Assembly: GCA_012728565.1 (NCBI GenBank)
Contig: JAAYEV010000032.1
Coordinates: 1-53,752, forward strand
Origin: Clostridiales bacterium
Lineage (GTDB): Bacteria > Bacillota > Clostridia > Ch29
Length of the DNA: 53,752 nucleotides
Direction: 5' to 3'
Positions within the stretch are counted from its first letter, which is position 1, and each line of letters begins with the position of its first letter. The position numbers and the translations under genes were made by a program. This document shows, one piece after another, positions 1 to 53,752 of this stretch. Under the pieces are notes generated by a model that was not told the origin of the DNA, made no database searches, and was given only the letters and a program-made list of their open reading frames with translations.

Positions 1-227
1 ATGCTGGCAAGGCTGATTCCTAACCCTATCTGCTGCGGGTTGGTACCGCCCCTGCCGCCCTCCGGCGCCCCTGCTCCTTTAAGGGTTTCGCTGAATATTT
101 CCTGGAATGTCGCGCGGGAAGACTTGTACCCCACCGTGTTGACATTCGAAATATTATTGCCTATCACGTCCATTCTTAACTGGTGGGCTCTAAGGCCCGA
201 AACACCAGAAAAAAGCGAACGCATCAT
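1..227 (-). CDS. flgE: Flagellar hook protein FlgE, N-terminal part (cut by window edge)
   Basis: Reading the minus strand from an ATG at 227 gives about 75 residues before the window ends. They begin MMRSLFSGVSGLRAHQLRM and continue with NNISNVNTVGYK, the N-terminal signature of the rod/hook protein family (FlgE, FlgG, FlgF). A ggaggt ribosome binding site lies 8 bases upstream. FlgE polymerises outside the cell into the hook joining rod and filament. Its position right after flgD and a flagellar operon protein is the usual place for flgE in Firmicutes. FlgG or FlgF cannot be strictly excluded from the N-terminus alone, but the order flgD then flgE is typical. The rest of the gene lies outside the window. 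Confidence 0.88.
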   Translation of the reverse strand, partial: MMRSLFSGVSGLRAHQLRMDVIGNNISNVNTVGYKSSRATFQEIFSETLKGAGAPEGGRGGTNPQQIGLGISLAS

Positions 228-309
228 AATGCATGACCTCCTTTTTTTCGAAGCTGCATTGCTTTCCTTCGGTCGTTCCGGAAAGCGGTGCCCCCTTATG
301 AAGGTCCGG

Positions 310-693
310 CTACACTATCACAGCTCCGTCAATATTTGTAAATACTCTATCCTTTAACGTTTCGCGGTTGGCCGCGGTGATTATGGTGGTGCTCTTTACG
401 TTGACAACAAAAGCATTACCGTCCATAAGTACCAGCGTATCCCTGATGCCCTTTTGCCTTGCCCTTTCCACCGCCGTGTTAAGCCGTTCCACCTGGCTTT
501 TGTCCAGCACAATGTTCCTGGTCATCATCCTTGCCTGGGCATGCTTTGACAGTGTTATTCCGCCTTGGCTGCCAACCGCTTCAAGCACCTCTTTGAAGCT
601 TTTCCCCTGCCTGTCCTCCAACTTGGGAGGCTTTGTGGCAGGCCTTCCTGCTGCGGGTATTATCCTGTTGTTTATATTGTTTACTCCGCCCAT
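310..693 (-). CDS. Flagellar operon protein (TIGR02530/DUF3766 family)
   Basis: This 127-residue protein sits between flgD and flgE. It has a proline/lysine-rich N-terminus (about residues 10-30) and then a compact domain containing ITLSKHAQARMMTRNI and an IRDTLVLMDGNAFVVNV segment. That pattern matches the small flagellar operon protein family found beside flgD in clostridia and bacilli. Its biochemical role is not established; the position suggests work in hook assembly. There is no signal peptide or membrane segment, so it should be cytoplasmic or exported by the flagellar apparatus. The family call is from memory of the conserved pattern and context. Confidence 0.78.
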   Translation of the reverse strand: MGGVNNINNRIIPAAGRPATKPPKLEDRQGKSFKEVLEAVGSQGGITLSKHAQARMMTRNIVLDKSQVERLNTAVERARQKGIRDTLVLMDGNAFVVNVKSTTIITAANRETLKDRVFTNIDGAVIV

Positions 694-722
694 TTTCCCC
701 GCCTCCTGTTATCGGTCCTTCT

Positions 723-1220
723 TTAACCTATTATTTCGAACTGTACAGCTTCGTCCATGTAAATCAGCCTTCCGTCTATCTCCATCTGTACCCTACCATC
801 CTTAAAGGCCACCCTTTGGACGGTCCCCGCGACGGTTTCTTCCCCTTCTGCGGGCTCCAGCACCACCGAGATTTCCCTGCCCAGCAAGTTCATGGCCTGG
901 AAATTCTGCTGCATTATCAGGTTATTGTTAATGCTCATCAGGGCCTTGAAATTGTCGTAGAGCCCTATATCCACCGCTTCTATAATGCCTGACAGGCCCT
1001 TTTCGAAGCTTTGGTTCAGGTTCTGCATTTGCTCCAGCGTGCTGAACTGGGCCATCTGCGCCAGGAATTCCTTGTCGTTTACCGGGTTAAGCGGGTCCTG
1101 GTTTCTAAGCTGGTTCACCAGCAGCTGAAGGAAGGCGTCCTTACCCATGCCGCTTTTATCCAGTACCGCGGAGCTGTATGTTCCCTGGTACCCGTTTCCC
1201 GCCGCTGCGCTTACCTGCAT
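723..1220 (-). CDS. flgD: Flagellar hook assembly (capping) protein FlgD
   Basis: FlgD is the scaffold that caps the growing hook and lets FlgE subunits polymerise. The N-terminal half contains [23 protein letters not shown] followed by [19 protein letters not shown], broken here only by a short gap, and this pair is diagnostic of the family. The C-terminal part ([13 protein letters not shown] onward) is the beta-rich region. A GTG and an ATG lie 6 and 3 codons further upstream in frame, but AGGAGG ends 8 bases before the ATG at 1220, so this start (165 residues) is preferred. The stop is 29 bases before the next flagellar gene and the start lies 12 bases after the fliK stop, inside one operon. 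Confidence 0.93.
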
Positions 1221-1232
1221 TGTCATCACCTC

Positions 1233-2486
1233 CTATGCCAGTAGTTCTATGGTGCCCTCTCCCATCCAGGTCAGTAATTCCCGGTTTTCCTCCTGCTCGT
1301 ATGACCTTAGTTCGGTCCTTGCATGGTATGCCTGGCGGCTGCCCTGGAAAAGCTGCTGCTGGCCGTGCCCGCCGTCCCTTCCCACGTCCACCAGGAACTT
1401 GCTGACCGGTATTCCCTGCTGCTCGAGGTTTTCCTGGAGCCTTACAATATTTGACTGTATTAGGGCTCTTGTCTCATCGTTTTGTGCAACTATCCTGCCG
1501 GTTAGTATTCCGTCGGTTACCGTAAGCTTCACCTTTACCCTTCCAAGGCTCTCGGGTACAAGCTGCAGGCTTATTTCGGATTTTCTAGCTCCCAGCATGA
1601 CTCTCATTTTTTCCGTCACCTGGTTTATCACCTCAGCACCAAAATCCGTGGTGGCCTGTTCCTGACCTTGGGCCTGCCGGCTTTGCATATCCTGTCCTAT
1701 ATCGGCCCACCGACCGGTTTTTGGTCCCTCCGCCTGCGTGTCGTACTGCACTGCTTCCGGTTTTAAGCTTACAGTTTCCGGGTCCGGTCCGGCTCTTTTT
1801 CCCTCCGGCCGCTGGCCTTTTGCCTTAGCAGCATCAAGACCACCGCTGTCCGCCCTTACACTGCTTTTAGGCTGTTTACCCGTCTCTACTTCAGGCCGGT
1901 CCTTTGGCTGCCTATCCAAAATAGCGTCGGTAACGGGAGGATTATCCCCGGGCTGTATCCCTTCACTGCCCGCTTCCACCTTTAGTTCTTGTCCCTGGGA
2001 CAGGCTGTCCTTTGTCGGGAATACCCGTTCCCCCTTACGGTCTTCCTCCGCCGGCTGCATAATCCCAATACCGGCTTCGGCCTCCGCCACACCTTCCGGT
2101 ACTTCGTCCGGTGCTTGGATGTCGGTATTCACCTGCAGCCCCGTTCCGGCAGCCGATTGAACCCCCAAACACTCGTCCGGTCCAACCGCTCCACAGGACA
2201 CCGTCGTATCAACTTCAGTCGGACCCTGGATTTCACAGTCAGCCTGGAGCGGCAGACCCGGTCCCGCCAGCATAAGCATTGAGAGGCTTTCATTGTTTCC
2301 CTGTCCCGGACTTTCTGTCTGCTTTTCTCCGGCTGCTCCCCGGGATTTCTCTTCGTCCATACCCAGCATGAGGCTTTTCAGCAGCCCGGAGAAGGGCCCC
2401 CCGTCCGGTACCGTTTCACATGAAAGCGCCCCCTTATCCCTTGTCGGCGGATTCTCAACCGCGGTGTATAGTGCCGTAACCTGCAT
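1233..2486 (-). CDS. fliK: Flagellar hook-length control protein FliK
   Basis: FliK is secreted by the flagellar type III apparatus and measures hook length, then interacts with FlhB to switch export to filament substrates. This 417-residue protein has a long low-complexity N-terminal and middle region rich in Glu, Gly, Pro and Gln (about residues 10-290), poorly conserved as usual for the molecular ruler. A conserved C-terminal domain (about 300-385) contains ISLQLVPESLGRVKVKLTV and ENLEQQGIPVSKFLVDV, the typical Flg_hook pattern. The ATG at 2486 has an aaggaggtgag site. Its place between the MotE-like gene and flgD is standard. Confidence 0.92.
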   Translation of the reverse strand: MQVTALYTAVENPPTRDKGALSCETVPDGGPFSGLLKSLMLGMDEEKSRGAAGEKQTESPGQGNNESLSMLMLAGPGLPLQADCEIQGPTEVDTTVSCGAVGPDECLGVQSAAGTGLQVNTDIQAPDEVPEGVAEAEAGIGIMQPAEEDRKGERVFPTKDSLSQGQELKVEAGSEGIQPGDNPPVTDAILDRQPKDRPEVETGKQPKSSVRADSGGLDAAKAKGQRPEGKRAGPDPETVSLKPEAVQYDTQAEGPKTGRWADIGQDMQSRQAQGQEQATTDFGAEVINQVTEKMRVMLGARKSEISLQLVPESLGRVKVKLTVTDGILTGRIVAQNDETRALIQSNIVRLQENLEQQGIPVSKFLVDVGRDGGHGQQQLFQGSRQAYHARTELRSYEQEENRELLTWMGEGTIELLA

Positions 2487-2549
2487 ATGCTCACCTCCTT
2501 TCGCAAGTTGTTATATGTATAAGGGGCATTTAACCCGTTATACTCCTCT

Positions 2550-3134
2550 TCACTGGGCAGACATTATTTCCATTAGCCTTGCGGCTTTTTTGGGGTCCAT
2601 GGCCGCCAGTATCTCCGAGCATTTCCGCTCCTTCATGTTACGGAGGATTGTAATAACAAGCTGGTTGTCGGATATATTGCTAAGGATTTCCACCGCATCG
2701 GCGGCGTCCATGTTTTCATAGTATGTCACCAGTTCCTCCACGCTTCTTGCACGGGCTTCCAGTCTCTGCTGAAGGTCTTCCACCGCTTCTTTCTGCTTTT
2801 CGAGGTCTTCCTCCTTAGCCTTGAGCTGCAGTTCCCACGAAGCAAGGCTTGAAGCAAGTTCATCCAGGTTTGCCCTTTCCTGTTCCATAAGCCTCTTTGC
2901 CTTTTCCAGCTCTTCCCTTTGAAGCTGTTCCGGGCTCTTGGCCTCCTCTACCGGTTTGAAAAAGCTTCCCACCCCCGGCAGTGAAGCCAGGGTATTACTA
3001 ACCTTTACGCCCAAGTCGGCAAAGTTGAAGGCGATACCGAGGCACAAAAGCAGTATAATTATCGCTATGGCCACGGCTGTCACCAGCCGTATCTTTCGCG
3101 TTTTTTTCGAACCCTCCCTTTCCTTCTTAGCCAT
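2550..3134 (-). CDS. MotE/YlxF-like flagellar membrane protein with MgtE-N-like domain
   Basis: This 194-residue protein starts with a basic segment (KKTRK), then one membrane helix at about residues 18-37, a long coiled coil (about 65-135, rich in Glu, Lys and Leu), and a C-terminal domain of about 55 residues containing AADAVEILSNISDNQ and MDPKKAARLMEIM. The C-terminal domain resembles the N-terminal domain of MgtE and the FliG middle-domain repeats. Proteins of this layout between fliJ and fliK are called YlxF in Bacillus or MotE. In some bacteria MotE is a chaperone for the stator protein MotC. The exact role here is not shown; inner-membrane topology with the coiled coil outside is inferred. 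An aggaggtag site precedes the ATG. Confidence 0.8.
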   Translation of the reverse strand: MAKKEREGSKKTRKIRLVTAVAIAIIILLLCLGIAFNFADLGVKVSNTLASLPGVGSFFKPVEEAKSPEQLQREELEKAKRLMEQERANLDELASSLASWELQLKAKEEDLEKQKEAVEDLQQRLEARARSVEELVTYYENMDAADAVEILSNISDNQLVITILRNMKERKCSEILAAMDPKKAARLMEIMSAQ

Positions 3135-3143
3135 GACTACCTC

Positions 3144-3587
3144 CTAAATAGTAGACCGCCTGTTATTCACAAGGTCCTCCAACTGCTTTTCCTGTTCCTT
3201 GGATAGATGATACGCAAACCTCTCATAATGCCTGGCCCTTAACCGGTCCATCATCTCCTTTTTCTTGGAAGCATCTATAAGCTGGTCACGGCATATCTCC
3301 ACCTGTTTTTCAATGTCGGACACGTTTGCCGTCTGCCTGTCAATAAAGTCCTTAAGCCGGTTCATGTACCGGCTGCATTGGACCAGGTACGCAGCCGTTA
3401 CACCTTCACTGCATTTTTCATCCATTTCGCCTGCAACCGTCCTTTTTTGGTCCTGAAGCCGATGCAAAGTATTCTTTTCCAGTTCAAGCATCTCGCGGTA
3501 TTTTGCCAGTTCCTCGCACTTTTTGTTCTTTACGTACTCCCTGTAGTCCAAAACCCTCTGCAGCTTGAAATCAAACCTGTCATTCAT
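3144..3587 (-). CDS. fliJ: Flagellar export chaperone FliJ
   Basis: FliJ is the small coiled-coil stalk of the flagellar export ATPase, fitting into the FliI hexamer and contacting FlhA. The 147-residue product begins MNDRFDFKLQRVLDYRE, the typical FliJ N-terminus, and is almost entirely helical with charged heptads. It lacks membrane segments and signal peptide. It follows fliI with an 11-base gap and precedes the MotE-like gene by 9 bases, so translation of the row is probably coupled. Family length is about 140-150 residues, which agrees. Confidence 0.9.
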   Translation of the reverse strand: MNDRFDFKLQRVLDYREYVKNKKCEELAKYREMLELEKNTLHRLQDQKRTVAGEMDEKCSEGVTAAYLVQCSRYMNRLKDFIDRQTANVSDIEKQVEICRDQLIDASKKKEMMDRLRARHYERFAYHLSKEQEKQLEDLVNNRRSTI

Positions 3588-3598
3588 CTACAACACCC

Positions 3599-4912
3599 CT
3601 AATCCAGCAGCATTTTCATCTGTTCCAGAGTGCCCTCGAAACTAATTTTTTCGTTTATTTCCTGCTTTAGAAATGCATTTATGTCCTCTATCTTTTCAAT
3701 GGCATAGTCTATTTCGGGATTGCTTCCCGGATTGTACGCTCCTATGCTTATCAAGTCCTCGGCGTTTTTGTAAACGGCCGCAACGTCCTTTACCCTGCGA
3801 GCATACTCCAAATGCTCCTTATCCACAATATTCGGCATCACCCTGCTTATGCTCTGCAGTATATCCACCGCGGGGTAGTGGCTTTTATTTGCCAGGTTTC
3901 GCGAAAGCACTATATGCCCGTCCAGTATTCCCCTCGCGGTGTCAGCTATGGGTTCGTTCAGGTCGTCCCCGTCAACCAGGACCGCATAAAGCCCCGTAAT
4001 GGAGCCCTTTTCCGCTGTCCCGGTTCTTTCGAGCAGCTTTGGCAGCATAGCGAAAACCGATGGCGTGTATCCCCTTGACACGGGGGGTTCCCCAATGGCC
4101 AATCCTACTTCCCTCTGGGCAAGGGCTACCCGGGTCAGGGAATCCATCATCAGTATCACGTCCTTGCCCTGGCTGCGGAAAAACTCGGCTATAGCGGTAA
4201 CAAGCTGGGCGCTCTTCAACCGTACCAGGGCCGGCTGGTCGGAAGTCGCCACCACCACCACCGACCTTTTTAAACCCTCCTCCCCAAGGTCGTTCTCTAT
4301 AAACTCCCTTACCTCTCTGCCCCTTTCCCCTATAAGGCCTATAACATTTATATCGGCAGAAGTGTTGCGGGCAATCATACCCAGCAGCGTACTTTTTCCC
4401 ACGCCGCTGCCTGAAAAAATGCCAACCCTCTGGCCTTTACCGCAGGTAAGCAGGCCGTCAATGGACTTAATTCCCAGCTCCAGCACTTCTGTTATCCTTT
4501 TTCTTGCAAGGGGGTTTGGGGGTGAATTGCTCACCGGGTAAAGGGTGCTGAAACGGAGAGGCCCCCGCCCGTCAATGGGCACCCCCAGGCCGTCCAGTAT
4601 CCTGCCCAGCATTCCTTCCCCAACCGGCACCTTCAGCGTGCCCCCGTTGGCGGCTACACCGCTCCCGGGACCTATGCCTTCCATGTCTCCAAGGGGCATA
4701 AGAAGCACTATGTTATCCCTAAAACCCACCACTTCGGCCTTTATCGGCTTTCCTCCCCGGGCGGGAGTAATCTCACAGATCTCCCCGATATTCACCGGGG
4801 GACCTATTGATTCTATTGTAAGGCCGATTACCTTGCTAACCCTGCCGCTGTATCTAAGCGTGTCCACGTCCTTTAAAGCACTGCTGTATTTTTCAAGCAC
4901 AATGCTACTCAT
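3599..4912 (-). CDS. fliI: Flagellum-specific ATP synthase FliI (export ATPase)
   Basis: FliI is the hexameric ATPase that unfolds and delivers substrates to the flagellar export gate, homologous to the F1 beta subunit. The Walker A motif SGSGVGKST is at about residues 167-175, followed by GLIGERGREVREFI and the Walker B segment VILMMDSLTRVA. The family signature PSVFAMLPKLLERTG is present. The ATG at 4912 overlaps the end of fliH by 8 bases, which favours it over an upstream ATG at 4936; this gives 437 residues, the usual length. It works with FliH and FliJ encoded on either side. Confidence 0.95.
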   Translation of the reverse strand: MSSIVLEKYSSALKDVDTLRYSGRVSKVIGLTIESIGPPVNIGEICEITPARGGKPIKAEVVGFRDNIVLLMPLGDMEGIGPGSGVAANGGTLKVPVGEGMLGRILDGLGVPIDGRGPLRFSTLYPVSNSPPNPLARKRITEVLELGIKSIDGLLTCGKGQRVGIFSGSGVGKSTLLGMIARNTSADINVIGLIGERGREVREFIENDLGEEGLKRSVVVVATSDQPALVRLKSAQLVTAIAEFFRSQGKDVILMMDSLTRVALAQREVGLAIGEPPVSRGYTPSVFAMLPKLLERTGTAEKGSITGLYAVLVDGDDLNEPIADTARGILDGHIVLSRNLANKSHYPAVDILQSISRVMPNIVDKEHLEYARRVKDVAAVYKNAEDLISIGAYNPGSNPEIDYAIEKIEDINAFLKQEINEKISFEGTLEQMKMLLD

Positions 4913-5672
4913 AACTCGTAAGCTCCCTGAATACATGTTCTATTCTGGTCATCTGCGCCTCAATACCGGCGTCTATGAACCCCGCATTGGTTTCAAGCAG
5001 GCAGCTTCCCTTTGGCATGGTCTCCTCCGCCTCGATATCCAGTTGGGTTATACCTTCAACCTCCGCCAGGAGTCTTTTCTTGGAAGAAACAACCACATCA
5101 TAATCATCGGGGGAAACTTTCAAGGTTACGATGTTGGTAAAGGTGCATTTCTCCATGGCCTTCCTTACCAGGCCCAGTACTGCCTCCCGGTCGGTTTTTA
5201 CCTGTTCTCCCAATACCTTTCTTGCAATTTCAATGACAACCCTGACAACTTCCTCTTCCGCTTCCCTTACCATGCGCTCCTTTGCCTCAAGGGCCCTACG
5301 CCTGATTTCCACCGCCTCTTCCATCATCCTGTCCACTGTTGCAAGGCCCTGCTGTCTTCCCCTGTCATGGCCCTCGTCAAACCCCCTCCGCTCGCCCTCT
5401 TCATAACCCTTTTCATAGCCCTGCTCGTATCCCTGCTCCTTGGCCCTCTCGTAGATTTCCCTGCTTTTTTCCTCTGCATGGGCTATGATTTGCGCAGCCT
5501 TTTCCCTCGCCTCCTCCAGTATCCCCAGCGCTTCTTCCCGGGTGCTGTCTTCAAGCGCCGGTTGCTCCAAGGGCTCCTCTTCCGGGCATCCGTTATCAGC
5601 CGTCAAATCCTCCATTTTTATTTCCAAGGGGTCTCCCAGTACTATTGAACGGGACTTAATTAGGCTAGACAA
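4905..5672 (-). CDS. fliH: Flagellar assembly protein FliH
   Basis: FliH binds FliI as a dimer, regulates its ATPase activity and links it to the C-ring. The product has a variable N-terminus with an acidic patch, a central coiled region with repeated glycine-containing heptads (YEQGYEKGYEEGERRGFDEG, about residues 95-115), and a C-terminal domain (VVRVVIEIARKVLGEQ onward) of the FliH/V-ATPase E-like type. A TTG start at 5672 (LSSLIKSRS) overlaps the fliG stop by 8 bases and sits behind a GGAGGGG site; the first ATG, at 5717, lies 15 codons upstream inside fliG. The TTG start gives 255 residues. The choice of start is an inference. Confidence 0.88.
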   Translation of the reverse strand: MSSLIKSRSIVLGDPLEIKMEDLTADNGCPEEEPLEQPALEDSTREEALGILEEAREKAAQIIAHAEEKSREIYERAKEQGYEQGYEKGYEEGERRGFDEGHDRGRQQGLATVDRMMEEAVEIRRRALEAKERMVREAEEEVVRVVIEIARKVLGEQVKTDREAVLGLVRKAMEKCTFTNIVTLKVSPDDYDVVVSSKKRLLAEVEGITQLDIEAEETMPKGSCLLETNAGFIDAGIEAQMTRIEHVFRELTSYE

Positions 5673-6678
5673 TAATTTCGTCCCCTCCTCCCCTTGAAAT
5701 AACAATTTCGCCGGCATCCTCCAGTTTTCTTATGATGTTCACTATCTTCTGCTGTGCTTCTTCCACGTCCCTCAACCTTACGGGACCCATAAACTGCATG
5801 TCCTCGTTTATCATTTCGGCAAGGCGTTTTGACATATTGCTGAATATTACGCCGGCAACCTCTTCGTTTGCTCCCTTGAGGGCGGTGGCAAGAACATCGT
5901 TTTCCACTTCCCGCAGGAACCTTTGGATTGACCTGTTGTCAAGGGTAATAATGTCTTCAAATACAAACATCCTTTTCTTAATCTCTTCGGCCAGTTCGGT
6001 ATCCTCCACCTCCAGGGTTTCCATGATGTTCTTCTCTGTACCCCGGTCCACCGAGTTCAGTATGTTAACAATGCTCTGTATCCCCCCTGCGGAGGTGTAG
6101 TCATGGGTCACAAGGGAGGATATCTTTTTTTCCAGAACCTTTTCCACCTGTTTTATTACATCCGGTGAAGTCCTGTCCATTATGGCAATCCTCTTGGCAA
6201 CCTCCGACTGTTTTTCCGGCGGAAGGGAAGACAGTATCGCCGCAGCCTGCTGAGGGTTAAGGTAAGCCAGTATTAGGGATATGGTCTGGGGATGCTCGTT
6301 TTGTATAAAATTCAGTATTTGGTTTGGATCGGCTTTCCGTACAAAATCAAAGGGGCGGACCTGCAAATACGATGTAAGCCTGTTGACTATATCAAGGGCT
6401 TTCTGGCCCCCAAGGGCCTTTTCCAGCACCTCTTTCGCATACTCGATTCCGCCCTGCGAAATATACTCCTGGGCGACGCATATTTGGTAGAACTCTTCAA
6501 TCACCTTGCTCTTTTCCTCCGGAGTAACCTTCCGCATATTGGCTATTTCCAAGGTCAGCTCTTCAATCTCTTCATCCGTCAGATGCTTGAATATTTTTGC
6601 CGAATTCTCAGGCCCCAGGGCTATCAACAGAATAGCCGCTTTCTCTTTTCCGCTTAACCCGCCTTTTGTTCTAACCAT
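5665..6678 (-). CDS. fliG: Flagellar motor switch protein FliG
   Basis: FliG forms the upper C-ring, binds FliF and generates torque through contact with the stator. At 337 residues it has the usual length. The three domains are visible: the N-terminal FliF-binding domain (KEKAAILLIALGPE), the middle domain with the EHPQT motif at about 128-132 and NPQQAAAILSSLP, and the C-terminal motor domain with the charged torque helix around IQRFLREVENDVLATALKGA. It precedes fliH with a short overlap and follows fliF by 8 bases. Confidence 0.96.
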   Translation of the reverse strand: MVRTKGGLSGKEKAAILLIALGPENSAKIFKHLTDEEIEELTLEIANMRKVTPEEKSKVIEEFYQICVAQEYISQGGIEYAKEVLEKALGGQKALDIVNRLTSYLQVRPFDFVRKADPNQILNFIQNEHPQTISLILAYLNPQQAAAILSSLPPEKQSEVAKRIAIMDRTSPDVIKQVEKVLEKKISSLVTHDYTSAGGIQSIVNILNSVDRGTEKNIMETLEVEDTELAEEIKKRMFVFEDIITLDNRSIQRFLREVENDVLATALKGANEEVAGVIFSNMSKRLAEMINEDMQFMGPVRLRDVEEAQQKIVNIIRKLEDAGEIVISRGGGDEIIV

Positions 6679-6686
6679 TGTCTCAC

Positions 6687-8240
6687 CTACTCTTCATGAA
6701 GCCAGGTCTTCAAGAGCTGTGCAGCGGTTTCGGGCTTTTTGCTGATAAACCTCTCCACCTGCTTGCGCGCTCCTGTCTGGCCTTGGGTAAGGTCAATCTC
6801 TTCCACTTCATCCGTAACTGCCACATCCAGCTGTGATGTCAGGACCTCTTCTTCTCTTTGCTTTCTCTTTCTCAAAACAAGTAATGTACCTATAATTCCA
6901 ATAAGCAGCAGTGCCCCAATTCCTCCCAGGTAGGTATAGAACTTTATCTTTTCCATACGCTGCCTGTCCTCGAAGCCCTGGGCAATTTCCGCTGCCAGGC
7001 TTGTATCAAAGGGCAGCGATTGTATCCTTACCACCTGGCTGTCAATGCCCGCCGCCGCAGCAACAATGTCCGCAATATTGTCCATATCCTGCTGCGTAAG
7101 CTCCTGGGCAAGGGCAGTGCTGTTAATAAGAACCGCCACCGAAAGGCTTTTCACCTGGCCTTGGGCTTTTACTATCTCTTCCTTGATTTGGTTTAGTTCA
7201 TAATTCACCGTCCGGCTGACACTGTCATACCTGGACTGGTCGGTTTCAAGCTCCGCGTAGGACACAATATCGTCCATATTGCTGTCGGTACCGGGAACCC
7301 CTCCGCCGCCCATATTTTGCGCATGTTCCTCCAGTTCCTGAATACTTCTAATAAGTCCGGAATCTTCGCCCGGTATCGGGGGCTCGAACCTGACTATACT
7401 GGTAACCTGGCTGTCAAAGTCAAGTTTTAGGTTTACCCTGACATCCACGTTGTTCTTTCCGTAGGCGGTTTCCAGAAACTCCCTGATGCTTTTTTGCATC
7501 CGTCCCTGCATATCCTGTTCAATTTCCATCTGCTTCAAAAGCTTTCCCTGCTGCGTTTCCACCTCGGAAGACAGCTCCTGGCCTGTCTGGTCAATTATGG
7601 ATATGTTCTCCTTTTTAAGTCCCTTAACACTCTTTGAAACAAACTGTATTATCCCGTCCACCTGCTCCTGTGAAAGAACAGCCCCCGGCTGCAGCTTAAT
7701 TAAAATCCCGGCACTGGACTGGTATTCGCTTTCGCTTAGCGCAAATACGCTGTCACCGGGAATATAGAGGTTTACCTGGGCGTATTCCACTCCCTCTATG
7801 GTCTCTATGGCTTGGGCTATTGCGTATTCCTGGCCAACCCGTATCCTTTCCCTTCTCTCCAGGTCGGTCGTTCCCAGGCGTGTATTATCCAGTGCCTCCA
7901 CCAGGCTGAAACCGTTCCTGGGTAGACCTTCGGTCGCCAGCTGCATCCTCAGCCTGTTTACCTCCTGTTTTGGCACCAGTATTGTGGAATCATCATCAAT
8001 TTCCCATTTCACCTTGTATTCGTCCAGTTTCTGGGTTATGGCTCCCGCGTCCTCCATTTCAAGCTTACCGTACAGTGGAACCATTTCCGGTCGGGATGTG
8101 AAAAAAACCAGCAGTGCCATACTGGCAACGAAAATCGCCGCGCTTATACCTATCTTCAGCTTTTGTTTTTTTGTCCTGGCCTGCCAAAACTCGTTTAGCT
8201 GATTTTTCACTCTTTTCAGGGTCTCTTCCAATGCGTCCAC
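6687..8240 (-). CDS. fliF: Flagellar MS-ring protein FliF
   Basis: FliF builds the MS ring in the cytoplasmic membrane, the base on which rod, C-ring and export apparatus assemble. The 517-residue protein has a first membrane helix at about residues 29-48, a large periplasmic part with ring-building motifs (YGKLEMEDAGAI, LYIPGDSVFA and AYGKNNVDVRVNL), and a second membrane helix at about 436-458 followed by a short cytoplasmic tail that binds FliG (ERFISKKPETAAQLLKTWL). The start is GTG at 8240 behind an aaggat site. It is shorter than the proteobacterial form, as usual in Firmicutes. Confidence 0.95.
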   Translation of the reverse strand: MDALEETLKRVKNQLNEFWQARTKKQKLKIGISAAIFVASMALLVFFTSRPEMVPLYGKLEMEDAGAITQKLDEYKVKWEIDDDSTILVPKQEVNRLRMQLATEGLPRNGFSLVEALDNTRLGTTDLERRERIRVGQEYAIAQAIETIEGVEYAQVNLYIPGDSVFALSESEYQSSAGILIKLQPGAVLSQEQVDGIIQFVSKSVKGLKKENISIIDQTGQELSSEVETQQGKLLKQMEIEQDMQGRMQKSIREFLETAYGKNNVDVRVNLKLDFDSQVTSIVRFEPPIPGEDSGLIRSIQELEEHAQNMGGGGVPGTDSNMDDIVSYAELETDQSRYDSVSRTVNYELNQIKEEIVKAQGQVKSLSVAVLINSTALAQELTQQDMDNIADIVAAAAGIDSQVVRIQSLPFDTSLAAEIAQGFEDRQRMEKIKFYTYLGGIGALLLIGIIGTLLVLRKRKQREEEVLTSQLDVAVTDEVEEIDLTQGQTGARKQVERFISKKPETAAQLLKTWLHEE

Positions 8241-8306
8241 CCCATCCTTGTTTGGTCGGTGCTACCCTGCTTCAGCCGTAGGGCTAAGCAGCGCATCTAC
8301 TTGCTT

Positions 8307-8603
8307 TTATATCTGCATCCTCATGATCTCCTGGTATGCTTCTATTACCTTGTTTCTTATCTGCAGGGTGAACTGCAGCGCTATGTCCGCCTTTAACGAA
8401 TCTATCGTCACCTGGTGCAAGTTTTGTATTTCTCCCGTTGCAAGGGCTATAGCGGAATTATCCGCCGCATTTTGCAGATCGTTAACCTTGTTTACGGCTT
8501 CGCTAAGGTACTGGCTGAAGCCCACGGTTTGCTGCCCATCGCCTGAAGTCCTTTGTACGGGTATGCTTAACGGCTTAATGGGACTTTGAACATCTATTCT
8601 CAC
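8307..8603 (-). CDS. fliE: Flagellar hook-basal body complex protein FliE
   Basis: FliE joins the MS ring to the proximal rod and is the first rod protein exported. The 98-residue product contains FSQYLSEAVNKVNDLQNAAD and ends with the conserved helix FTLQIRNKVIEAYQEIMRMQI. A GTG start at 8603 has GGAGG 9 bases upstream. It lies between flgC and fliF, as in nearly all Firmicute fla operons, with a 66-base gap before fliF. Confidence 0.94.
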   Translation of the reverse strand: MRIDVQSPIKPLSIPVQRTSGDGQQTVGFSQYLSEAVNKVNDLQNAADNSAIALATGEIQNLHQVTIDSLKADIALQFTLQIRNKVIEAYQEIMRMQI

Positions 8604-8617
8604 TTATTCCAACCTCC

Positions 8618-9067
8618 CTATGACCTTCCAATCTCCAGTGCTTTCTGGGCCATCCCCTTGGCTGCGTTAAGCGCAGTTACATTCGCCTCGTACGCCCTTG
8701 CGGCGGAAATCATGTTTACCATTTCCACAACGGCATCCACGTTGGGCATAAGCACGTAACCCTCCTCGTCGGCATCCGGGTGCCCCGGGTCATACATGCG
8801 TTTGAAAGGGGATTTGTCGTCCACTATCCCCTTGACCTTAACCCCGCCATCCTTAAGGAAAAGCCTTCGGCTTTCCTCAGAAAGGAATTGGGAGAAGGCT
8901 TTATTCCTGCAGTTTTCCTCGAATATAACCACCTGTCTCCTATAGGGAAGCCCGTTCTCGGTCCTGGTGGTACTGGCGTTGGCTATGTTTTTGGCAATAA
9001 CGTCCATTCTCAGCCGTTGGGCGGTCAGCCCGGTGGCACTTACGTTAATGGCGTTGAAAATGCCCAT
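8618..9067 (-). CDS. flgC: Flagellar basal-body rod protein FlgC
   Basis: FlgC is a proximal rod protein exported through the flagellar type III pathway. The 149-residue product shows the rod-protein N-terminal signature (NVSATGLTAQRLRMDVIAKNIANA, split by the helix turn) and the C-terminal helix ENPDVD-like region realised here as YVLMPNVDAVVEMVNMISA followed by RAYEANVTALNAAKGM. The ATG has an aggaggtag site. It follows flgB by 4 bases. Confidence 0.95.
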   Translation of the reverse strand: MGIFNAINVSATGLTAQRLRMDVIAKNIANASTTRTENGLPYRRQVVIFEENCRNKAFSQFLSEESRRLFLKDGGVKVKGIVDDKSPFKRMYDPGHPDADEEGYVLMPNVDAVVEMVNMISAARAYEANVTALNAAKGMAQKALEIGRS

Positions 9068-9071
9068 GGGT

Positions 9072-9479
9072 CTACCTCCTACCTTCGTTTATTACCGTTC
9101 TGAGCCTTGCAAGTCTTGCCGATAGCTGGTCTGTCAAAGCCATGTACATAATAGTGTTTTTGGCCAGGTTTGCGGTTTGAACGTCAATGTCCACGTTGTT
9201 CCCGTCAATCCTTGTCCTTGTGCTTCTATCCCTTGTTATACGGGGAGAGAGCCTATCAAGGCTTTTGTTTGATATGGGAATATGCATCGGGTTTTCGCTG
9301 GACACTTTAAAGTCCCTGTTTCTCATCGCATCCTTCAGAAGGTCCTCGAATTCAACTTTGTAGGCTTTATAATTGGGGGTGTCAACATTTGCTATGTTGT
9401 TGGAGATTACCTGGTTCCTCAGCCAAGAAGCATCCAAGGCTTTCTGAAGAATTGTGAGCACTTGGTTCTCGCTCCGCAT
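9072..9479 (-). CDS. flgB: Flagellar basal-body rod protein FlgB, first gene of the fla operon
   Basis: FlgB is a proximal rod protein and here the first gene of the large flagellar operon. The product (135 residues from the ATG at 9479) contains WLRNQVISNNIANVDTPNYKA, with its first 20 residues already diagnostic, and ends with the C-terminal rod helix NTIMYMALTDQLSARLARLR. The upstream ATG at 9512 is less likely because GGAGG sits 8 bases before the ATG at 9479. A c-di-GMP riboswitch and terminator precede it by about 170-320 bases, so expression of the whole operon probably responds to cyclic di-GMP. Confidence 0.94.
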   Translation of the reverse strand: MRSENQVLTILQKALDASWLRNQVISNNIANVDTPNYKAYKVEFEDLLKDAMRNRDFKVSSENPMHIPISNKSLDRLSPRITRDRSTRTRIDGNNVDIDVQTANLAKNTIMYMALTDQLSARLARLRTVINEGRR

Positions 9480-9646
9480 TTTTCCCACCTCCAGGCTTTT
9501 GAATTGACCCATACTTTAATACATATTCGATGATTTTCATCATATTCCTTCATGTATATCTAAAAATAACCCCCTTTTCTATTTTTTCATACATCATTCC
9601 TCAAATTTCCTAAATCTTTGCAGCGGGCTCTTTAAGGTCCGGCCTT

Positions 9647-9679
9647 AAAAAAACCTGCCGCCCGGAAGCCGGCAACAGG
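9647..9679 (-). terminator. Intrinsic terminator of the flagellar-operon riboswitch (expression platform)
   Basis: On the minus strand a GC-rich hairpin (5' arm CCTGTTGCCGG, 3' arm CCGGGCGGCAGG) is followed directly by seven T residues. It lies about 30 bases after the c-di-GMP aptamer and before flgB. The 5' arm and loop include CCGGCTTCC (plus-strand 9664-9672), which can pair with GGCAGCCGG of the aptamer (plus-strand 9720-9728) in 8 of 9 positions. Such pairing would form an antiterminator when the ligand is absent. Confidence 0.85.
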
Positions 9680-9708
9680 TAAATAAACCGTTTTATAAAA
9701 AGCGGCTG

Positions 9709-9796
9709 TATCCGGCAACCCGGCTGCCATAGCAATGACCTTGCCTTAGGCCCGTGGCTTTGCGTCCCCACCTTTTGATGGGTTTGCCTTTATCGA
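9709..9796 (-). promoter_or_regulatory. Cyclic di-GMP-I (GEMM-I) riboswitch upstream of flgB
   Basis: The minus strand reads AAAGGCAAACC, then a P2 hairpin CCCATCAAAAGGTGGGG, then GACGCAAAGCC and later GGCAGCCGGGTTGCC. These are the conserved blocks of the GEMM-I c-di-GMP aptamer, including the GNRA-like loop and its receptor. It is oriented toward flgB and followed by an intrinsic terminator. In Clostridioides difficile a class I aptamer in the same position turns flagellar genes off when c-di-GMP is high; the overlap of aptamer and antiterminator seen here fits the same off-switch logic. The rest of the 474-base gap (9480-9953) is very AT-rich around 9800-9910. I could not fix a promoter there, and I see no gene. 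Confidence 0.92.
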
Positions 9797-9953
9797 ACAC
9801 TGTCATATTATTAATATATTCTATCATATATTTCTATATATTTTTACTTTTTCCTCCTTTTTTCGTAAAAATATTTTTTATTTTTTCTATTTTTTGTTAT
9901 ACCGACCGTCGTCTCGCCGCTTTATTTCGTTATATATAAGCCCGGTAACTGCT

Positions 9954-11345
9954 TTATATTATGAACCGACCTATGTCCTTCCCGGTTATCAATTCCTTAA
10001 GCTGCGCCTTAACGTATTCCCCGTCAATCACCATGGTTTTCCCCGTAAGCTCGGGTGCGGAGTAGGAAATCTCTTCGAACAACTTCTCTACAATGGAATG
10101 CAGCCTTCTTGCTCCTATGTTTTCATCCGCCTGGTTGACGGCATAGGCTATCTCGGCTATTTGGTCTACCGCGTCGTCCTTGATTACCACCTTCACTCCT
10201 TCGGTATCCAGCAGGGCCGTGTACTGGGTAATAAGGGCGTTTTTTGGCTGGGTCAGTATCCTTTTGAAATCTTCTACCGTCAGGCTGTCAAGTTCCACCC
10301 TTATCGGAAAGCGGCCCTGGAGCTCGGGTATCAGGTCGGAGGGCTTTGATATGTGAAAGGCCCCCGCTGCAATAAACAGTATATGGTCGGTCTTTACCGG
10401 CCCGTACTTTGTCATCACGGTACTGCCCTCCACCAGCGGCAGTATATCCCTCTGCACACCCTCCCTGGAAACGTCCGGCCCGGCCTTGTAGTCCCTGGAC
10501 GCTATCTTGTCTATCTCGTCCAGAAATATTATCCCGTTTTGCTCGGCCTGTTCTATGGCCTCGGCAACCACCTGGTCCATGTCCACCAGTTTGTTGGCTT
10601 CTTCCTGCACCAGCAGTTTCCTTGCCTCCGCCACTGTTACCTTTCTTTTTTTCTTTTTGCCGGGAAGCATTCCGCCAAGGAGGTCACGGAAATTTATAGA
10701 CATCTCTTCGATACCCACCCCGGTGAAAAACTCCACCGGTGTCCCGCCCCTGTCCTCTATTTCAATCTCAACCATTTCATTCTCCAGCTCGCCTATTTTC
10801 AGCTTTGACCTTACTATGTTTCTCTCCTCATGAACCGCCTTCATTCTTTCCCCGTCGCCGGTGTTCTGCTGTTCCGGCGGCTGGCCGAACAAAACCTCCA
10901 GCGGGTTTTTATAGGACGCTTCCTTTTTCGGCGAGGGGACTAAGAGCTCAACTATCCTTTCCTCCGCCGCCGCTTCGGCCTTGCCCCGGACCTGCTCCAC
11001 CATCCTGTTTTTTACCATTCTTATGGAGGTTTCCACCAGGTCCCTAACCATGGAATCCACGTCCCGGCCCACGTAACCGACCTCTGTGAACTTGGTGGCT
11101 TCCACTTTGACGAAGGGCGCATCAACAAGTCTTGCAAGCCTCCGGGCAATCTCGGTCTTGCCTACGCCGGTAGGGCCTATCATTATTATGTTCCTCGGTT
11201 TTATCTCCTCCTGGAGTTCCTCCGGCAGTCTCCTTCGCCGGTACCTGTTTCTAAGGGCCACCGCCACCGACCTTTTCGCGCTGTCCTGGCCTACTATGTA
11301 CTTATCCAGCTGCTTTACTATCTCAGAGGGAGTTAGTTCTCTCAA
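9954..11345 (-). CDS. hslU: ATP-dependent protease ATPase subunit HslU (ClpY)
   Basis: HslU is the AAA+ unfoldase that feeds substrates into the HslV peptidase. At 463 residues it has full length. The Walker A motif GPTGVGKT is at about 57-64, the variable I domain covers roughly 110-240, Walker B is at IIFLDEIDK, and the C-terminal sensor region contains [14 protein letters not shown]. The C-terminal tail ([10 protein letters not shown]) is the segment that inserts into HslV to activate it. The start is TTG at 11345 behind aggagaggtg. It follows hslV by 21 bases. The codY gene, often next in Bacilli and clostridia, is absent; the fla operon leader follows. Confidence 0.96.
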
Positions 11346-11366
11346 TTTTTCACCTCTCCTTTAACA

Positions 11367-11897
11367 TCATAGCTCCAGTACGGTTATGTCATCATTGGTA
11401 TATACACAAATACCGGACGCTATCCTCAGGGCCTTTTCAGCAATTCCGGCCGCGTCCAACCCGGTGTTTTCGTATAGGGCCCTTGCCGCCGCCAGCGCAT
11501 AAGGCCCGCCCGAGCCAACGGCAATCACGTTGTCGTCCGGTTCTATTACTTCGCCGTTCCCGGAAATAACCAGCAGCGATTCCCTGTCAAGGGCTATCAG
11601 CATTGCCTCCAGCCTTCTTAATACCTTGTCGGTCCTCCAGTCCTTGGCAAGCTCCACCGCAGCCCTCTTAAGGCTTCCCCCGTACTGCTCCAGCTTGCCT
11701 TCGAACTTTTCGGTCAAAGTAAGGGCATCCGCCACCGAACCGGCAAACCCTACCAGGACCCTGTCGTTGTATATCTTCCTTACCTTTTTTGCACGATGTT
11801 TCATTATGGTATGTTCGCCCAGCGTAATCTGGCCGTCTCCAGCAATGGCTCCCTTGCTTCCTTTCCTTACAGCCACAATTGTGGTCCCCTTTATCAC
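11367..11897 (-). CDS. hslV: ATP-dependent protease peptidase subunit HslV (ClpQ)
   Basis: HslV forms the double-ring peptidase of the HslVU protease and is proteasome beta-like. The product (176 residues, GTG start at 11897) begins [13 protein letters not shown]. The Thr after the four-residue leader is the expected N-terminal nucleophile once processed, unlike the Ser of Bacillus subtilis Clp[12 protein letters not shown] and [14 protein letters not shown] are conserved family blocks. It is followed by hslU and preceded by trmFO with a 43-base gap. The recombinase gene xerC, frequent at this position in Firmicutes, is missing. Confidence 0.96.
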
Positions 11898-11940
11898 AAT
11901 AACACCACCTTCAATATGAATTGCGTATGCTCACCGGCAC

Positions 11941-13248
11941 CTAGTCCAGGTCCCGGACCATCCGGTCCAGGTATTCCAGCGACCTTTCGGCAAGCATTCT
12001 ATTTCGCATTTTTTTGTCCCTAACCCTTTCCTCCAGCGGCGGCAGCAGGCCAAAATTGGCGTTCATGGGCTGAAAACCGTCACCGGCGGTACCGGTGGTA
12101 ATATACTTTAAAAGCGAACCTATAATGGTTTCCCCCGGCAGCACCGGCAGGGGCTTTCCCTCCATCATCCTTGCCATGCCAATACCGGCAACAAGCCCCG
12201 AGGCAGTGGATTCTATATACCCTTCCACACCCGTTATCTGACCTGCAAACATTATGCTGGGGTCGGTTTTTAGCTGCAGCGTATCAAGCAGCAGCCGGGG
12301 GGAATTGATATAGGTGTTCCTGTGCATAACGCCGTACCTTACAAACTCCGCATCCTTTAATCCAGGAATCATCCTAAACACTCGGTTTTGTTCAGACCAT
12401 CGCAGGTTGGTTTGGAAGCCCACCAGGTTGTACAAGGTACCCTGGGCATTGTCCTGCCTCAGCTGCACCACGGCATAGGGCGTGCGGCCGGTACGGGGGT
12501 CGATTAGGCCCACCGGTCTTAAGGGCCCGTACAGCAGCGTATCCTTTCCCCTTTTTGCCATCACTTCCACCGGCATACACCCCTCGAATACCTTTAAGTC
12601 TTCAAACCGTTTAAGCGGATAGCCTTTAGCCTCCACCAGTTCCGACCAGAACTCTTCGTATTCTTCCCTTGTGAAGGGGCAGTTGAGGTAGTGGTCCCCG
12701 GCCTTTCCATACCTGGAGGCCCTGAATATCACATCCATGTCAAGGGAATCCGCCGTTACTATCGGGGACGCCGCGTCATAGAAATACAGGTATTCACAGT
12801 CCAGTACTTTTGCCAGGGCCTTGGCAAGCCCGTCGGAAGTCAGAGGGCCGGTGGCGATTATCGCAGGCCCTACGGGGAACTCTGTAACCTCCTGCCTTAT
12901 AACTTCTATGTTGTGGTTTTCTTCAATCATGCGGGTTACCTGCCGGGCAAAGCCCTCCCTGTCCACCGCCAGCGCCGCGCCGGCGGGCACGGTGTTGTTG
13001 TCGGCGCATTTTATAATGAGGGAATCCAGCCTTCTCATTTCTTCCTTAAGAAGTCCCGCCGCATTCTCCAGCAGGTTTGACCTTAAGGAATTGCTGCAGA
13101 CAAGCTCTGCAAACAGGTCCGTATGGTGCGCCGGCGTCATTTTTTCCGGTCTCATTTCATAAAGCTTAACCTTGATACCCCTTTTCGCCAGCTGCCATGC
13201 CGCTTCACTTCCGGCCAGCCCTGCTCCTATCACAGTTACCGATTTCAT
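11941..13248 (-). CDS. trmFO: Methylenetetrahydrofolate-tRNA-(uracil-5-)-methyltransferase TrmFO
   Basis: TrmFO makes ribothymidine at position 54 of tRNA using methylenetetrahydrofolate as carbon donor and FAD as reductant. The 435-residue protein starts with the FAD-binding [11 protein letters not shown] (about 8-18) and has the family blocks [29 protein letters not shown] and the C-terminal [12 protein letters not shown]. These distinguish it from the related MnmG. It sits in the cluster topA-trmFO-hslVU typical of Firmicutes. Confidence 0.96.
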
Positions 13249-13320
13249 GATGTTTCACCCGTCTTCATATAAAGTTACCGTTCCTAATGCATCCGTACAT
13301 AAATAATACGTCACACCGTA

Positions 13321-15384
13321 TCATCCGCCGTAGTTTTCGCATTCTTCGTTAAGGCACACCGGCCCGTTTTCCTTCCTGCCCTTGGCCTCCCACAGGTTTT
13401 GGCCGCATTCCTTGCATTTTTCCGTCGAAGGCTTGTTCCATGTCATAAAGTCACAGTCGGGATAATTGGCACACCCGTAAAAGGTCCTCCCCTTTTTGGT
13501 CCTTTTGACAACAATGTCGCCACCGCACTTGGGGCATGGGACCCCCGCCTTTTCCAATAGCGGCTTGGTGTTCCTGCATTCAGGGAAGCCCGGGCAGGCA
13601 AGGAATTTACCGTATTTCCCGTGCTTTATCACCATATTCCTGCCGCAGCGTTCGCATACTTCATCGGTTTCCTTTTCCTTGATGACTATCTTCTCCATTT
13701 TTTTCTCCGCCCTGGACACCATTTCCTCCAGGGGGCGGTAAAAGTCCTCCACGACCTTTCTCCATTCAATCCCGTTTTCTTCTATTTCATCCAGCTTCTC
13801 TTCCATGTCCGCCGTAAAATCCACGTCCACGATATCGGCAAAGTATTCCTCCATAACCTCGTTCACCACCTTGCCGAGGTATGTGGGCACAAGGGACTTT
13901 TTATCCTTTTCCACGTAACCCCTCTGCAAGATGGTGGATATTACTGGGGCATAGGTGCTGGGCCTTCCGATCCCGTCATCCTCAAGAGCTTTAATAAGCG
14001 AAGCTTCGGTGTACCTTGCCGGGGGCTGTGTGAAATACTGTTTGTCCTCCAGCTTCTTAACCTTCAGCAAGTCCCCCTTTTCCAGCGGTGGTATCTCCTC
14101 CTGCTTGTTCTCGGCATCATCGTCCATTACCTGCAAAAACCCCTTGAAGGTAAGTGACATGCCGGCAGCCTTAAACAGGTACTGCCCGCACGCTACGCTT
14201 ACATTCACCGTGTCGTACAGGGCATCCACCATCTGGGACGCAACAAAACGTTTCCAGATAAGGCTGTATACCTTGTACTGGTCCGGGGTAAGGGAGTCCT
14301 TTATGCTGTCGGGGGTCCTGCTGACCGACGTTGGCCTTATGGCCTCGTGGGCCCCCTGGGCGCCCTTTTTACTCTTATAATAACGGGGCTTTTCGGGCAG
14401 GTAGCCCTCTCCCCATTCTTTTTTGACATAGTCCCTGACCTGGGCCAGGGCCGTATCCGATATGCGCACCGAGTCGGTCCTCATGTATGTTATAAGCCCC
14501 TCGGTGCCGGCACCCTTTATATCGACACCCTCGTACAGCTGCTGGGCGGCGGTCATGGTCCTTTTTACCGTAAACCCCAGTTTATTGTGCGCATCCTGCT
14601 GCAGGCTGCTGGTAATATAGGGAGGGTACGGGCTTCTTGCCTTTTTGCCCTTCTTTATCTCGGTGACTTCATATTTTCCGTCCTTTATTTCCTTGAGTAC
14701 GCTGTCCATTTCTTCCCTGCTGCCGATGGATATCTTCTTTCCGTCCCGGGAATGAAGCTCCACCTTGAAGCTTTCCTTGCGGTCCTTTTTGTACAGTGTC
14801 GCAAACAGCCGCCAGTATTCCTGAGGAACAAACTTCTCTATTTGCTCCTCGCGGTCGCAAATAAGCCTTAGGGCAACCGACTGGACCCGGCCGGCGCTTA
14901 AGCCCTTTTTTACCTTTTTCCACAATAGCGGGCTAATCTCGTAACCCACCAGGCGGTCCACTATCCTTCGCGCCTGCTGGGCATCCACCAGCCTGCCGTC
15001 GATGGGCCTTGGGTTTTTCAGCGCCCTTTTTACCGCGTCCTTTGTGACCTCGTTGAACTCAATCCTGCACGGCGAAGAGGTATCCAGGTCCAGTATATGG
15101 GCAAGGTGCCAGGAAATTGCCTCCCCTTCCCTGTCCGGGTCGGTGGCAAGGAGAATTTTGTCCGCCTCCTTGGCTTCCTTTTTTATCTTGTCCAGAACCG
15201 GTCCCTTTCCTCTTATTGTAATATACTTGGGCTCAAAACCTCTTTCCTTGTCAACCCCCATCTGGCTCTTGGGCAGGTCCCGCACATGGCCCATGGATGC
15301 TTCCACCTTGTAGCCCCTGCCAAGAAATTTTTTTATCGTCTTTGCCTTGGCGGGGGATTCCACTATAACCAGGCACTTTGTCAT
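13321..15384 (-). CDS. topA: DNA topoisomerase I
   Basis: This is the type IA topoisomerase that relaxes negative supercoils. The N-terminal TOPRIM domain carries VIVESPAKAKTI and DPDREGEAISWHL, and the active-site Tyr lies in LITYMRTDSVR (about residue 296). Three C-terminal Cys4 zinc ribbons follow (CERC...CPGFPEC, CPKC...CANYPDC, CKEC...CLNEEC). The start at 15384 gives 687 residues; GGAGG lies 8 bases upstream, while the ATG at 15393 is too close to it. dprA lies upstream with an 17-base gap and trmFO downstream. Confidence 0.96.
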   Translation of the reverse strand: MTKCLVIVESPAKAKTIKKFLGRGYKVEASMGHVRDLPKSQMGVDKERGFEPKYITIRGKGPVLDKIKKEAKEADKILLATDPDREGEAISWHLAHILDLDTSSPCRIEFNEVTKDAVKRALKNPRPIDGRLVDAQQARRIVDRLVGYEISPLLWKKVKKGLSAGRVQSVALRLICDREEQIEKFVPQEYWRLFATLYKKDRKESFKVELHSRDGKKISIGSREEMDSVLKEIKDGKYEVTEIKKGKKARSPYPPYITSSLQQDAHNKLGFTVKRTMTAAQQLYEGVDIKGAGTEGLITYMRTDSVRISDTALAQVRDYVKKEWGEGYLPEKPRYYKSKKGAQGAHEAIRPTSVSRTPDSIKDSLTPDQYKVYSLIWKRFVASQMVDALYDTVNVSVACGQYLFKAAGMSLTFKGFLQVMDDDAENKQEEIPPLEKGDLLKVKKLEDKQYFTQPPARYTEASLIKALEDDGIGRPSTYAPVISTILQRGYVEKDKKSLVPTYLGKVVNEVMEEYFADIVDVDFTADMEEKLDEIEENGIEWRKVVEDFYRPLEEMVSRAEKKMEKIVIKEKETDEVCERCGRNMVIKHGKYGKFLACPGFPECRNTKPLLEKAGVPCPKCGGDIVVKRTKKGRTFYGCANYPDCDFMTWNKPSTEKCKECGQNLWEAKGRKENGPVCLNEECENYGG

Positions 15385-15401
15385 ATCATTCACCTCCGTC
15401 G

Positions 15402-16499
15402 TTATCTGGCCACGAAATAGTTGCCGGGCAGCCTTTGAATCAGTCCTTCCACCTCGTAATGGGTAAGCAGCGCGTTCAGCTGGTTTATTCTAAGGCCGCT
15501 CTCGGAAAGGAGGTCATCTATATGAACCGGCTGCTGTCCAATCATCCTTAGAACCTTGTCTTCAGTTTTTCCCGTCCCGGCTCCAATTAACCCGTTGTCG
15601 TCGTCTTTTTTTTCTCGGCTTTGCAGCATCGCAAAGGGGAACTCTTCCAGGATATCCTCCACCCGGTTAACAATTTTTGCACCCTGTTTTATCAGGTTGT
15701 TGGTACCGGCGCTGGTGGCACTGTTTATATTGCCCGGCACCGCGAATACTTCCCGGTTCTGCTCAAGGGCAAAGTCCGCGGTAATCAATGCGCCGCTCCT
15801 TTCGGAAGCCTCTACAACCACCACCCCCAGCGACAGCCCGCTTATCAGCCTGTTCCGGGCAGGAAAGTTACCCCTTAAGGGACTGGTTCCCGGCGGGTAC
15901 TCGCTAAGCAGCAGCCCGCCTCCGGATATTTCCTTCATAAGCTGATAGTTTTCCCTGGGATATACAACGTCCAGGCCGTTACCCATAACCGCTATGGTCT
16001 TTCCCCCTACCGCCAGGGCACCCTTGTGGGCATAGCTGTCAATACCCCTGGCGAAACCGCTTACTATGTTAAACCCTGCCCTTGCCAGCTGTTCCGCCAG
16101 TTTAAAAGCCACCTTTTTTCCATAGTAACTGGCGTTCCTTGACCCAACAATGGCTATACAGTTTCCCTCCAGTGCCTTCCTGTCTCCCTTTACGTACAAA
16201 AGGTACGGTGGATTGTATATCTCCTTAAGCAGTGCGGGGTAGTAATCCGAGGTTATCGGGATGGTTGAAATATTGTGCCTCTCAAGGCTGTACAGGCAGT
16301 GTTCCAGCCTTGCCTCGTTCTTGTGTGCAAGAATCTGCCTAATAACCCCACGATCAATTCCCTTTACTTTTTCAAGGTCTTCACGGCCGGCTTCCCAAAC
16401 CGATTTAGCCGAACCGAAATGTTCAATGAGCCTTTTGATCCTAATGCCGCCAATATTCCTTATCCCGGACAGCCAGATTAAGTACTTATCCTGTTCCAT
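15402..16499 (-). CDS. dprA: DNA-processing protein DprA (Smf)
   Basis: DprA loads RecA onto incoming single-stranded DNA during natural transformation and is also found widely in non-competent bacteria. The 365-residue product has an N-terminal helix-hairpin-helix-like region (GIRNIGGIRIKRLIEHFG), the extended Rossmann fold with IVGSRNASYYGKKVA, SGFARGIDSYAHKGAL and VEASERSGALITADFALEQ, and a C-terminal winged helix (about 300-365). The ATG at 16499 is 7 bases after GGAGGG; a GTG one codon upstream is an alternative. It forms a pair with comM. Confidence 0.95.
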   Translation of the reverse strand: MEQDKYLIWLSGIRNIGGIRIKRLIEHFGSAKSVWEAGREDLEKVKGIDRGVIRQILAHKNEARLEHCLYSLERHNISTIPITSDYYPALLKEIYNPPYLLYVKGDRKALEGNCIAIVGSRNASYYGKKVAFKLAEQLARAGFNIVSGFARGIDSYAHKGALAVGGKTIAVMGNGLDVVYPRENYQLMKEISGGGLLLSEYPPGTSPLRGNFPARNRLISGLSLGVVVVEASERSGALITADFALEQNREVFAVPGNINSATSAGTNNLIKQGAKIVNRVEDILEEFPFAMLQSREKKDDDNGLIGAGTGKTEDKVLRMIGQQPVHIDDLLSESGLRINQLNALLTHYEVEGLIQRLPGNYFVAR

Positions 16500-16518
16500 C
16501 ACGTATCCCTCCTTCAGT

Positions 16519-18030
16519 TCAACTTGTAATTCTATATTGAAGTGCTTCGGCTATATCCTCCACTTCAACGCCGCCCTTTTCCTCAAGGTCGGCTATGGTT
16601 CTTGCAACCTTCAGCACCTTGACATATCCCCTGGCACTTAAACCCAGCCTCCTGTAGGTGCTGTTCAAAAAGTCCATGGCCCTTGCGCTTACCCGGCAAT
16701 TCTGTTCTATATCCTTTATTGATAGCTGGGAATTGTACAACAGTCCTTTGCCTTTCAACCTATTATATTGTATTTCACGGGCCCTGATTACTCTTTCTTT
16801 TACCTCGGCGGAAGTTGCCCCGCCTTTTCTCCGGTCAAGGTCCTGCACAGGGACCCTTGATATTTCAACCTGCAGGTCAATTCTATCCATTAACGGCCCG
16901 GATATCCTGCCGAAATACTTCTGAATATCCCTTGGCGAGCACCGGCATTCCCGCGTATGGTCCCCGTAATAGCCACAGGGACACGGGTTTGCGCTGGCCG
17001 CCAGCAAAAATTTCGCCGGAAAGGAAAAGGTTGCATTCACCCTTGAAACGGTAATGACTTCGTTTTCCACTGGCTGTCTCAGGGCCTCCAGCACCCTCCT
17101 GGAGAACTCCGGCAATTCATCCAAAAATAAAACACCCTGGTGGGCAAGGCTTATTTCTCCCGGCCTGGGGATGGTGCCCCCGCCTACCAGTGACGCCGCC
17201 GAGATGGTATGATGGGGCGCCCTGAAGGGAGGTACCCTTATAATGGATTTTCCCTCCAACTTGCCTGCAATACTGTAGATCTTGGTAACTTCCAGGGCCT
17301 GCTCCTCTTTTAGGTCGGGCAAAATTGTAGGAAGCCTCCTGGCAAGCATTGTTTTTCCCGAACCGGGGGGGCCTATAAGTATTATGTTATGCATGCCGGC
17401 GGCGGCTATCTCCAGCGCCCGCTTGGCGTTTTCCTGACCCCTGACGTCGCTTAGGTCCAATTCGGCTCCGGGTGCCTCCGGCGGATGCTCGCTTTTCTTG
17501 GGCTGCTTGTATTTTTCAGGTGCCTTTAGATACTCGACAGCTTCATCCAGCGACTTTATCCCGATTATCTCCATGTTCTCAACTATGGAGGCTTCTTCGG
17601 CGTTGTCCCGGGGAAGTATTATTCTGGAAAACCCCATTTCTTTAAGGGCTATTGCCATGGTTAGGATGCCCTTTACCTTTTTTACCTCCCCCCCGAGGGA
17701 CAGTTCGCCAATAATGGCGGTGTCCTCCATCGGAAATGCCGGTTCCACCTGTCCCGAGGACAAAAGTATTCCAACGGCAATTGGGAGGTCATAGAAAGCC
17801 CCCTCTTTTCTTATGTCGGCGGGCGCCATGTTTACCGTTATCCTTTTTAATGGAAACTCCATGCCCGAATTCTTTATGGCGGACCGCACCCTTTCCTTTG
17901 ATTCGTTTACCGCAGCGTCGGGAAGGCCCACTATTTGGCAGGACGGAAGGCCGTTGGAGATGAAGGTTTCAATTTCCACGCAGTATCCGTCCATCCCAAA
18001 AAAACAGCAGCTATACACCTTTGACAGCAT
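16519..18030 (-). CDS. comM: Magnesium-chelatase-like AAA+ ATPase ComM/YifB
   Basis: The product (503 residues) belongs to the YifB/ComM family, AAA+ helicases that in Vibrio promote branch migration during integration of transforming DNA. It has an N-terminal Lon-protease-like fold (KERVRSAIKNSGMEFP), a Walker A GPPGSGKT at about 219-226, Walker B VLFLDELPEF, and the C-terminal Mg-chelatase region with LSARGYVKVLKVARTIADLE. A Cys-rich insert CPCGYYGDHTRECRCS is typical of the family. It is adjacent to dprA, another DNA uptake gene. True chelatase function is not expected. Confidence 0.94.
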   Translation of the reverse strand: MLSKVYSCCFFGMDGYCVEIETFISNGLPSCQIVGLPDAAVNESKERVRSAIKNSGMEFPLKRITVNMAPADIRKEGAFYDLPIAVGILLSSGQVEPAFPMEDTAIIGELSLGGEVKKVKGILTMAIALKEMGFSRIILPRDNAEEASIVENMEIIGIKSLDEAVEYLKAPEKYKQPKKSEHPPEAPGAELDLSDVRGQENAKRALEIAAAGMHNIILIGPPGSGKTMLARRLPTILPDLKEEQALEVTKIYSIAGKLEGKSIIRVPPFRAPHHTISAASLVGGGTIPRPGEISLAHQGVLFLDELPEFSRRVLEALRQPVENEVITVSRVNATFSFPAKFLLAASANPCPCGYYGDHTRECRCSPRDIQKYFGRISGPLMDRIDLQVEISRVPVQDLDRRKGGATSAEVKERVIRAREIQYNRLKGKGLLYNSQLSIKDIEQNCRVSARAMDFLNSTYRRLGLSARGYVKVLKVARTIADLEEKGGVEVEDIAEALQYRITS

Positions 18031-18090
18031 ATTACCACCCCAGCTTGCCGTACTTTTAAAAAATCCTGCAGGGCACCCTTCAGCCCCGGC

Positions 18091-18468
18091 TCAATAATAC
18101 CCCGGCCAAGCATCGAAGGCATCCTTTATAAGCCTTAGCTGTTTTGCTTCACTGTCCTTTATTAAAACTTCCACCACGTCAAACCTAACCTGCCGGTACG
18201 GTACTTTATGCCGCGCAATATAGGACAGCGCAATCCTGGTAAGCCTTCTTTGTTTTTCCCGGTTTACCGCCTCGCCGGGGGTGCCGCACCTCGTGCTCCT
18301 CCTGGTTTTCACTTCCACAAACACAAGGACTTCACCGTCATAAGCTATAATATCCGCTTCGCCCTGTTTGTCCCGGTAATTGGCCTGGATTATCCTGTAC
18401 CCCATGTTTTCCAGGTACTCTTTTGCGGCGTCCTCCCCCATTTTACCCGTTCGGAGGCCGGAAGTCAT
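18091..18468 (-). CDS. yraN: UPF0102 family protein YraN (endonuclease-like fold)
   Basis: The family has a restriction-endonuclease-like fold; its function is not established. The typical blocks are GKMGEDAAKEYLENMGYRII, the predicted nuclease core GEADIIAYDGEVLVFVEVKTR (split around D and ExK), and PYRQVRFDVVEVL. The core Asp and Glu-Val-Lys residues are present. Several in-frame starts exist; the ATG at 18468 (MTSGLRTGKMGE, 125 residues) best matches family length, while an ATG at 18528 would overlap the upstream gene by 86 bases. The gene lies in the usual rnhB-yraN-comM order. Confidence 0.9.
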   Translation of the reverse strand: MTSGLRTGKMGEDAAKEYLENMGYRIIQANYRDKQGEADIIAYDGEVLVFVEVKTRRSTRCGTPGEAVNREKQRRLTRIALSYIARHKVPYRQVRFDVVEVLIKDSEAKQLRLIKDAFDAWPGYY

Positions 18469-18736
18469 CCCTTTCATCCCCTTCTTTTTTGTTGAGCATG
18501 TAAATAAACGATAAAACCTCGGCAACAATACCGTACAGTTCCGGGGGAATCTCCCTTCCTATTTCAACCCTGCCTAGCATCTCGGCCAGGTTTTCTTCCC
18601 TGTAAAGCGGCACACCCGATTTCGCCGCAATCTCCAGTATTTTATCCGCCACAATGCCCCGGCCGTACGCGGTGAGCCTGGGTGCGCTGTCCCCCTCGCC
18701 GTATTCTATTGAAGCTGCAATGCGCTTGTTATCCAT
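18443..18736 (-). CDS. FlhB C-terminal-domain-like small protein (YlqH type)
   Basis: This 97-residue protein resembles the cytoplasmic C-terminal domain of FlhB/YscU (AASIEYGEGDSAPRLTAYGRG, KILEIAAKSGVPLYRE and IPPELYGIVAEVLSFIY) but lacks the membrane part. The NPTH autocleavage motif of FlhB is not present at the expected place, where SAPRLTA stands instead. Bacillus subtilis YlqH is the counterpart in the same rnhB-region cluster. Its role is unknown; competition or cooperation with FlhB in export switching is only an inference. Its end overlaps the start of yraN. Confidence 0.82.
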   Translation of the reverse strand: MDNKRIAASIEYGEGDSAPRLTAYGRGIVADKILEIAAKSGVPLYREENLAEMLGRVEIGREIPPELYGIVAEVLSFIYMLNKKEGDERDDFRPPNG

Positions 18737-18738
18737 GT

Positions 18739-20085
18739 TTACACCCTCAAATCCAGGAACCTTCTTACCGTTTCCGGCTTACTCTCTTCCATCCTGCGGC
18801 AGGTTATACGGTTAACCGAAAAACCGCTTCTTTCTATGCTTCGCCTTAAGCTTTCCTTTTCCCGTTCTATCAGGCTTTTGGTCTGCTCTTTCGATACAAA
18901 AAAGTTAAGGTCTACCCTTTTTTCTTTAAGCTTTATTTGGACCCTTATGCTGCCAAGGTATTGCGGTTCGGCTTCCACCACCAGTTCCAGCACATCACCC
19001 TGCTGCTTGGATTCGCCGTTCCCTTGGTTTACCCTTATCCAGCACTCGGAGATTTTTCCATCGAATAAAAAAGGAAATACAAAAATGTTCCGCCCGGAAA
19101 GCACTTCTTCCAAGAAGTAAATCCTTTCCACCAACAGCTCCGCCGCCGCCCTCTGCCTCGGCGCGGCCCTGTTGTTTTCGATTATCCCTTTAAGCAAATT
19201 TTTAAGGTCAAGGGGCTCCGCCTTCCGACCGTCTCGGTTTTGGGCTTCGGACCTCATCCTGTGCTCCCTTGTGCCCTTTGCGGTATCCCAAAACGCCGTT
19301 TCCTCTTCAGCCCCTGGCTGTTCAATGGGCTTTTGGGTTATATCCTCGCTCCTGGGTTCTTCATAAATGCTTTTCAACAATATACCTGGAAATCCTTTAT
19401 TTTCCCTTAAATTTTTTGCCAGTATTAGAGACCCCGGGGTGATTTTCAGTCCGAACCTCATAAGTGTTATTATATCCTCCACCTCTACGCCGGCCAGCTC
19501 TTCCAATATAAGCATAAGCTTCTGATGCTGTGCATCCAATCCTTCATTGGATTCCTGCTGCTTTGACCCGATCAGCCAATTCACAAGCCGATCAATTGGC
19601 TGGTGGATTAAGTCTTCTCCCTGGGATATTGGCGGACCCTTCGCCGCCAGGGCACTGTTTTTTAAAATAAGGGTCAGAAGCGTAAGCTTACTTTTTACTT
19701 CCTTTATATTTTCCGGGGCAGCCGGCAGCCCTCTTTCAAGAAGCTTGCATATAATGCCCGCATCCTCCCGGTCCGCCCGAATCCGGTACCCCGCCTCCGT
19801 ATTTTTCGAAGCGTCCGGTACCCCTTTTTCGCCGGTCACCACCGACAGTTCAATCCTTCCTTCCGTTATGCTTTTTACCTGGAAAATCATTTCTTCTCCC
19901 TGCGGCAATTCAAGTTCCGCATTAAGCCTTGCCCTTAGGAGCGTACCGTCCGCAAGCAGCAGGTAAAAAAGCCGGCCTTCCACCTGTAGTACCCGTGCAG
20001 CCAGCAGCTCCCCCACCTTCAACGGCAGGGTATCCATTATCCTTTCTGTCATAGGTTCCGGGTTTATCGGGTTTAAGTTCACCAT
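18739..20085 (-). CDS. FliK-like protein of the rnhB cluster (YlqG position)
   Basis: The protein (449 residues from the ATG at 20085) has no signal peptide. Its N-terminal part carries a small beta-rich domain (VGELLAARVLQVEGRLFYLLLADG), a helical middle, and a C-terminal domain (about 345-449) with YLGSIRVQIKLKEKRVDL and SIERSGFSVNRITCR, which resembles the C-terminal domain of FliK. It is followed by the FlhB-C-like gene, and FliK and FlhB are natural partners. The start is well supported: GGAGG is 5 bases upstream and the ATG overlaps the rnhB stop as TAATG. The precise function is unknown. Confidence 0.78.
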   Translation of the reverse strand: MVNLNPINPEPMTERIMDTLPLKVGELLAARVLQVEGRLFYLLLADGTLLRARLNAELELPQGEEMIFQVKSITEGRIELSVVTGEKGVPDASKNTEAGYRIRADREDAGIICKLLERGLPAAPENIKEVKSKLTLLTLILKNSALAAKGPPISQGEDLIHQPIDRLVNWLIGSKQQESNEGLDAQHQKLMLILEELAGVEVEDIITLMRFGLKITPGSLILAKNLRENKGFPGILLKSIYEEPRSEDITQKPIEQPGAEEETAFWDTAKGTREHRMRSEAQNRDGRKAEPLDLKNLLKGIIENNRAAPRQRAAAELLVERIYFLEEVLSGRNIFVFPFLFDGKISECWIRVNQGNGESKQQGDVLELVVEAEPQYLGSIRVQIKLKEKRVDLNFFVSKEQTKSLIEREKESLRRSIERSGFSVNRITCRRMEESKPETVRRFLDLRV

Positions 20086-20858
20086 TACCGCCTCCGGATG
20101 TTCTGTATAAAGGTGCGCCTGTGATAAGGACACGGGCCGTACCTCAATATCGCCTCCACGTGTTCACTGGTGCCGTAACCCTTGTTTTGCAAAAAATTAT
20201 ACACAGGGTATCGCCGGTGCAGCTCTTCCATAAACCGGTCCCTTGTCACCTTTGCTATGATGCTTGCGGCTGCAACCGACAAGCATTTTTGGTCCCCCTT
20301 TACAACGCTCTGCTGGTAAAGGGAGCAGCCGGGAAGTGTCATGGCATCCAGCAGCAGGCAGTCGGGTTTTTGGCTTAAATCTTTCAAGGCGATACCCACC
20401 GCCCTGTAGGTGGCCTGCAATATGTTTATCCTGTCAATCTCGCCGCTGTCCACCATGCCCACACCGTAGCAAAGGGCTTTCTCCTTTATATCTCGGCACA
20501 GCAGTTCCCTTTTTTGCGGGGACAGCTTTTTGGAGTCGTCAACCCCGGCCAGGAAAAAATCCTCCGGCAGTATAACCGCCGCCGCAACCACCGGTCCCGC
20601 CAGCGGCCCACGCCCAGCTTCGTCAATGCCGGCCACCAACCTGTACCCTTTCTTTTTAAGCTCTTTTTCAATTACTCTCATCCTATTGATTCTTTCGAGT
20701 TCCGCCGCCTCTTTCTTTAACTTTCCCTGTAGGGTTTTTCCGATCCTTCTTACCCCCGCCCTGCCGTCCGAAAGCAGCTCGGGTATAAGACGGTATTGTT
20801 CCTTGGTGTTAAGCCCCTCTATGTATAGCTTTATTTCTTCTATACTCCCGTTTAGCAC
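20085..20858 (-). CDS. rnhB: Ribonuclease HII
   Basis: RNase HII removes ribonucleotides from DNA and RNA primers. The catalytic block GIDEAGRGPLAGP begins near residue 77, with the paired acidic residues Asp79 and Glu80, and further acidic positions occur in LLLDAMTLPG and VTRDRFMEEL. About 70 extra residues precede the catalytic core, as in the longer Firmicute type (257 residues). It lies between rbgA and the FliK-like gene with a TAATG overlap. Confidence 0.95.
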   Translation of the reverse strand: MLNGSIEEIKLYIEGLNTKEQYRLIPELLSDGRAGVRRIGKTLQGKLKKEAAELERINRMRVIEKELKKKGYRLVAGIDEAGRGPLAGPVVAAAVILPEDFFLAGVDDSKKLSPQKRELLCRDIKEKALCYGVGMVDSGEIDRINILQATYRAVGIALKDLSQKPDCLLLDAMTLPGCSLYQQSVVKGDQKCLSVAAASIIAKVTRDRFMEELHRRYPVYNFLQNKGYGTSEHVEAILRYGPCPYHRRTFIQNIRRR

Positions 20859-20896
20859 CCACCCTCACCCCCCAAATTCCGCCCTCTTTGACAAAA

Positions 20897-20914
20897 GCCC
20901 CAAGTTTACGGGGC
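20897..20914 (-). terminator. Weak possible terminator at the rbgA stop
   Basis: On the minus strand GCCCC-GTAAACTT-GGGGC is followed by TTTTG and overlaps the rbgA stop codon. The stem is only five base pairs and the T run is short, so it may be a partial terminator or chance. Confidence 0.35.
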
Positions 20915-21760
20915 GTCCTCCGGCAGTTCAAGCGTTATTCTACCCAGCCTGCCGCTTCTAAAGTCCTCCAGCAGTATTATCGATGTTCTTAGGGTATCAA
21001 TTCTACCACCCCTTACCATGCAGCCCCGGGCACTCCCTACCTGTTCCAGGACCCGGTAAGGGGTTTCCTCCAATTGTACAATACCATACCCGCGCTTTAA
21101 AAGCTCCGGGTCCAGTTGGAAAAGCCTTTCAATAAGTTTTAGGGCAAGTTCCTCCCTGTCCAGGACCTCTTCCTTAATGGCCCCGGTAATGGCAAGGTTA
21201 ACCCCTACCCTCTCTTCGTCGAATTTTGGCCACAGCACCCCCGGTGTATCCAATAGGTCAATTCCTTCGGCCACTTTAACCCACTGCCTGCCCCTTGTAA
21301 CCCCCGGCTTATCCCCGGTCCTTGCCGAAGCCTTCCCGGCAATCCGGTTTATCAGCGACGACTTGCCCACGTTTGGGATACCGGCTATCATGACACGTAT
21401 ACGTTTGTTCTTTCTACCCCTTTTCTGCCACTTTTCCCGGACCATTTCTCCCCGTTCGGTTATCTTAAGCATCAGCTCCCGAACTCCGCTTCCGCTTAAA
21501 GAGTCTATGGCCAGGGCCGTTATGGACCTGTTTTTGAAATGCTCGATCCAACGCGCTGTGGCTTCGGGGTGGGCAAGGTCCGACTTGTTAAGGACAGTTA
21601 TCCTTTTCTTGTCCGGGAGTATCCTTGCCAGCTCCGGGTTACCGCTGCTGTACGGTATCCTGGCGTCCAAGAGTTCAATGACAAAGTCCGCCAGCGCCAG
21701 GTTTTCCTTTATCTCTTTAATTGTCTTTGTCATATGGCCAGGAAACCACTGAATATTCAT
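20906..21760 (-). CDS. rbgA: Ribosome biogenesis GTPase RbgA (YlqF)
   Basis: RbgA is a circularly permuted GTPase needed late in 50S ribosome assembly. The motifs occur in the permuted order: G4 NKSD at 58-61, G1 GIPNVGKSS at 127-135 and G3 DTPG near 177. The N-terminus MNIQWFPGHMTKT is characteristic. The C-terminal domain (about 200-284) matches the family RNA-binding region. It lies between lepB and rnhB, the usual Firmicute order, and works on the same machinery as the ribosomal genes nearby. Confidence 0.96.
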   Translation of the reverse strand: MNIQWFPGHMTKTIKEIKENLALADFVIELLDARIPYSSGNPELARILPDKKRITVLNKSDLAHPEATARWIEHFKNRSITALAIDSLSGSGVRELMLKITERGEMVREKWQKRGRKNKRIRVMIAGIPNVGKSSLINRIAGKASARTGDKPGVTRGRQWVKVAEGIDLLDTPGVLWPKFDEERVGVNLAITGAIKEEVLDREELALKLIERLFQLDPELLKRGYGIVQLEETPYRVLEQVGSARGCMVRGGRIDTLRTSIILLEDFRSGRLGRITLELPEDAP

Positions 21761-21773
21761 TTCTTTTACACCT

Positions 21774-22295
21774 TCAGTCGATTATTGTTGGGGGTATAGG
21801 CCATAACCTTAAAACGGCCTCTCCGCGGATATTCTTAAGCGGTATAAACCCTACGTCGGCATACCGGCTGTCCCTGCTGTCATTTCTATTATCACCCAGT
21901 ACAAACACTGTATTCGGGGGAACCACCACTTCCGGAAAGTCCCCGAGGGGTCTTTCGCTGATGTAAGGCTCCTCCAGTTCGGTGCCGTTCACGTACACCC
22001 TGTGGTCCTTTATCTCCACTCTGTCCCCTTCCACCGCAATTACCCTTTTAATGAAAATAAGGGATGGGTCGGAGGGATACTCAAATACCACTATATCCCC
22101 GTGCTTTGGTTTGCCTAATAGATAGCCAATTTTGTTGACCGCCAGTCGATCGCTGTCCTTAAGAGTGGGCAGCATTGAGGAACCTTCCACCAAAACCGTT
22201 TCAAACACAAATGTCTTTATGACAATGGCTATTACCACCGCTATAACAATGGATTCCAGCCATTCCCTTGCCTGGCTCTTGGCACCTGAAGTCAT
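21774..22295 (-). CDS. lepB: Signal peptidase I
   Basis: Type I signal peptidase removes signal peptides outside the membrane. The 173-residue protein has one N-terminal membrane helix (about 15-31), the catalytic Ser40 in GSSMLPT and the general-base Lys83 in FIKRVIAVEGD. The motifs GDIVVF and VFVLGDNRNDSRDSR are also present. AGGAGG precedes the ATG. It follows rplS after a terminator, so it may be read partly from its own promoter, which I could not identify. Confidence 0.95.
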   Translation of the reverse strand: MTSGAKSQAREWLESIVIAVVIAIVIKTFVFETVLVEGSSMLPTLKDSDRLAVNKIGYLLGKPKHGDIVVFEYPSDPSLIFIKRVIAVEGDRVEIKDHRVYVNGTELEEPYISERPLGDFPEVVVPPNTVFVLGDNRNDSRDSRYADVGFIPLKNIRGEAVLRLWPIPPTIID

Positions 22296-22324
22296 GGCCT
22301 ACCCTCCTAATTAGATGAAGCATT

Positions 22325-22358
22325 AAACAAATTATGGGACTGCCGTCAGTCCCATAAT
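22325..22358 (-). terminator. Intrinsic terminator after rplS
   Basis: A perfect 12-base-pair stem (arms at 22331-22342 and 22347-22358, four-base loop) starts five bases after the rplS stop. On the minus strand it is followed by TTTGTTT. With the promoter upstream of rplS it defines rplS as a largely separate transcript; read-through into lepB is possible because the T run is interrupted. Confidence 0.75.
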
Positions 22359-22363
22359 GCCTG

Positions 22364-22705
22364 TTATTTTCTTTCTTTAACCCTGGCAGACTTACCCAGC
22401 CTGTCCCTAAGGTAGTACAGCCTCGCCCTTCTGACTCTGCCTCTCCTGACCACTTCTATGTTATCCAGCTTGGGAGAATGCAAAAGGAATGTCCTTTCAA
22501 CCCCTACTCCGTATGAAATCCTTCTTACGGTGAATGTTTCATTGATACCGCCGTGCTGCCTTTTTATAACGGTACCTTCAAACACCTGTATTCTTTCCCT
22601 GTTTCCTTCCTTTATCTTCACATGCACCCTGACGGTGTCTCCTACCTGAAACTCGGGAATATCCTTTTTCAGTTGCCCACTTTCCACCATTTTTATAAGG
22701 TCCAT
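22364..22705 (-). CDS. rplS: 50S ribosomal protein L19
   Basis: L19 sits at the interface of the two ribosomal subunits. From the ATG at 22705 it is 113 residues, the normal length, starting [19 protein letters not shown] and ending with [21 protein letters not shown] reading frame continues 28 codons upstream, but aaggaggtacaat directly precedes this ATG and the upstream residues are unlike L19. It has its own strong promoter, a structured leader and a terminator. Confidence 0.97.
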
Positions 22706-22725
22706 ATTGTACCTCCTTCCCTCCT

Positions 22726-22762
22726 GGACGTTCGTACTGCCCGCGGCAGAATAGGACCGTCC
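22726..22762 (-). promoter_or_regulatory. Structured 5' leader of rplS (possible L19 autoregulatory leader)
   Basis: Between the promoter and the ribosome binding site the minus strand can fold GGACG...CGTCC as outer stem with an inner CTGCC-GCG-GGCAG hairpin. A leader of this kind in front of rplS is known from Bacilli (L19 leader motif). Agreement with that family was judged by eye only. Confidence 0.45.
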
Positions 22763-22777
22763 GTTATGCCAAGTGCT

Positions 22778-22806
22778 ATTATAGCACATAGTCCACGGTA
22801 TAACAA
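22778..22806 (-). promoter_or_regulatory. Sigma-A-type promoter of rplS
   Basis: On the minus strand TTGTTA (plus 22801-22806) is followed after exactly 17 bases by TATAAT (plus 22778-22783), preceded by TGC, an extended -10. The position in the trmD-rplS gap fits a start of transcription about 65 bases before the rplS start codon. Confidence 0.8.
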
Positions 22807-22820
22807 TAAATTTTAATTGG

Positions 22821-23528
22821 CTAGTGGCCTGGTTCCTCGGGCTCTAAGCCTTTGCCGGCCAAAAGGTCCGGCCTTATGCGCCGCGTTATCTCAACGGCTT
22901 TTCTTCTTCGCCATTCCTCGATTCTTTTATGGTTGCCCGAAAGCAGCACCTCCGGCACCTTCATGCCCAAAAAGTCCGCCGGTCTCGTATACTGGGGGTA
23001 TTCCAGCAGCCCGTTTGTAAAGGATTCCTGCTCCAGCGAGCGGGGACTGCCAATGGCGCCCGGCAGCAGCCTTGCCACCGCATCCACTATTACCATGGCC
23101 GGAAGCTCACCACCGGTCAGGATATAATCGCCAATGGATATTTCTTCGTCCACCATGGTGTCTATTATCCTCTGGTCTATGCCCTCGTAATGCCCGCATA
23201 CAATTACCAGGTGGGGTTCCTTGGAAAGCAGCCGGGCCTTTTCTTGGTCAAAGGGTTTTCCCCGGGGACTTGTTAAAACCACCCGGGCATCGGGGCTTTT
23301 ATCCTTGACGGACTTTATCGCGTCATACAGGGGCTGCGGCATCATCACCATGCCCGCACCACCGCCGTAGGGGTAGTCATCAACCCTCCTGTGCCTGTCC
23401 TTGGAAAAGTCCCTTATGTTTATTACGCCCACTCTCAGTATGCCTTTTTCTATAGCTTTCCCCAGAATACTGCTTTTCAAGACTGCGTCGAACATTTCAG
23501 GGAAAAGGGTGAGTATGTCTATTTTCAC
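22821..23528 (-). CDS. trmD: tRNA (guanine-N1)-methyltransferase TrmD
   Basis: TrmD methylates G37 of tRNAs with AdoMet and prevents frameshifting. The 235-residue protein has [13 protein letters not shown] at the N-terminus, the knot-forming region with [24 protein letters not shown] and [14 protein letters not shown], and the C-terminal PQYTRPADF. Start GTG at 23528 overlaps the rimM stop (GTGA), indicating translational coupling. Gene order rpsP-khpA-rimM-trmD-rplS is conserved. Confidence 0.97.
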
Positions 23529-24031
23529 TCAACCAACCCCTCCGGAAGCTGTACCCTTATAATTTTTTCCCGGATATTTATCTCTTTTACCATTTCCCTT
23601 ACCGCGGGTATCAGTATTTCCCCCTTATCTCCCTTCACAACATAAACGTCATGGGCACCGGGCGAGAGTACCTCCACTACTTCTCCGAGCATGGACCCGT
23701 CGGCTTCCAGTACTTTACACCCTATTATGTCGAAAACATAGAATTGGCCCTCCTCCAGCCGGGCCAGGTTGTCCCTGTCCACCTCGAGGTATTTTCCCTT
23801 GAAAGGCAGCACTGAATTCGCATCGTCGTACCCTTTAAGCTTCAGCACTATGCTGCCCGTCTTGTAGGGCCTGTACCTTTCCACTTCAACCCGCTGCCTG
23901 CCGGTGCCGGTATTTATATAACACTCTTCGAGGTCCTTGAAACGGTCGGGGATGTTGCTCAGCAAAAGCACCTTCATTTCCCCCTTTATTCCAAGTGTAT
24001 TCGCAATGTACCCAATTTTATAGTATTCCAT
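23525..24031 (-). CDS. rimM: 16S rRNA processing protein RimM
   Basis: RimM binds ribosomal protein S19 and helps mature the head of the 30S subunit. The 168-residue product has the N-terminal beta-barrel (IGYIANTLGIKGEMKVLLLS) and a C-terminal PRC-barrel (EGQFYVFDIIGCKVLEADG, then VKGDKGEILIPAVREMV). It overlaps trmD by four bases and follows khpA by 50 bases. Confidence 0.96.
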   Translation of the reverse strand: MEYYKIGYIANTLGIKGEMKVLLLSNIPDRFKDLEECYINTGTGRQRVEVERYRPYKTGSIVLKLKGYDDANSVLPFKGKYLEVDRDNLARLEEGQFYVFDIIGCKVLEADGSMLGEVVEVLSPGAHDVYVVKGDKGEILIPAVREMVKEINIREKIIRVQLPEGLVE

Positions 24032-24081
24032 ACCGACACCACCTGGTAATCCTGAACATCCGGTCCGCTGCTTGTTCCGCC

Positions 24082-24312
24082 CTATTCTATTATTTCCACC
24101 ACTACCCTTTTATCCTGTTTTACCGCCGAGGCCTTGACTATGGTTCTTATGGCCTTTGCGATCCTTCCATGTTTGCCAATAACCTTGCCCATGTCTTCGG
24201 GGTCTACTTTAAGTTCCACAATTATTGACTTTTCACCGTCCACCTGTCTTACTTCCACGCGTTCCGGGTGGTCAACAAGGGACCGGGCGATAAATTCAAC
24301 CAATTCCTTCAT
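24082..24312 (-). CDS. khpA: KH-domain RNA-binding protein KhpA
   Basis: KhpA is a 76-residue single KH domain protein that, with KhpB in other Firmicutes, binds many small and messenger RNAs. The GKHGR loop (GKVIGKHGRIAKAIRTIVKA, about 44-63) is the KH signature. It lies between rpsP and rimM, the conserved place. The ATG has ggaggtgcggta upstream. Confidence 0.95.
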   Translation of the reverse strand: MKELVEFIARSLVDHPERVEVRQVDGEKSIIVELKVDPEDMGKVIGKHGRIAKAIRTIVKASAVKQDKRVVVEIIE

Positions 24313-24326
24313 TACCGCACCTCCAG

Positions 24327-24599
24327 TTACTCCTCATTGCTTACCTCTCCGAGGTTTTGGTAAACCCCCTCGGACTTGAACAATGCTTTTACGGTGTCCG
24401 AGGGCTTTGCACCCCTTTTCAGCCACTGTGCCGCCTTCTCATGGTCTATTTTTATCTCCCTGGGCTGGGAAATAGGGTTGTAGTAGCCAATCTCCTCTAT
24501 AAATCTCCCGTCCCTGGGGGCTCTTGAATCCGCCACCACAATCCTGTAAAAGGGTCTTTTCTTGGCTCCCATTCTTCTAAGCCTTATCTTGACTGCCAT
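24327..24599 (-). CDS. rpsP: 30S ribosomal protein S16
   Basis: S16 is an early-binding protein of the 30S subunit. The 90-residue product begins [20 protein letters not shown] and contains [20 protein letters not shown], the family hallmark. A ggggaggtgaaaaa site precedes the ATG. It follows ffh by 45 bases. Confidence 0.97.
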
Positions 24600-24644
24600 T
24601 TTTTCACCTCCCCGTCGTCACGAATGCATGATGTTTCCTTTTAT

Positions 24645-25985
24645 CTATATGAAAGGGAAACCGGGCTTTCCTTTCCTTGGGCCCTTTCCCATTTCAGCGA
24701 GCTGTTTCATCAGTTTCCTTGTCTGTTCATACTGCTTTAATAGCCTGTTTACCTGCTGTATGGTGGTGCCGCTGCCGGCGGCTATCCTCCTTCTCCTGCT
24801 CCCGTTTAGTATGGACGGGTCCCTTCTTTCCTCCGGCGTCATGGAACTTATAATTGCCTCCACCCTGGCCAGTTCCCTGTCGTCCACTTCCACCGGTCCC
24901 ATCTTTCCGGTTTTCATGCCGGGTATCATGTCCATTATCTTGTCTATCGGTCCCATATTCCTTACCTGGTTCAGCTGCTCTAAGAAATCCTCCAGCGTAA
25001 ACTGCTGGCTTTTAATCTTACGGGTAAGCTCGGCGGCCTTTTTTTGGTCAAAGGATTCCTGGGCCTTTTCTATAAGGGTCAGCACGTCTCCCATACCCAG
25101 GATGCGGGACGCCATGCGGTCGGGGTAAAACAGTTCAATGTCCTCCACCTTTTCCCCGGTACCGGCAAACTTTATCGGTTTACCGGTAACCGCCTTGACA
25201 GAAATGGCCGCCCCTCCACGGGTGTCCCCGTCCAGCTTGGTGAGGATCACTCCGTCTATGCCTATTCTCCGGTTAAAGCTTTCCGCCACGTTTACCGCGT
25301 CCTGCCCTGTCATGGCATCCACCACCAGCAGTACCTGGTCCGGCTTTGCCTGGGCCTTCATTTCCTCCAGTTCAAGCATAAGCGCATCATCCACGTGAAG
25401 CCTTCCGGCGGTATCGAGGATTACCACGTCCCTGCCGGTTTTTTTTGCCTCCGAAACTCCCGCCTTTGCTATATCGGAGGGCTTGGCCTTATCGCCCATA
25501 GAAAACACCGGTATGCCGGCCTTTTCACCCACAACGTGCAGCTGTTTTATCGCCGCCGGGCGGTACACGTCACAGGCCACCAGCAGCGGATGTTTCCCGT
25601 GGTGTTTCTCCAGGTACTTTGCAATCTTGGCCGCGGCGGTGGTTTTGCCCGCCCCCTGCAGTCCCACCAGCATAATGATGGTAACACCGGAGGGAGAAAA
25701 CACAATCTTGCTGGGGACAGTTCCCATAAGTTCTATTAGCTGTTCCCTAACTATCTTTATAAGCTGCTGGCCGGGGGTCAGGCTGTCCATTACTTCGCTG
25801 CCCACCGCCCTGTCGGTGACTTTTTTAATGAAGTCCTTAACCACCAGGAAATTGACGTCCGCCTCCAGCAGGGCCAGTTTTACTTCCCTCATGCCCTCCT
25901 TGACGTCCTTCTCGGACAGCTTTCCCTTGCCCCTTAGTTTTTTGAAGGTATTCTGCAGCTTTTCGGTTAATCCCTCAAAGGCCAT
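24645..25985 (-). CDS. ffh: Signal recognition particle protein Ffh (SRP54)
   Basis: Ffh binds signal sequences and the SRP RNA, delivering ribosomes to the FtsY receptor encoded nearby. The 446-residue protein has the NG domain with G1 GLQGAGKTT at 108-116, DTAGRLHVD and TKLDGDTRGGAA, and the Met-rich M domain (about 300-446) with NMGPIDKIMDMIPGMK and the RNA-binding SRRRRIAAGSGTT. No SRP RNA gene was recognised in this window. ylxM precedes it by 5 bases. Confidence 0.97.
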   Translation of the reverse strand: MAFEGLTEKLQNTFKKLRGKGKLSEKDVKEGMREVKLALLEADVNFLVVKDFIKKVTDRAVGSEVMDSLTPGQQLIKIVREQLIELMGTVPSKIVFSPSGVTIIMLVGLQGAGKTTAAAKIAKYLEKHHGKHPLLVACDVYRPAAIKQLHVVGEKAGIPVFSMGDKAKPSDIAKAGVSEAKKTGRDVVILDTAGRLHVDDALMLELEEMKAQAKPDQVLLVVDAMTGQDAVNVAESFNRRIGIDGVILTKLDGDTRGGAAISVKAVTGKPIKFAGTGEKVEDIELFYPDRMASRILGMGDVLTLIEKAQESFDQKKAAELTRKIKSQQFTLEDFLEQLNQVRNMGPIDKIMDMIPGMKTGKMGPVEVDDRELARVEAIISSMTPEERRDPSILNGSRRRRIAAGSGTTIQQVNRLLKQYEQTRKLMKQLAEMGKGPRKGKPGFPFI

Positions 25986-25990
25986 GAGCC

Positions 25991-26359
25991 CTAACCTCCC
26001 GTTGCCGTTTGGATATACTCCCTTATCTCCCGGAGCTTTTCAATAATTTTCTCTTTGCCCTGTTCCCTTTCCAGGGCTTTTATTATTCCGTCAAGGTTTC
26101 CTAAAACTTTTGTCTTTTTTTCCGAATCCGTCCTGAACCTTTTTACCAGGCCCAGCCTGTCCTCCATGTCCCTCAGCTGCACCTTTGCCCTTTTCAGGTT
26201 ATCAAACACCGCCTGCCGACTGGTGCTCAAAAGCTCCCCAATTTCACCCAGAGAATAGTCCTTCATATAATAAAGGTCCATTATCTCCTGCTGCCGCGGT
26301 GTCAGTACCCCGCCGTAAAAGTCGTATAAAAGGGCCATTTCCACGAACTCTTCATTCAT
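25991..26359 (-). CDS. ylxM: YlxM/p13 family helix-turn-helix protein, SRP-associated
   Basis: YlxM is a small helix-turn-helix protein that is almost always encoded before ffh and binds or modulates the SRP in streptococci. The region LTPRQQEIMDLYYMKDYSLGE followed by IGELLSTSRQAVFDNLKRA is sigma-region-4-like. The ATG at 26359 (MNEEFVEMALLYDFYGG, 122 residues) is preferred over an upstream ATG at 26392, because that one lies inside a perfect 15-base-pair hairpin and adds residues unlike the family. The ribosome binding site (gggatgatgg) is weak. Confidence 0.88.
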   Translation of the reverse strand: MNEEFVEMALLYDFYGGVLTPRQQEIMDLYYMKDYSLGEIGELLSTSRQAVFDNLKRAKVQLRDMEDRLGLVKRFRTDSEKKTKVLGNLDGIIKALEREQGKEKIIEKLREIREYIQTATGG

Positions 26360-26373
26360 ATATCCATCATCCC

Positions 26374-26411
26374 AATACGCCTGTAAAGGCATTTTGCTTT
26401 ACAGGCGTATT
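26374..26411. repeat. Perfect 15-bp inverted repeat between ftsY and ylxM
   Basis: Arms AATACGCCTGTAAAG (26374-26388) and CTTTACAGGCGTATT (26397-26411) are exact reverse complements around an eight-base loop. On the minus strand, the direction of the genes, it is not followed by a T run, so it is not a classical terminator for ftsY. On the plus strand it is followed by TTATATTATTATT. It may be an attenuator, an RNA processing site or a translation-control element for ylxM. Confidence 0.85.
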
Positions 26412-26444
26412 TTATATTATTATTATGCTCCTGTCAACAATAAA

Positions 26445-27368
26445 TCATCCCAATATGGCATCCACGAAAATTTCCCCGTCAAAGGGCTGCAGGTCTTCAA
26501 TCCCTTCCCCGATGCCAACATATTTCACAGGGACCCCCAGTTCCCTGCCTATGGCAAACACTATCCCTCCCTTTGCGGTGCCGTCCAGCTTGGTAAGTAT
26601 TATGCCGGTTATGTCGGTAATCTCCTTGAAGGTCTTGGCCTGCGCAAGGGCGTTTTGGCCCGTTGTGGCATCCAGTACCAGGTATGTCTCTACCCTGTAC
26701 CCTTCCGCTTCCCTGTTTATTATCCTCTTTACCTTTTTCAGTTCTTCCATAAGGTTCTTTTTATTGTGCAGCCTCCCGGCGGTGTCAATGATGAGCACGT
26801 CCGCCTTCCTTGCCTTGAACGCACCCAGCGCGTCAAACACTACCGCGCCGGGGTCGGAGCCCTCGCTGTGCTTTATTACGTCCGCGCCGGCCCTTTGTCC
26901 CCAGACTTGCAGCTGCTCGATTGCCGCCGCCCTGAAAGTGTCTGCGGCGGCCGTCAGCACTTTTTTGCCCTTTGACCTGTAGAGGGCCGCCAGTTTGCCT
27001 ATGGTGGTGGTTTTACCCACCCCGTTTACTCCCACCACCAGTATTATCACGGGAAAGTCTTCCCCGTCGGCAGACAGGTCATCTTTTTCCAGCATTTCCT
27101 TAAGTATTTTTTTGAGTTCTTCCTTTATTTTTTCCCCGGTTATGCTCTTATCCCGCCTCATCCTTTCGCCCAGCGTGTTTATCACCTCAAGGCTGGTATC
27201 CACCCCCGCATCGGCGGTGATAAGCACCTCTTCCAGTTCCTCCAGCATCTCCGGGCTGGGCTTGCCGCCCAGGGCCAAAATACCGTCTAGCTTTTTCCTG
27301 ATATCCTCCCTGCTCTTTACAAGGCCTTGCATAAGCCTCGACAGAAGTCCGGGATGTTTGTCCTGCAT
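26445..27368 (-). CDS. ftsY: Signal recognition particle receptor FtsY
   Basis: FtsY is the membrane-associated GTPase that receives SRP-ribosome complexes. The 307-residue product is of the short type without the acidic A domain. It shows the N-domain helices, G1 GVNGVGKTT at 113-121, DTFRAAAIEQLQVW, DTAGRLHNK, TKLDGTAKGG and the C-terminal GVPVKYVGIGEGIEDLQPF. It follows smc by 13 bases and partners with Ffh two genes on. Confidence 0.97.
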   Translation of the reverse strand: MQDKHPGLLSRLMQGLVKSREDIRKKLDGILALGGKPSPEMLEELEEVLITADAGVDTSLEVINTLGERMRRDKSITGEKIKEELKKILKEMLEKDDLSADGEDFPVIILVVGVNGVGKTTTIGKLAALYRSKGKKVLTAAADTFRAAAIEQLQVWGQRAGADVIKHSEGSDPGAVVFDALGAFKARKADVLIIDTAGRLHNKKNLMEELKKVKRIINREAEGYRVETYLVLDATTGQNALAQAKTFKEITDITGIILTKLDGTAKGGIVFAIGRELGVPVKYVGIGEGIEDLQPFDGEIFVDAILG

Positions 27369-27381
27369 ATTTTTCTCCTCC

Positions 27382-30300
27382 CTAACTGACCATGTCCTCC
27401 AGTCTTACCGATACCAGTTTCGAAATCCCCTTTTCCTGCATTGTCACGCCGTACAGGTTGTTGGCTGTTTCTATTGTTCCCTTCCTGTGGGTGATTACTA
27501 TGAATTGTATGTCGGCGGAAAGCTTTTTCAGGAACTCACCGAACCTCTCCACGTTTGCGTCGTCAAGGGCGGCTTCAATTTCGTCCAGTATGCAGAAAGG
27601 CGACGGCTTAACCGAGAGTATCGCAAACAGCAGCGCTATCGCTGTCAGGGCCTTTTCTCCCCCCGACAGCAGCGATATTTGCTGCAGTTTTTTACCCGGC
27701 GGCTGTGCTATTATATCAATACCCGATTCCAGTATGTTGGCCTGGTCGGAAAGCAGTACCTTGGCCTTCCCGCCGCCGAACAGCTCCCTGAAAACCTTGT
27801 TGAAACTCTCGTTTATTACTTGGAATTGTTCGGCGAACTGTTTCTTCATCGTATCCGTCATCTCTTTTATTATCCTGTTCAGGGAATCCCTGGCCTCCTC
27901 CAAGTCCTTTTTCTGGGAATTCAGAAAGTCAAACCTTTCCTTAACCCTGGCATACTCTTCAATGGCGTTAATATTAACGTTGCCCAGTTCCTTAATGTTT
28001 GCCTTTAATTCTATAATCCTGCTGCGTGCCGCCTTCTCGTCCTTTATTTCGCACTTGTAGTCAAGGGCATGGATGCGGGTTACCTCGTACTCTTCCCACA
28101 TCCTGTCATGAAGGTTTCCTATCTCCATGTCCACCTTGGTAAGCTGTACTTCATACCGGTGAAGCCTTTTTTCCAGCTCGGAGATTTCCTTATATATTTC
28201 TTTAACCGCCTGTTCCTTTTCCTTCATTCTATGCTGGCATTCGGACTTTGTTTGCTGCAGCTTTGTCATTTCCATGCTGTCCCTGTTTCTTTCCTCGACC
28301 AGAACTTCAATCTCCTGCTGCAGCGCCGATATCCCGTCCTCCAGCTTCTCAATATTTTTCCTGTTTATCTCTATCTCCTTTTCCCGGTCTATAACCGACA
28401 TACGGGCCTTCTGCAGCATAGAAACCGCCCTCTGGAACCCCGACTGAACGTCTTCAAGCTTTTGGGCGATTCTTGCCGCCTCCACCCTGTGGGCCGTTAT
28501 CTGCTGCATAATGTTATCCCGGTCCTGTTTTTTCTCGGAGCTTATCCTCTGCAAATTCCTTATTTGCTCCTCCATTTGCTTGTTCTCGTTCTCTTTCTCC
28601 TTTATACTTTTTTGTATTTTCTCTATTTGCTGCTGGGTTTCATAATAATCGGATTCCAGTGTAAGCTTCTCGGATTCAAACTGAAGCTTTTTGGCTTCCC
28701 TGTCCTCCAGCTCCTTTGCCTTTGCTTCCAGCATCTCGGTTATCCTAATCCTTTGCAGGTCAAGCCGGTGATATGCATCCGCCATCTCCTGTATCCTCAG
28801 CTCAATATCCTGCTCCATTTCGGCCAGCTCCCTTATCGTGTGGTCCAGCCGCCCTGTTTCATCCGCCTTGCTGTTCAATGTGCTTTGCAGCGATTGGATT
28901 TCCCCTTTTCTCTGCAGCAGCCCCGCCTCTTTGCTGTAACTGCTTCCCCCGGTCATGGAACCCCCGACGTTTATTATGTCCCCGTCGGAGGTCACTATCC
29001 TGAACCCGTACCCGAAGGCCCTTGCCATTTTTATGCCGCTGTCAAGGCTGTCCACAACCACTACCCTTCCCAGCAGGTTGTCAATTATGTTACGAATCCT
29101 GTCCGGGCAGTTTACAAGGGAAGACGCCCTACCGATACACCCTTCCATACCAAGGGCCTTTTCCTCGTCCCTGCTTAGGTTTCTCGGCTTTATTGAACTT
29201 ATGGGCAGAAAGGTGGCCCGTCCCAGGTTGCTGCGTTTCAGGTAGTTTATCGCCGTTTTGGCATCCTCCTCGGTGTTTGTCACAATGCTCTGTAGGTTAT
29301 AACCCAGGGCAGTTTCTATGGCCCTCTCCAGTCCCGGCCGGACTGTGATCAGCTTTGCAACAGCCCCCACTATTCCCTTTTCAAGGCCCTTTACCCGGCC
29401 ACACGCTTCCAGCAGCGACCTTACGCTTCTTGAATATCCCTCGTACTCCCTTTCCATCTGCTGGAGCAGGGCCAGCTTTGACCTGCTTATCCCCAGTTCT
29501 TCCCTCAGGTTTTTTTGTTTTTGCTCCAGCTGCAACCGCCGGTTCCTTAAATCGTTCAACTTGTCAACCATGCCGCTCCGCTGCCGGGTATTCTCTGCCA
29601 GCTGTTTTTCCAAGCCACCCAGCGTTCTTTTAAGGTCATCCCTTTCGGTCTTTAAAACCCCAATCCTTTCGTCTACGTTTTGCATTTCCTCAAGCAGCTG
29701 AGCTTTTCGCGTATAAATGGTCTGGTTAAGCGTTTTCAGGCTGTTTGCATTACTGTTTAGTTCGGAAATCCGGTTTAAGTTCTCAATTATGCCTGTTTTT
29801 ATCTCCTCAACCTTTGCCTCGTCCTTTCCCACCTGCGCCCCTATGCTGTCCAGGTTGGCCTGGAAGGCATCAATTATCTGTTTCTTTTCCTCCAGTTCCT
29901 TTTTCAGGTCCTGCATCTCCTGCATTCTTTTTTGTTTTTCTTCCTCCAGCGCGGCGGTTTCATTTTCCGTTTCGGCGATTTCCGCCTTATGCCTTTCAAT
30001 ATTCTCCTTTTCTCCCTGTATCCTCTGTTTAAGTACCTTTACCTCGCCTTCCTTTTTTTCAGCCAGGTTGAGGCTTCTGAACACCCTCTCCTGGACCTCC
30101 TTAAGTTCCTCCTCCAACTGCTGTATTTTTGTTTCAAGGCTTGAGAACTCCGTTTCCAATTGGTTAACCGTATTATTTTTATTGTTAACCAGTCTCCGGC
30201 ATTCCTTTATCTTTTCCTGTATGCCGGTTTTTTGCCTGTTCAGCTTTTCAAGATTGTCTATAAAAAGGCTCAGTTCAAGCTTTTTGAGTTCATCCCTCAT

Positions 30301-30951
30301 CAATATGTAGGACTTTGCCACTTCGCTTTGTTCAAAAAGGGGACCCACCTGCCTTTGGAGTTCATCAATGATGTCCCCCAGCCTCAGAAGGTTTTCCTCG
30401 GTCCTTTGGAGTTTTCTTTCCGCTTCGTCCTTCCTGGTTTTATACTTTACTATTCCCGCGGCTTCTTCGAATATTTTTCGCCGGTCCTCGGCCTTTGAAC
30501 TGAGGATTTCGTCTATCCTGCCCTGTCCTATTATCGAATATCCTTCCTTGCCTATGCCGGTATCCATGAAAAGCTCGTTAATATCCTTCAGCCTGCAGCC
30601 GGTCCTGTTCAGGTAATACTCGCTCTCTCCCGACCGGAAAAGTCTCCTTGTTACCACCACTTCGGAATACTCTATGGGCAAAAAGCCGTCCCCGTTGTCC
30701 AGCGTTATAGAGACCTCGGCAAAACCCAAGGCTTTCCGGTTGTCGGTACCGGCGAAGATGACATCCTCCATCCGGCTGCCCCTTAAGTTCTTTATGCTTT
30801 GCTCCCCCAGCACCCACCTGACAGCGTCGGCTATGTTGCTTTTGCCGCTGCCGTTGGGCCCGACGATGGCCGCTATGCCTTTGTCGAATTCAAGATTGAT
30901 TCTCTCGGCAAAGGATTTGAACCCTTTTATTTCTATGCTCTTAAGATACAT
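27382..30951 (-). CDS. smc: Chromosome segregation ATPase SMC
   Basis: SMC (1189 residues) is the condensin-type ATPase that compacts and segregates chromosomes with ScpA and ScpB. Walker A GPNGSGKSN is at about 31-39. Long coiled-coil arms (about 170-500 and 680-1020) flank a hinge (about 515-650, with GAVAKLITVRPGLERAIE and DGDIINVGGSMTGG). The C-terminal head has the signature LLSGGEKALTAIAL and Walker B FCILDEIEAALDD. The full family length is present. The ATG has ccggaggtatag upstream. Its position between rnc and ftsY is conserved. Confidence 0.98.
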   Translation of the reverse strand: MYLKSIEIKGFKSFAERINLEFDKGIAAIVGPNGSGKSNIADAVRWVLGEQSIKNLRGSRMEDVIFAGTDNRKALGFAEVSITLDNGDGFLPIEYSEVVVTRRLFRSGESEYYLNRTGCRLKDINELFMDTGIGKEGYSIIGQGRIDEILSSKAEDRRKIFEEAAGIVKYKTRKDEAERKLQRTEENLLRLGDIIDELQRQVGPLFEQSEVAKSYILMRDELKKLELSLFIDNLEKLNRQKTGIQEKIKECRRLVNNKNNTVNQLETEFSSLETKIQQLEEELKEVQERVFRSLNLAEKKEGEVKVLKQRIQGEKENIERHKAEIAETENETAALEEEKQKRMQEMQDLKKELEEKKQIIDAFQANLDSIGAQVGKDEAKVEEIKTGIIENLNRISELNSNANSLKTLNQTIYTRKAQLLEEMQNVDERIGVLKTERDDLKRTLGGLEKQLAENTRQRSGMVDKLNDLRNRRLQLEQKQKNLREELGISRSKLALLQQMEREYEGYSRSVRSLLEACGRVKGLEKGIVGAVAKLITVRPGLERAIETALGYNLQSIVTNTEEDAKTAINYLKRSNLGRATFLPISSIKPRNLSRDEEKALGMEGCIGRASSLVNCPDRIRNIIDNLLGRVVVVDSLDSGIKMARAFGYGFRIVTSDGDIINVGGSMTGGSSYSKEAGLLQRKGEIQSLQSTLNSKADETGRLDHTIRELAEMEQDIELRIQEMADAYHRLDLQRIRITEMLEAKAKELEDREAKKLQFESEKLTLESDYYETQQQIEKIQKSIKEKENENKQMEEQIRNLQRISSEKKQDRDNIMQQITAHRVEAARIAQKLEDVQSGFQRAVSMLQKARMSVIDREKEIEINRKNIEKLEDGISALQQEIEVLVEERNRDSMEMTKLQQTKSECQHRMKEKEQAVKEIYKEISELEKRLHRYEVQLTKVDMEIGNLHDRMWEEYEVTRIHALDYKCEIKDEKAARSRIIELKANIKELGNVNINAIEEYARVKERFDFLNSQKKDLEEARDSLNRIIKEMTDTMKKQFAEQFQVINESFNKVFRELFGGGKAKVLLSDQANILESGIDIIAQPPGKKLQQISLLSGGEKALTAIALLFAILSVKPSPFCILDEIEAALDDANVERFGEFLKKLSADIQFIVITHRKGTIETANNLYGVTMQEKGISKLVSVRLEDMVS

Positions 30952-30983
30952 GGACTATACCTCCGGCACTGGTGTCCAATGGA

Positions 30984-32057
30984 CTATTTGATGCTTTTTA
31001 TCACCTGGCGGTAATCCGCCTCAAACATTCTTTTCCCATTTATAAACCGAATTTCGCTGCGACCCAGGTCTTTATTCTTTAACACTTTAATCTCCAGCCC
31101 GGGATATTCCCTTTCCAGGGCCTTTATATTTTCCTTGCCAATCCCCTTAAGCGTCGAAAGCAGCTTGGGATTTGTCTCCATCACGATTCCCACTTCCGGG
31201 TCCATTCCCCTTTGGTCCAATATCCATTTAACCGCCCTAAGGACCAGCCTGGAATCAACAAGCTGCCTGAAAGACGGGTGGAAGGGCCCTGCAACCACCT
31301 CTCCGCCTTCGCTTATCAGCTCAGTGGGCTGCAGCCCCATTCGTATTATGGCAATGTTTTCCCTTATAAACATTGCCGCCAGGACAGCGCACAGGTCAAC
31401 CGCCTCTTCCAGCGAAGGAGGCTTGTACATTCCTTTTTTGTACATTGTTTCAAGGGCGGTACCCCTTATTACCAGCGTTGGATATATCCTCACAAAGTCC
31501 GGTTTCAGCGCACATATCCCGGACGCGGTTTGCACCTCGGTATCCGGCCGGGAACCGGGAAGCCCTACCATCATCTGCAAACCAAGCCGAAACCCGTACT
31601 CCCGTATTTTCCTGGAAGCCTGTACAACGTCCGCGCTGCTGTGTCCCCTGGCACTTTTTTTCAGTACCTCGTCGCTCATGGACTGGACTCCCAGCTCTAT
31701 AGTGTCCACGCGGAATTCCGAGAGCCTTTCCAGTACTTCTTGGTCTATATAATCCGGCCTGGTGGAAAGCCTTATCCTATCAATAAGCCCCTCTTTTTTT
31801 GCAAGGTAAGCTTCTTTTAAAAAAGCCGTCTGGAGCGGTGCCGGTATGCCTGTAAAACTGCCGCCGAAAAATGCCGCTTCCACCATCCTGGCATTTCGGG
31901 GAAAAGTGGCGCGGTACTCTCGTATTATGGGAATGACTTCTTCCGGTAACACCGGGCGCTCTTTACCGGTAATTTTGCCCTGGCTGCAAAACACGCAGTC
32001 ATGGGGACAGCCGACGTGGGGGATGAAAAAAGGAACAATAAAATGGGTTTTGGTCAT
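30984..32057 (-). CDS. Elp3-like radical SAM protein without acetyltransferase domain
   Basis: The 357-residue protein carries the radical SAM cluster motif CPHDCVFC (Cys17, Cys21, Cys24) at the N-terminus, then FFGGSFTGIP, STRPDYI, ELGVQSMSDEVL and GLQMMVGLPG. These are the blocks of the Elp3/YhcC group. The GNAT acetyltransferase domain of true Elp3 is missing; the last third (about 240-357) is different. Such proteins recur between rnc and smc in clostridia. The substrate is unknown; tRNA modification is a guess from the family. It is only one base from the rnc stop, so translation is probably coupled. Confidence 0.85.
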   Translation of the reverse strand: MTKTHFIVPFFIPHVGCPHDCVFCSQGKITGKERPVLPEEVIPIIREYRATFPRNARMVEAAFFGGSFTGIPAPLQTAFLKEAYLAKKEGLIDRIRLSTRPDYIDQEVLERLSEFRVDTIELGVQSMSDEVLKKSARGHSSADVVQASRKIREYGFRLGLQMMVGLPGSRPDTEVQTASGICALKPDFVRIYPTLVIRGTALETMYKKGMYKPPSLEEAVDLCAVLAAMFIRENIAIIRMGLQPTELISEGGEVVAGPFHPSFRQLVDSRLVLRAVKWILDQRGMDPEVGIVMETNPKLLSTLKGIGKENIKALEREYPGLEIKVLKNKDLGRSEIRFINGKRMFEADYRQVIKSIK

Positions 32058-32058
32058 T

Positions 32059-32769
32059 TCAGCCCTCCAGCCTTTCCAACGCTTTTTGTGCAGCGTTTTG
32101 TTCCGCTTCCTTTTTGCTTTTCCCGGTACCTTCCCCGTAAACCCTGTCCCCTATTAATACTCTCACCCGAAAGGTTTTGTCGTGGTCCGGCCCTTCCTGG
32201 TCTACAAGCCTGTACTCAACCGTATTATGGCCGGAGGCCTGGACGGTTTCCTGGAGCTCGGTCTTATAATCCCCTGCTAAGCTTTGTTCCGCCAGCTCCC
32301 GTGCACTGGCCTGCAAGTATCCCAAAACAAATTCCCTGGCCGGCGCGTACCCCCCGTCAAGGTATATGGAGCCAATACCCGCCTCTAAGGTGTCCGCAAG
32401 GATTGAAATCCTGCTGCGGCCGCCGTTTTGATCTTCTCCCTTGCCCATTTGAAGGAAATCCCCCAGGCCCAGTTCCCTGGCACGCTGCCCAAGGGCCTTG
32501 CCCCGCACCAGGGCGGCCCTCATTTTGGTTAGCGTTCCCTCCGTACAATCGGCAAATTCATTGAAAAGGAATTCGCTGGTTATCATCTCCAGTACGGCAT
32601 CCCCCAAGAACTCAAGCCTTTCATTGTACTCGTCCTTACCAAGACCCTTTTCATTGGCATAGGAACTGTGGGTTAAGGCACAGTTCAACAGGGCAATATC
32701 CTTGTAGCGATACCCGAGGCGGTCCTGCAGTTTCTTAAGTTCCTCCAGCCTTGGCCCTTTTATCCTCAA
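32059..32769 (-). CDS. rnc: Ribonuclease III
   Basis: RNase III cleaves double-stranded RNA, including rRNA precursors and SRP RNA precursors. The 236-residue protein has the catalytic signature NERLEFLGDAVLEMI near residue 50, the second acidic site in ADTLEAGIGSIYLDGG, and a C-terminal double-stranded RNA-binding domain (about 162-234, KTELQETVQ and GTGKSKKEAEQNAAQKAL). The start is TTG at 32769, behind ggaaaggatg. A candidate promoter lies just upstream. Confidence 0.96.
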   Translation of the reverse strand: MRIKGPRLEELKKLQDRLGYRYKDIALLNCALTHSSYANEKGLGKDEYNERLEFLGDAVLEMITSEFLFNEFADCTEGTLTKMRAALVRGKALGQRARELGLGDFLQMGKGEDQNGGRSRISILADTLEAGIGSIYLDGGYAPAREFVLGYLQASARELAEQSLAGDYKTELQETVQASGHNTVEYRLVDQEGPDHDKTFRVRVLIGDRVYGEGTGKSKKEAEQNAAQKALERLEG

Positions 32770-32816
32770 AAACCGACATCCTTTCCGGCATCATTCGATA
32801 CAAAACATCCTTGTAT

Positions 32817-32825
32817 ATTATAGCA
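32817..32825 (-). promoter_or_regulatory. Candidate extended -10 promoter before rnc
   Basis: On the minus strand TGCTATAAT lies about 50 bases upstream of the rnc start, in the gap after fabF. No good -35 box stands at 17 bases, so the promoter would depend on the extended -10. It could start the rnc-radical SAM-smc-ftsY transcript. Confidence 0.5.
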
Positions 32826-32853
32826 TATTTCTACCTTAAAATAACCAAGGGTC

Positions 32854-34092
32854 CTATTCAAACCTTTTAAAGCATATGGTGGCGTTATGGCCTCCAAAAC
32901 CCAGCGAGTTGGATATGGCGTAGTCTATATTTCGCTTAACTCCCTTGTTGGGCGTATAATCCAGGTCACAGTCGGGGTCGGGGGTGGTATAGTTCATGGT
33001 GGGCGGCACAAACCCTTCATGTATTGCCAATACAGCAGCTATCGCCTCTATACCTCCGGCCGCCCCCAGAAGGTGACCGGTAACCGATTTTGTCGAGCTT
33101 ATGGCAAGCTTGTAAGCATGCTCTCCGAACACCTGCTTTATTGCCTCGGTTTCAAACTGGTCGTTGTACTTGGTGGAAGTTCCGTGGGCATTTATATAGT
33201 CTATCCTGTCCGGTGTAATACCGGCGTCTTCCAGGGCCTTTTCCATGGCCGACGCAGCCCCCGCCCCGCCCGGTGCCGGCGCGGTTATGTGATAGGCATC
33301 GGCGGTCCTGCCGTAGCCCACAAGCTCTGCATAAATCCTTGCGCCCCTTTTAAGCGCGTGATTTAGTTCCTCCAGTATCAGGATACCGCAGCCCTCTCCC
33401 AGCACGAAGCCGTCCCTTTCGCCGTCAAAGGGCCTGCTGGCGCCCCGGGGGTCATGGTTGCGGGTGGACAGGGCTTTCATGGAACAAAAGCCTGCTACCG
33501 CAATAGGGGTTACCGCCGCTTCGGTACCGCCGGTTATAACCATGTCGGCATCCCCCCGCTGTATAACCCTGAAGGCATCCCCGACAGCGTTTGTTCCCGA
33601 AGCGCAGGCAGTGACCACTGTCTCATTTGGCCCCCTGGCGCCAAAGGCTATTGCCATCTGCCCCGCCGCCATATTGGAAATCATCATGGGTATGAAGAAG
33701 GGACTTATCCTGGATTGCCCCTTTTCTATCAGCACCCTGAACTGGCTCTCCAGTGTCTCAATGCCCCCAATACCCGATCCCAGTATAATACCAAGCCTGT
33801 CCTTGTCAACCCTACCCAGGTCGACACCGCCGTCTTCCAGGGCCATCCTGGCACCGGCAACGGCATACTGGGTAAAGGTGTCCATACGCCTTGCTTCCTT
33901 TTTATCCATAAAATCACCGGGCACGAAGTCCTTGACCTCAGCGGCTATGGTGCACTCGTACCCTTCGGTATCAAATTTTGTTATTTCTCCTATACCGGAT
34001 ATCCCGTCCTTAATCGATGCCCAGAACCTGTCCTTCCCCAGTCCGACGGGTGTCACAGCCCCCAAGCCGGTAACCACAACTCTTTTTTCCAT
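32854..34092 (-). CDS. fabF: Beta-ketoacyl-ACP synthase II
   Basis: FabF elongates acyl-ACP with malonyl-ACP. The 412-residue protein shows the active-site Cys in [10 protein letters not shown] (about 164), and the two catalytic His in [11 protein letters not shown] and [10 protein letters not shown]. It ends the minus-strand fatty-acid gene row after acpP, with a hairpin in between. aaggaggtcgccgga precedes the ATG. Confidence 0.97.
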
Positions 34093-34167
34093 TCCGGCGA
34101 CCTCCTTTTGTTATTTCTGTTGCTATATATTAACAAATCGCAGTGATTTGCCTTTTTACTTAAGAAA

Positions 34168-34187
34168 GTCCCGATTTCAATCGGGAC
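34168..34187 (-). terminator. Hairpin between acpP and fabF (partial terminator)
   Basis: GTCCCGATT and AATCGGGAC form a nine-base-pair stem with a two-base loop, 7 bases after the acpP stop. On the minus strand TTTCTT follows. It may allow more acpP than fabF message by partial termination or by protecting the 3' end of acpP RNA. Confidence 0.55.
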
Positions 34188-34194
34188 CTTCGGA

Positions 34195-34422
34195 CTAGCT
34201 ATTGTTTTTTATGTATTCTACAGCATCCCCAACGGTGCTGATTTTTTCAGCGTCCTCGTCCGGGATCTCCAAATCAAATTCTTCTTCCAAAGCCATTATC
34301 AGCTCAACCAGGTCCAGGGAATCGGCTCCCAAGTCTTCTATAAATCGTGCATCGCTTGATATCTCCTCTTCGTCCACACCCAGCTGGTCTGCAATAATCT
34401 CCCTCACCTTTTCAAATATCAT
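34195..34422 (-). CDS. acpP: Acyl carrier protein
   Basis: This 75-residue acidic protein carries the growing acyl chain on phosphopantetheine attached to the Ser of [10 protein letters not shown] (Ser37). The sequence [18 protein letters not shown] is typical of ACP. The start has an aaggaggtgacaag site. A candidate promoter lies directly upstream, and the hairpin after it suggests acpP is made in excess over its neighbours. Confidence 0.97.
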
Positions 34423-34453
34423 CTTGTCACCTCCTTCCGGGTACTTGCTATAA

Positions 34454-34481
34454 AATATATATTAAATATATTACATAACAA
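34454..34481 (-). promoter_or_regulatory. Candidate promoter of acpP
   Basis: On the minus strand TTGTTA (plus 34476-34481), overlapping the end of fabG, is followed after 16 bases by TATATT (plus 34454-34459). The region is very AT-rich, so chance matches are possible. Confidence 0.4.
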
Positions 34482-35217
34482 TTCCACCGTCAACGCCAAT
34501 TATTTGTCCTGTAATGTATGAAGCAAGGTCGCTGCTTAAAAACGCGACAAGGTATGCAACATCCTCAGGGGTACCCGGCCTGCCCAACACAACCCTCTTT
34601 GTCATCTCGTCCCTTATATCCTGTGACAGTTTCATGGTCATGTCGGTTTGGATATAGCCCGGGGCAACGGCGTTAACGGTTATTCCCCTGCTGCCCAGTT
34701 CCTTTGCCACCGCCTTTGTAAAGCCTATTACCCCCGCCTTGGAAGCACAGTAATTTGCCTGGCCGGCATTCCCGTATATGCCCACCACCGACGATATGTT
34801 TACTATTCTTCCCCATCTTTTCTTAATCATAAGCCGTGACGCAGCCCTGGTACAGTTAAATACTCCCGTCATGTTTATATCAATAACCTGCCGCCAATCC
34901 TCGTCTTTCATTCGCAAGAGGAGCCCGTCCCGGGTTATGCCTGCGCAGTTCACAAGGATGTCCACTGCCCCAAAACGCGCGGCGGCCCTTTCTATAAGGC
35001 TGTTAGCCTCGTCCGGGTTTGCAACGTTAGCAGCAAAGGCTTCAGCGTCCCCGCCAAGGTTTTTTATCTCCGTTACCGTTTCCTCCGCCGCCTTGGAGCC
35101 GCTGGCATAATTCACCGCCACAGCCGCCCCCAGCCGCGCCAGGGTTATGGCTGTGGCCTTTCCGATACCCCTGGACCCGCCGGTAACTACAGCTACCTTT
35201 CCATTTAGATTTAACAT
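34471..35217 (-). CDS. fabG: 3-oxoacyl-ACP reductase
   Basis: FabG reduces 3-oxoacyl-ACP with NADPH. This short-chain dehydrogenase (248 residues) has the nucleotide motif TGGSRGIGKA near residue 13, NCAGITRDGLLLRM, and the catalytic Tyr and Lys in YCASKAG (about 152-158). Its start overlaps the fabD stop by seven bases. Confidence 0.97.
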   Translation of the reverse strand: MLNLNGKVAVVTGGSRGIGKATAITLARLGAAVAVNYASGSKAAEETVTEIKNLGGDAEAFAANVANPDEANSLIERAAARFGAVDILVNCAGITRDGLLLRMKDEDWRQVIDINMTGVFNCTRAASRLMIKKRWGRIVNISSVVGIYGNAGQANYCASKAGVIGFTKAVAKELGSRGITVNAVAPGYIQTDMTMKLSQDIRDEMTKRVVLGRPGTPEDVAYLVAFLSSDLASYITGQIIGVDGGIVM

Positions 35218-36155
35218 TTGACCCCCTCCAATTCCAATAGGGCATTATTCAGGCTTTCCAAGTTTTCAATGTTCAATACCCGTACTCCCTTATCTATTTT
35301 CTTAACAAAGCCGGTCAGCGTTTTCCCCGGTCCTATTTCAACGAAGGTGTCCGCCCCCAGCTCAATCATTCGCTTAACGCTCTCCTCCCACAGCACCGGC
35401 CTGCTTACCTGCTTTACCAGGTTACCTTTTATTAAGTCACTACGGGTCTCCTCGGTGGCGGTAACATTTGCAATCACCGGTACTACGGCATCCATTATTT
35501 TTATCCCTTCAAGAGCCTTTTCCAGCTTTTCTTCCACCGGTCTCAGCAGACTGCAGTGGAAGGGTGCGCTTACCGGCAGCATTACAGCCCTCCTTGCCCC
35601 CATCGTCTTTGCCATCTCAACCGCGGCGGCCACCGCCTTTGTTTCTCCTGAAACGGCGGTCTGGCATGAGCAGTTGTAATTGGCCGGTTCCACCACGCCC
35701 TGGTTTGAGGCCCTGCGGCAGCATTCTTCAACCAGTTCCTTGTCAAGTCCGATAATTGCCGCCATCGTGCCGGTGTTTACCGGTACGGCATTCTGCATAA
35801 GCTTACCCCTTTTATGCACCAGCACCACAGCGTCTTCGAACTGCAGCGAGCCCGCTGCTATAAGGGCGGAATACTCGCCAAGGCTAAGTCCCGCCGCCAT
35901 GTCCGGTCTAAGACCGTGTTTTTTTATAATTTCAAGTATGGCGGCGCTTACAGTTGTTATGGCCGGCTGTGTAATCTCCGTTTCGGTAAGTTTCTCCTCC
36001 GGGCCCTCGAATATTATCCCGGTTAGGTTAAATCCCAGCGCCCGGTCCGCCCTATCAAAAACCCCCGCCGCCTCGGGGAACTCCTGGTATAGGTCCTTGC
36101 CCATACCTATATACTGTGCCCCCTGGCCGGGGAAAATAAACGCAACTTTGCCCAT
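35211..36155 (-). CDS. fabD: Malonyl-CoA:ACP transacylase
   Basis: FabD loads malonyl groups onto ACP. The 314-residue protein has FIFPGQGAQYIGMGKDL at the N-terminus, the nucleophilic Ser in GLSLGEYSAL (about 91), and the catalytic His in VSAPFHCSLL. It overlaps fabG by seven bases and follows fabK by 3 bases. Confidence 0.96.
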   Translation of the reverse strand: MGKVAFIFPGQGAQYIGMGKDLYQEFPEAAGVFDRADRALGFNLTGIIFEGPEEKLTETEITQPAITTVSAAILEIIKKHGLRPDMAAGLSLGEYSALIAAGSLQFEDAVVLVHKRGKLMQNAVPVNTGTMAAIIGLDKELVEECCRRASNQGVVEPANYNCSCQTAVSGETKAVAAAVEMAKTMGARRAVMLPVSAPFHCSLLRPVEEKLEKALEGIKIMDAVVPVIANVTATEETRSDLIKGNLVKQVSRPVLWEESVKRMIELGADTFVEIGPGKTLTGFVKKIDKGVRVLNIENLESLNNALLELEGVKC

Positions 36156-36158
36156 AAT

Positions 36159-37106
36159 TTACCTCCCAAGCACCTTTGCGGTGATTTCTATTATATCCCT
36201 GGCTTCCTTTGTTATTCCTTCTATTATTTCTTTTACCGGCTTAATATCGTTTATAAGGCCTGCAATCTGCCCGGACATGACCGAACCATCCTTGGTATTG
36301 CCTTCCACCACTGCTTCCCGGAGCTTTCCGGCACCCAGCTTTTCCAGTTCTTCCGCCGGGGTCCCTGCCCTCTCCAGCCTGTCAAACTCGCGGGTCAGCT
36401 TATTCTTTAAGCACCTTACCGGATGGCCGGTGGTCCTGCCGGATACAACCGCATCCCTGTCACCGGCTTTAAGCAGGGCTTCCTTGTAATTGGCATGGGC
36501 GGTACATTCCACCGAGCATACAAACCTCGTTCCCATCTGTACCCCCTCGGCACCAAGCGCCAAGGCCGCCGCAAGACCCCTTCCGTCGGCAATTCCGCCG
36601 GCGGCAATAACCGGTATCTCAACAGCATCCACCACCTGGGGCACCAGGCACATGGTGGTTAATTCACCTATATGTCCACCGGCTTCGGTACCCTCGGCTA
36701 TCAGTGCATCGGCACCCACCGACTGCATTCGCTTTGCCAGGGCAACGCTTGGAACCACCGGTATGATTTTTGCCCCCGCTTCCTTAAGGCCGCCGATATA
36801 TTTCCCCGGGTTGCCGGCCCCGGTGGTCACCACCTTAACCCTATGCTTTATTATTACTTCCATCACCTGGTCCACAAAGGGGGAAAGCAGCATTACATTT
36901 ACGCCAAAGGGCTTTGTTGTAAGCTCTGAGGCCTTTATAATTTCCCTTTCCACCACGTCCGCGGGAGCGTTTCCGGCACCTATTATTCCAAGGCCCCCCG
37001 CGTTGGACACCGCCGCCGCCAGTTCGGCGGTTGCCACCCATGCCATGCCCCCCTGAAGGATAGGATATTCTATACCCAGTATTTCACATATCCTAGTATG
37101 TATCAT
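36159..37106 (-). CDS. fabK: Enoyl-ACP reductase II, FMN-dependent
   Basis: FabK performs the last reduction of each elongation cycle using FMN and NAD(P)H, and is the triclosan-insensitive type of enoyl reductase. The product contains IEYPILQGGMAWVATAELAA, with QGGMAWV and the following SNAGGLGIIGAGNAP blocks diagnostic, then AEGTEAGGHIGE and PVIAAGGIADGRG for FMN binding. The ATG at 37106 (315 residues) matches the family N-terminus and has a ggtgg-type site; ATG codons upstream at 37121 and 37163 add unrelated residues. No fabI is in the window. Confidence 0.95.
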   Translation of the reverse strand: MIHTRICEILGIEYPILQGGMAWVATAELAAAVSNAGGLGIIGAGNAPADVVEREIIKASELTTKPFGVNVMLLSPFVDQVMEVIIKHRVKVVTTGAGNPGKYIGGLKEAGAKIIPVVPSVALAKRMQSVGADALIAEGTEAGGHIGELTTMCLVPQVVDAVEIPVIAAGGIADGRGLAAALALGAEGVQMGTRFVCSVECTAHANYKEALLKAGDRDAVVSGRTTGHPVRCLKNKLTREFDRLERAGTPAEELEKLGAGKLREAVVEGNTKDGSVMSGQIAGLINDIKPVKEIIEGITKEARDIIEITAKVLGR

Positions 37107-37134
37107 TTCCACCACTCCCATTGCTATATTGGAA

Positions 37135-38133
37135 TTATTTGCTCCATTTAATGGCACAGGCACCCCAGGTCAGCCCAGCACCGAAGCCCACCAGCACCAG
37201 GTTATCGCCATTTTTGACAAGGCCATGCTTCACCGCTTCGTCCAATGCCACCGGGATGGAGGCCGATGACATGTTGCCGTACCTGCTTAGATTCATAAAT
37301 ATCTTGTCCTGAGGTATGCCCAGCCTTTTCGCCGCGGAATCCACGATCCTCTTGTTGGCCTGGTGCGGTATAAGAAGGTCAATATCGTCAAGGCTTAGGC
37401 CCGCCTTTTCCAAAACCCCCAGCGTGGCCTGCGGCATCACGCCTACCGCGAATTTATAAACTTCCCCGCCATCCATGTGTATGAAATGCTTGCCGGACTT
37501 TACCGTATCAATGCTGGCCGGCATCCTTGAGCCCCCGGCGGGCAGTGTGAGGTACTGGCCTTTCCAGCCCTCCGCTCCCAGAAGGGTGGCAATAATGCCG
37601 CTGTCTTTCGGTGCCTCCCTTAACACCGCTGCCCCTGCGCCGTCACCAAACAGTACGCAGGTACTGCGGTCCTCCCAGTTACATATCTTGGAAAGGGTTT
37701 CCGCACCTATCACCAGAACGTTTTTTGCATCCCCGGTGGAAATAAACTTTTCACCTATGGAGAGCCCGTATATAAAACCGGTGCATGCGGCCTGCACATC
37801 AAAGGCGCTGGCCTGTAGCGCCCCGAGGTTGGACTGCACTATACAGGCGGTGGACGGAAAAGCCATGTCCGGCGTTGCCGTCGCCACTATTATTACATCA
37901 ATTTCCCCGGCGGTTATCCCCGCATCCTCCATGGCTTTTTTCGCCGCCTCCGTTGCAAGGTCGGAGGTGGCGGTGCCCGCATCGCTTATCCTGCGCTCGG
38001 ATATGCCGGTGCGGCTTACTATCCACTCGTCGCTGGTATCCACCATCCTTTCAAGGTCGAAGTTTGTGAGTATCCTTTCGGGAAGGCACCTGCCCGTCCC
38101 GGCAATGCCAACAGGCTTTAACATCTTATCCAT
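37135..38133 (-). CDS. fabH: Beta-ketoacyl-ACP synthase III
   Basis: FabH starts fatty-acid synthesis by condensing acyl-CoA with malonyl-ACP. The protein (332 residues) has the N-terminal GIAGTGRCLPERILTN, the catalytic Cys in AACTGFIYGLS, and His/Asn in PHQANKRIVD and a later NLSRYGNMSSAS. The ATG at 38133 has GGAGG six bases upstream and overlaps plsX by 8 bases. Confidence 0.97.
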   Translation of the reverse strand: MDKMLKPVGIAGTGRCLPERILTNFDLERMVDTSDEWIVSRTGISERRISDAGTATSDLATEAAKKAMEDAGITAGEIDVIIVATATPDMAFPSTACIVQSNLGALQASAFDVQAACTGFIYGLSIGEKFISTGDAKNVLVIGAETLSKICNWEDRSTCVLFGDGAGAAVLREAPKDSGIIATLLGAEGWKGQYLTLPAGGSRMPASIDTVKSGKHFIHMDGGEVYKFAVGVMPQATLGVLEKAGLSLDDIDLLIPHQANKRIVDSAAKRLGIPQDKIFMNLSRYGNMSSASIPVALDEAVKHGLVKNGDNLVLVGFGAGLTWGACAIKWSK

Positions 38134-39124
38134 TACCATCCTCCGTCTTAACATTTTCAGTTATTGTTTGTTCCACTTTGTTTTCTATAAACCTTACCGC
38201 CTGCATTATTGCGTTTTCAATAGCCAGCGCGTCGGAACTGCCGTGGGCTTTTATACAGCCACCGGCGATACCCAACAGCGGCGCTCCGCCGTACTGCTTG
38301 TAATCCATCCTTTCTTTCAGCTTTTTAAGTCCCGGCTTGAGCACGGCCGCAGCCAGCTTGGATGCGGTACCGGCTGTGAATTCCGCCTTTAGCTGCGAAA
38401 ACAATGTCATTGCAAGTCCCTCGGTAAGCTTTAATATTACATTGCCGACAAAACCGTCACAGACCAAAACGTCCGCAGCTCCCTCGGGGATGTCTCGTGC
38501 TTCAATATTGCCGATGAAGTTAAGCCCGGACTTTTCAAGCAGCGCATAGGCCTCCTTGGTAAGGGCATTTCCCTTGCCCTGCTCGGTACCGATGTTAACC
38601 AGCGCAACCCTTGGGTTTTGCACCCCCAGGACACCCTGCATATAGGCCGAACCCATCACACCGAACTGCAGAAGGTTTACCGGCTTGCACTCGGCGTTTG
38701 CACCGGCGTCTATCAGCATCGCCCCTCCCCTTAGGGTGGGAAGAACCGGTGCCAGCGCCGGGCGGTCTATGCCCTTTATCCTGCCTATCCTAAACAGCGC
38801 TCCCGCCAGAAGCGCTCCCGTATTGCCCGCCGAAATAAAGGCCCCGGCTTCCTTTCTTTTAACAAGGTCCATCCCAACCACCATTGATGAATCCTTCTTT
38901 TTCCTTATGGCTTCCACCGGCGCATCCTCTGCGCTTATCACCTGGCCGGCGTTTACTATGCTTATCCTTTCGGTCTGGTACCCGCCAAGGATATCCCTTA
39001 TATTTTCCTCTTTTCCCACAATAATTAACCTAAGCCTCTTATCCCTTTCCAGGGCCCCAATGCAGCCCTTCACCACTTCCACCGGCGCATTGTCTCCGCC
39101 CATGGCGTCAACGGCAATTCTCAT
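38126..39124 (-). CDS. plsX: Phosphate acyltransferase PlsX
   Basis: PlsX makes acyl-phosphate from acyl-ACP as the first step of phospholipid synthesis. The 332-residue protein starts MRIAVDAMGGDNAPVEVVKG and has MVVGMDLVKRKEAGAFISAGNTGALL and DVLVCDGFVGNVILK in short blocks typical of the family. It follows fapR by 12 bases and overlaps fabH, which shares the operon and the acyl-ACP pool. Confidence 0.97.
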   Translation of the reverse strand: MRIAVDAMGGDNAPVEVVKGCIGALERDKRLRLIIVGKEENIRDILGGYQTERISIVNAGQVISAEDAPVEAIRKKKDSSMVVGMDLVKRKEAGAFISAGNTGALLAGALFRIGRIKGIDRPALAPVLPTLRGGAMLIDAGANAECKPVNLLQFGVMGSAYMQGVLGVQNPRVALVNIGTEQGKGNALTKEAYALLEKSGLNFIGNIEARDIPEGAADVLVCDGFVGNVILKLTEGLAMTLFSQLKAEFTAGTASKLAAAVLKPGLKKLKERMDYKQYGGAPLLGIAGGCIKAHGSSDALAIENAIMQAVRFIENKVEQTITENVKTEDGNG

Positions 39125-39136
39125 TATAATCCCCCC

Positions 39137-39763
39137 TTACTCGTCCAGGGACACCAGTATGAACTTGCCCCTGAACACTTCCTGCATCTTGAGCTTTATT
39201 CTTACCCATACGAAAAATTTGTTTCCCCTACGCTTTATTATTTCCGCATGGGCAACCAGTTTCTGTCCCGAACGGACCGGCTGCTTGTATTTGATGTTTG
39301 CTACCCCGATAAGGGCCACGTCAGCATCTATCACGGCTATTGCGAGGGATTCCGCCTGGGCGTATATGAACTGTCCCCGCACTATGTTGGTCTTTTCAAA
39401 GGCCATTGAGTCATCCGTCTCCAGCATGGACATTCCTTTCTTACCCAGGTCTATGTCCAGAAGTTCCCCAACAATCTCCTTTCCGGATATGGACCTTACC
39501 TTTGCGTATGTACCCTCCGCCACGCTTTTTATCCTTTCCCTAAGCTCCGGTATACCCAGCTCCAGCCTGTCCAGCCTTATGGTTTGTATGCTTACCCCGA
39601 AGTGCTCGCTAAGCTCCTCGTCGGTGAGAAACGGGTCCTTGACGATTTTATCCATAAGGCTTTTCTGCCTCTCCTTCTTTTCCTTCCCTTTTCCCGCCAA
39701 AATAACACCCCTTTCCCGTTCACCGGCCGGTGCCATTGTCCAGGACACGGCCTTGCGCAGCAT
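39137..39763 (-). CDS. fapR: Fatty acid and phospholipid biosynthesis regulator FapR
   Basis: FapR represses lipid synthesis genes and is released by malonyl-CoA. The N-terminal helix-turn-helix contains [21 protein letters not shown], followed by [16 protein letters not shown], and a hotdog-fold ligand domain (about 100-208). The ATG at 39763 gives 208 residues, about 20 more than the Bacillus protein; an ATG at 39736 or a TTG near 39700 behind AGGGG may be the real start. It heads the fap operon and is probably autoregulated through the operator upstream. Confidence 0.95.
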
Positions 39764-39782
39764 AATACCTTATTACTAACAT

Positions 39783-39799
39783 TTAGTACCTGGTATTAA
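39783..39799 (-). promoter_or_regulatory. FapR operator
   Basis: TTAGTACCTGGTATTAA is a near-perfect palindrome (TTAGTACC and GGTATTAA, one mismatch). It matches the known FapR box of Bacillus, and it lies just downstream of the -10 box of the fapR promoter, covering the expected transcription start. Confidence 0.88.
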
Positions 39800-39804
39800 T
39801 ATTA

Positions 39805-39833
39805 AGTATATATTATATCCCTTGGTGAATCAA
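39805..39833 (-). promoter_or_regulatory. Sigma-A-type promoter of the fapR-plsX-fab operon
   Basis: On the minus strand TTGATT (plus 39828-39833) and TATACT (plus 39805-39810) are separated by exactly 17 bases, with the FapR box immediately downstream. This gives the operon its own start, independent of rpmF. Confidence 0.75.
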
Positions 39834-39854
39834 CAGAAATTTTACCGGCAAAAA

Positions 39855-39901
39855 TGGGACATGCCCGCAGGAGGGGAATTCCCCCGCTGCGGTATGTCCC
39901 A
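39855..39901 (-). terminator. Long palindrome ending the sigma-54 regulator gene (terminator, REP-like)
   Basis: Ends TGGGACAT and ATGTCCCA pair perfectly, followed inward by CCGCAG/CTGCGG and GGGGAATTCCCC, giving a stem of about 20 base pairs with small bulges. On the minus strand it is followed by TTTTT, 64 bases after the regulator stop, so it works as a terminator there. The same terminal 8-mers recur in the palindrome at 49820-49854. The remaining bases of the 39764-39964 gap hold the fap promoter and operator. Confidence 0.75.
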
Positions 39902-39964
39902 AATCAGTATCCCTGTGCCACAGGGATATGCCAACGATAAGGCCAAAAAGATGCGTCGCCGGGT

Positions 39965-42046
39965 TTATACCACTTTTAAGCCCTCGGTTTCCAGTCTTCT
40001 TTGCAATATATTGACACATTCCTCCCCTTCCATGGACAGCCTTGTGCCCTTGGGCCCTTTACGGGTCACCACAAGACCGTACTTTGCCAAGATGTTAAGC
40101 CGGTTTCTTACCATTTGTTCTGTCATCTTGGTGCCCCCGCCGCAAAGCTGCGCAAGACTTCTCCTGCTTAAGTAAGCCCTGCCTTCTTCCTGTGCTTTTT
40201 TCATAGTTGAAAGGATAAGGAATGTTTCGTCCATGGGCATTTCCTTTTCCAGCAGCTGCAGCAGCTTTTCCTTTTGCATAGTGCTGTCCTTTGAAACAAA
40301 GGGCAGGTCCTTTACCCTCACAGGACCTTCTCCAACAATGTGATAAAGGTACTCGATTACGTTTTCCAGCTCGCGGATGTTTCCCGGCCAGTCGTATTCC
40401 ATGAACTTTTCCATGGCCTGGTCGCTTATTATAAGCTCCTTACCCCCGGGGAACCTTTCCAGCATCTTTTCAATCAAAAGCGGTATATCCTCCTTGCGCT
40501 CCCTAAGGGGCGGTATTCGAATGGGCAGCACTTTAAGCCTGTAAAACAAATCCTCCCTGAACTTGCCCGCACTCACAAGGTCTTCCAAGTTTTTATTGGT
40601 GGCGGCTATAATCCTTACATCTATAGGTATAATCTTTGTGCCGCCTATGCGCAGCACTTCCTTTTCCTGCAAAACCCTAAGCAGCCGGGCCTGGATCTTC
40701 ATTGAGGCATCCCCTATCTCGTCCAGGAATATGGTCCCCTTGTGGGCCTGCTCGAACAGCCCTGCATGCCCGCCCTTCCTCGCACCGGTAAAAGCGCCCT
40801 CCTCGTAGCCGAACAGTTCGCTTTCCAGCAGGTTTTCCGGCAGAGCCGCAAAGTTAACCGCCACAAAGGGCCCGTGCTGTTTATTGGATGCCCTGTGTAT
40901 TGCATGGGCGAACAGCTCCTTTCCTATGCCACTTTCGCCTATGAGAAGAAGGGTTGAATTGCTCTTGGCAAGTTTCCTTGCTATCTCCTTTGTCTCGGTT
41001 ATTTTCTTGCTTTTACCTATTATATTTGAAAAATCGTACTTGGAGGTGTGACCCCTTTTCATCAGGTTGGTCCTTACTATATTCTCCATCTCAATAATTT
41101 CCGAAAGGTCCTTGAAAGTTATTATAACCCCGTTGTATACGTCATCTTTGATAATGGGCATCATGGTGAGCAAAATCTTTTTACCCATTATTTCATGTAT
41201 TTTTCGATAAAGGCCGAAATTCTTCCCCAAAAGGCTCTTTGCCTCGAAGTCCAAAACATCGTCCAGGTTTATGTCTCCATTCTTAGTCTTTCCCCTTGAA
41301 CCAAACAGTTTTTTTGCATTTTCATTGCTGAACATAATACTGCCATTGCTGTCTACGCCCACTATGCCGTCGTTTATTACGTTGAGTATGGTATTTAATT
41401 GCTTCATTATATTATCGTTGGTTTCCAGGGCCTTTACCACTTTTTTGCTGGAATACACGAAGTCCTGCAGGAACCTTACCGACAACAGGTTTGTTCTCTC
41501 GTCCATGATTTTCAACTTCATCATAATCTCGGTTATGGTGGTAAGGTCAATCTTGCTGTAACCCAGGTCTATGACGTTTTCCACGTAATCGGGAACCATA
41601 TGGGTTTCCCCCGTTGTGATTGCATAATTGGCGTGCAGTGAAAACCTCTGCCCCGGGTAATACGGGTACATCCTTATATGGGTTATGCCCAGTCCTTCCA
41701 GGAGGGATATGGAGTTTTCGGCAAGGTACTTGTTAACGTCTACAAACAGTACGTCTTCTCCCTTGGGTATTCTAAGCACATCCTCCAGCTTGGAATGGTT
41801 CAGCGCACGCCTGGCCACCAGCACCTCCGACCTGGGGTCGATATACTTCATGGCCGCTTCCCTAAGGTATTCATGGCTAATCAGTACCAGCTTGTCGTAT
41901 ATTTTTTCATTTATGCCCTCCAGTATGGAATACCCCCTGATTGTCACCTCCGGGCCCAACAGGTTGGTAAGCTGGTTTATCACGTTTTCCTTATGTTTCT
42001 CGGAACGGGTTATGATGGACAGGCCGGATGGAATTTCGGTTGACAT
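39965..42046 (-). CDS. Sigma-54-dependent transcriptional activator with PAS domain and winged-helix C-terminus
   Basis: This 693-residue enhancer-binding protein has an N-terminal domain I do not recognise (about 1-180), a PAS domain (about 210-325, [19 protein letters not shown]), and the AAA+ domain with Walker A GESGIGKE at 370-377, GAFTGA at 417-422 (the sigma-54 contact loop) and Walker B GTIFLDE at 437-443. The C-terminus (about 605-685) is not the usual Fis-type helix-turn-helix; [29 protein letters not shown] and [11 protein letters not shown] look like a winged helix. It is divergent from the aminomutase operon, which has a perfect sigma-54 promoter, so it very likely activates that operon. 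The inducer is unknown; glutamate or a related amino acid is an inference. Confidence 0.93.
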
Positions 42047-42127
42047 GGTATTTGCCCTCCTTCCTGAGATATAGCGCCTTTATTTATTGTATTGTATCAA
42101 AAAATTACCGGGTTTAAAATGGTTTTA

Positions 42128-42146
42128 TTCAAAAAACCTTTTTGAA
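42128..42146. promoter_or_regulatory. Palindrome, candidate enhancer site for the sigma-54 activator
   Basis: TTCAAAAA-ACC-TTTTTGAA is a perfect 8+3+8 inverted repeat in the divergent region. Its centre lies about 275 bases upstream of the predicted start of the aminomutase operon and about 90 bases before the activator gene. Enhancers for sigma-54 activators commonly lie at such distances. Weaker repeats follow: GCTGT-N16-ACAGC (42182-42207) and ATGGGT-N10-ACCCAT (42274-42295). I see no gene in 42047-42516. Confidence 0.5.
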
Positions 42147-42384
42147 CCAATTATATCGCCGTTATACTCATTTCAAACAACGCTGTCGTGCCCCGGTGTA
42201 CCACAGCCAATAAACGGGGATAGAGCTTTTGCAGCCACAGTTTCCCGCCGGAGGGCTGTCTATTTGGTTTTTTATGGGTCATATCAACAACCCATTATCA
42301 ACCTATATGCCAAAAGCTACGCATTATAAGCCCTGCCAAGAGGCTGTTATCGCCTATAGACGCCCCCCTGCCTTATAAAAAAAC

Positions 42385-42402
42385 TTGGCATGAATATTGC
42401 TT
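42385..42402 (+). promoter_or_regulatory. Sigma-54 (-24/-12) promoter of the aminomutase-TRAP operon
   Basis: TTGGCATGAATATTGCTT has the invariant GG (42387-42388) and GC (42399-42400) with exactly ten bases between, and matches the consensus TGGCAC-N5-TTGCW except for one base. Transcription should start near 42412, about 105 bases before the aminomutase ATG. The activator with the GAFTGA loop is encoded divergently. Confidence 0.92.
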
Positions 42403-42516
42403 ATTTCATTAGCAGGCTGATCAGCGAAACCATTTTTAGGGGGTGGTATTGGAATTTAATGACATTAAGGAATGGGCATAATCATTCGAATTATTTATCC
42501 AATAGGAGGTCAAGAA

Positions 42517-43779
42517 ATGGATACTGCTAATAAAAGCGCAAGACAGATTTCCCTGGAAAGGGCCGAAGTTTTAAAAAGCCGTATAGACCCCTATCTTGAA
42601 GCTAAAATGCATATCCCTACCGGACTTGAACAGGATGAAGTAATCAAGGCAAGGCAGGCTAAGATAAAAGAAGGTTTAGGGGCTACCGACGCCGAGTGGA
42701 ACGATTGGAAGTGGCAGATAAAAAACAGGATAACAGATTCGGATACCCTTGCAAAATTTATCAATCTAACTCCCAAACAGAAGAAGGATATTGATGCTGT
42801 CACGAAGAAGTTTAGATGGGCAATTTCCCCTTACTATTTATCGCTCATAGACCCGGAGGGAGACCATTACAAGGACCCGATATACCTTCAGTCCATTCCT
42901 ACGGGCCTTGAACTAAAAGAGGGTATCGGCGAGGCCGATCCTATGGCAGAGGAATTTACCAACCCTGCCCCCTGTATTACACGCCGGTATCCCGACAGGC
43001 TTATAATTAACGTAACAAACCAGTGCGGAATGTACTGCAGGCACTGTCAAAGGAGAAGGAATATCGGAGAAATAGATTCACCACAACCTAGGGAAAACCT
43101 GCAGCAGGCTGTCGACTATATTAAAAATACTCCTGAAATAAGGGATGTTTTAATAACCGGCGGCGACCCCTTCACATTATCCGATGAGAATCTTGACTGG
43201 CTGCTGGGGGAACTTGACAAGATACCGCATCTTGAGTACAAGCGTATTGGCAGCCGGATGCCGGTTACCTTGCCCCAGAGGATAACACCCGAACTGTGTG
43301 CCATGCTCAAGAAACATCATCCGCTTTATATCAATACGCATTTCAACAACCCGATGGAAGTATCGGCCGAATCCAAAAAGGCCTGTGAGATGCTTGCCGA
43401 TGCGGGAATACCCCTGGGGAACCAGGCAGTACTTTTGAGGGGAATAAACGACCATCCCTTCGTGATGAAGAAACTTTGCCAGGAACTTTTAAGAATAAGA
43501 GTTAGGCCCTATTATATATTCCACGCTAAGGGTGTGGTGGGAACCCTTCACTTCAGAACCAGCGTTGACATTGGTATTGAAATCATGGAACACCTGAGGG
43601 GCTACACATCGGGCCTGGCAATACCCACATTTATAATAAACGCTCCCCAGGGAAGGGGCAAAACGCCCATGCTTCCAGAGTATTTAATCTCCCACGGCAG
43701 GGACACCATAACCATAAGAACCTGGGAGGGAGAAATCATCACATATCCTAACAAGGATGCCGAAGTGGAATACGAATAG
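42517..43779 (+). CDS. eam: Glutamate 2,3-aminomutase (radical SAM/PLP, KamA family)
   Basis: The enzyme (420 residues) belongs to the lysine 2,3-aminomutase family, which moves an alpha-amino group to the beta carbon using a 4Fe-4S cluster, AdoMet and PLP. The cluster Cys are 170, 174 and 177 (CGMYCRHC), TGGDP is at 214-218 and the PLP Lys is 382 (QGRGK). Lysine enzymes bind the distal amino group with two Asp; here these positions are Lys338 (FHAKG) and Asn375 (INAPQG), the pair and spacing reported for Clostridioides difficile glutamate 2,3-aminomutase. So L-glutamate to beta-glutamate is the likely reaction. The ATG at 42517 has aggaggt; an upstream ATG at 42472 has none. No beta-lysine acetyltransferase gene is nearby. 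beta-Glutamate may serve as osmolyte or catabolic intermediate. Confidence 0.88.
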   Translation: MDTANKSARQISLERAEVLKSRIDPYLEAKMHIPTGLEQDEVIKARQAKIKEGLGATDAEWNDWKWQIKNRITDSDTLAKFINLTPKQKKDIDAVTKKFRWAISPYYLSLIDPEGDHYKDPIYLQSIPTGLELKEGIGEADPMAEEFTNPAPCITRRYPDRLIINVTNQCGMYCRHCQRRRNIGEIDSPQPRENLQQAVDYIKNTPEIRDVLITGGDPFTLSDENLDWLLGELDKIPHLEYKRIGSRMPVTLPQRITPELCAMLKKHHPLYINTHFNNPMEVSAESKKACEMLADAGIPLGNQAVLLRGINDHPFVMKKLCQELLRIRVRPYYIFHAKGVVGTLHFRTSVDIGIEIMEHLRGYTSGLAIPTFIINAPQGRGKTPMLPEYLISHGRDTITIRTWEGEIITYPNKDAEVEYE

Positions 43780-43831
43780 AAAACATTTAAAGCTCAAAGA
43801 TATACTTTAACGATTCTCTTTAACCTAATCA

Positions 43832-43860
43832 ATTTTTGGTGATAAATCATTACCAAAAAT
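43832..43860 (+). repeat. Stem-loop between aminomutase and TAXI genes
   Basis: ATTTTTGGT and ACCAAAAAT form a perfect nine-base-pair stem with an 11-base loop. No T run follows, so full termination is unlikely. It may stabilise or separate the two parts of the operon message. Confidence 0.6.
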
Positions 43861-43881
43861 ATCAAATAAGGGGGTATATCC

Positions 43882-44931
43882 ATGAGAAAAAAACTAGCTT
43901 TATTTATGGTTCTCCTGTTTGTGCTGGGCGCCATGCTGGCGGGCTGCAGCCCTTCGGGAGGTACCGAACAGCCGGGTGAAGAAGCAGAAGAAAAACCGGC
44001 ACCAGCTCAGAAAATGCAAATCAATATCATCACCGGTTCCACCGGCGGTACCTATTTCGCCCTTGGTGGGGCCATGGCCAACACCTGGAATGAATTCCTG
44101 GACAACATACAGGTGACAAGCCAGCCCGGCGGTGCTTCGGTTGAAAGTATTAACCGTGTGCATGCCGGCGAGGTTGAACTTGGAATGGCTATGAACAACA
44201 TAGCCGACGACGCCTGGAACGGCAGGGGGTCCTTCCCGACCGAGCAGCGTAACTTCAGGGCCATAGGCGTTATATACCCGGAAGTTTACCAGGGTGTTGC
44301 ATTAAAGAGCAGCGGCATAAAAACCATTGAGGACCTGAAGGGTAAAAGAGTAGCCGTAGGCCCGGTTGGAAGCGGTACCGTTGTTATGACCGAGACGGTA
44401 TTTGCGGAAGCGGGCATGACCTTTGACGATGTAAAGGCAGCCTATGACGGGTTTGGCGATGCCGCCAGCAAGATGAAGGACGGCCACCTGGATGCAGCCT
44501 TTAACGTACTGGCAGTTCCTGCCGCTGCAATACAGGACATTATGACCGCCCGTGAGATAGAAGTGATCGAAATAGGTGATGAACTGTTCCAAAAAATAAA
44601 AGCCAAGTCTCCCTTCTTCAGCCAGTATGTGATACCGGCCGGGACTTACGGTAACGAGGAAGACAAACTTACAGTCAACTGCGTGGCAGCACTTTACGTC
44701 GCCCCGGATATGCCGGAGGATGCCGTATACGAAATAACCAAGGTATGGTTTGAGCAGACCGCGCATACTGCAGCCGCTCACCAGGCCGCCCAATGGCTGG
44801 CGGATGAAATTGCCGCGGGCAACAAGCAGGTAATGATAGACGGTATTACAACACCGCTGCATAAAGGTGCCTATAAGTACTTTACTGAAATAGGCCTTGA
44901 TATCCCGGACATGATAAAACCCATAGACTAA
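43882..44931 (+). CDS. TAXI-family TRAP transporter substrate-binding lipoprotein
   Basis: The extracytoplasmic receptor of a TRAP transporter captures the substrate and hands it to the permease encoded downstream. The 349-residue product has a lipoprotein signal (LAGC, Cys22), an acidic/proline linker (about 23-44), and the TAXI domain with INIITGSTGGTYFALGGAMA, GELELG-like EVELGMAMNNIADD and KGKRVAVGPVGSGT. TAXI receptors of known structure bind glutamate or glutamine (Thermus) and other dicarboxylates. Together with the aminomutase this suggests glutamate or beta-glutamate uptake, as inference. The start has agggggtat upstream. Confidence 0.94.
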   Translation: MRKKLALFMVLLFVLGAMLAGCSPSGGTEQPGEEAEEKPAPAQKMQINIITGSTGGTYFALGGAMANTWNEFLDNIQVTSQPGGASVESINRVHAGEVELGMAMNNIADDAWNGRGSFPTEQRNFRAIGVIYPEVYQGVALKSSGIKTIEDLKGKRVAVGPVGSGTVVMTETVFAEAGMTFDDVKAAYDGFGDAASKMKDGHLDAAFNVLAVPAAAIQDIMTAREIEVIEIGDELFQKIKAKSPFFSQYVIPAGTYGNEEDKLTVNCVAALYVAPDMPEDAVYEITKVWFEQTAHTAAAHQAAQWLADEIAAGNKQVMIDGITTPLHKGAYKYFTEIGLDIPDMIKPID

Positions 44932-44945
44932 TCAACAGAGAGGGG

Positions 44946-44978
44946 GAAGGCCGGGTCGGCTTTGCAGCCCCGGCCTTC
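44946..44978 (+). promoter_or_regulatory. Hairpin before the DUF1850 gene, possibly placing its ribosome binding site
   Basis: GAAGGCCGGG (44946-44955) and CCCGGCCTTC (44969-44978) form a perfect ten-base-pair stem. The purine-rich AGGGGG lies at the 5' foot of the stem (44941-44946) and the ATG at 44983 lies 4 bases after the 3' foot. Folding would bring them to normal spacing. No other ribosome binding site is seen for this gene. Confidence 0.5.
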
Positions 44979-44982
44979 ATTA

Positions 44983-45516
44983 ATGAAAAAAACTTTTATC
45001 TTACTTTTATTTTTCGGTATAGTTTTTTCCCTTTTGCTGCTACCCATCCTTGTACTTGAAGTAAGGGTTGACGGCTCTGAAGAGCTTGTCTTTCAACAGC
45101 CAGCAAAAGCAGGAAGTTTATTCGAAGTCCACTGGATACATTCGGTTACACTGCAGCCGGTTATAGAAGTTTACCTTTTGGAAGCTCCCGGCAGAATCCC
45201 GATAGTAAAGATGACCTTTGACGAATTTGGGCCAAATCTGCCGGCACACCCCGAGTTTAACCAGTACTGGGTTATTGAAGACGGAAAATATAACGTACTG
45301 GGCTACGATTTAGTATTTGAAAGAGTTCCGGTAACCATAGGTGCCGTTATAGCAGACCATACCCTTGTTTATAACGGGCGCTCCACTCCTTTGGAGGATG
45401 TGCACCGCCCCGGCGGGTATGTGCATATAGGCCTTACAGAAAAAAAACTTTGCCAATTCTTTATTGAGGAGGTAGAAATATGGCAGAAAGGCAGAAGGAA
45501 GACAGCATTTTATTAG
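44983..45516 (+). CDS. DUF1850 protein associated with TAXI TRAP transporters
   Basis: DUF1850 proteins occur between the TAXI receptor and the fused permease in many TRAP operons; their role is unknown. The 177-residue product has an N-terminal membrane helix or uncleaved signal (about 3-25, FILLLFFGIVFSLLLLPIL), then a domain with the family block FEVHWIHSVTLQPVIEVYLL in its first half and DEFGPNLPAHPEF. It is probably anchored outside the membrane and could assist assembly or substrate transfer. The last 37 bases overlap the permease gene, so the two are translationally coupled. Confidence 0.85.
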   Translation: MKKTFILLLFFGIVFSLLLLPILVLEVRVDGSEELVFQQPAKAGSLFEVHWIHSVTLQPVIEVYLLEAPGRIPIVKMTFDEFGPNLPAHPEFNQYWVIEDGKYNVLGYDLVFERVPVTIGAVIADHTLVYNGRSTPLEDVHRPGGYVHIGLTEKKLCQFFIEEVEIWQKGRRKTAFY

Positions 45517-47465
45517 ACGAAATTAAACTGGACGAGGAAAAGTCTGATGAGATACTTGCCAAGTACGACCGGGAATTCGCCTACCGCAGGCTTGAAGGTC
45601 CGATAGCCAAGTTCGTATTTTTGCTTGCGGTTGCCTGGTCGCTGGCCCATCTGTATACGGCAGCCTTCGGGGTTTTCCCCTCCACGATACAAAGAGCTCC
45701 CCACGTTGGTATTGCCCTGGTACTAATATTTATTATGTATCCGGCCAAAAGAGGCAGTAAAAGCAACAAAGTCGCATGGTATGATTATATTCTGGCCTTC
45801 CTTGGTTTTGTCGTTTCGGCCTACCACGTAATATATTATAAGGAACTGGTTTGGCGAGCGGGAGTATATAATACCACCGATATGATAATCAGTGTTATAG
45901 CAGTTTTATTGATCATTGAAGCTACCAGAAGACTGGCGGGGCCGGTTATGATTTCCTTGGCAACGTTCTTTCTGCTGTATGCATACTTTGGTAAATATTT
46001 TCCGTCCTTCATGGCCCATCCGGGTCTTACAATAAAAAGGATAGCTGTTTTCCAGTGGCTGGGTACCGAAGGCATCCTGGGAACGCCCATCCAGGTATCC
46101 TCAACTTTTATATTCTTATTTATGCTTTTTGCTTCCTTTTTAAAGAAAAGCGGTGTCGGGGATTGGATGACGGAAATAGCGGTGGGTTTAACCGGCGGGG
46201 CCATAGGCGGTCCGGCCAAGGCGGCGGTTATTGCCAGCGCAGCCCAGGGTACCGTGTCCGGCAGCTCGGTTGCCAATACGGTGGGTACCGGGTCGGTAAC
46301 CATTCCCCTTATGAAAAGTATCGGCTATCGTCCTGCCTTTGCCGGTGCCGTTGAGGCGGCCGCATCCACCGGCGGACAGCTTATGCCTCCCATAATGGGT
46401 GCTGCGGCTTTTATAATGTCGGAGTTTTTAAACATCCCGTACGGGACCATTGCACTGGCTGCAGCCATACCGGCCGTTCTATATTTTACAGGGATATTCA
46501 TTACCGTGCATCTTGAAGCCAAAAAGGCCGGGCTTTTGGGATTACCCAAGGATAAGCTGCCCGACTGGAAACGGCTGCTTAAGAGAAAATGGTTCCTTGC
46601 GGCTCCCATATTTGGTATCATTTATCTATTGGTAAGTGGATACACTCCTATGCTGGCCGCTTTTTATGCAATAATACTGTGTATAGGCGCATCCATGATT
46701 CTAAAAGAAACCCGTATGTCCTTAAACGATATCATTTCCACACTGGAGGAAGGCGCCAAGTCCGCTCTGCCGGTTGTTGCAGCCTGCGCAACGGCGGGAA
46801 TCATCGTAGGTATTGTAACTCTCACAGGACTTGGTATGAAAATGTCAGGGGGCCTGGTAAAGCTGGCCGGTGGTAATATATACCTCACCATGTTCTTTAC
46901 AATGATAGGTTCCCTTATACTGGGTATGGGTGTCCCAACCACGGCAAACTATATAATCCAGGCAACGGTTTCCGCTCCTGCTTTAATGACGCTGGGTGTG
47001 CCTCCGCTGGCTGCCCATTTGTTCGTGTTCTATTTCGGAATAGTTGCGGATATTACCCCGCCTGTTGCCCTGGCAGCCTTTGCCGGTTCGGGTATAGCCC
47101 AGTCGGATCCGATGAAGACGGGCGTTGAGGCCTTTAAGCTTGGATTTGCAGCATACCTGGTACCGTACATTTTTGCGCTGAACCCAATACTGGTGCTTAT
47201 AAACCTTGAGGGTCTATCCACCCCGTTGTTCATCTTACGTGTAATCTTTGCATTGGCTACGGCACTGGTGGGTATGCTTTGTATCGGCGCTTCGACAACT
47301 GCCTACTTTGTAACCAACGACAAATGGTATGAACGGATCCTGCTTTTCGTTGCGGGTGTTTCCTTGATACACCCCGGGATTCAAACCGATATATTCGGTG
47401 CGGTGGTCCTGGCGGGAACATGGTTCGTACAGAAATCACGGGTAAAAAGAAAGGCTACAGCGTAA
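45480..47465 (+). CDS. TRAP transporter permease, fused 4TM/12TM subunits (TAXI type)
   Basis: This 661-residue membrane protein combines the small and large subunits of a TRAP permease, as usual for TAXI systems. After a charged cytoplasmic N-terminus (about 1-38) come about 16 or more hydrophobic segments. The large-subunit signature GGAIGGPAKAAVIASAAQGTV, split by glycine turns, and SSVANTVGTGSVTIPLMK, ASTGGQLMPPIMGAAAF, and LGMGVPTTANYI are present. It moves substrate with sodium or proton gradient. An aggaggtagaaat site precedes the ATG. A strong terminator follows. Confidence 0.96.
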   Translation: MAERQKEDSILLDEIKLDEEKSDEILAKYDREFAYRRLEGPIAKFVFLLAVAWSLAHLYTAAFGVFPSTIQRAPHVGIALVLIFIMYPAKRGSKSNKVAWYDYILAFLGFVVSAYHVIYYKELVWRAGVYNTTDMIISVIAVLLIIEATRRLAGPVMISLATFFLLYAYFGKYFPSFMAHPGLTIKRIAVFQWLGTEGILGTPIQVSSTFIFLFMLFASFLKKSGVGDWMTEIAVGLTGGAIGGPAKAAVIASAAQGTVSGSSVANTVGTGSVTIPLMKSIGYRPAFAGAVEAAASTGGQLMPPIMGAAAFIMSEFLNIPYGTIALAAAIPAVLYFTGIFITVHLEAKKAGLLGLPKDKLPDWKRLLKRKWFLAAPIFGIIYLLVSGYTPMLAAFYAIILCIGASMILKETRMSLNDIISTLEEGAKSALPVVAACATAGIIVGIVTLTGLGMKMSGGLVKLAGGNIYLTMFFTMIGSLILGMGVPTTANYIIQATVSAPALMTLGVPPLAAHLFVFYFGIVADITPPVALAAFAGSGIAQSDPMKTGVEAFKLGFAAYLVPYIFALNPILVLINLEGLSTPLFILRVIFALATALVGMLCIGASTTAYFVTNDKWYERILLFVAGVSLIHPGIQTDIFGAVVLAGTWFVQKSRVKRKATA

Positions 47466-47503
47466 AAGGAAGCAACGGTCAATCCTGTTCATTAAACCCC
47501 CTG

Positions 47504-47540
47504 AAGGGGCCTGCGGCAAAGTGCTGCCGCAGGCCCCTTT
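47504..47540 (+). terminator. Intrinsic terminator of the aminomutase-TRAP operon
   Basis: A perfect 15-base-pair stem (47504-47518 with 47525-47539, loop of six) lies 38 bases after the permease stop. A short T run (TTTC) follows. The arms contain GGGGCCTGCGGCA and its complement. Confidence 0.85.
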
Positions 47541-47601
47541 CGGTTGTGGTTGTTGTACATGATACTCCTTGGATATGAACCGGGCGGCTGTGCTTGACAA
47601 C

Positions 47602-47634
47602 AAAAAAATAGTAACGGTTACCCATTACTATTTT
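47602..47634 (-). terminator. Intrinsic terminator after rpmF
   Basis: AAATAGTAA (47606-47614) and TTACTATTT (47625-47633) pair perfectly with an inner GG/CC, and the minus strand continues with a run of seven T. It lies about 10 bases after the rpmF stop and stops transcription converging on the TRAP operon. Confidence 0.88.
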
Positions 47635-47644
47635 ATTTCCAGCC

Positions 47645-47821
47645 TTATTCTGCCTTGATTATTTCCTTCCCCTTATAGTACCCACAGGACTTGCATATCC
47701 TATGGGGCATCATAAGTTCGTGGCACTGCGGGCATTCCGCAAGGCCGGGCTTTCTCAGTTTCCAATGGGCCAGCCTGTTGTTTCTCCTGGATTTGGAGAC
47801 TCTTCTTTTTGGTACCGCCAT
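47645..47821 (-). CDS. rpmF: 50S ribosomal protein L32 (zinc-binding form)
   Basis: A 58-residue product on the minus strand begins [19 protein letters not shown] and contains CPQC and CKSC, the four zinc-binding Cys. A gggaggtgttaat site precedes the ATG at 47821. It follows yceD by 20 bases, the widely conserved yceD-rpmF pair. In many Firmicutes fapR and plsX come next; here a terminator and the aminomutase-TRAP islet follow instead. Confidence 0.97.
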
Positions 47822-47841
47822 ATTAACACCTCCCTGCGCTG

Positions 47842-48333
47842 CTACTGTTCCAACAATCTTTTAAGCTGCTGCATCCTCGGGTCAATCTCATTGATGCTGC
47901 AGCCGCATTCTTCTACGTTCCTGTCGGCACCGCATATTGGACATAGGCCTTTGCATTCCTCGCTGCACAATACCTTCACCGGGAGCTCAAGCAGTATGCT
48001 TTCCATAACCGGTTCCCTAAGGTCAATGCTGTCTCCCTTTACCGGCAGCACTTCTTCTCCGGGTCCGGCCTCGCTGTACTGCTGGCTGAAACCGGTGCGG
48101 AGGGGGTGCCTTATGGTCCTAAGGCACCTGGAGCACTGAAGTACAACCTCCGTCCGGACTTCGCCCGTCACATACAGTAAATCCCCGTCCCGCTCTATAC
48201 TGCCGTTAACGGCCACCGGGCTTTCGAAGTCCAACCTTTCCCCCCTGTAGTCAAGTCCCTCCATGTCTTCTTTTAAGCTAAACGTCATACGGCCGTCGTC
48301 CCCGCGTCTAAGCCTGTTAACATGTATTATCAT
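47842..48333 (-). CDS. yceD: YceD/DUF177 family protein
   Basis: The family is encoded with rpmF and is linked to 23S rRNA or 50S maturation in plants and bacteria, but its mechanism is not settled. The 163-residue product has CSRC near the middle ([16 protein letters not shown]) and a C-terminal Cys cluster ([17 protein letters not shown] and CGC) likely to bind zinc. The C-terminal segment [12 protein letters not shown] is typical. The ATG at 48333 fits the family start MIIHVNRL better than the frame opening at 48342. Confidence 0.92.
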
Positions 48334-48399
48334 CGCCAGCACACCCCGTAGTCAACAAATTTTATTATACAAACGGGCCGCATGTTTGTCAAGGCTGCT

Positions 48400-49593
48400 C
48401 TAGCCTACTATTTTAACCGTTTCCCTGGCAATCATCAGTTCCTCGTTTGTGGGAATTACCACCGCTTTAACCTTGCAGCCGGGCTTGCTTATAATTGCCT
48501 CCTTGCCCCTTACATTGTTTGCCTCAGGGTCAAGTTCCAGTCCAAGGTAGTCAAGGCCGCTGCATATCCTTTCCCTCATGGATATGGAGTTTTCGCCAAG
48601 TCCCGCGGTGAACACCACTACGTCCACCCCATTCATTACCGCCGAGTAGGACCCAATGAATTTTTTAACCTTGTATGCGAACACCTCTATGGCCAGCTTC
48701 GCACCGTAGTCGCCCTTTTCGGCCGCCTGTTCCAAGTCCCTGAAGTCGCTGCTTACACCGGATATGCCCAGCACTCCGGAACGCTTGTTGAGTATGTTGT
48801 TGACCTCTTCTATGGTCTTATTCTCCTTTTCCATCAAAAAGGCTATAATGGCCGGGTCTATGCTTCCGCAGCGGGTACCCATCGCGAGGCCCTCCAGCGG
48901 TGTAAAGCCCATGCTGGTTTCAACCGATTTCCCGCCGTCCACCGCCGTTATGCTGGCACCGTTGCCCAGATGACAGGTTATAATCTTGAGGCTTTCCAAG
49001 GGTTTACCTACTATCTCTGCAGCCCTTTCCGCCACGTACTTGTGCGAAGTGCCGTGGAACCCGTATTTCCTCACGCCGTATTTCTTGTAGTATTCGTAAG
49101 GAATGGGATATATATAGGCGTAATCCGGTATTGTATGGTGAAAGGCCGTATCAAAGGTACCGGCCATCGGCTTGCCCGGCATCAGCTGCTGGCATGCTTC
49201 TATCCCCATAATATTCGGCGGGTTATGAAGCGGAGCCAGGTCTGCGCATTCACGAAGGGTATCTATAACCTCATCGGTTATTTTTACCGAACCGGAGAAT
49301 TTCTCGCCACCGTGTACAACCCTGTGCCCTATCGCATAAATCTCGTCCATATCCTTGATAACCCCTGTTTTCTCATCGGTCAGTACATCGGTTATAAGCT
49401 TAAGCGCAGTTTTATGGTCAGGCATCGGCTTTTCTATAATTACTTCTTCCCTTTCCGAGGCCTGGTGCTTCAGCCTGGACCCCTCTATACCTATTCTTTC
49501 CGCCAGCCCGCGGGCCATAACGCTTTCGTCTTCCATGTTTAGCAGCTGATACTTCACCGAAGAACTGCCGCAGTTTACCACCAAGACTTTCAT
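48400..49593 (-). CDS. ackA: Acetate kinase
   Basis: Acetate kinase converts acetyl phosphate and ADP to acetate and ATP, a main energy step in fermenting anaerobes. The 397-residue protein starts [18 protein letters not shown] and has [33 protein letters not shown] and FTAGLGENS. The ATG has aggggaggagaaaaa. The phosphotransacetylase gene pta, its partner, is not adjacent. Confidence 0.97.
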
Positions 49594-49689
49594 TTTTTCT
49601 CCTCCCCTGTAAGATCAGTGATTAACCTATATTAGTTTCTTCATATTTCATAAATATCCTGCCAAAAATCCCAAAATAATATGTATAAT

Positions 49690-49854
49690 TGAATATAAGG
49701 AACGGGGACACACCACATTGGGATGTGAGAGGTGGGAGGTTTGATGTGGGGTTTCAGCATTACTCCAAAGTATTGCCCTAGCTCCCACTTCCCTCTTCAC
49801 ACTTCACACTTCCATATGAATGTCCCAGACTGACAAACTCAAGGGATGGGACAT
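49690..49854. repeat. Non-coding palindromic stretch between ackA and tmcAL (REP-like)
   Basis: The 292-base gap (49594-49885) holds no gene. From about 49690 it contains GGAACGGGGACACACC, an imperfect inverted pair (GTGAGAGGTGGGAG near 49726 with CTCCCACTTCCCTCTTCAC near 49780), direct TTCACAC repeats, and a perfect pair ATGTCCCA (49820-49827)/TGGGACAT (49847-49854). The last pair uses the same 8-mers as the palindrome at 39855-39901. A TATAAT at 49684-49689, preceded by TATG, could be a plus-strand promoter for tmcAL, but no -35 box is seen. Confidence 0.55.
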
Positions 49855-49885
49855 ATCAAACTGTGCATGGAGGTGATGAAAAAAT

Positions 49886-51136
49886 ATGAAGGTTTTGGGA
49901 ATAGTCGCCGAATACAACCCGTTTCACAACGGGCACCTGTACCATTTGAAAAAGGCTGTGGAGGCAACCGGCGCCACCCATTCGGTCGCCGTCATGAGCG
50001 GCAGCTTTGTGCAAAGGGGCGAACCCTCGGTGGTGAACAAATGGGCAAGAGCTGAAATGGCTGTTAGGGCCGGCATCGACCTTGTGCTGGAACTGCCTGT
50101 TGTATATGCCTGTCGAAGCGCGGAAGGATTTGCAACAGGTGCTTTAAGCATACTGGATGGAATAGGCGCGGTAGACTTCGTTTGTTTTGGAAGCGAATCC
50201 GGCGACCTGGAAAAACTGCGGACAGTCTCTCGCATCCTTTCCTCCGAGCCTTCGGAATACAAAGACCTCCTAAGACATTACCTGGCAATGGGCCATAATT
50301 TCCCCACCGCCAGGGCAGCGGCGCTGGAAAAATACATGGACCTGCCCGGGCACGACCTAAGAAGGCTGCTTAAATCGCCAAATAACATACTGGCCATAGA
50401 ATACCTTAAGGCCTTGGACAGGCTACAAAGCGGCATTGTTCCCTTTACCCTCCGGCGGTTTGCCGCCGGGTATCACTCACAGTCCCTTGGGCGTACAATT
50501 GCCAGCGCTACGGCAGTACGCAGCGAATTAACCAGTAAAAACAAGGTAACCAAAAGGGTTTCAAGGGTCCTGCCCGGTACCAGTTCTCTTGTACTCCACA
50601 AGGAACTGGCCTCGGGACGGGGACCGGTATCCTTCGGGCTGTTCAGCCTACCGGTGACCGCACAGATAAGAAAACTGGGTTCCGAGGGTATCAGGCATTA
50701 CCCTGAAGTCACCGAGGGCCTTGAAAACAGGATCTGGAATGCCGCCTGTACAATAACGGAGCTTGACGACATGCTGGAGACCATAAAAACCAAGCGTTAC
50801 ACCCGCACACGCCTTGGAAGAATTCTAACCTACATACTCCTTGACATAAAAAAGGAGCTGCTGGACCGGCTGGAGCGTGAAAATTACCCCTGCTATGCCA
50901 GGGTCCTTGCCCTCAATAAGAAGGGCGCAGAAGTGTTAAAAAGGGCCGGCGCTGTCGCCAGGATACCCATAATAACCAGAACAGCCCGGCACGGTTTCCG
51001 GGAAGGGTCCTCCCTCTTCGACATGTTACAAAAAGAGGCCCTGGCTACCGACCTGTATGTACTGGGATATGTTAACCGGAAATATGCCTTCGCCGGCCAA
51101 GACTATGTAACCAGCCCCTTTTTCCTGAAGGATTAA
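49886..51136 (+). CDS. tmcAL: tRNA(Met) cytidine acetate ligase TmcAL (YlbM)
   Basis: TmcAL uses acetate and ATP to form N4-acetylcytidine at the wobble base of elongator tRNA(Met). The 416-residue protein has the nucleotidyltransferase motif HNGH at 14-17 (VAEYNPFHNGH), SGSFVQRGEPS, and the FGSESGDLE block. Its neighbour ackA makes acetate, its substrate, though this link may be coincidental. A ggaggtgatg site precedes the ATG. The end overlaps the convergent patatin-like gene by 65 bases. Confidence 0.95.
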   Translation: MKVLGIVAEYNPFHNGHLYHLKKAVEATGATHSVAVMSGSFVQRGEPSVVNKWARAEMAVRAGIDLVLELPVVYACRSAEGFATGALSILDGIGAVDFVCFGSESGDLEKLRTVSRILSSEPSEYKDLLRHYLAMGHNFPTARAAALEKYMDLPGHDLRRLLKSPNNILAIEYLKALDRLQSGIVPFTLRRFAAGYHSQSLGRTIASATAVRSELTSKNKVTKRVSRVLPGTSSLVLHKELASGRGPVSFGLFSLPVTAQIRKLGSEGIRHYPEVTEGLENRIWNAACTITELDDMLETIKTKRYTRTRLGRILTYILLDIKKELLDRLERENYPCYARVLALNKKGAEVLKRAGAVARIPIITRTARHGFREGSSLFDMLQKEALATDLYVLGYVNRKYAFAGQDYVTSPFFLKD

Positions 51137-51896
51137 GCCCGGAACTTAACTTTTCCATAACCTCCAGCGCGGCGTTCCTACCGGCATGTATGCATTCTTC
51201 CACCTGGTTGAAGGTCACCGGGTTTATGTTCTTTAGATAGGGGTTTATAATCAAATCGGCATCTATGCCCCGCAGCATGATTATTTCATTCTGGAGTATG
51301 TCAATGCTCTGTATTATTACGTCATATATGCTGTCCATCCTTTTGTCCTCAATCCAGGAGCCCAGGTTAACCCCGACGGTATACTCGGCGCCCATTCTTT
51401 TTACAAGGTCAACCGGCACCGGGTCCACCAGGCCGCCGTCGGCAAGGACGCGGCCGTCCAGCTCCAGCGGGGCAATGATTCCCGGGATGGCAACGCTTGC
51501 CCTTACCGCTTTATAGACATAACCCTTGTCCAGCACCACCCTATCGCCTGTACTCAGGTCGGTGGCAACCACCGCAAGGGGTTTTTCCAGTTCTTCAAAC
51601 TTCTTGCCCCCGGTTAGTTTCTTGATTAACAGCTCCAGTTTCCGTCCCTGTACCAACCCCTTTTTGGGCACCGAAATATCTATCCACTCCCAGGGTTCAA
51701 TACCCACTGCCAGGTCAACAATTTCCAGCACCGACATCCCGCTGCAGTACAGCGCCCCAATAAGCGCCCCTATGCTGCACCCTGATATATAGTCTATTCT
51801 TATCCCCTTTTCCTCCAGCGCCTGCAGTACCCCTAGATGGGCAAACCCCCGGGCGGCCCCCGATCCCAATGCCAGGCCCAGTTTTTTCTGTTTCAT
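51072..51896 (-). CDS. Patatin-like phospholipase, RssA/YlbK-type
   Basis: The 274-residue product carries the patatin oxyanion motif GSGAARG at 11-17, the nucleophile elbow GCSIG at 39-43 (Ser41) and the Asp of DGGLVDPVP near 160, forming a Ser-Asp dyad. It is probably a cytoplasmic acyl hydrolase; Bacillus YlbK in the same neighbourhood is of this type. The ATG at 51896 has gggaggtaatcct upstream, whereas the frame opens at 51992 in sequence shared with ylbJ. Its 3' end overlaps tmcAL convergently by 65 bases. Confidence 0.92.
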   Translation of the reverse strand: MKQKKLGLALGSGAARGFAHLGVLQALEEKGIRIDYISGCSIGALIGALYCSGMSVLEIVDLAVGIEPWEWIDISVPKKGLVQGRKLELLIKKLTGGKKFEELEKPLAVVATDLSTGDRVVLDKGYVYKAVRASVAIPGIIAPLELDGRVLADGGLVDPVPVDLVKRMGAEYTVGVNLGSWIEDKRMDSIYDVIIQSIDILQNEIIMLRGIDADLIINPYLKNINPVTFNQVEECIHAGRNAALEVMEKLSSGLNPSGKRGWLHSLGRRRHISG

Positions 51897-51916
51897 AGGA
51901 TTACCTCCCATACTAA

Positions 51917-51945
51917 TCATATTAAAGAGGCGGCACAAATATATT
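51917..51945 (+). promoter_or_regulatory. Candidate sigma-E promoter of ylbJ
   Basis: TCATATT (51917-51923) matches the -35 pattern of mother-cell sigma-E, and AATATATT (51938-51945), 14 bases on, agrees with the -10 consensus CATACANT at five of seven positions. ylbJ belongs to the sigma-E regulon in Bacillus subtilis. The -10 match is weak. Confidence 0.35.
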
Positions 51946-51981
51946 GAATTAGTAGTTAAAACCGACAAGGAGAATTGCGTT

Positions 51982-53295
51982 ATGCCAAACATCCGTATGC
52001 TTCATATATTTCTCGCTGTTATTATTGTTATTGCCCTTTTTTACCTGAAAATATCTGGAGCAGCGCTAGACAGGCCAAAAAAAAATAATTTATTTCTCTA
52101 TTTATCCGCGCTGACGGTATCCCTTTTTGTAATGAGTCTTATTTACTACCCGGAGGAATGCTACCGCGCGGCGGTGGACGGTGTAGACACCTGGATAAAC
52201 GTGGTTCTGCCCGCACTGCTCCCGTTTTTCATCGGCGCAGAGCTTTTAATAGGCCTTGGGGTTATAGACTTTATAGGCACTCTGCTGGAGCCGGTTATGC
52301 GGCCCCTTTTTAAAACCCCTGGCCAGTCAGCCTTTGTATTTGTCATGAGCATCACTTCGGGGTACCCGGTAGGCGTAAAACTCACCTGCGGTCTGAGGGA
52401 GAAAGGCGCATGCACCAGGGTTGAGGCCCAGCCTATGCTTGCCTTTTGCAGTACCTCCGGTCCCCTTTTCATGATAGGCGCAGTCTCCATAGGCATGTTC
52501 GGCAGCAGGCTGGCAGGAACCATAATAGCCGTATGCCACTACCTGTCCGCTTTTTTGCTTGGAATCATCGCCGCCGCGTTTATAAAAGGCGGCAGTGAAA
52601 GTAAACGGCATTCCTTCAAACCGGTGGGAATAAAGCGGGCACTGGATGCCATGCTTAAAAAAAGAAGACTGGACGGCAGGCCCTTCGGCGAATTGATGGG
52701 TGATGCGGTCAGGGAAAGCATAAATACCCTTCTTATGGTCGGCGGTTTTATCATAATGTTTTCGGTGGTTATCCAGCTTTTTTCAATAACCGGGGCGCTG
52801 CAGTTCCTAGCGGGACCGGTTGAAAAACTTTTGAGCAAAACTTCCCTGCCCCACACGCTGGTGCAGCCTGTCCTAAGCGGTATGCTGGAAATAACCATAG
52901 GCAGCAGGCTGCTCTCCCGGGTGGAAGCATTGCCCTTTATCTATACCGTATCCGCCGCCAGCCTTATTATCGGCTGGAGCGGTTTTTCGATACACGCCCA
53001 GGCAATAAGTTTTATAAGCAGGACCGATTTAAGCCCGTCGCTGTACATGCTGTCCAAGCTGGCCCATGGTATCCTTTGCTGTATAATGTCCTACACCGTA
53101 TGCAGGGTTTTCCTGGCCGGCAAATACATGGACGCCAGTATTACAGGCCCGGGCCTGCTTCCTTCCTACGGTTTTCTTCAAAACCTATTGTATTCCACAA
53201 AGGCATTCCTTGCGGTGGCAGGCTCAATGCTTGCTGCACCGCTGCTGGGCATCCTTGTCTCATCGATAACCGGCTTTTACATAAAGCGAAGCTGA
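51982..53295 (+). CDS. ylbJ: Sporulation integral membrane protein YlbJ
   Basis: YlbJ is a polytopic membrane protein needed for spore formation in Bacillus, in the mother cell. The 437-residue product has about ten hydrophobic segments and two related halves of the Gate/nucleoside-recognition type: VDTWINVVLPALLPFFIGAELL with SGYPVGVKL in the first, and GWSGFSIHAQAIS in the second. An aaggagaattgcgtt site precedes the ATG. Its presence indicates a spore-forming lineage. The transported substrate, if any, is unknown. Confidence 0.94.
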   Translation: MPNIRMLHIFLAVIIVIALFYLKISGAALDRPKKNNLFLYLSALTVSLFVMSLIYYPEECYRAAVDGVDTWINVVLPALLPFFIGAELLIGLGVIDFIGTLLEPVMRPLFKTPGQSAFVFVMSITSGYPVGVKLTCGLREKGACTRVEAQPMLAFCSTSGPLFMIGAVSIGMFGSRLAGTIIAVCHYLSAFLLGIIAAAFIKGGSESKRHSFKPVGIKRALDAMLKKRRLDGRPFGELMGDAVRESINTLLMVGGFIIMFSVVIQLFSITGALQFLAGPVEKLLSKTSLPHTLVQPVLSGMLEITIGSRLLSRVEALPFIYTVSAASLIIGWSGFSIHAQAISFISRTDLSPSLYMLSKLAHGILCCIMSYTVCRVFLAGKYMDASITGPGLLPSYGFLQNLLYSTKAFLAVAGSMLAAPLLGILVSSITGFYIKRS

Positions 53296-53306
53296 CCCGT
53301 CAGCTT
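53288..53306 (+). terminator. Terminator hairpin at the ylbJ stop
   Basis: GAAGCTGAC and GTCAGCTTC pair perfectly with a two-base loop, and TTTTTT follows five bases later on the plus strand. The hairpin includes the stop codons of both ylbJ and the convergent gene. Confidence 0.7.
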
Positions 53307-53749
53307 CTGAGGTTTTTTACCTCTTCCCGGTTTTTCTTGATAAGCTCAATATACTCGTGCAGCTTTTTTTCAAGCTCGGCCAGCAGGTTGTCCGCATATT
53401 CCTTTGTTCCAATCCTTATTTCCCGGGCATTTTTCTTTGCATTTTCTATTATTTCCTCGCCCTGGATATAAGCCCTGCGAGTGACCTCGCTCTCCTCCAC
53501 CATTCTCTTTATATGCTCCTCGGTCTCCTTCAGCATAAGGTCTGCTTCTTTTTGCGCTTCTATCAGTATTCGGTTTCTTTCCTCTTTTATCCAGTTCGCC
53601 TGCTTTATTTCTTCCGGCAGTATGCTCCTTATAGAATCGATGACCTCCAATACCTTTTCCCTGTCCACCCACACCTTGTCCGAAAAGGGTACAGCCCTTC
53701 CTTCGTTTATAATTTCCTCCAGCCTGCCCAGCAATTCGTTAATGTCCAT
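53300..53749 (-). CDS. Coiled-coil protein of unknown function (often labelled ATPase)
   Basis: The 149-residue acidic and lysine-rich protein is helical throughout. An N-terminal part (about 1-55, MDINELLGRLEEIINEGR and WVDREKVLEVIDSIRSILP) is followed by a long coiled coil (about 55-149) resembling DivIVA or ATP synthase b/E stalks. No nucleotide-binding motif is visible, so the label ATPase often given to relatives is not supported. Such genes lie next to ylbJ and coaD in Peptococcaceae. A role in organising membrane or cell-pole proteins is only a guess. The start codon is near the window edge, so its ribosome binding site cannot be seen. Confidence 0.75.
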   Translation of the reverse strand: MDINELLGRLEEIINEGRAVPFSDKVWVDREKVLEVIDSIRSILPEEIKQANWIKEERNRILIEAQKEADLMLKETEEHIKRMVEESEVTRRAYIQGEEIIENAKKNAREIRIGTKEYADNLLAELEKKLHEYIELIKKNREEVKNLRS

Positions 53750-53752
53750 GCC

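Follow-up and report, generated by a model that had tools for sequence, protein, structure and literature searches.

A conserved sigma-54 promoter with enhancer-like palindromes before a glutamate 2,3-aminomutase and TAXI TRAP transporter operon, possibly for beta-glutamate utilization, in a Clostridiales bacterium

Contig JAAYEV010000032.1 of an anaerobic Clostridiales bacterium (GenBank assembly GCA_012728565.1), of which a stretch of 53,752 nucleotides (the window) was analyzed here, carries a radical SAM aminomutase gene followed by the genes of a TRAP transporter and preceded by a divergently transcribed regulator. The locus raises the question of how these genes are switched on, and whether they serve the production of an osmolyte or the consumption of an amino acid. 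The compound at issue, beta-glutamate, has been described as a major, metabolically static osmolyte of methanogens (PMC1224877) and, in Nitrosopumilus, a marine archaeon, was reported at 730 mM (PMC8269262). A study of Parkinson's patients reported raised levels of it in the gut and describes its metabolism as untraceable, with one KEGG reaction only (PMC12502400). A search of open-licence papers returned, in the portions of text available, no paper on the uptake or use of beta-glutamate by an aminomutase-TAXI route. The features of the locus are summarized in Table 1.

Table 1. Features of the aminomutase-TRAP locus, in window coordinates
Feature	Position	Strand	Basis or remark
Sigma-54 activator (bEBP): N-terminal domain without Pfam match, PAS, AAA+ with GAFTGA, winged-helix-like C-terminus	39965..42046	-	Domain search
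Predicted enhancer site UAS1, GGTT-N6-GGTT-N10-AACC-N6-AACC, perfect	42111..42148		Motif scan; conserved in G002, G003, G005
Predicted enhancer site UAS2, GGTT-N6-GGGT-N10-ACCC-N6-AACC	42266..42303		Motif scan; 119 bp before -24 element
Sigma-54 (-24/-12) promoter TTGGCATGAATATTGCTT	42385..42402	+	Consensus match; conserved in six loci; predicted transcription start near 42412
Palindrome GCTGATCAGC just after the promoter	42416..42425		Contains shared 9-mer CTGATCAGC
Glutamate 2,3-aminomutase (radical SAM, PLP)	42517..43779	+	TIGR04368; alignment with 2a5h
TAXI-family TRAP solute-binding lipoprotein	43882..44931	+	TIGR02122; relatives of 1us4/8s4j
DUF1850 protein, companion of TAXI TRAP genes here and in relatives	44962..45516	+	PF08905
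Fused TRAP permease	45480..47465	+	TIGR02123, 740 bits
13-bp hairpin with T tail, terminator-like, after the operon	47605..47634		Sequence scan

A near-perfect sigma-54 promoter had been claimed in the original prediction, and the site was found at that place. The exact Clostridiales sigma-54 consensus is contained in TTGGCATGAATATTGCT (42385-42401), 116 bp before the likely aminomutase start, and all 11 specified bases of the published consensus, TTGGCATNNNNNTTGCT (PMC6615313), are matched. The GG (42387-42388) and GC (42399-42400) dinucleotides are separated by 10 bases, which is the sigma-54 spacing and bears out the spacing originally given. A loose sigma-54 pattern with two mismatches allowed yielded two matches in the window, as compared with 4.0 expected from shuffles, and a bare loose match thus proves little. 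The strict pattern TTGGCA-N6-TTGCW yielded seven exact matches across the 2.2 Mb genome, a density that corresponds to about 0.0015 matches expected in the 470-bp intergenic region. The promoter occupies the equivalent place in G002, G003, G005, G276 and SV3-B14.1, which together with the window make six loci, despite intergenic DNA that can be aligned only at three elements, namely the promoter, the palindromes upstream of it and the 9-mer CTGATCAGC. No sigma-70-like match was found on the + strand when the 470 bp between the two divergent genes were scanned, and the genome contains a single rpoN gene (G000:C118; Sigma54_DBD 212.8 bits). A chance resemblance at -24/-12, with transcription of the operon from an ordinary promoter, would agree with loose matches being as frequent as in shuffles; it is nevertheless extremely improbable in view of the exactness of the match, its conservation in six loci, the adjoining activator, the two enhancer-like sites and the lack of a sigma-70-like match on the + strand.

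The arrangement of divergent regulator, promoter and operon is found in G002 and G003 (same genus), G005 (same family), SV3-B14.1 and G276. The activator gene is likewise divergent in the first four of these loci; the G276 contig ends inside the activator gene, the start of which is visible. A variant of the promoter precedes the aminomutase gene in Tissierellia STF1_261, where no activator adjoins, and the transporter-linked aminomutase genes of G140 and BRH_c20a have neither a sigma-54 site nor an activator. Elsewhere in the genome of the window, a near-exact sigma-54 site (TTGGTATGAATATTGCT; G000:C48:14763, L306) precedes an apparent pair of glycyl-radical activating enzyme and glycyl radical enzyme, and an exact site (G000:C21:20546, L307) precedes a molybdenum hydroxylase-like gene.

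The divergent gene encodes a sigma-54 activator with a Sigma54_activat AAA+ domain (230 bits) and the GAFTGA motif in its translation, so that the promoter indeed lies between such an activator and the aminomutase gene, as had been stated. It is one of nine strong sigma-54 activators in the genome. The PAS match is weak, and the C-terminus weakly resembles a winged helix (CggR_N). A Fis-type C-terminal helix-turn-helix is usual, not universal, in bacterial enhancer-binding proteins; no match to it (HTH_8) was found in the C-terminus of this activator. A structure prediction from three sequences reached a mean pLDDT of 42 and was set aside. About 20 relatives (35-43% identity) have the same whole architecture, including the winged-helix-like C-terminus, and many of them adjoin a near-consensus sigma-54 site. 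Judged by eye from the translations, peptidases (isoaspartyl dipeptidase-like and others), oligopeptide transporters, thiolase and CoA-transferase genes and TAXI transporters are among their neighbors. The own genome encodes another activator of this subfamily (L262, G000:C4, about 5884-11724), which has a near-exact sigma-54 site, with an M24 peptidase-like gene, a TAXI gene and TRAP genes downstream.

Two 38-bp bipartite palindromes of the form GGTT-N6-GGKT-N10-AMCC-N6-AACC, which the original prediction had missed and which were found in the present analysis, lie between the activator gene and the promoter. They are the sole matches without mismatch in the 2.2 Mb genome, all remaining matches carrying two mismatches. 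In the window, G002 and G003 alike, the distance from the start of UAS2 to the -24 element is exactly 119 bp. For UAS1 this distance is 267-278 bp in four genomes (window, G002, G003 and G005), with looser counterparts of UAS1, seen by eye, in G276 and SV3-B14.1. UAS2 was not detected in G005 at the scan sensitivity used. For Clostridiales, a distance of 100-250 bp to the promoter is reported for most upstream activating sites (PMC6615313). Both palindromes are predicted enhancer sites to which the activator probably binds. A sigma-70-like match for the activator gene shares bases with UAS1, and the activator may therefore regulate its own gene through this site. Near other activators, a generic scan for 8/8 dyads yielded some AT-rich chance matches; GC-bearing dyads at L251 and L267 (GGG..GGG..CCC..CCC) resemble the palindromes of the window. 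Taken together, the promoter, the rpoN gene, the activator and the two conserved enhancer-like sites strongly support control of the operon by sigma-54 and the divergent activator, the evidence for sigma-54 control being as good as sequence allows.

The third alignable element, CTGATCAGC, is the only 9-mer common to all six intergenic regions, whereas 300 shuffles gave no shared 8-mers. It starts at a variable distance, 31-54 bp after the promoter start, in all six loci (window, L098, L099, L100, L114 and L163). The sequence GCTGATCAGCRNA occurs once per genome in the four locus-carrying genomes of the order, always after the promoter; one further match lies in an unrelated coding region of G004. 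Either an operator used by a second regulator or an RNA element close to the 5' end could account for it. We considered and rejected a leader RNA with structure around this 9-mer (a stem of 3 bp only, without covariation) and a leader peptide following it (reading frames not conserved, by eye), and a search of the leader for known RNA elements yielded none, even at a permissive threshold. In L100 (G005:C70) the stretch between promoter and aminomutase gene is several hundred nucleotides longer than in most relatives, apparently owing to an insertion.

The predicted leader of the window measures about 105 nt if the aminomutase gene starts at ATG 42517. The open reading frame list places the start at 42472; AGGAGG at 42504-42509 precedes ATG 42517, and since the Shine-Dalgarno sequences and start codons of the relatives align there, this is most likely the true start. 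The claim of an aminomutase-TRAP operon behind the promoter thus stands with a shifted start and a refined gene content, the order being aminomutase, TAXI solute-binding protein, DUF1850 protein and fused TRAP permease.

The enzyme is identified by its sequence as a glutamate 2,3-aminomutase and not a lysine aminomutase. It scored 680.1 bits against TIGR04368 (glutamate 2,3-aminomutase; curated cut-off 650) and 497.7 bits against TIGR03820 (lysine 2,3-aminomutase, AblA), below the cut-off of 525.4. Two aspartates of lysine aminomutase, Asp293 and Asp330, are said by Ruzicka and Frey to bind the side chain of lysine. In the alignment with 2a5h these positions correspond to K338 and N375 of the window enzyme, and we take the replacement of both aspartates by Lys and Asn to be the glutamate-type set of residues. 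Identity as a lysine aminomutase was rejected on both the score and the residues. A separate lysine-type aminomutase that keeps both aspartates is encoded in the own genome (C51).

Both parts of a TAXI TRAP system are present, the solute-binding protein (TIGR02122) and the fused permease (TIGR02123). As compared with VcGluP, the solute-binding protein keeps Tyr45, Ser75 and Glu125, whereas Gln93 is replaced by Met, Tyr200 by Asn and Met201 by Val; the combination of Tyr45 and Gln93 that marks the VcGluP-type L-glutamate site is thus lacking, Tyr45 being kept and Gln93 being Met. In VcGluP, Gln93 is reported to contact the alpha-amino group of L-glutamate, with 990-fold weaker binding in Q93A, and position 93 is described as variable among TAXI proteins and proposed to set the choice of ligand (PMC11574862). 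All 12 aminomutase-linked TAXI proteins, which the tree places in two separate parts, have Met at this position, but so do about five of 27 background TAXI proteins, which makes Met93 alone a weak and non-diagnostic character; a ligand conclusion from this residue alone was rejected on the same ground.

Membership in a clade (support 0.999) that unites aminomutase-linked TAXI proteins with a TAXI protein of G004 whose M/N/V/A pocket matches that of the window protein is stronger evidence than Met93. The G004 protein is the nearest member of the clade without an aminomutase, and its operon (L303, G004:C3, 6056-13712) comprises a sigma-54 activator, a sigma-54 site, a class III aminotransferase, a BKACE (beta-keto acid cleavage enzyme), the TAXI protein, a DUF1850 protein and a TRAP permease. 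Because a beta-amino acid gives a beta-keto acid, an aminotransferase followed by BKACE suits a beta-amino acid and not L-glutamate, and L303 is a candidate operon for beta-amino acid degradation. From this gene context we infer that beta-glutamate is the compound that would suit both operons. The promoter and activator might instead belong to an operon for another beta-amino acid or a dicarboxylate, with an aminomutase that is promiscuous or differently specific. The proposed role of the variable position 93 in ligand choice (PMC11574862) speaks for such a substrate, whereas the score above the curated glutamate 2,3-aminomutase cut-off and the glutamate-type residues speak against it, and we regard it as quite unlikely.

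Whether beta-glutamate is made or consumed was approached by comparison with stand-alone loci. Of the 47 stand-alone glutamate aminomutase loci searched, 15 have a c-di-AMP riboswitch on the same strand upstream of the gene (L041, L043-L047, L169, L171, L183, L186, L189, L193, L197, L199 and L208, many of them from Clostridia), as against none of the 12 transporter-linked loci (Fisher p=0.026, a modest contrast between loci that are not independent, uncorrected for relatedness). Na+ riboswitches have been reported upstream of eam (PMC9337991). Where present, the two classes of riboswitch amount to osmotic control of beta-glutamate synthesis. An osmolyte role could extend to the window if the TAXI TRAP system imported L-glutamate, the aminomutase turned it into beta-glutamate as a compatible solute and the activator sensed salt or glutamate status. 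The known osmolyte function of beta-glutamate (PMC1224877), both kinds of riboswitch at stand-alone loci and the L-glutamate bound by the TAXI proteins described with solved ligands are in keeping with this; it is unlikely, however, given transporter-linked loci free of c-di-AMP riboswitches, a pocket without the Gln93, Tyr200 and Met/Thr201 of L-glutamate binders, and a nearest pocket match, in G004, that stands beside degradative enzymes.

Use of imported L-glutamate in fermentation or nitrogen scavenging would be a further route, in which L-glutamate is isomerized and the resulting beta-glutamate is degraded by enzymes encoded elsewhere. Clostridiales sigma-54 regulons are described as serving mostly amino acid catabolism and fermentation (PMC6615313), and the aminotransferase and BKACE of G004 could degrade a beta-amino acid; yet the window operon contains no such degradative genes and its TAXI pocket differs from those of L-glutamate binders, so that this route is very unlikely. 

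In favor of L-glutamate as the product of the aminomutase, genes of a 2-oxoacid:ferredoxin oxidoreductase (near the 2-oxoglutarate type) and a Fis-type activator precede an aminomutase-TAXI operon in Peptococcaceae BRH_c8a, a gene order that fits L-glutamate being oxidized onwards. Speaking against a simple catabolic account, a search of the own genome yielded no glutamate mutase, and matches to the hydroxyglutaryl-CoA dehydratase family were weak and partial. The row of 2-oxoacid:ferredoxin oxidoreductase, GAF/PAS/Fis-type activator and glutamate aminomutase (L172/L174) is seen in both BRH_c8a and Desulfotomaculum BL5_bin.2; TAXI-TRAP genes follow it in BRH_c8a only.

The original prediction had favored catabolism over constitutive osmolyte production on the ground of sigma-54 control. 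Sigma-54 control does not as such show catabolism; it is comparison that supports catabolism, which fits the absence of c-di-AMP riboswitches, the sister TAXI proteins beside catabolic enzymes and the related activators beside amino acid and peptide genes. By the related gene sets, scavenging of beta-glutamate appears more likely than its synthesis as a salt protectant.

The following mechanism is proposed. Without a signal, sigma-54 RNA polymerase would wait in a closed complex at the promoter. The activator would bind through its winged-helix domain to the two bipartite palindromes some 80-275 bp upstream and sense a small molecule, directly or via the PAS domain; its AAA+ motor would open the promoter and the TAXI TRAP importer and the glutamate 2,3-aminomutase would be transcribed. 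The importer would bring in a beta-amino dicarboxylate, probably beta-glutamate, which the aminomutase would isomerize to L-glutamate as a source of nitrogen and carbon. We give about even chances to this explanation as a whole, that is, a dedicated sigma-54 switch for substrate-induced import of a beta-amino acid and its isomerization to L-glutamate. Its specific form, utilization of beta-glutamate with sigma-54-induced TAXI TRAP uptake, the aminomutase running in reverse of its osmolyte role and a sister route of aminotransferase and BKACE in relatives, is put forward tentatively, at somewhat short of even.

If the operon does consume beta-glutamate, the turnover step missing from the methanogen, Nitrosopumilus and Parkinson's gut studies cited above gains candidate genes along with a transporter and an inducer. 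Anaerobes would then be able to use up an osmolyte that stays metabolically inert in archaea, and different bacteria would put one enzyme to different uses, to osmolyte synthesis where riboswitches control it and to scavenging where sigma-54 does. A direct handle for testing the switch is provided by the enhancer motif.

Among known systems, lysine 2,3-aminomutase (2a5h) of lysine fermentation and N-acetyl-beta-lysine operons is homologous to the window enzyme (448 bits over 356 residues), which differs in having Lys and Asn for Asp293 and Asp330 and a score of 498 against the AblA cut-off of 525. The glutamate TAXI proteins VcGluP and TtGluBP share the fold family and Tyr45, Ser75 and Glu125 with the window protein, in which Gln93 is replaced by Met, Tyr200 by Asn and Met/Thr201 by Val. 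The stand-alone eam genes under Na+ or c-di-AMP riboswitches encode the same enzyme family with the same substrate-type residues, but have riboswitch control and no transporter, unlike the window with its sigma-54 control and its TAXI TRAP genes in the operon. The closest regulatory likeness is with the amino acid regulons of Clostridiales enhancer-binding proteins described for PrdR, OrdR, LeuR, CdsR and others (PMC6615313). Like the window, these have a one-component activator encoded locally, in which PAS and GAFTGA are present, a TTGGCAT-N5-TTGCT promoter and mostly one adjoining target operon; their multiple upstream sites, at 100-250 bp, have predicted counterparts in the window. None of the 39 published groups in Table 1 of that paper controls a glutamate aminomutase or a TRAP transporter, and many of the regulons use TGT-N10-12-ACA as compared with the 38-bp palindrome of the window, whose activator carries a winged-helix-like and not a Fis-type DNA-binding domain.
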